Source of the DNA: a virus | DNA: 22,677 bases | Virus record (IMG/VR): IMGVR_UViG_3300047372_000034 | Span: 1-22,677 of that record | Strand: one strand, 5' to 3' | Shown: in pieces, positions 1-22,677 of the stretch | Layout of the letters: each line of letters starts with the position of its first letter | Position numbering within the stretch: position 1 is the first letter of the stretch | Made by a program: the position numbers and the translations under genes | The notes under the pieces: model-generated | Database searches by the model: none | The model's input: only the letters and a program-made list of their open reading frames with translations | Told to the model about the DNA's origin: nothing

Positions 1-1
1 T

Positions 2-523
2 GTAAGTTACGACTTAGGAATTGGTGATAGTACCGCTTTGTGGTTTGCACAGTTTGTTGGTCAAGAAATACATTTAATAGATTATTACGAAAATAGTGGT
101 GTAGGTTTAGACCATTATGCAAAAGTGTTAGATGAAAAAGGTTATCATTACGAAGCACATATTATGCCCCACGATGTTAGAGTTAAAGAATTAGGCACTG
201 GAAAAAGTCGTTTAGAAACTTTAGATAATTTGGGAATAAGAAATATCGAAATAGCACCCAGATTAAGTATTGATGACGGAATACAAGCTTCTAGGTCTAT
301 GCTTAACAAATGTTGGTTTGACGAAAAAAAATGTGAGCGTGGTATCGAAGCATTGTTGCAATACCGAAGGGAGTTTGATGAAAAACTAAAATCTTGGCGT
401 GGTCGCCCTTTGCACGATTGGACTTCACACGGCGCAGATAGCTTTAGATATTTGGCTGTTGGCTATAGGCCAAGCATAGATTGGGGCGAACCTATAAAAC
501 GTAATCTAAAGGGTATAGCGTAA
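2..523 (+). CDS. terL: Large terminase subunit, C-terminal nuclease part (5' truncated by window edge)
   Basis: The reading frame is open from base 2 and no start lies in the window, so this is the last 173 residues of a longer gene; the internal TTG at 38 is not the real start. It opens with YDLGIGDSTALWFAQ, the first motif of the RNase H-like terminase nuclease, whose Asp (codon 11-13) is a metal ligand. A second motif follows at MPHDV and a third near the end at SHGADSFRY, whose Asp is the last catalytic acid. The family uses this domain to cut concatemeric DNA during packaging at the portal; the ATPase half lies upstream of the window. The next gene starts 43 bases later. The class is nearly certain; the packaging mechanism cannot be read from this fragment. 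Confidence 0.93.
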   Translation, partial: VSYDLGIGDSTALWFAQFVGQEIHLIDYYENSGVGLDHYAKVLDEKGYHYEAHIMPHDVRVKELGTGKSRLETLDNLGIRNIEIAPRLSIDDGIQASRSMLNKCWFDEKKCERGIEALLQYRREFDEKLKSWRGRPLHDWTSHGADSFRYLAVGYRPSIDWGEPIKRNLKGIA

Positions 524-565
524 TTTAATTTTATATGTTATAGAGATTCTTATAGGAGGGTGGCT

Positions 566-736
566 ATGGCAAAACCAGTTTGGAAAAGTAAAAATCCAAA
601 ACCTAAAAGTAAGCGGCGCAAAATGACCGCCAAGGAAGAAGCCAAAGCGAAGCGCACCGCAAAAGCGGCAGGCCGACCCTACCCTAATATGGTTGACAAT
701 TTACGAGCTATGAAAAAGAAGAAAAGGAAAAAGTAA
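566..736 (+). CDS. Small, highly basic phage protein (56 aa), unknown function
   Basis: ATG at 566 is preceded by a very strong ribosome binding site, AGGAGGG at about 554-560. The 56 residues are about 40 percent Lys plus Arg with only three acidic residues. The N-terminal half is a low-complexity Lys/Pro/Arg tract, followed by GRPYPNMVDNLRAMKK and a polybasic end. The GRPYPN(M/L)VDN element looks conserved, as in short proteins I recall next to the terminase in marine podoviruses; this is recall, not a search. The charge suggests contact with DNA or RNA. The stop overlaps the next tiny ORF as TAATG, so the two are probably translationally coupled. Confidence 0.82.
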   Translation: MAKPVWKSKNPKPKSKRRKMTAKEEAKAKRTAKAAGRPYPNMVDNLRAMKKKKRKK

Positions 737-780
737 TGCCCTACGGTAAAGGTAAGAAAAAAGGCGGCAAGAAAAAATAA
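736..780 (+). CDS. 14-residue Lys/Gly mini-ORF between two coupled genes
   Basis: ATG at 736 overlaps the previous stop as TAATG. The ORF reads MPYGKGKKKGGKKK and ends in TAA directly before the ATG at 781. Seven of its first nine residues-worth of sequence pattern (MPYGKG then Lys/Gly) resembles the N-terminus of small basic marine-phage proteins I recall. It could be a real peptide, the remnant of a longer gene, or a translated spacer that carries ribosomes from the 56-residue gene to the next one. It is too short for coding statistics; the perfect fit between a stop and a start on each side is the main support. Confidence 0.45.
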   Translation: MPYGKGKKKGGKKK

Positions 781-1179
781 ATGGCTTACACTAGCTTGAT
801 GGATATGTTTGACGGCGGCGGCGCAGGCCGTTCTGGTGCAACATTTCAAGGTGGTGGGCTATTAAGTGCATTAGCAAACAGGTTTGCCAAGCCTATAGGT
901 TCTCAGCGTAGAAGTTCAGAAAACCTATCTAATATGATTAACCAGTTACAAAGCGGTGGAATGTCAAACAAATCCATTCCCAATATTATTGATATGACTG
1001 GCGAAGTAGAAGACCTTTCTGGGGTTGGCATACCAGAAAAAATAAATGTAAGTGAATTAGACGATATATCTTTTAAAGAATTTTCAGAATTAGCTTTGCC
1101 AGTTTTTGAAGAAAAAGGTGTAACTCCATCTTATGATGATTTATTAAGGGCATATGTTAATTATTTAAATAGGCCATAG
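781..1179 (+). CDS. Hypothetical phage protein (132 aa) with Gly-rich N-terminus
   Basis: ATG at 781 directly follows the TAA of the mini-ORF, so initiation probably depends on upstream translation. The first 30 residues are rich in Gly and aromatics (GGGGAGRSGATFQGGG), followed by a Ser/Asn/Gln linker and an acidic C-terminal half (about 80-132) with probable helices. No signal peptide or membrane segment is visible. I do not recognise the family. Its place between terminase and adaptor, in a module that otherwise carries virion genes, makes a minor structural or assembly role plausible. The stop at 1177-1179 is followed by the next ATG at 1181. Confidence 0.78.
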   Translation: MAYTSLMDMFDGGGAGRSGATFQGGGLLSALANRFAKPIGSQRRSSENLSNMINQLQSGGMSNKSIPNIIDMTGEVEDLSGVGIPEKINVSELDDISFKEFSELALPVFEEKGVTPSYDDLLRAYVNYLNRP

Positions 1180-1180
1180 A

Positions 1181-1441
1181 ATGGCAAAAGACCCTAGACT
1201 AAAACGTGCAGGAGTTAGCGGATACAACAAGCCAAAACGTACCCCTAGCCACCCTAAAAAATCCCACATAGTTGTCGCAAAAGAAGGTAGTAAAATAAAA
1301 ACTATTCGCTTTGGGCAACAAGGCGTTAAAGGTGATAAAAAGATGACCAAACGAAATAAAGCTTTTAAAGCAAGGCAAAAAAAATGGATAGATAGGGGCA
1401 AAATGTCGGCGGCTTATTGGGCAAACAAAGTAAAGTGGTGA
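1181..1441 (+). CDS. Small basic phage protein (86 aa), DUF5872-like
   Basis: The 86 residues contain about 27 Lys or Arg against four acidic residues. The protein opens MAKDPRLKRAGVSGYNKPKR, has a central segment IVVAKEGSKIKTIRFGQQGV that could form a beta-hairpin, and ends KMSAAYWANKVKW. I recall this pattern in a domain-of-unknown-function family of phage and other viral proteins (I believe DUF5872), but I could not run a profile. The ordered aromatic end and the charge argue for a folded basic protein that binds nucleic acid or another virion part. It sits two bases after the upstream stop and six bases before the adaptor gene. Two antisense ORFs over it are shadows. Confidence 0.85.
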   Translation: MAKDPRLKRAGVSGYNKPKRTPSHPKKSHIVVAKEGSKIKTIRFGQQGVKGDKKMTKRNKAFKARQKKWIDRGKMSAAYWANKVKW

Positions 1442-1446
1442 TATAG

Positions 1447-2064
1447 ATGCCATTATCAAATTATACAGAACTAAAGGCAAGTATAGCTGACACGCTAAAC
1501 AGAGATGATTTAACGGCAGTTATACCAGATTTTATAAAACTAGCTGAAGCCCAATTAAATAGAGATTTAAGGCATTGGCAAATGGAAGATAGGGTTATTG
1601 CAACAGCCGACCAACAATATTTAAGTTTACCCAATAACTTCATTAGTCCTATTAGAATTACTATGACCGCTAGCCCAACACATACTTTAGAATTAATAAG
1701 TCCTTTTGATATTTCTAAAATGCGAATGCAAAATTCTGATAATGTGGGTCGGCCTGAGTTTTATGCTGTAGTGGACGGGTCTTTTGAATTATATCCAACG
1801 CCAGATGCAGATTATGTAGTCGAGCTTGTTTATTATGAAAACATACCTGATATAGCCGCAAACACTACAAACTGGCTTTTAACAAATTACCCTGATGCTT
1901 ATTTGTATGGTTCACTGCTTCACAGTTCGCCATATTTGCAAGAAGACCAGAGAGTAGCAGTCTGGAATGCGTTGTATCTAAACGCTGTTTCTGCTATAAA
2001 TTTAGAAGGAGAGCGAGCTAGAACATCGGGTTCGGGTCGTAGAATACAAATTAGGAGCTATTAA
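1447..2064 (+). CDS. Head-tail adaptor, SU10/P22 gp4-like
   Basis: 205 residues, a normal length for the phage adaptor family. The N-terminal 45 residues form helices ending IKLAEAQLNRDLRHWQME, a signature I associate with SU10-type adaptors (gp4-like head completion proteins). A beta-rich middle follows, with PNNFISPIRI at about 57-66 and ELYPTPDADYVVELVYYE near 113-130. The C-terminal part (LLTNYPDAYLYGSLLHSSPYL) is typical of the family, where a helical bundle docks on the portal ring and closes the head-tail junction. Finding SU10-type portal and capsid genes downstream supports the call. The next gene begins at the base after the stop. Confidence 0.85.
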   Translation: MPLSNYTELKASIADTLNRDDLTAVIPDFIKLAEAQLNRDLRHWQMEDRVIATADQQYLSLPNNFISPIRITMTASPTHTLELISPFDISKMRMQNSDNVGRPEFYAVVDGSFELYPTPDADYVVELVYYENIPDIAANTTNWLLTNYPDAYLYGSLLHSSPYLQEDQRVAVWNALYLNAVSAINLEGERARTSGSGRRIQIRSY

Positions 2065-2496
2065 ATGGCAAGTTTTACAAAAGTAAATGACTTTGTGGTC
2101 AACCTAGCGAACGCGATGGACATGAACGCTGACACGTTTAAAGTTGCGCTTTCTAACACTGACCCAACATCTGGAACAAGTGTCGTAACAGATGGAAACG
2201 GTGTATTGGCTAATTGTGCTGAAATATCGTATACAAATCTTTCCGACAGAACATTGGCAAACGTAACCAGTACGCAAACAGGTGGCGTTTATAAATTATC
2301 GGCAGACGATAAAGTTTTGACCGCATCTGGCGGTTCTGTAGCGGCTTTTAGATATGTTGTTATTTATAACGATACACCAACCTCCCCCGCAGACCCTATA
2401 GTCGGTTATTATGATTATGGGTCATCATTAACACTTAATGATGGTGACACGTTTACAATCGACATCGGTACTAACGGACTATTAACACTTACTTAG
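2065..2496 (+). CDS. Putative small virion protein (143 aa), unknown fold
   Basis: ATG directly follows the adaptor stop. The 143 residues are rich in Thr, Ser, Asp and Gly with almost no basic residues, and alternating hydrophobics suggest an all-beta domain (GGSVAAFRYVVIYNDTP, GDTFTIDIGTNGLLTLT). The composition matches decoration, tail or fibre-associated proteins. The ordering after the adaptor and before a fibre gene supports a virion role. Proteins beginning MASFTKVNDFV that end in a TFTIDIG-type strand are common in marine phages as I remember them, without an assigned function. No catalytic motif is visible. Confidence 0.8.
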   Translation: MASFTKVNDFVVNLANAMDMNADTFKVALSNTDPTSGTSVVTDGNGVLANCAEISYTNLSDRTLANVTSTQTGGVYKLSADDKVLTASGGSVAAFRYVVIYNDTPTSPADPIVGYYDYGSSLTLNDGDTFTIDIGTNGLLTLT

Positions 2497-2508
2497 TAGG
2501 AGCGCATC

Positions 2509-3543
2509 ATGGCAAAACTATTTAACAGAGCCAAGATGAACACCTCAACAAGTGGCTCGGGAACTTTAACATTAACTACAGCCGACACTGGTTATCAAAC
2601 ATTTGCTGATGCGGGTGTTACAAATGGCGATGTAGTTGCATACGTTATAGAAGAAGGAACAAACTGGGAGATAGGAACAGGAACTTATTCTTCAAGTGGG
2701 ACTACCTTAACAAGAACACCAACTGAGAGCAGTGGTGGCGGCAGTGCTATTTCATTAGGTGGGACTGCAAAAGTTTTTATCACTGCATTATCTGACGATT
2801 TTGGCAAGGTACAGCATGATGGCGTTACTAAAATGGTGGCGCACTCTAGCGGTATTACTGTTACTGGTAATGTTACTGTTAGTGGAAATGTAGATGGCAG
2901 AAACCTTGCAACAGATGGCACAAAGCTAGATGGTGTTGCAACTAATGCTGATGTAACATCTACAGCTTTGCCAAGTGCATTAACAGGGTTATCAACAGAA
3001 ACAAGTTTATCAGGTTCCGATATAATACCAGTATATGATGGTACTTCTGCAACTTGGAAAAAAGCAACAATAACAAATGCTTCCTTACAAGGACCAACTG
3101 GACCAACTGGGTCAACAGGTTCGCAAGGGGCGCAAGGCAATACTGGACCAACTGGACCAACTGGACCCGCAGGCTCAAACGGTTCTACTGGACCCACAGG
3201 ACCCACAGGACCAACAGGACCTCGAGGACCTACTGGACCTACTGGACCGCGCGGACCAACTGGACCGACAGGACCTACTGGAAATGCCGCGACAGGTTGG
3301 AACCAAGTGGGTTCTTATGCTCAAATACAATGGGCAGGGTCAGGGCTAAGACACGCAGGGTCAACCGTTGGGTCTAGCAGTTTATACGCTTGCAGTAACT
3401 ATGCCTATCTTTATGGTGGACACTCTACAACCAACAGGCCAAGCGGCTCTTGGAGGCTTATGGGTGGTCTTGGTAGATATAACGGTTCATCAAACTTAAA
3501 CCGTGACGATATGTATGCGTCAGTATTTGTGAGGTATGCTTAA
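2509..3543 (+). CDS. Collagen-like tail fibre protein
   Basis: 344 residues with three parts. Residues 1-95 are a beta-rich phage-fibre N-terminal domain (strands around [17 protein letters not shown]). Residues 96-194 form a Thr/Ser/Asp-rich stalk. Residues 195-260 hold 22 uninterrupted Gly-X-Y triplets, mostly Gly-Pro-Thr with two Gly-Pro-Arg. The last 84 residues form a globular tip ending [12 protein letters not shown]. Collagen-like repeats in phages usually make trimeric rods, so this is probably a trimeric fibre whose C-terminal knob binds the host surface. A good Shine-Dalgarno (TAGGAG at 2496-2501) precedes ATG. The stop overlaps the chaperone start as TAATG, tying it to the chaperone and oxygenase genes that follow. 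Confidence 0.9.
3091..3288 (+). repeat. Collagen-like (Gly-X-Y)22 coding repeat
   Basis: 22 consecutive 9-base units encode triplets that begin with Gly. GPT dominates, with [18 protein letters not shown], two GPR and GNA as variants. Gly is almost always GGA, while Pro uses CCA, CCC, CCT and CCG and Thr uses ACT, ACA and ACG. The array is therefore a protein-level repeat, not a recent DNA duplication. Pro sits in the X position and Thr mostly in Y. Other-frame ORFs here (W-T-N and L-D-Q periodic peptides) are artefacts. Confidence 0.95.
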
Positions 3544-3968
3544 TGTCTATTCCAATTACAGAATACCGTAATGCTAAAGTTTTAACGGAAGACGGTGGGC
3601 GCATAGATGTTGAAATAAACCACCCTGATTATGGTTGGATAGAATACACGCTTGATGTTGAAGATACCGACATGACCATAGATAACAGCGCATTAATGAC
3701 CTTAATCGGTGACGATAAAGAACCTTATGTTGCCCCTACAGCCGAAGCAATCGCGGCTGAAAAGGCTTTTGTTATAAGGGAAGAAAGGGGTTTTAGGTTG
3801 GCGCAATTAGATATTATTCTTTCTAATCCTTTACGTTGGGATGCAATGTCGGACGAAGAAAAAGCTCCTTGGATAGCCTACAGAACGGCATTATTAGATG
3901 TTCCACAGCAATCATCTTTTCCAGAAAGTGTTACTTGGCCTGCCTCCCCCGATGGTATGTTTTCGTAA
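3543..3968 (+). CDS. Tail fibre assembly chaperone (Phage_tail_APC-like)
   Basis: 141 residues. The C-terminal half carries the pattern of phage tail/fibre assembly chaperones: R-x-RLAQLDIILSNPLRW, then DEEKAPWIAYRTALLDVPQQ and a closing FPESVTWPASP. The middle (AEAIAAEKAFVIREERG) is the Ala/Glu-rich helix that precedes it in the family. Members assist folding or trimerisation of the adjacent fibre and are usually encoded directly after it, as here. Both ends are TAATG overlaps, with the collagen-like fibre upstream and an oxygenase downstream, so the four genes are probably made together. The N-terminal 65 residues look like a small beta domain I cannot name. Confidence 0.85.
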   Translation: MSIPITEYRNAKVLTEDGGRIDVEINHPDYGWIEYTLDVEDTDMTIDNSALMTLIGDDKEPYVAPTAEAIAAEKAFVIREERGFRLAQLDIILSNPLRWDAMSDEEKAPWIAYRTALLDVPQQSSFPESVTWPASPDGMFS

Positions 3969-4633
3969 TGGATATAAAAGAAATTAATTTACTAGGAAAT
4001 CGTTCGTTTCAAATAGATAATTTTTACGACCACCCTGCTTATATTATGGATATGGTGTTATCAGGACCACCAAATAAAGTAATGACTGAACACCCACTAC
4101 ATGGTGATGAGTTTTTTGATTTGCGCCATCATAGAAAAGAGCCAACGCTAGAAAAATATACAGACCAATTAGTTGAGATATTAGATAGTGAATTGCAATC
4201 TTTTGATGTTTATAAAGAGGACGGTTGCGATGTTTTGGACACTAATTTTATGCGGTGGAAAAAATCAGATTGGAATAATTACGAAGAAAATTTTTGGTTT
4301 CCGCATCAAGACGATGGTTGGGTATGTATAGTATATTTAAATGAAGCCGAAACAAATGGAACAAATATTTATGTTGATAAACACGCAAGCATACATAGAT
4401 ACGGAGGCAAAAAAACGGCAGAAGACCGTCACCCTTGGAAACCTAAATCAGATTTTGAAATAGTAGATTATCTAGAACCAAAATTTAACAGGGGTTATTT
4501 GTTCAATGCAAAGCGCATACCTCATGGAGCCGCTATAAATGATGATACATATTTTTATTCCGAAGCAGACAAAAATTACAGTCGGCACAGATTAAACCAA
4601 GCTTTATTCTTTTTTCCAAGGCCACCAAAATAA
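3968..4633 (+). CDS. 2OG-Fe(II) oxygenase-like protein 1 (221 aa)
   Basis: Start chosen at 3968, where ATG overlaps the chaperone stop as TAATG; a longer reading to 3836 would run back through the chaperone in another frame. The 221 residues show the double-stranded beta-helix dioxygenase pattern: HxD at H113-D115 in FWFPHQDDGWVCIVYLNE, NGTNIYVD as the middle strand, distal His at H186 in RIPHGAA, and a candidate 2-oxoglutarate-binding Arg at R206 or R208 in SRHRLNQALFFF. I associate this with the DUF6445 group. The family hydroxylates protein or small-molecule carbon using oxygen and 2-oxoglutarate. Substrate is unknown; position after a collagen-like fibre points to that fibre. Ends in TAATG with the second oxygenase. 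Confidence 0.8.
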   Translation: MDIKEINLLGNRSFQIDNFYDHPAYIMDMVLSGPPNKVMTEHPLHGDEFFDLRHHRKEPTLEKYTDQLVEILDSELQSFDVYKEDGCDVLDTNFMRWKKSDWNNYEENFWFPHQDDGWVCIVYLNEAETNGTNIYVDKHASIHRYGGKKTAEDRHPWKPKSDFEIVDYLEPKFNRGYLFNAKRIPHGAAINDDTYFYSEADKNYSRHRLNQALFFFPRPPK

Positions 4634-5172
4634 TGCGACAAAACTGGCAATTATATAAAAGAAATATTGCGCCTGACGTAGTGCAAAATATTATTGACCA
4701 AGCAGGCGAAACAACAAAAGCAGGCACGTTTAATAACGCAGACGATAGTGTTCGAAGCAGTCGTGTTTGTTGGCTTACAAACGAAGATTGGCTTAAAGAT
4801 TTGCTATTTCAGTATGTAGACCACTCATGCCAAAATGCTTTTTATGTAAATGTTTTTAAAAATGCAGAAATACAATATACAGAATACCATGCTTCAGAAA
4901 ATGGCCATTATGATTGGCATCACGACATAGATTGGAACGCAAATGATGGTTTAGATAGAAAGCTTTCTATAACTGTTCAGTTAAGCGACATAAATGAATA
5001 CGAGGGTGGCGACTTTCAATTTACAGAAGTTCCAAACCCAGAAATGGAAGATGCAAAGCAAAAAGGTACTGTTTTGATTTTTCCAAGCTATTTAATACAT
5101 CAAGTTTCGCCAGTGACTAAAGGCGTAAGAAAATCACTTGTGGCATGGTTCAAGGGACCAAAGTGGCAATAG
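4633..5172 (+). CDS. 2OG-Fe(II) oxygenase 2, prolyl-hydroxylase-like (179 aa)
   Basis: 179 residues covering one prolyl 4-hydroxylase/PKHD-type domain. Visible features are YTEYHASENGHYDWHHDID with the iron-binding HxD (H96-D98), EGGDFQF as the conserved turn, GTVLIFPSYLIHQVSPV with the distal iron ligand H156, and GVRKSLVAWF with R166 ten residues later, the usual 2-oxoglutarate carboxylate ligand. All four key residues are present, so an active dioxygenase is expected. Phages commonly carry such domains, but mostly without known substrate. Here it is coupled through TAATG junctions to another oxygenase, a chaperone and a collagen-like fibre. The stop is followed 14 bases later by the next gene. 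Confidence 0.92.
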   Translation: MRQNWQLYKRNIAPDVVQNIIDQAGETTKAGTFNNADDSVRSSRVCWLTNEDWLKDLLFQYVDHSCQNAFYVNVFKNAEIQYTEYHASENGHYDWHHDIDWNANDGLDRKLSITVQLSDINEYEGGDFQFTEVPNPEMEDAKQKGTVLIFPSYLIHQVSPVTKGVRKSLVAWFKGPKWQ

Positions 5173-5186
5173 AAAGGGTGTAAATT

Positions 5187-5810
5187 ATGACAGCTTTCGC
5201 TCCGTTAGGCTCAACCGCAATAGGCCAAGCATCAACAAATGCAAATTATGCAATGGGTGCGGGTAGCGGAACTTTTACCCTGTCACTGCGTGGCGCGGCA
5301 TTATTGATAGCTGATATTTTTCCTTATGGTGTTTTTCAAATTGACGGTAGACCTGTTACTTTAACCGCACAAAGGCCGTTATCTGTTAATCATGGTGCTT
5401 TTACTTATACTGGGCAAAACGTTGAGTTAGACTATGGTTTTGGAATTGTAGTTGATACAACAACATTTACATATTCTGGTCACAATGTAATTTTAGATGT
5501 TGGCTTTGGTATGGTTCTAGATACTGCCACTTTTGCAGTAACAGGACAAAATATAGATTTTACAAAACAAATGAACATTTCAGCAGAAACTGGAGCGTTT
5601 ACTTATACTGGTCAAGATGCCTTTAAAGGTGTTGGCGAAGCTTTTGCTGTTGGAACATTTACTTACACAGGGCAAGCAGTGGATATGACGGTTCAAAGGC
5701 TGTTTCAACCGTTATCAGGCGAATTTACTTATTCTTTTGCGGCAGACATAAAAACAAGAGGTTGGTTTAGTCCAACCGTACCGCCTACAATATGGACTGA
5801 TGCGGCCTAA
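5187..5810 (+). CDS. Repeat-built virion or fibre protein with 22-residue FTYTGQ repeats
   Basis: 207 residues built from a repeat that begins with Phe (consensus FTYTGQNVxL). Phe starts fall at residues 30, 50, 72, 94, 116, 138, 158 and 180, giving a period of 22 with two of 20. Alternating hydrophobics suggest each unit supplies two or three beta-strands, as in a beta-solenoid or a chain of beta-hairpins. No signal peptide or membrane segment is seen. Similar GxFxxTGQ repeats occur in marine phage structural proteins as I recall them. It lies between the oxygenases and a fibre gene, so a tail appendage is likely. A Shine-Dalgarno AAAGGG precedes the start. Confidence 0.82.
   Translation: MTAFAPLGSTAIGQASTNANYAMGAGSGTFTLSLRGAALLIADIFPYGVFQIDGRPVTLTAQRPLSVNHGAFTYTGQNVELDYGFGIVVDTTTFTYSGHNVILDVGFGMVLDTATFAVTGQNIDFTKQMNISAETGAFTYTGQDAFKGVGEAFAVGTFTYTGQAVDMTVQRLFQPLSGEFTYSFAADIKTRGWFSPTVPPTIWTDAA
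5274..5741 (+). repeat. 22-residue protein repeat region (8 units)
   Basis: The encoded units start at Phe30, 50, 72, 94, 116, 138, 158 and 180 of the protein. Units 3, 4, 6 and 7 carry the clearest FTY(T/S)G motif, unit 5 reads FAVTGQN, and the first two and the last are degenerate. The DNA has diverged between units, so this is an old duplication. Confidence 0.85.
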
Positions 5811-5841
5811 CGTGATAGGTTGTTATAAATAGGAGATAAAA

Positions 5842-6363
5842 ATGGCTATTACACTTACCAAACCGACAGTTGGAGGTTCAGAGGGAACTTGGGGAAATAC
5901 CATCAATACAGCCCTTGATGACGTACAAAACGCTTTAAATGGAACCGCAGGAACTGTTGCGCCAAATTTAACTAAAGTAACAATTAACGGAACTGACGTA
6001 ACGGCAACGGCGGCAGAATTAAATGCTCTTGATGGTGTAACATCAACAGCCGCAGAATTAAATATTTTAGACGGTGTGACCGCCACAGCTTCAGAATTAA
6101 ATGCCTTAGATGGTATTACTTCTACAGCCGCAGAATTAAATTTATTAGATGGCTCAGTTGCTAACACAGTCGTTAATAGCAAAGCGGTAGTTTACGGCTC
6201 ATCTGGTCAAGTACAAGCAACAACTGTTGATTTAGGCGATTGGACAATAACCCAGTCTGGAAGCAGTTTAAAGTTTGCTTACCAAGGAACAAATCGTTTT
6301 TCATTATCATCAAGTGGTGCATTAACAGTAGAAAACAATATAACAGCTTATGGAAGTGCATAA
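5842..6363 (+). CDS. Tail fibre protein with TAAELN repeats (173 aa)
   Basis: AGGAG at 5831-5835 lies six bases before ATG. The N-terminal 50 residues (SEGTWGNTINTALDDVQNALN) match the opening of many marine and cyanophage fibre proteins. Four tandem 13-residue units follow at 53-104 with the core TAAELNxLDG, a known fibre-stalk repeat in marine phages that probably forms a trimeric helical or beta segment. The end (DLGDWTITQSGSSLKFAYQGTNRFSLSSSGALTVENNI) looks like a short beta-helical foot. At 173 residues it is short for a fibre, so it may be a stalk piece that joins another protein, perhaps the product of the next gene. Confidence 0.85.
   Translation: MAITLTKPTVGGSEGTWGNTINTALDDVQNALNGTAGTVAPNLTKVTINGTDVTATAAELNALDGVTSTAAELNILDGVTATASELNALDGITSTAAELNLLDGSVANTVVNSKAVVYGSSGQVQATTVDLGDWTITQSGSSLKFAYQGTNRFSLSSSGALTVENNITAYGSA
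5998..6153 (+). repeat. Four 13-residue TAAELNxLDG repeats
   Basis: Four 39-base units encode VTATAAELNALDG and three close variants without any gap. Units differ mainly at the third codon base and at residues 3 and 10, so the array is conserved as protein. Confidence 0.93.
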
Positions 6364-7182
6364 ATGCCATTACCTAGTAGCGGTCAAATAACCTTAAACC
6401 AAATTCATGTCGAGGCAGGCGGTTCTAGTGGTTCACAAGCGGCTTTAAATGATGCTGATATTCGTTCTATGATTGGAAAATCGTCTGGGGCAACAAACTC
6501 TTTTAGTGATTATCATGGAATTACAAACTCTGCGCCAACAGCCCTCTATATTGGAAGAGCAGTGACAACTGGGAATGGCTTTCCAAATGGTTATGTTCCT
6601 TTGAGTTCTGGTAATAAAGTTGTTGTTGTTGCTTTGGCGTTAGCAGGACCCGCAAATACATATGTAAATTTAGGCTCAACGGCTATGACGCAAGCTTGTA
6701 AAATAGATACTCCCAGTTCAAACCCAAACATTTGGCAAGGTGGTCCAACTGCCGCAATCTATTGGGTTGAAACAACTGCAAGCGGTAGTGTTTATATATC
6801 TGGCAACGGTGGCAGTGGTAGGTCAGTTTTACACGCTTGGGAGATTACTGGGTACAATAGTGCGACACCACACTCAACGGCTACAGCCCAAAATACTGAT
6901 GCTTCAAGTTATTCTAAAATTATTTCTCTTTCCACAAAATATAATGGTTGCACAATAGGAACTGGCGTGTGTGAAGATACAAGCCCTGCGGGTTCGGTTA
7001 CTGTAAGTAACTCTGACCAATTAGAACAAATAGATTTAGAAAGTGCTACCAATCACTATAGTTGGAGAGACCAAGGAGCAAGTGAAGGTACTACAAATTA
7101 TGATTGTGACCAGAATAATCCTGCTAGCAATTTAAACCCTAACAGCACAATTCAACAATTAGCCGCCGCGCACTGGAAATAA
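6364..7182 (+). CDS. Putative tail fibre or receptor-binding protein (272 aa)
   Basis: ATG directly follows the TAA of the previous fibre gene. The first 55 residues (PSSGQITLNQIHVEAG, then NDADIRSMIGKSSG and SFSDYHG) form a small module I recall at the start of many marine-phage structural proteins, where it is thought to anchor the protein to the virion. The rest (about 60-272) is rich in Ser, Thr, Gly and Asn with alternating hydrophobics, consistent with a beta-sandwich or carbohydrate-binding tip. Cys at about 213 and 221 might pair only outside the cell. No enzyme motif is visible. I infer receptor binding from composition and position. Confidence 0.78.
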   Translation: MPLPSSGQITLNQIHVEAGGSSGSQAALNDADIRSMIGKSSGATNSFSDYHGITNSAPTALYIGRAVTTGNGFPNGYVPLSSGNKVVVVALALAGPANTYVNLGSTAMTQACKIDTPSSNPNIWQGGPTAAIYWVETTASGSVYISGNGGSGRSVLHAWEITGYNSATPHSTATAQNTDASSYSKIISLSTKYNGCTIGTGVCEDTSPAGSVTVSNSDQLEQIDLESATNHYSWRDQGASEGTTNYDCDQNNPASNLNPNSTIQQLAAAHWK

Positions 7183-7183
7183 T

Positions 7184-9013
7184 ATGCCATTAGTCCCATT
7201 AGATTTAAAAGCAGGGTTTTACAGAAACGGCACAGAATTTGATGCGTCAAACAGGTGGCGTGATGGTAGTCTTGTTAGATGGCGCGATGGTTCTTTACGG
7301 CCTATCGGTGGGTGGCAAACTTTTAAAGAAGGTTTTTGTACTAATCCAATCCGAGGCGCACACGCTTGGGAAAGCAATAATGGAACTGCATACTTTGCGG
7401 CGGGAAGCTATAATGAGCTAACAGCCATGACAGGTTCAGGCACAACATACGATATAACGCCAACTTCTATGTCTACTGGCAGGGAAGATGCAGGGTTAAA
7501 TTTAGGCTTTGGTGGTGGGTTTTACGGCACTGGCTATTTTGGAACTCAACGCCCTGCAACTGGAACTTATTCTGAGGCAACATCGTGGTCACTTGATAAC
7601 TTTGGTCAGTTTTTGGTTGGGGTTCATTACGACACTGGAACACTTGTGGAATGGCAACTTGGTTCTTCAGCAGTGGCCGCTCCTGTTACAAATGCACCGC
7701 TTAATAATTTAGGTTTAGTTGTTACAGAAGAACGATTTATATTTTTATTAGGCGCAGGCGGTGACCCGAGAAAAGTCCAGTGGTGCGATAAAGAAGCAAA
7801 TACAGTTTGGACTGCGGCGGCGACAAACGAAGCGGGTGACTTTACTTTGCAGACAAGTGGTCAGATTATGCAGGGTCTTAAAACTAGAGGTCAAACATTA
7901 ATTATAACAGACAGCGATGCGTTTGCGGCTAAATATCTCGGACCTCCGTATGTCTATGGCTTCGATAGGGTTGGAACTTCTTGCGGGGCTGTTTCGCGTA
8001 TGTCGGCGGTAGATACTGACCAAGGTGCTTTTTGGATGGGGCAAAAAGGGTTTTTTGGGTTCGATGGTAACTCTGTTCGAGAAATACCTTGTGAAGTTCA
8101 CGACTATGTTTTTGACGATATAAACGTAAACCAACAATCTAAAATATGGGCTTGGAGCAATACTGAATTTAGCGAAGTTTGGTGGTTTTATCCTTCGGCG
8201 GGTAGTTTGGAAATAGACCGATATGTAGCAGTAGATTTAGCTGAAAACCATTGGCTTATAGGAAACCTATCACGGACAGGCGGCGTTTCTAGGGGTGTTT
8301 TCAGAACACCTATTATGAGTGGTCAATACACACAGAATATTACTTATAATGTTACTGTTGCGGCAAGTGGTGGCGGTAATAAATATTTTATATCAGACCA
8401 TTCTGGTGCGGCTCCAACTATTACATTAAGAAAAGGAAACACTTATCGGTTCGACCAATCAAATAATTCTAATATTGGTCACCCTTTCCAGTTTTCTACT
8501 ACCGCAAACGGTACGCATGGCGGTGGGTCAGCATATTCAACAGGTGTGACAACAACAGGTTCAGCGGGGTCAACTGGAAGTTATGTTGAAATTACTGTTA
8601 CTGATAGCACACCTTCAACGCTTTATTATTATTGCACTGCTCATAGTGGAATGGGAGGAACAATAAACATAATTGAGCCAGTAATGGTTTTTAACCATGA
8701 GCAAGGTTTAAATTATGATAGCGGTTCTATTTTTTGCGAAACTGGACCAATTTCGATTGGAAACGGTGATGCTGTTGCAAAAGTAATTGAAGTAATACCT
8801 GATGAAAAAACTCAAGGTGACGTTGATTTAAAATTTAAAACAAGATTTTATCCTAACGATACCGAAACAACTCATGGACCTTTTAATCCAAGTAACCCTA
8901 CTGCATTGCGTTTTACTGGTAGGCAAATGCGGATGCGAGTAGAAGGCGACCAAGCAACAAATTGGCGTGTGGGAACAATGCGATTAGAAACTAAAGCGGG
9001 AGGCAGACGCTAA
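7184..9013 (+). CDS. Large tail protein with inserted cupredoxin domain (609 aa)
   Basis: Residues 1-380 begin PLDLKAGFYRNGTEFDASNRW and continue with WRDGSLRPIGGW, a start I recognise from large structural proteins of marine podoviruses; the Trp/Gly-rich beta pattern fits a propeller-like or nozzle-like tail body. Residues about 385-497 form a cupredoxin domain: PTITLRKGNTYRFDQSN, NIGHPFQF, and YYYCTAHSGMGGTINI. His433, Cys484, His487 and Met490 match the four type-1 copper ligands, with the C-x2-H-x2-M spacing of amicyanin. Residues 500-609 return to tail sequence (LRFTGRQMRMRVEGDQATNWRVG). Stop overlaps the next start as TAATG. Tail location is inferred; copper binding is a prediction. Confidence 0.85.
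   Translation: MPLVPLDLKAGFYRNGTEFDASNRWRDGSLVRWRDGSLRPIGGWQTFKEGFCTNPIRGAHAWESNNGTAYFAAGSYNELTAMTGSGTTYDITPTSMSTGREDAGLNLGFGGGFYGTGYFGTQRPATGTYSEATSWSLDNFGQFLVGVHYDTGTLVEWQLGSSAVAAPVTNAPLNNLGLVVTEERFIFLLGAGGDPRKVQWCDKEANTVWTAAATNEAGDFTLQTSGQIMQGLKTRGQTLIITDSDAFAAKYLGPPYVYGFDRVGTSCGAVSRMSAVDTDQGAFWMGQKGFFGFDGNSVREIPCEVHDYVFDDINVNQQSKIWAWSNTEFSEVWWFYPSAGSLEIDRYVAVDLAENHWLIGNLSRTGGVSRGVFRTPIMSGQYTQNITYNVTVAASGGGNKYFISDHSGAAPTITLRKGNTYRFDQSNNSNIGHPFQFSTTANGTHGGGSAYSTGVTTTGSAGSTGSYVEITVTDSTPSTLYYYCTAHSGMGGTINIIEPVMVFNHEQGLNYDSGSIFCETGPISIGNGDAVAKVIEVIPDEKTQGDVDLKFKTRFYPNDTETTHGPFNPSNPTALRFTGRQMRMRVEGDQATNWRVGTMRLETKAGGRR
8336..8674 (+). other. Cupredoxin-like domain within the tail protein
   Basis: The domain covers residues about 385-497. 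Candidate copper ligands are His433 (in NIGHPF), Cys484, His487 and Met490 (in CTAHSGM). The strand before Cys, TLYYYC, is the usual entry to the copper loop. The domain is flanked on both sides by tail-type sequence, so it is an insertion in one polypeptide and not a separate gene. Confidence 0.8.
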
Positions 9014-9360
9014 TGCCAGTTACACCGCCAGTAATAGGAACAGATATTCGCCAATGGGGTAGAGAATTAAATTTATTTCTTAGCAGAAATTTAGGTAAAC
9101 TTTTTTTTAAATCTTCGGGCGATGTGCCTGCCGATAATGGAATTTTTTTATGGGATGATGAAAAAAATTATCCTGTTGTTTCTTCAGATGGTGCATTTAG
9201 GCAAGTTGCAATGAAGCAGGCAACGCCTAGTTCTAGTGTTGGGGCGGCAGGCGATGTAGCAGGCATGATAGCTTGGGACGGCAATTATATTTATATTTGT
9301 ACGGCTTCACACGATGGCAGTACAGCTATTTGGAAACGTGTTTCTCTCAGTTCTTACTAG
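9013..9360 (+). CDS. Small virion or fibre-tip protein (115 aa)
   Basis: 115 residues. Residues 1-40 (TDIRQWGRELNLFLSRNLGKL) form an amphipathic helix. The remainder is beta-rich and ends with AGDVAGMIAWDGNYIYICTA then DGSTAIWKRVSL, a module found at the C-termini of many phage fibres and neck proteins (pattern GDxAGxIAxDxxYIYxCTA...IWKRV). Here it stands as a separate gene, coupled by TAATG to the large tail protein, so it probably attaches to that assembly. Function is inferred from the module and context only. Confidence 0.8.
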   Translation: MPVTPPVIGTDIRQWGRELNLFLSRNLGKLFFKSSGDVPADNGIFLWDDEKNYPVVSSDGAFRQVAMKQATPSSSVGAAGDVAGMIAWDGNYIYICTASHDGSTAIWKRVSLSSY

Positions 9361-9413
9361 GGGTGTAATTAAATTTAAAATGTGGTATAGAATAGATAGA
9401 TTGGAGTAGAGTG
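9361..9413 (+). promoter_or_regulatory. Possible promoter/leader before the ejection-protein block
   Basis: This 53-base AT-rich gap is the longest untranslated break in the left half after base 566. It contains TGTGGTATAGAAT, which resembles an extended -10 element (TG-N-TATAGA, four of six). No convincing -35 hexamer lies 16-18 bases upstream. A similar TTATAGAG box occurs at 539-546 before the gene at 566, at nearly the same distance from its ribosome binding site. It could be a weak host promoter, a phage-specific promoter, or chance in AT-rich DNA. Confidence 0.25.
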
Positions 9414-10154
9414 ATGGGTGTTATGGACTTTTTAATGGGCAAGCCCTCTAGCGTAGAATCCGACCCGCGCACAAAAGCGGCAAGGGATTTTATTCTTGAC
9501 GAACTTATGAGAATATATGGCCAAGGTCCAATAAACGTTCCCAAATATATTGCAGAAGTACCAGAGCAAAGGTATAGCGGAACTAACAATTTGTTATCTG
9601 CACTAGGTTTAGATACTGTATCGCCCCCCCAAATGGATACAGTAAATATTGGCGGTATTAACGCTTATTCTAGTGAGCCATATCAGGAACAAATAGAAGC
9701 TGACTTTGCTGAAAAATACCCATCACTTTATGACCAATTAACAAATAGACCAGACCCAACAATGACTGCTTCTTTTCAACCAGTAGCAAGGGGCGGCGGC
9801 GTAGGTGGCAGTAATAGCGGTGGAGTTGGCCAAGAAAGGGCTGACTTTATGGCCGAACATATGGCACGACAAAAAAGAAACTATGCTGATGGGGTAACTG
9901 CTAACCCTAGTTTTGGCTATGGGCAAGATGATAAAGGCGGTGTCGTTGCTATAGGTTACGAAGGTGGCCAAGTTGACCCTGCATTAGCTAAAGCCGCAGG
10001 GTATACCACAAGAAAAGATGTCAACCCTTTTGATATGAGTTTTGGTGACCATATAAGCCAAATAGGAAGTGATGTTGGCACGATGGCAAGTAAGGTAGCG
10101 AACGATATAAAGAAAACTTCGCTAATTGGTAGAATATTTGGAGGCGGCAAATGA
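9414..10154 (+). CDS. Putative virion/ejection protein (246 aa)
   Basis: ATG at 9414 is chosen over GTG at 9411 because GGAG at 9403-9406 is seven bases away. The N-terminus has SDPRTKAARDFILDELMRIYG, a helical segment. The centre is Gly-rich and disordered-looking (RGGGVGGSNSGGVGQ near 125-140), followed by NYADGVTANPSF and an Ala/Gly-rich region. The C-terminal 50 residues (DMSFGDHISQIGSDVGTMASKVAND) are helical. I do not recognise a family. It overlaps the next gene as ATGA and precedes three ejection-type proteins, so an internal or tail virion role is likely. A run of seven C at 9624-9630 lies inside the frame without disrupting it. Confidence 0.78.
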   Translation: MGVMDFLMGKPSSVESDPRTKAARDFILDELMRIYGQGPINVPKYIAEVPEQRYSGTNNLLSALGLDTVSPPQMDTVNIGGINAYSSEPYQEQIEADFAEKYPSLYDQLTNRPDPTMTASFQPVARGGGVGGSNSGGVGQERADFMAEHMARQKRNYADGVTANPSFGYGQDDKGGVVAIGYEGGQVDPALAKAAGYTTRKDVNPFDMSFGDHISQIGSDVGTMASKVANDIKKTSLIGRIFGGGK

Positions 10155-10804
10155 TAGGCGATAATATATTTCAACAGTCGCAAGACGCGCAACAAACGGC
10201 GGCTAATACATATAACCAAATGGCGACACAGGGTTTAGACCCCAACGCTTACCAACAGTTTATGAACCCCTATATTGATGATGTTATAAACAGAGGCCAA
10301 CAAGATATTGAACGCCAAAGGCAAATGGCTATAAATCAAAACTCTGCAAACGCTATGGGGCAAAACGCTTATGGCGGTTCTAGGTCAGCATTAGTTGATA
10401 GTTTAACCAACGCAGAATACGATAGAAACAGCCAAAATATGGCGGCGCAACAACGATTAGCGGGTTTTAATGCGGCGCAAAATTTAGCGCAAAGAGATAT
10501 GAATACAAGGCAGTCAGGCGCGTCAGGTCTTACTGGGTTAAGCAATCAAATGTTTGGGCAAGGACAGGCAGGGTTACAGCAACAGCAACAGGCGGCAGAA
10601 TTAGCGCAACGTCAACAGCAAATGATGCTCGATGCGGCAAGAAACCAAACACTAGCTAATTTAGGCTATCCACGCGAAAATTTAAGTTATTACAATAGTA
10701 TTTTTGGCGGCTTGCCACAGTTTGGCCAACAAGTTCCCGAAAGATTGGGTTTATTTGATTTTCTAAATGCGGCAGGCAGTTTGCCGAAAATTCCTTTTTT
10801 TTAG
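10151..10804 (+). CDS. Putative internal virion/DNA-ejection protein (217 aa)
   Basis: ATG at 10151 overlaps the preceding stop as ATGA. The protein is rich in Gln, Asn and Ala, with long helical stretches. NPYIDDVINRGQQDIERQRQMA is followed by ANAMGQNAYGGSRSALVDS, a pattern I recall in podovirus proteins annotated as injection or ejection proteins. A Gln-rich coiled coil (QQQQQAAELAQRQQQ, about 144-158) follows, then an Ala/Leu segment and a Pro/Phe-rich tail. It is probably packed inside the capsid and expelled ahead of the DNA to form a channel. No catalytic domain is seen. Confidence 0.78.
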   Translation: MIGDNIFQQSQDAQQTAANTYNQMATQGLDPNAYQQFMNPYIDDVINRGQQDIERQRQMAINQNSANAMGQNAYGGSRSALVDSLTNAEYDRNSQNMAAQQRLAGFNAAQNLAQRDMNTRQSGASGLTGLSNQMFGQGQAGLQQQQQAAELAQRQQQMMLDAARNQTLANLGYPRENLSYYNSIFGGLPQFGQQVPERLGLFDFLNAAGSLPKIPFF

Positions 10805-10815
10805 GTACGGTTTAA

Positions 10816-12276
10816 ATGATAACATGGCCAGAAGTACAACAAGGCATATTTGATGGAGAAAGCAAAGGTGATTATAACGCTTTATTTAATTACCAAAACA
10901 AGCCAGAGGGAATTTTTAGCAATACCCAACTGACAGATATGACTGTCGATGAAGCACTTTTATTTGCTGACCCAAAAGGAGATTACGCTAGGTATGTTGC
11001 AAGTTTAAATAACGGCCAAATCGCAACCCCAATGGGTGCATATCAAATAGTAGGCACAACTCTAAGAGATGCAAAAAAGAATTTAAATTTAAAAGGTGAT
11101 GAAAAACTAACGCCAAGTTTGCAAGATAAAATTGGAAAGTGGATTTATGAAACGCAAGGAACAAAAGCTTGGGCAGGCTATAAGGGTCCAAAAGGAGGCA
11201 AAGACATGAACCAACCACTAAACGCATCACAAATGCAACAAAAACAGCGACAGGGTGGTGGTTTAATGGGTTTTCTTCGCGACCCTAGAACACGCCAAGT
11301 ATTTGGAACTTTAAGCAAAAGCGACACAGGCAAAAAGTTATTAGATTTAGCCAATCAAGACGCTAAACGGCAAATTACTTTAGATGATGCTAATGCAACG
11401 GCTCGTTGGTTAGATACACAGCCTAATGGCAAAAAATATGCTGATGCTATTAGAATGGGCATGAATGCAAAAGAGGTGCTAGACCAGTACAAAACCGACC
11501 AAGGCTTGGGAACAGATGGTAACGTGCAATCGTCAACAGCATTATTTGGCGGTGGAACTATGATAGTCACTAGAAACGGTGAATTTATAGTAAAAGACAC
11601 TAATAATAAAATATTAAAAGGCCAAGAAGCTCAAGACTATATAGATGCGGCAAATGCCAAAAAATTAAAATTTGACCAAGAAAATGCGGCAGGCAAAAAA
11701 TTGGGTCAGATTACAGCCGAAAGAGCTGACAAAGTTTATGAAAAAGCTGAAAAAGTTACTGCATCTATAGACAATATTAACAGGGCAATCAAAGCCCTAG
11801 ACGGTGGTGCAGTGTCAGGTTTCCTAGAAAACTTTTTTCCCGACATTAGAGAGGCATCGGCAGAACTTAGAACAGCAATGAACTCAATGGCTTTGGATAC
11901 TATTGCCGCCGCAACATTTGGCGCATTGTCTGAAGCTGAAATGAAATTTGCTATAGCAACATCTTCCCCGCCTGACCTTAGTCCAGTACCTTTAAGACAA
12001 TGGTTGATTAAAAAACGCAGAGACCAAGTAGCCGCTAGAGATGCCTTAGAAAAAGCGGCGGCTTACCTAGCGAGACCAGGAAATACTTTCGAAAGTTATA
12101 TAGATGACCAAATTTCGGAAAGGCAACGAAACGAGGGAAGTAACAGGTATATTTCCAAACCATTAAATGAATTATTAGATTTAGCTGAAAAAGTCGCTAA
12201 CGGTACAATACAAATGGGCGTTCAAGAAAAGAAAGAACTAATAGAAGCAATTAAAAAACAACAAAACCAGAGTTAA
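10816..12276 (+). CDS. Virion-associated muramidase-like ejection protein (486 aa)
   Basis: Residues 1-125 carry a lysozyme-like fold. FDGESKGDYNALFN supplies the candidate catalytic Glu15, MTVDEALLF follows, then ATPMGAYQIVGTTLRDA and LTPSLQDKIGKWIYETQG. This order (E-S-x-GDYNA, MT-x-DE, G-x-YQI, QD) is that of phage muramidases or lytic transglycosylases that cut the glycan of peptidoglycan. A basic, Gln-rich linker (130-150) precedes a long helical C-terminus (about 150-486) with coiled-coil stretches such as ERADKVYEKAEKVTASIDNINRA. An enzymatic head on a long helical body, among ejection genes, suggests a virion protein that opens the wall during infection and is distinct from the endolysin at 21470. 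Confidence 0.82.
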   Translation: MITWPEVQQGIFDGESKGDYNALFNYQNKPEGIFSNTQLTDMTVDEALLFADPKGDYARYVASLNNGQIATPMGAYQIVGTTLRDAKKNLNLKGDEKLTPSLQDKIGKWIYETQGTKAWAGYKGPKGGKDMNQPLNASQMQQKQRQGGGLMGFLRDPRTRQVFGTLSKSDTGKKLLDLANQDAKRQITLDDANATARWLDTQPNGKKYADAIRMGMNAKEVLDQYKTDQGLGTDGNVQSSTALFGGGTMIVTRNGEFIVKDTNNKILKGQEAQDYIDAANAKKLKFDQENAAGKKLGQITAERADKVYEKAEKVTASIDNINRAIKALDGGAVSGFLENFFPDIREASAELRTAMNSMALDTIAAATFGALSEAEMKFAIATSSPPDLSPVPLRQWLIKKRRDQVAARDALEKAAAYLARPGNTFESYIDDQISERQRNEGSNRYISKPLNELLDLAEKVANGTIQMGVQEKKELIEAIKKQQNQS

Positions 12277-12280
12277 TTAC

Positions 12281-14548
12281 ATGGATGTAAACGAAGCTAT
12301 ATCAGCCTTAGAAGCGCAAATTGCAGAAGAAACAAAAAGTGATTCCACAGAACTTGATGCTGAACTAAAATCATTAGTAAAACAAACCAACCTTTTACCG
12401 CCTGACCCCGAAGTTAAAGAAGATAAAAGGGGTTTTCTAAAAAGAACGGCTGATTGGTTTAAAGGTGGCCAAAGAGATAGCACTATACCAACTATTGCAG
12501 AAATGGCTTTAACAAACACTGCACAAAAACTAGCATTAGATGGAAAACAAGCCACAAGGCTTGCGGCACTTATTACAACAACAGTAAGCGATGATAGACT
12601 TCGAAGAGGCATAAAAAATATTTTGCCTGACGCTACTTTTACAAATGATGAATATGGTAATTTAGTCGTAATTTCGCCAGTAACAGGCAAGGGAACACCA
12701 CAAGATTCACAATATGTAAGGTTTTACCCAAACCCTAAAGGATTAGATAAAACTGATTTATATCCATTAACTGGCGCACTTGCGGGCGGGTCTGTTTTAG
12801 CAGGCGGTGCGGCACTAATGGGTATCCCTGCGGGTGGTTATTTTGGTTCTGCGTTGTTAGGTATGGCTGAAGGAACTTTAGCTGAATTAATTAGTAGTAG
12901 ATTAACCAGTAGCGTTTTTAAAATTTTTGATGTTCCATTAAGCGCATTAGGCGGGATTTTGGGTAAAGCGGGAATGGACAATGCGGCTAAAATTCTAGGT
13001 GGCATTGTTTCTAAATTAAAATCAAAACCGTTTGAAGTAATAGACAAAACAACAGGCCAACTAAAAACATCAGTACAAGATAATTTAAGGGCAAATGGCA
13101 TAGACCCTGATGGTGTAAGTGAAGCTTTAGCAAAAGAAATAAATGAAAAAGTTGGCCAATCAATAGACGCGCAGGCGGCGGCCTCAGTTACCGAAGCGGA
13201 AAGTCTGCCGATACCAGTTCCGTTGACTAAGGGGCAGGCAACAGGCAACCCAAGCGACCAATTATTTGAAGATGCGATTACAAAAGGAACATACGGCACA
13301 ACTAATAAAGATAAAATAGATGACATTATTACTAAACAAACTGACCGTATAAATGAAAATGTTGGTGCTATAGAAACTTCTTTGGGTGGCGGTGCGCCTA
13401 AACCTTCCACAATAGAAGTTGGCGAAAATATTCAAGGAACCTTGAATAATATAAGGCGAACTGAAAAACAAAGGGCAACGCAACTTTTTACAGAAGCGGG
13501 TGAAAAAGGTTACGCATTTATACCAACAGAACACGCAGGGGAAGTAAGTGACATTTTAAGAAGAAGTGTTGATGGCTTTCCAAAAACAGAAATAGAAAAT
13601 GTTTCTAAGCTTATTGATGAAATGGAAGAAATATTAAGTTCTGGTGGCGATGTTAAAAGTTTGTTTAATATTAGAAGGCAGTTAAACGGCTTTCAAAAAA
13701 ATTCACCCGCACAAGCGGCGGCAATAAAACTTAAAAATACACTAGACAGCGTTTTGGACGGCTTAGTAGAGCAAAAATTACTTGACGGTAATCCTGAAGC
13801 TGTAACCGCGCAACTAAAAGCTATAGCTAATTATAGAGATTATGCCTCACGTTGGAAAGATAAAGGCATTTTGCGAACTTTAACAGAAGTTGAGCCAAAT
13901 AGTGGAACTTTTCAACTTAAAAAAGACCCCGCCGAAATAGCTAACTTTTTATTTAATTCATCAGGCACAAGATTAATTAAACAGCCCAAACTAAGAAACG
14001 ATTTAAGAATATTAAAACAAAATTTGCCAGAAGATGTTTGGAACCAAATACGCCAAGAAGCTTTTATGACTATTGTAAAACAGGCTAATTTACCACAAAC
14101 AGGCACAGACCAAATAAAATTATCTGGCGTAAAAATGAGCAATTTTTTGTTTAAAATGACGCAAGATAATCCAGAAGTTATGCGCGGGTTGTTTTCGGCA
14201 GATGAAATAAAACTTTTAAAACGTTTTGCATCAGTAGCAAGGCGAGTTACAGACACAACAAAAAACGTTTCTAATACAGCATACGCCGCGCAAGGTATCT
14301 TAGCCCAACTTTATAGAAGTTTAGATATGAGTAGGTTAGGTCGAGCAGTAAACCAGATACCTATTATAAATAGCCTACAAAGGTTTGTGGCGGGTGAAGC
14401 GGCTGAGGAGGCTAGCCCCATAATGTTTAGAGGACCAAGCGCAGGCGCGGGAGCAGGCGGTACTGTTGGAGGTTCTGAGCAACTTAACCCAATGCAAGAA
14501 GAATTAAATAGACTTACTGGCAACCGTTCACCGAACGCATATTATTAA
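12281..14548 (+). CDS. Large internal virion protein (755 aa), putative membrane-active ejection protein
   Basis: 755 residues, mostly predicted helix. An acidic N-terminus (1-60) is followed by a Gly/Ala/Leu-rich hydrophobic stretch at about 163-207 (LTGALAGGSVLAGGAALMG, then GGYFGSALLG) that could enter the inner membrane. The long remainder has charged helices (about 340-560) and ends in a Gly/Ala-rich region and a short helix with NPMQEELNRL. Such size and layout fit the largest ejection proteins of podoviruses, which extend the tail across the envelope. It starts four bases after the upstream stop and is followed by the portal. Antisense ORFs of up to 190 residues lie over it and are shadows. 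Confidence 0.8.
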   Translation: MDVNEAISALEAQIAEETKSDSTELDAELKSLVKQTNLLPPDPEVKEDKRGFLKRTADWFKGGQRDSTIPTIAEMALTNTAQKLALDGKQATRLAALITTTVSDDRLRRGIKNILPDATFTNDEYGNLVVISPVTGKGTPQDSQYVRFYPNPKGLDKTDLYPLTGALAGGSVLAGGAALMGIPAGGYFGSALLGMAEGTLAELISSRLTSSVFKIFDVPLSALGGILGKAGMDNAAKILGGIVSKLKSKPFEVIDKTTGQLKTSVQDNLRANGIDPDGVSEALAKEINEKVGQSIDAQAAASVTEAESLPIPVPLTKGQATGNPSDQLFEDAITKGTYGTTNKDKIDDIITKQTDRINENVGAIETSLGGGAPKPSTIEVGENIQGTLNNIRRTEKQRATQLFTEAGEKGYAFIPTEHAGEVSDILRRSVDGFPKTEIENVSKLIDEMEEILSSGGDVKSLFNIRRQLNGFQKNSPAQAAAIKLKNTLDSVLDGLVEQKLLDGNPEAVTAQLKAIANYRDYASRWKDKGILRTLTEVEPNSGTFQLKKDPAEIANFLFNSSGTRLIKQPKLRNDLRILKQNLPEDVWNQIRQEAFMTIVKQANLPQTGTDQIKLSGVKMSNFLFKMTQDNPEVMRGLFSADEIKLLKRFASVARRVTDTTKNVSNTAYAAQGILAQLYRSLDMSRLGRAVNQIPIINSLQRFVAGEAAEEASPIMFRGPSAGAGAGGTVGGSEQLNPMQEELNRLTGNRSPNAYY

Positions 14549-14559
14549 AAGGATAAGCC

Positions 14560-16704
14560 ATGAAAATCGAGGCAATGGATGACGTAACAGTTCAAGGCAT
14601 TATACAAAAGGCCGTGGAAGATGCCGTTGATTTTATAGAAGCTGAAATAACTGAGCCAAGATTAAAATCACAGCGTTATTACGATGGCGAAGTTGACATA
14701 GGATACGAAGACGGTCGCTCAAGAGTGGTAGCTACAAAATGCCGTGAAGTGGTAAAAAGTTTAAAACCATCTATCCAACGTGTTTTTCTAAGCACTGAAA
14801 ACGTTGTAGAGTTTGTTCCCAGAATGCCAGAAGACGTTCAGGTTTGTGAGCAAATGACCAAGTTTGCTAATTATAAATTTATGCAAAATAACGGCTATAG
14901 ATTGCTTAACGATGTTTTTCAAGATGCAATGGTTAAGAAAACTGGCATAGCCAAAGTAATGTTTGAAGATATTGCAAAAACTGAAGTACACGAAGCGCAC
15001 AACCTGACAGATGACGAGTTTGCTTATTTAACAGAACCCGACAATGTAACGGTTTTAGAGCATACAAAAAATTCTATAGGAACTTTAGATGAAGAAGGCA
15101 TAGGCACTGAAACAATTATGCACGATGTAAAAATGAGCATCGAAATAACAAACGGTGATATTACTATAACTTCTATACCCCCAGAAGAATTTTTTGTAGA
15201 TAGAAACGCTCGCAGTATTGATGACTTTTTTGTGATTGGCCACAGAACAGATATGACTATTGGCGATTTGCTTGCAATGGATTTTGACCATGAAGAAGTT
15301 CATAACTTGCAAGGCAATATGTCAACGTTTGAAGCTGAAAGCGAGTTTGAACGTAGAAATTACGCTGTTGACGAGGACGATGATGAAAGTGCCGACCCAA
15401 CAAGTAGAAAAGTCGTTGTAACAGAAGCTTACATGAAAATAGATAAAGAAGGCACTGGAAAGCCTTTAATGTATCGTTTTATTCTAGGCGGTTCTAGTTA
15501 CAAAGTTCTTTCGTGTGAATTAGCAGATGAAGTGCCGTTTGCAATATTTGAAGTTGACCCCGAACCTCACGCCTTTTTCGGTAGCAGTTTGGTTGACTTA
15601 GTTATGGACGACCAAGATGCGGCAACTTCCATGCTTCGTGGCGTTTTAGATAACGTTGCGTTGACTAACAATCCTGGTCTCGAAATAGTAGATGGCCAAG
15701 TTTCAGTTGATGATTTGCTTAACAACGAAATAGGAAGAATAGTGCGAGTAAAGCAAGCGGGTTCTATTCGTGAGCAAGTTGTTCCTTTTACGGCGGGTTC
15801 AACCCTTCCCGCCCTACAATATTTTGACCAATTAGTTGACAATAAAACAGGTATAAGCAAAGCCTCACAAGGCTTAAACGCTGATGTGTTGCAATCAGCA
15901 AGTGCAACAGCAATAGCGGCAACAATGCAAGGAGCGGCAGGCCAAGCAGAAGTAATAGCGCGAAATTTAGCAGAAGGCGGTATGCGAAGATTATTTAAAC
16001 TTATAGCGCACTGCATAATAAATAACGCAGATAAAGAAGAAATAATAAGATTAAATAATGAATTTGTTGAAGTAGACCCACGCAGTTGGAACGCTGACGC
16101 TGATATGATTGTAAACGTTGGCATAGGAACAGGTCAGCAAGCCGAAAAATCAGCAGTGTTGCGCGAAACTTTGCAAATGCAAATGTCAGTTTGGCAACAG
16201 TACGGAGCGCAAAATGGCTTAGTAACCATGACAAACGTTCGAAATACTTTGGCTGATTTATTAGGTTCAGTAGGTTTAAGAAACACAGACCGTTACTATT
16301 TACCAGTAACTTTTGAAAAAGAACAAGAGTTAATAATGGCAAAACAAGAAGAAGCGCAAATGCAACAGCAAATGATGCAACAAGGTCAACAGCAAACAGA
16401 CCCGAACCAAGCATTTATGGCAACTGAGCAAATGAAAGCACAGACAAGGGCGCAAGTAGATATGGCCAAATTGCAACTTGACGCGCAGAAAGCGGCTAGT
16501 GATGATAAATTTAGAATGCACGAATTAGCTATGAAAGATGATTTACAGCGTGACGAAATGGTTCAAGACTTGGCGGTTAAGGTTGCGGAAATATTGGGTA
16601 AATATGAAACTGCGGTTGACACAACGGCAATAAAAGCCGAACAAGATAAGGTAAGACCGCATAATGAAGAAATGATGAATGGATTACAAGAAAAGAGCTA
16701 TTAG
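14560..16704 (+). CDS. Portal protein (P22/SU10 type)
   Basis: 714 residues, the size of P22-like portals. AAAGGA precedes ATG. The N-terminus (VQGIIQKAVEDAVDFIEAEITEPR) and SQRYYDGEVD, RSRVVATKCREVVKSLKPSIQRVFLS are typical openings, as is VEFVPRMPED. The wing has ITSIPPEEFFVDRNARSIDD. The stem and crown contain MLRGVLDNVALTNNPGLEI and NKTGISKASQGLNADVLQ, where long helices line the DNA channel. The C-terminus (about 590-714) is a Gln/Lys-rich coiled coil (QMQQQMMQQGQQQ), like the barrel region of P22 portals. Twelve copies form the ring through which terminase packs DNA. Overlaps the next gene by 26 bases. Confidence 0.93.
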   Translation: MKIEAMDDVTVQGIIQKAVEDAVDFIEAEITEPRLKSQRYYDGEVDIGYEDGRSRVVATKCREVVKSLKPSIQRVFLSTENVVEFVPRMPEDVQVCEQMTKFANYKFMQNNGYRLLNDVFQDAMVKKTGIAKVMFEDIAKTEVHEAHNLTDDEFAYLTEPDNVTVLEHTKNSIGTLDEEGIGTETIMHDVKMSIEITNGDITITSIPPEEFFVDRNARSIDDFFVIGHRTDMTIGDLLAMDFDHEEVHNLQGNMSTFEAESEFERRNYAVDEDDDESADPTSRKVVVTEAYMKIDKEGTGKPLMYRFILGGSSYKVLSCELADEVPFAIFEVDPEPHAFFGSSLVDLVMDDQDAATSMLRGVLDNVALTNNPGLEIVDGQVSVDDLLNNEIGRIVRVKQAGSIREQVVPFTAGSTLPALQYFDQLVDNKTGISKASQGLNADVLQSASATAIAATMQGAAGQAEVIARNLAEGGMRRLFKLIAHCIINNADKEEIIRLNNEFVEVDPRSWNADADMIVNVGIGTGQQAEKSAVLRETLQMQMSVWQQYGAQNGLVTMTNVRNTLADLLGSVGLRNTDRYYLPVTFEKEQELIMAKQEEAQMQQQMMQQGQQQTDPNQAFMATEQMKAQTRAQVDMAKLQLDAQKAASDDKFRMHELAMKDDLQRDEMVQDLAVKVAEILGKYETAVDTTAIKAEQDKVRPHNEEMMNGLQEKSY

Positions 16705-16927
16705 AGCCAGAAATTTATTAAATAACGAAGAATTTCAAGGCATTATAAAAGATTTGCGAGAAGACCAATTACGGTTAATCGCGAATACGAGCGCGTCAGA
16801 GGTGGAAAAACGTGAGGATGCTCACGCCATTTATCGGGCGTTAAATGAAATTGAGTTTTTATTAAGGGCTGATGTAGATGCTGAAAAACTCATAGAACGA
16901 AAGGCAAGGGACGCTCATGAGCACTGA
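16679..16927 (+). CDS. Small helical protein between portal and scaffold (82 aa), unknown
   Basis: The gene overlaps the portal end by 26 bases and the scaffold start by 11. The 82 residues are highly charged and almost wholly helical: RARNLLNNEEFQGIIKDLRE, then a central Ser/Glu turn, HAIYRALNEIEFLLRADVD and a basic end. Two amphipathic helices suggest a dimer or a coiled coil. Proteins of this form occur at this place in several marine podoviruses as I recall, without assigned function. A role in head assembly is the natural guess from position. ATG at 16679 is the first start in frame. Confidence 0.78.
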   Translation: MDYKKRAIRARNLLNNEEFQGIIKDLREDQLRLIANTSASEVEKREDAHAIYRALNEIEFLLRADVDAEKLIERKARDAHEH

Positions 16928-17918
16928 ACCTAACAGTGGCAGTATTAACGATATTGCGAATTTAATATCTGAACCGCCACAAAAATTAGAAGATAATCTA
17001 AACGAAGTTACTGAAGCTGTTATTGAGGAACCTCAGGACACTGAGACTAAAGAAACGGTTGAAGTAGCCGAAAGTGAAGATGTCGCTGACCACGAAAGCG
17101 ATGATTTAGAAGAAATCGTGGATGAGGATGGGCTAGATGAGGATACAGCCGTTCCCTTTGAACTTTCTGATGATATGGAGCTTGAGTATAAAAGCGATGG
17201 CGAAATTAAGAAGGCAACCATTGGGGAGCTAAAGCGAAGTGCCGCAGGACAAGACTACATCCAAAAGGGTATGGAAGATAATGCAAAAGTTAAAAAACAA
17301 CTTGAGCAAACTACCCAAGAATTGCAGGAAGACCGTCAAAAACTTACTGCAATATTACAAGCGTACGAAAATGGCGACGCTCCAAGACCACCAATAAAAC
17401 CAACCAAGGAGCTACAAGATAGTGACCCTATAGGTTATTTGGAGGCTATGGAGCAGTATCGGCAAGACGTTGAGCAATTTGGTAAGTTTAAGGCAGAAGC
17501 CGAAGAACAAGCTAAAGCTAATGAACGTATAATGTACGAACAAGACCAACGATATGCGGCAGAACAAGCTGAAATATTGAAAAAGGAAATGCCAGAGTTA
17601 AATGACCCCGAAAAAAGTAAAAAACTTTTGGAGGATATTCAAACTGTAGCTGTTGATTATTATCAAGTTCCTGTTGAAATATTAGGTAATCTGAAACATA
17701 CTTGGGAATTTAAAATTGTTCGTGATGCTGTAGCCTACCGCAAACTACAAACTTCTAAAACTAAGGTTGTAGAAAAAACCAAAGGCGCAAGGCCAATGGT
17801 AAAAGCGGGAGCAAAAAGAACTGCTAGTGGTACAAAAGTGATAAAGCAGAAAGAAGCGCGGTCTAGAATGCAAAAATCTGGGTCACTAGACGATGTGACT
17901 AATTATCTCTTGTCTTAA
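16917..17918 (+). CDS. Capsid scaffolding protein
   Basis: 333 residues with the classic scaffold layout. An acidic disordered N-terminus (about 30-90) is rich in Glu/Asp. A helical, Gln/Glu-rich centre (about 110-240) is typed by QLEQTTQELQEDRQKL and KAEAEEQAKANE. A basic C-terminus (about 285-333) has KTKVVEKTKGARPMVKAG and ends DDVTNYLLS. In P22 a basic C-terminal helix-turn-helix binds the coat protein and templates procapsid assembly; I infer the same here. The position directly before the major capsid gene, 15 bases away, supports it. No protease domain is seen, so scaffold release rather than cleavage is likely. Confidence 0.87.
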   Translation: MSTEPNSGSINDIANLISEPPQKLEDNLNEVTEAVIEEPQDTETKETVEVAESEDVADHESDDLEEIVDEDGLDEDTAVPFELSDDMELEYKSDGEIKKATIGELKRSAAGQDYIQKGMEDNAKVKKQLEQTTQELQEDRQKLTAILQAYENGDAPRPPIKPTKELQDSDPIGYLEAMEQYRQDVEQFGKFKAEAEEQAKANERIMYEQDQRYAAEQAEILKKEMPELNDPEKSKKLLEDIQTVAVDYYQVPVEILGNLKHTWEFKIVRDAVAYRKLQTSKTKVVEKTKGARPMVKAGAKRTASGTKVIKQKEARSRMQKSGSLDDVTNYLLS

Positions 17919-17933
17919 AGAAAGGACTATATC

Positions 17934-18926
17934 ATGGCCGTGACGGCAAATACCAACGAAACATACGATGTTTCTACAATTAGGGAAGACCTATCCGAAG
18001 CGATGGCTTCCATCACCCCAACAGAGACTTTACTTATGTCCTCTATTGGAACACGCAACGTTGACAACACTTACTTTGAGTGGAGTGAAGTCGACCTAGC
18101 CGCAACTGGAGCGAACCGCCAAATCGAGGGTGACGTTGGACTATCCAATACTGCCCCGACTAACGCTGTTCGAAAGGGTTCCTACACTCAAATCAGTGCT
18201 AAAGTCGTGGAGGTCTCCTCAACGAACCAAGCAGTGAACGGAACGGCGAATGCTCAGACTGTCGCAAAACAAGTAGCTTATAAATTAAGCGAGTTAAAAC
18301 GCGATATGGAGGCCATGCTCTTGGCGAATGTACCTTCAGCGGTAGGAGCGTCTGGTACTGCTAGACAGACTGCGGGTTTGCCTGCTTACCTAACTACTAA
18401 CGTTTCTCGTGGTTCTGGTGGTGCTAACGGCACAACATCAGGTTCAGGCGAAAGCGGTTCTGTAAATGCGGCGGCAACGGACGGAACATTGCGTCCGATT
18501 ACTGAAGCACTTCTAAAAACTGTTATTGCTAGTTGTTGGAACTCTGGTGCTACACCAAAAATTGTTATGTGTGGTTCAGCGCAAAAGCAAAAAATTTCAA
18601 CCTTTACTGGCAACGCTACACGCTACAAAGAAGCGGAAGACAGCAAGCTAAATGCGGCTATTGATGTCTATATTTCTGACTTTGGAGAAGTGCAAATCGT
18701 GCCAAATCGCCATATGCGAGTTCGAACAGTGTCAAGTGTAGATTATACACCTGACGTTCTTGTTCTAGACCCATCATATGCTGAGGTTGCTTACTTGCAA
18801 ACTGCAAAGCAAGAACCACTTGCGAAAACTGGTTTGTCTGAGCGTAGACTAATTTCTTGTGAGTATGGCTTACAAGTTACTTCGCAAAAGGCACACGGTA
18901 TTGTAGCGGACATTAACGCATCATAA
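17934..18926 (+). CDS. Major capsid protein, SU10-like
   Basis: 330 residues, with AAAGGAC ahead of ATG. The sequence reads as the SU10-type major capsid family (DUF5309): DVSTIREDLSEAMASITPTE, then LLMSSIGTRNVDNTYFEWSEVDL, KRDMEAMLLAN and the C-terminal VLVLDPSYAEVAYLQTAKQE. It should form the HK97-like shell. Residues about 155-180 are a Ser/Gly/Thr-rich insert (GGANGTTSGSGESGS) that may be a surface loop. The gene has more GC-rich, codon-biased stretches than its neighbours, as expected of a strongly expressed gene. It follows the scaffold and is followed by a hairpin at 18932. Confidence 0.95.
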   Translation: MAVTANTNETYDVSTIREDLSEAMASITPTETLLMSSIGTRNVDNTYFEWSEVDLAATGANRQIEGDVGLSNTAPTNAVRKGSYTQISAKVVEVSSTNQAVNGTANAQTVAKQVAYKLSELKRDMEAMLLANVPSAVGASGTARQTAGLPAYLTTNVSRGSGGANGTTSGSGESGSVNAAATDGTLRPITEALLKTVIASCWNSGATPKIVMCGSAQKQKISTFTGNATRYKEAEDSKLNAAIDVYISDFGEVQIVPNRHMRVRTVSSVDYTPDVLVLDPSYAEVAYLQTAKQEPLAKTGLSERRLISCEYGLQVTSQKAHGIVADINAS

Positions 18927-18931
18927 GAATA

Positions 18932-18953
18932 GGTGGGGCAGAAATGCCCCATC
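18932..18953 (+). other. Hairpin with GAAA tetraloop after the major capsid gene
   Basis: Nine-base-pair stem GGTGGGGCA / TGCCCCATC (one G-U pair) around a GAAA loop, six bases after the capsid stop. No T-run follows; instead the ribosome binding site of the next gene (GGAGG at 18959-18963) begins within six bases. It is therefore not a textbook terminator. It may protect or mark the 3' end of the capsid mRNA, attenuate readthrough, or tune translation of the next gene. Confidence 0.75.
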
Positions 18954-18968
18954 ACTACGGAGGACATT

Positions 18969-19226
18969 ATGAAAGTTAAAATTACAACTGACAGGCGACC
19001 TTTTGTGAACGGTGTTGCTACTAATAAAGGCGAAGAAATAGAAGTTGATTCTGAAGAAGGTGCTATTTTATTGCAAGCAGGATTTGCATTAGAGTTAGGA
19101 GCTACTAAGCCAAAACGAGCAAGAACGGCAACTGGCAAATTAAAAGCAGATGACCCTTCAACTCCAGATGTGAATGAGGCTTGGGAAGGCGGCAAAGCTC
19201 CCAAAAAAAAGAAAGGTAAAAAATAA
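18969..19226 (+). CDS. Small protein after the capsid gene (85 aa), unknown
   Basis: ATG at 18969 is chosen because GGAGG is five bases upstream; a longer frame to 18933 would run through the hairpin. The first 50 residues look like a small beta-barrel: KVKITTDRRPFVNGVATNKG, then EEIEVDSEEGAILLQAGFA. This fits short decoration or head-completion proteins, but I cannot name a family. The second half is basic and low complexity and ends PKKKKGKK. It overlaps the next small ORF as TAATG. Confidence 0.78.
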   Translation: MKVKITTDRRPFVNGVATNKGEEIEVDSEEGAILLQAGFALELGATKPKRARTATGKLKADDPSTPDVNEAWEGGKAPKKKKGKK

Positions 19227-19378
19227 TGACTATTGGAAACATACCTAAAGAAGAATATCTAGAAATGCTGAAAAAAATGTTAAAGATGCAAACTGGCGGT
19301 GCGGCGGCATTAGCTATAAAAAAAGAAATGGAATCACTGGGATATAAAGGAAAATTTAACTGGGATAAAGAAAAATGA
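19226..19378 (+). CDS. Small protein (50 aa), unknown
   Basis: The gene is too short for a usual size cutoff. ATG at 19226 overlaps the previous stop as TAATG, and its TGA overlaps the next start as ATGA. The product (MTIGNIPKEEYLEMLKKMLK...) is a charged helix, a short Gly/Ala turn, and a second helix that ends YKGKFNWDKEK. Without this ORF a gap of about 150 bases would break an otherwise gapless operon. No signal peptide. Function unknown. Confidence 0.72.
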   Translation: MTIGNIPKEEYLEMLKKMLKMQTGGAAALAIKKEMESLGYKGKFNWDKEK

Positions 19379-19650
19379 GCGTACAAACAAAATATTTTGA
19401 CGAAGACGGTAAAATTGTAATTAACCGCAGTCAGGATATTCAGCGCATTTTAGATTTTAATAAAGAGCGCAACATAGATGGCCACAACCGTAAATCTGAT
19501 ATGCGGCTTGCAGGGTCTATTCCATTTGTAGTTATAGAAATGTGGATGAAAGAATGTGGCGCAAAATTAGGTAGTCCAGAGCTAAATGAGTACATTAAGA
19601 AAAAATTAATGTCGGGTGAATTTAGCAAGTTGGTAGCTAATGGGTATTAA
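19375..19650 (+). CDS. Small phage protein after the capsid genes (91 aa), unknown
   Basis: 91 residues. The N-terminal 50 are polar (VQTKYFDEDGKIVINRSQ). The C-terminal part RLAGSIPFVVIEMWMKECG, then PELNEYIKKKLMSGEFSKLV, follows a pattern I recall downstream of the major capsid gene in other podoviruses (SIPxVVxExWxxE...LxxKLNDPE), where it has no proven role. This makes a conserved head-related protein likely. It joins the previous gene as ATGA and the next ATG follows its stop directly. Confidence 0.82.
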   Translation: MSVQTKYFDEDGKIVINRSQDIQRILDFNKERNIDGHNRKSDMRLAGSIPFVVIEMWMKECGAKLGSPELNEYIKKKLMSGEFSKLVANGY

Positions 19651-20067
19651 ATGGATTTGCCCAAGGTAAATATTGCTGTTGCCGCTTCTGCGGTGGTCGC
19701 AATAGTCTCCACAGTCGGAGGAGGCATTTGGTATGCTTCTTCGCAAGCATCAGTTATAGAAAGCCTGACACAACAAGTCGAAACTCTCACAATAGAAAAT
19801 AACGCAACTGACCGAACAAATTTAATTCGTGATGTAGAACATAACACAGAACAAATAGAAGAAATTATAGATTACATTATAGAAGTCGAAGAAGAAGGCG
19901 GCGAAACTATAGATGAAATTTATCAAGAGTTCGAAGATGTTTACGAAACGCAAGAAGGCTTCTTGCTTCAGTTTAATCAAATAATACAATTACAAGCTAG
20001 AGTAAAATCCCTAGAATCTACACTAGACTTTTTAGTAAAACGCCCATCACTTTCTGACGGTAGATAA
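19651..20067 (+). CDS. Membrane-anchored coiled-coil protein, inner-membrane spanin candidate (138 aa)
   Basis: Residues about 8-30 (VAASAVVAIVSTVGGGIWYA) form one membrane segment with a short N-terminus. The remaining 108 residues would lie in the periplasm as a helical, strongly acidic coil (EQIEEIIDYIIEVEEEGG, then FNQIIQLQARVKSLESTLDFLV). This topology resembles inner-membrane spanins, which connect to an outer-membrane lipoprotein in the last lysis step. No lipobox protein that could be the partner is visible in the window, so the call is tentative; a virion membrane protein is an alternative. Confidence 0.6.
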   Translation: MDLPKVNIAVAASAVVAIVSTVGGGIWYASSQASVIESLTQQVETLTIENNATDRTNLIRDVEHNTEQIEEIIDYIIEVEEEGGETIDEIYQEFEDVYETQEGFLLQFNQIIQLQARVKSLESTLDFLVKRPSLSDGR

Positions 20068-20068
20068 A

Positions 20069-20524
20069 ATGGACCCGATAACAATTCTCGCAGGCATAAA
20101 AACAGGTCTTGCGGCAGGAAAATCCGTTGCAGGGCTAAGTAAACAAATCGGGCAATTTTTCGATGCAACCGATAATGCAAAAAAGCAACTACAGAAAAAA
20201 GGTGTTTCAAGTAAAAGTGTGAACGCTATAGCGATGGAACGATTTCAGAAACTCAGGCAAGCGGCTGAAGCTGAAGAAGAACTGAAAAAATTTATCTGTG
20301 AATCGCTTGGACCTTCTCACTGGAATACTTTGTTGAAAATGCGTAGGGAAGTATTAGCCGAAAAACGCGAAGCAGAGGCTAGGGCGAGGCGTGAGGCACA
20401 GGAAAGGGCAGACTTGGCACTTACTGCGGTTTCTATTGTTTTGCTTCTCACGGCGGCTCTGGTCGGCTCTACGGCCTATTTGCATCATATGGGTTGGCTC
20501 GATGTTCGGGATTATTTGCCGTGA
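20069..20524 (+). CDS. Widespread-type phage protein with C-terminal membrane anchor (151 aa)
   Basis: The N-terminus (MDPITILAGIKTGLAAGKSV, then SKQIGQFFDATDNAKKQL) matches a protein form I recall across marine phages, where it is often annotated as structural or hypothetical. Residues 55-115 form a highly charged helix (EAEARARREAQERA). A single membrane segment at about 115-137 (LALTAVSIVLLLTAALVG) lies near the end. The topology is cytoplasmic with a C-terminal anchor. It sits between a spanin-like gene and the holin-side genes, so a link to lysis or the envelope is possible. Function is unknown. Confidence 0.78.
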   Translation: MDPITILAGIKTGLAAGKSVAGLSKQIGQFFDATDNAKKQLQKKGVSSKSVNAIAMERFQKLRQAAEAEEELKKFICESLGPSHWNTLLKMRREVLAEKREAEARARREAQERADLALTAVSIVLLLTAALVGSTAYLHHMGWLDVRDYLP

Positions 20525-20691
20525 TTTATGTTTTAGTATTCTTGCATTTTATAAATACTGATAATTTAAAATTTTATCAAATAGCTACATTTTCGGATAA
20601 ACAAGAATGTCTAAGCCAAGCGGAGAAAGCAAAAATTCTAGTAACTCACAACTCCATGAAAGTTTCGTGCTTGGAGATTACGACCCAATAG
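20521..20691 (+). CDS. Small exported-type protein (56 aa), unknown
   Basis: GTG at 20521 overlaps the preceding TGA; a longer reading to 20494 would run into the previous gene. The N-terminus (MIYVLVFLHFINTDNL) has a short hydrophobic core that could be an uncleaved signal or small membrane anchor. The remainder has two Cys (residues 30 and 50), which could pair in the periplasm. I recall short phage proteins of this form near holins. The last 85 bases also code in another frame (gene at 20607), so one of the two may be unused. Confidence 0.55.
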   Translation: MIYVLVFLHFINTDNLKFYQIATFSDKQECLSQAEKAKILVTHNSMKVSCLEITTQ

Positions 20692-20807
20692 TAATAGAAC
20701 ATGGCAAAAAATGGGCGGCATACGATAAAAATGGACGTTTAATAATTTTAGGATATAATAGGCGCATATGTCAGGAGTACGCAAATGACAGAGTTCGACA
20801 AGCTTGA
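20607..20807 (+). CDS. Small protein (66 aa), overlapping reading frames, unknown
   Basis: This ORF overlaps the exported-type gene for 85 bases in another frame and the EF-hand gene start by 23 bases. Its first 20 residues are Ser/Asn-rich. The rest (DYDPIVIEHGKKWAAYDKNG, then RLIILGYNRRICQEYAND) looks like a folded small domain and covers 94 bases otherwise unused. The upstream AACAAG is a weak ribosome binding site. A later, internal start without the overlap cannot be excluded. No family recognised. Confidence 0.55.
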   Translation: MSKPSGESKNSSNSQLHESFVLGDYDPIVIEHGKKWAAYDKNGRLIILGYNRRICQEYANDRVRQA

Positions 20808-21099
20808 TAAGGATAAGAACGGCAACCTTAGTAAGAAAGAGTTTCAACAACTCGAAATAGAAGACCGTAGATTAAAAATAGCTGATGCAGACGAGAAAAG
20901 AAACACGGAGCGATTGCTCGTTAAAGCGTGTTGCGCGGGAATGTTGTTATACCCTTTTATTATTTTATTAGCATCTGTTCTTGGCTTTGAGGTGGCGGCA
21001 AGTCTTATAACAGATATTGCAAGCGTTTATGTTGTGGCGGCTAGTGGAGTCGTTGTCGGTTATTTTGGGTTTAATAGCATAAGGGATAAAAACGCATGA
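20785..21099 (+). CDS. EF-hand membrane protein, holin-cassette member (104 aa)
   Basis: CAGGAG lies seven bases before ATG. Residues 8-19 are a canonical EF-hand loop, DKDKNGNLSKKE, with Asp1, Asp3, Asn5, Gly6, Asn7, Leu8, Ser9 and Glu12 at the standard positions; flanking residues 1-7 and 20-32 could be the helices. Two membrane segments follow at about 45-67 and 76-97. I recall similar short proteins in marine phages near lysis genes. It overlaps the holin gene as ATGA. A role as a second holin or a calcium-responsive regulator of lysis is inference; a single EF-hand might need dimerisation to bind calcium. Confidence 0.83.
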   Translation: MTEFDKLDKDKNGNLSKKEFQQLEIEDRRLKIADADEKRNTERLLVKACCAGMLLYPFIILLASVLGFEVAASLITDIASVYVVAASGVVVGYFGFNSIRDKNA

Positions 21100-21473
21100 T
21101 TGACAAGTTAATAGGTCCAGTTAGCGGCATTCTTGACAAGGTAATTCCTGACAAAGACCAAGCGGCAAAATTGGCTCACGAAGTTGCCACAATGGCAGAC
21201 CGCCACAGTCAGGAGCTTGCATTAGCACAGCTAGAAATATTGAAAGCTGACGCGAAGGGCAACTGGTTCCAATCGTCTTGGAGGCCACTTATTGGATGGC
21301 TCGGAGGAATCGGCCTCGGTGTAAATTACATAGTAAGCCCAATTTGTGCGGGTTTTGGTGTAATTATTCCTCAAGCAGATATGTCAGTAATGATGCCCCT
21401 TTTATTGGGAATGTTAGGAATGGCAGGCGCAAGAAGTTTCGATAAACTAAACAAAACGGATACAAAAAAATGA
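21096..21473 (+). CDS. Holin, 3TM gene-transfer-agent type (GTA_holin_3TM-like)
   Basis: 125 residues, the usual family length. The N-terminal amphipathic half (LIGPVSGILDKVIPDKDQAAK, then HSQELALAQLEILKADAKG) leads to WFQSSWRPLIGWLGGIGLGV, the signature of the 3TM holin family first named for gene transfer agents of alphaproteobacteria. Hydrophobic segments lie at about 64-92 and 97-114. It would form holes in the inner membrane that release or activate the endolysin. Its ATG overlaps the EF-hand stop and its TGA overlaps the endolysin start, so the lysis genes are coupled. Confidence 0.9.
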   Translation: MIDKLIGPVSGILDKVIPDKDQAAKLAHEVATMADRHSQELALAQLEILKADAKGNWFQSSWRPLIGWLGGIGLGVNYIVSPICAGFGVIIPQADMSVMMPLLLGMLGMAGARSFDKLNKTDTKK

Positions 21474-21937
21474 GTTTTAAATTATCAAGTAGGTCTTTGG
21501 GTAAGCTAGAGGGTGTTCACCCTGATATGGTTGCTACAGTAAAAAAGGCCATAGAACGAACTAAAATTGACTTCGGCGTGACGTATGGCGTTCGAAGTGT
21601 CGAAGAACAACAACGGCTTTTCGATATGGGTAGAAGCCAAACAATGAAATCAAAACACTTAATGCAAGATAGCGGTTTTTCACACGCTGTCGATTTGGTG
21701 GCATATGATGGGTCGGAAGTTGTTTGGGAAATAAATGTATATGATGACATAGCTGATGCAATGGCTAGTGCGGCCAAGGAAGTAGGTTGTCGGCTTAGAT
21801 GGGGCGCGGCATGGCATATAGACGATATAGGCGACTTTGAAGGCACTATGGAAGATGCTATGAATGAGTATGTAGACCTTAGAAGGTCACAAGGGCGCAG
21901 GCCGTTTATAGATGGTCCACATTTCGAATTAAGGTAA
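21470..21937 (+). CDS. Endolysin, M15 family peptidase (L-Ala-D-Glu/D-Ala type)
   Basis: 155 residues, a single-domain endolysin length. Features are VTYGVRSVEEQQRLFDMGRSQ, then SKH at residues 61-63, HAVDLVA with Asp75, a Trp-rich WGAAWHIDD and DGPHFEL with His151. His63, Asp75 and His151 are the likely zinc ligands of an M15 peptidase that cuts the peptide cross-bridges of peptidoglycan; the His-Asp spacing is longer than the usual SxHxxGxAxD, so His72 is an alternative. No signal peptide, so release depends on the upstream holin. Followed directly by a strong terminator. Confidence 0.92.
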   Translation: MSFKLSSRSLGKLEGVHPDMVATVKKAIERTKIDFGVTYGVRSVEEQQRLFDMGRSQTMKSKHLMQDSGFSHAVDLVAYDGSEVVWEINVYDDIADAMASAAKEVGCRLRWGAAWHIDDIGDFEGTMEDAMNEYVDLRRSQGRRPFIDGPHFELR

Positions 21938-21962
21938 GGGGGCTAACTGCCCCCCCCTTTTT
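21938..21962 (+). terminator. Rho-independent terminator closing the late operon
   Basis: GGGGGC / GCCCCC stem around TAACT, directly after the endolysin stop, then CCC and TTTTT. It overlaps the stop codon of the convergent minus-strand gene by two bases. Read from the other side the hairpin is followed only by a weak T-rich stretch, so termination in that direction is less certain. Confidence 0.9.
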
Positions 21963-22287
21963 ATGCCGCCTTTTTGTAAGTGTTGGGGTTTACCTCTATG
22001 GCTTGCTCTTCGTAAAATTCTTTACTGCGCTCGTCCATATCGTCAAGAACGGTTTGCCATTCTGCATAAGTTCTAACGCTTCTTACAAACTCTTTATGGC
22101 CTAAATTGTTAGTGGTAACTATCGCCGCCACAAAAGCCATAGCGTCTTGCTCGCGCTCCAAACCTTGCACAACGTAATCGTCGCCACCTTTATACTTCCA
22201 ACGGTGTAGCCCCTCTGCAAACGCTCCAGAACCTACTTCTGCGCCATCATTTTCTAAAATTTGTGTGCTTACAACATATACATTCAT
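21961..22287 (-). CDS. Hypothetical minus-strand phage protein (108 aa)
   Basis: ATG at 22287 (minus strand) has GAGGA eight bases upstream at 22296-22300 and a promoter at 22319-22347. The 108 residues begin with a beta-rich part (MNVYVVSTQILENDGAEVGSG, in outline) followed by WKYKGGDDYVV and a helical, acidic C-terminus (DDMDERSKEFYEEQAIEVN). Charged and cytoplasmic with no membrane segment. I do not recognise the family. It converges on the late operon, so it is probably transcribed early or independently. Confidence 0.8.
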   Translation of the reverse strand: MNVYVVSTQILENDGAEVGSGAFAEGLHRWKYKGGDDYVVQGLEREQDAMAFVAAIVTTNNLGHKEFVRSVRTYAEWQTVLDDMDERSKEFYEEQAIEVNPNTYKKAA

Positions 22288-22318
22288 TTTTAAAATCCTC
22301 TTTTTTGCTTATACGTTA

Positions 22319-22347
22319 ATTATAAATTAATAAATTGTAAATGTAAA
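22319..22347 (-). promoter_or_regulatory. Near-consensus sigma-70 promoter for the minus-strand gene
   Basis: On the minus strand, TTTACA at 22347-22342 (five of six for -35) is followed by exactly 17 bases and TATAAT at 22324-22319 (six of six for -10). The region is highly AT-rich. The expected start is near 22312, giving an untranslated leader of about 25 bases with a good ribosome binding site before ATG 22287. Confidence 0.75.
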
Positions 22348-22374
22348 GTATTTTTTTTGTAAAAAGTAAAATAA

Positions 22375-22400
22375 ATTAAAAAGGGGGCTATTAACCCCCT
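22375..22400 (-). terminator. Rho-independent terminator for the edge minus-strand gene
   Basis: On the minus strand a six-base-pair stem AGGGGG / CCCCCT around a seven-base loop is followed by TTTTTAATTTA. It lies eight bases after the stop of the gene at 22408 and upstream of the promoter at 22347, so the two minus-strand genes are separate transcription units. Confidence 0.85.
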
Positions 22401-22407
22401 CTAGCTT

Positions 22408-22677
22408 TTAAACATTTAATGTCATACACACTTTAGTTTCTGCTACTTTCACCGCCATTCTAATAGTGTCAAAAGGTCCACATTCTTCCAATACTTTTGT
22501 ATTGTTATCGTGTTCGTAAATTGTAGTAAGGTATCCTCCTTCAGCAAAATCTTCTATGGTAACATACTGTGCGGCATTGCCGCCTTCAGAAACTGGCTTT
22601 GCCTTCCAAAACGTGTTTATGTGATGTCCGTCAATATACTCGTCAACTTGGTCAAAACGCATAATACCATAATCAAA
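22408..22677 (-). CDS. Hypothetical minus-strand protein, open at the window edge
   Basis: An ATG at 22662 would give 84 residues, but the frame is open through 22677 and no ribosome binding site is visible before that ATG, so the true start is probably outside. Visible residues include DQVDEYIDGHHINTFWKAKP and GYLTTIYEHDNNTKVLEECG. The composition is acidic and soluble, with a beta-rich centre and a C-terminal helix. I do not recognise a family. It has its own terminator at 22375-22400. Confidence 0.72.
   Translation of the reverse strand, partial: FDYGIMRFDQVDEYIDGHHINTFWKAKPVSEGGNAAQYVTIEDFAEGGYLTTIYEHDNNTKVLEECGPFDTIRMAVKVAETKVCMTLNV

Follow-up and report, generated by a model that had tools for sequence, protein, structure and literature searches.

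A marine phage locus combining a collagen-like tail fibre with two candidate oxygenases that may hydroxylate it

Do bacterial viruses that carry a collagen-like tail fibre also encode the enzymes modifying it? The question is raised by the DNA analysed here (the window), a 22.7-kb record (22,677 nt) of a marine bacterial virus, which also encodes an SU10-like adaptor, a portal and a major capsid protein. The fibre gene is followed by a chaperone gene and by two genes of the 2OG-Fe(II) oxygenase type, denominated ox1 and ox2. The features relevant to the question are the following.

2509..3543, + strand: collagen-like tail fibre of 344 aa, with an N-terminal domain for anchoring, then 22 Gly-X-Y triplets and a C-terminal knob
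3091..3288, + strand: Gly-X-Y region, residues 195-260; Pro at X 68%, Thr at Y 68%, neither Pro nor Lys at Y
3217..3234, + strand: first GPRGPT motif, proposed ox1 site, Arg codon CGA
3244..3261, + strand: second GPRGPT motif, proposed ox1 site, Arg codon CGC
3543..3968, + strand: tail fibre assembly chaperone (PF16778 Phage_tail_APC, E 2e-13; PHROG 4628 tail fiber assembly, E 3.6e-24)
3968..4633, + strand: ox1, 221 aa, 2OG-Fe(II) oxygenase outside Pfam; proposed target, Arg (or the next Pro) in GxRGPT
4633..5172, + strand: ox2, 179 aa, PKHD/P4H-type 2OG-Fe(II) oxygenase (PF13640); proposed prolyl hydroxylase for Pro at X

The fibre has the hallmarks of collagen-like phage tail fibres, namely a long Gly-X-Y run, here of 22 triplets with no break between them, a Pfam Collagen match above cut-off (E 2.5e-9, residues 201-255), and matches to numerous tail fibre families in PHROG. 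The repeat pattern and the family scores far exceed what chance would give. The N-terminal domain exhibits 80.7% DNA identity to relatives bearing another fibre tip. The four genes are joined by three TAATG junctions, in which the TAA codons at 3541-3543, 3966-3968 and 4631-4633 each share one base with the next ATG. Fibre, chaperone and junctions had all been described in a first-pass annotation of this DNA, and all were found again in the sequence. Phages commonly have TAATG overlaps, which indicate translational coupling only.

Ox2 matches PF13640 (2OG-FeII_Oxy_3) with an E value of 7.9e-15. The iron triad and the 2OG-binding Arg (H96-x-D98, H156, R166) are invariant among 38 relatives. The predicted model (pLDDT 94) has a double-stranded beta-helix fold, and all its top matches are 2OG oxygenases, with Z scores from 19.2 to 15.2 among the matches listed. 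The highest-scoring ones belong to prolyl hydroxylases, namely P. putida P4H (Z 19.2), algal P4H (18.1), HIF PHD2 (18.1) and the viral collagen prolyl hydroxylase of PBCV-1 (5c5t, 17.9), and human LH3 comes after them (16.3). When solved structures are compared by sequence, PKHD is the closest (E 5.5e-11), and ox2 falls under every NCBIfam PKHD cut-off (57.3 bits for PRK05467 vs 143 needed).

Ox1 falls outside all Pfam and NCBIfam families. It matches PHROG 1644, labelled 'minor coat protein' (E 1.2e-24), and cyanophage proteins annotated as prolyl 4-hydroxylase or 2OG-Fe(II) oxygenase are retrieved by tblastn at 33-35% identity. H113-x-D115, H186 and R208, corresponding to the iron triad and the 2OG-binding Arg, are invariant among 19 relatives. 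The first-pass annotation had recognised the HxD, distal His and 2OG-binding Arg in the second oxygenase; this is correct for ox2, but ox2 is not alone, as ox1 keeps the full set too. The ox1 model is weak (pLDDT 64); its best 50 VIA matches are by title 2OG-oxygenase structures (Z 10.8-9.4, OGFOD1 first), and the weak fold matches include the collagen prolyl 3-hydroxylase P3H1. Nothing in the PDB was matched by an ox1 profile, and an ox1-ox2 profile comparison gave no usable similarity, but few sequences entered these searches, and the blank outcome hence does not show that ox1 and ox2 are unrelated. No further ox1 contigs emerged when viral sequences were scanned a last time with the ox1 alignment. 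For both enzymes, fold likeness does not establish function.

The association of oxygenases with collagen was monitored in relatives gathered by using as anchors ox1, ox2, or two neutral genes, the adaptor and a downstream virion protein. Genes were mapped with profiles built for this analysis, near-identical loci were merged into clusters, and collagen was defined as at least 10 triplets. Among the neutral-anchor clusters spanning the island, 9 feature both collagen and oxygenase, 35 feature neither, and none is discordant. Oxygenases occurring equally often without collagen-like fibres, which the first-pass annotation had named as a finding that would speak against its proposal, are thus not what these clusters display. 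The cluster of the window, one of the 9, also holds relatives devoid of both collagen and oxygenase; when these are counted separately the figures become 9 vs 36 (Fisher 1.1e-9). Three neutral contigs have an oxygenase and no visible collagen, and all start inside the cassette. PF13640 matches were found, in a search of 50 whole records, in exactly the 8 having collagen of at least 10 triplets. Wherever the oxygenase-anchored scans provided enough upstream DNA, a collagen fibre was located directly upstream (11/11 distinct cases for ox1, 14/14 for ox2). Among close relatives the flanks are ~81-83% identical, and what lies between them (fibre tip, chaperone, ox1, ox2) is swapped as a whole; in L148-type relatives other tail genes stand in place of the chaperone, the two oxygenases and the part of the fibre past codon ~139. 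Sequence comparison indicates that these elements are exchanged as one block.

Collagen fibres are not invariably accompanied by oxygenases. Two scans for collagen repeats, blind to oxygenases, were anchored on GPT and GQK repeats, respectively. Among loci with at least 3 kb downstream, an oxygenase was nearby in 2 of the 41 GPT-anchored clusters low in Y-Lys, and in 31 of the 42 GQK-anchored, Lys-rich ones. Since most GPT-rich phage collagens have no oxygenase in the vicinity, collagen fibres can do without, and the notion that every collagen fibre needs one was dropped. The additional enzyme encoded close to Lys-rich fibres is mostly 560-660 residues long; those tested consist of GT25 and PLOD glycosyltransferase domains followed by a C-terminal 2OG domain. 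In four tested long proteins PF25342 was matched with E values of 1e-42 to 9e-59 in three and 7e-39 in the fourth. Such long proteins match human LH3 (E 1.4e-38) and the mimivirus L230 domain (6ax6, E 2.8e-9). The divergent L394 and L402 carry other glycosyltransferase domains where the PLOD one would be; the class called here PLOD-like comprises all long glycosyltransferase plus 2OG forms, these two included. Nothing of the PLOD/L230 type is encoded by the window, in which both oxygenases are short and the fibre has no Lys at Y.

Each type of enzyme is associated with a residue of the fibre. At residue thresholds set after the data had been seen, Y-Lys is at least 8% in 35/35 clusters hosting PLOD-like proteins, and ox2-type enzymes are found with X-Pro in 52/54 clusters. 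Clusters bearing PLOD-like genes either feature both an ox2-type gene and X-Pro (23) or neither (11), with a single discordant case (Fisher 2.9e-8). The tree of PLOD proteins shows ox2 and X-Pro changing independently 6 times, with 5-6 changes sharing a direction and none reversed; the sign test taken alone is borderline (median p 0.06). Thr is still frequent at Y (0.41-0.48) in several collagens lacking ox2, and X-Pro is therefore the better separator. Fold neighbours and covariation together make ox2 a predicted hydroxylase of peptidyl Pro, and Pro at X its likely substrate. The parallel with animal prolyl hydroxylases drawn in the first-pass annotation is inapplicable in its classical form, the modification of Pro at Y (X-Pro-Gly) by prolyl 4-hydroxylase, because the window fibre has no Y-Pro.

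Cultured phages fit the same rule at the sequence level. The Synechococcus phages S-8S56, S-PRM1 and S-CAM9 encode fibres with X-Pro and Y-Lys, followed by ox2-type and PLOD-like genes. In the Roseobacter phage CRP-6 the fibre is poor in X-Pro (0.06) and has Y-Lys (0.26); chaperone and PLOD-like genes are present, and no ox2-type gene was found in the region fetched.

Ox1 has a different correlate. Every residue at X and Y was compared among ox2-bearing clusters, and the strongest of the combinations compared was Arg at Y, found in 14/14 clusters with ox1 vs 4/31 without (Fisher 1.8e-8). GxRGPT is present in all 14 ox1-positive clusters. Y-Arg is followed by GPT in 38/38 instances (background 29%) and preceded by GPT in 35/38, counts that include repeats multiplied by descent, so that the nominal probability is too small. 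Six different codons are used for the Arg, and the motif is hence maintained at the protein level. Along the ox2 tree ox1 changes 8 times; strongly supported branches leave 3 independent pairs, nearly all concordant. Two similar phages, with flanks 80-91% identical and nearly the same knob, are instructive: L037 encodes ox1 and a fibre with six GxRGPT motifs, and L132 lacks both the enzyme and any Arg in the repeat. Similarly, L094, about 75-85% identical to the window, lacks both ox1 and GxRGPT. The motif alone does not mark ox1 substrates, an idea that was discarded as none of 16 RGPT-bearing clusters in the anchor-independent scans, outside the oxygenase-anchored set, carries ox1. Y-Arg is missing from the fibre associated with L351, a distant ox1 relative.

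These data suggest that ox1 acts within GxRGPT, which we regard as somewhat probable; the chance that the target is the Arg itself is put at somewhat under half. Arg hydroxylation of proteins has a bacterial precedent in E. coli YcfD, a 2OG oxygenase acting on ribosomal protein L16 (PMC4543633). Alternatively, ox1 might recognise GxRGPT and hydroxylate the Pro following the Arg, as a site-specific prolyl hydroxylase. This variant, which we consider rather unlikely, would explain why GPT follows every Arg, and is in line with the presence among the weak fold matches of P3H1 and of OGFOD1, described as a prolyl 3-hydroxylase (PMC4396695). The poor quality of the ox1 model, to which many other 2OG oxygenases score alike, reduces the weight of such matches, and the residue that appears and vanishes with ox1 is the Arg. 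We know of no example of Arg modification of collagen.

As each enzyme comes with a particular residue of the fibre, be it Pro, Arg or Lys, the viruses probably modify their own fibres. The four genes of the window are best read as a fibre-maturation cassette, by which the phage would hydroxylate its own collagen-like shaft through ox1 and ox2, a reading to which a probability of about 0.78 is assigned. The gene set, the intact motifs of both enzymes, the ox2 fold, the near-perfect co-occurrence, the joint exchange and the residue covariation are observed; from these we infer hydroxylation, together with its exact positions, the ox1 target included, and its benefit. Co-occurrence and covariation support the core proposal of the first-pass annotation, that the oxygenases modify the co-encoded fibre, and the pairing of ox2 with X-Pro and of ox1 with Arg in GxRGPT lends unexpected support to its suggestion that the two may act on different residues.

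Maturation might proceed as follows. Fibre chains would be made and eventually form a trimer, a tail fibre whose shaft is collagen-like and whose assembly the chaperone would aid. Ox1 and ox2 would hydroxylate the shaft before or during triple-helix formation; in mammals, prolyl and lysyl modification of collagen comes before helix formation (PMC8968730). Ox2 would most likely hydroxylate Pro at X of Gly-Pro-Thr, and ox1 would most likely act at Arg or at the adjacent Pro of both GPRGPT sites, located towards the C-terminus of the shaft, one or a few times per chain. A stabler helix, or a changed surface, are possible benefits; the first-pass annotation had named a stiffer helix or concealment from host defence as candidates.

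The oxygenases may conversely have their substrate elsewhere, in a host protein, nucleotide, lipid or metabolite, and be linked to the fibre just because host-range modules are exchanged in blocks. Fibre tip, chaperone and oxygenases do swap as a unit, phage 2OG oxygenases are commonly classed as auxiliary metabolic genes, and homologues occur away from collagen. Genomes of P-SSM7, HTVC008M, Syn30, S-SCSM1 and ACG-2014j have an ox2 homologue and no Pfam collagen match, and no collagen is found within 8 kb of the ox2 homologues of SAR116 and Flavobacteria. The hypothesis that all ox2 relatives accompany collagen was abandoned on account of T4-like cyanophages and bacteria, and the wider family is not collagen-only. 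Co-transfer of a linked block could also explain part of the association. From linkage alone, however, one would not expect each enzyme to follow a single residue at a single position, nor the two to change together between phages that are otherwise alike. Moreover, a GPx-repeat protein is frequently encoded next to an ox2 homologue in Sphingobium, Novosphingobium and relatives (the two inspected, L605 and L611, resemble lipoproteins); on these sphingomonad chromosomes the enzyme has an X-Pro collagen-like protein as partner, and no phage module was seen. We judge a substrate outside the fibre improbable. That the oxygenases act on the distal knob or on the chaperone is very improbable: the knob varies among relatives and sits in the exchanged block, but covariation involves shaft residues, and L037 and L132 differ in ox1 and shaft Arg in spite of nearly identical knobs.

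Own-fibre hydroxylation has parallels in known systems. Ox2 resembles vCPH of Paramecium bursaria chlorella virus 1 (PBCV-1) in being a virus-encoded prolyl hydroxylase of similar fold, and differs from it in sequence (18% identity) and because PBCV-1 infects a eukaryotic alga. To our knowledge vCPH does not share an operon with a tail fibre. Similarly, we know of no tie to collagen for the PKHD-type hydroxylases (PiuC/YbiX) or the Pseudomonas putida P4H, the closest solved relatives of ox2 by sequence and by fold, respectively. The PBCV-1 enzyme was already known, and is cited in a 2022 survey that termed viral use of prolyl 4-hydroxylase 'cryptic' (PMC9301287). Modification by a virus of its own collagen is known from mimivirus, with the lysyl hydroxylase and glycosyltransferase L230, R699 and the mimiviral collagens (PMC9546862). 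The lysyl-hydroxylase-like proteins of related phage loci resemble the L230 domain and human LH3; the window differs in that its oxygenases are two small, separate proteins and its fibre lacks Lys at Y. A bacterial example is BaP4H of Bacillus anthracis, for which hydroxylation of collagen-like peptides has been reported on prolines at X as well as at Y (PMC8968730); unlike ox2 it is cellular, and it favours the Y position, where the window fibre has no Pro. The EPclPs fibre of an E. coli prophage similarly features a Gly-X-Y shaft with Pro preferred at X, and bacteria and viruses were said in 2012 to lack the required collagen prolyl hydroxylases (PMC3368898). No report coupling phage collagen to a hydroxylase or to hydroxylysine was found in the literature searched, which excluded most subscription journals and bioRxiv; within these limits, own-collagen modification appears to be unreported in phages.

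A residue code may tentatively be envisaged for marine phage fibres, in which an oxygenase for X-Pro, an arginyl hydroxylase for GxRGPT and an LH3-like fusion for Y-Lys would be gained and lost together with their targets. Marine viruses abound in phage 2OG oxygenases, few of which have an assigned substrate; the loci described here offer a concrete candidate, and a residue-level prediction for cultured phages. If the reading is true, collagen modification of the animal kind exists in bacterial viruses, and small enzymes would be on offer for modifying recombinant collagen.

Homologues of ox2, the second 2OG-Fe(II) oxygenase of the window, are also found on bacterial DNA. At two loci on Sphingobium chromosomes the neighbouring gene encodes a collagen-like protein of GPx repeats, whose N-terminus resembles that of a lipoprotein:

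L605:8001-10171, ox2 homologue and collagen-like GPx-repeat protein
L611:7875-10333, ox2 homologue and collagen-like GPx-repeat protein

Homologues with 45-48% identity are carried by bacterial contigs of SAR116 and other marine Alphaproteobacteria (L589, L587, L594 and others), and no collagen-like gene was found within 8 kb of these.

In L154, a relative without collagen, a DUF6065 gene (6729-7421, + strand) fills the place of chaperone and oxygenases in the exchanged block. In the window itself, the virion protein encoded at 7184-9013 includes a cupredoxin-like stretch (about residues 385-496); its match to PF00127 is weak, those to PHROG tail fibres are strong. Short internal repeats were noted by eye in two proteins:

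window 5187-5810, FTYTGQ-like units
window 5842-6363, TAAELNxLDG units

Locus L373 breaks the rule linking ox2-type enzymes to proline at X of Gly-X-Y repeats, as X-Pro is absent from its collagen-like ORFs, and both ox2-type and PLOD-like enzymes are present. PLOD-like GT25, GT_PLOD and 2OG fusions are encoded by marine phages next to Lys-rich collagen-like fibres:

L023:5318-7075, + strand
L406:8842-10629, - strand
L217:2964-4829, + strand
L363:5811-7787, + strand

In two divergent long oxygenases, similarly adjoining Lys-rich collagens, GT_PLOD is replaced by group-1/family-4 glycosyltransferase and OGFOD2-like domains:

L394:1-2313, - strand
L402:4167-5876, + strand

The GT25, GT_PLOD and 2OG fusions, found also beside such Lys-rich fibres in the cultured phages S-8S56, S-PRM1, S-CAM9 and CRP-6 and mostly annotated as hypothetical proteins, resemble animal LH3 and mimivirus L230.
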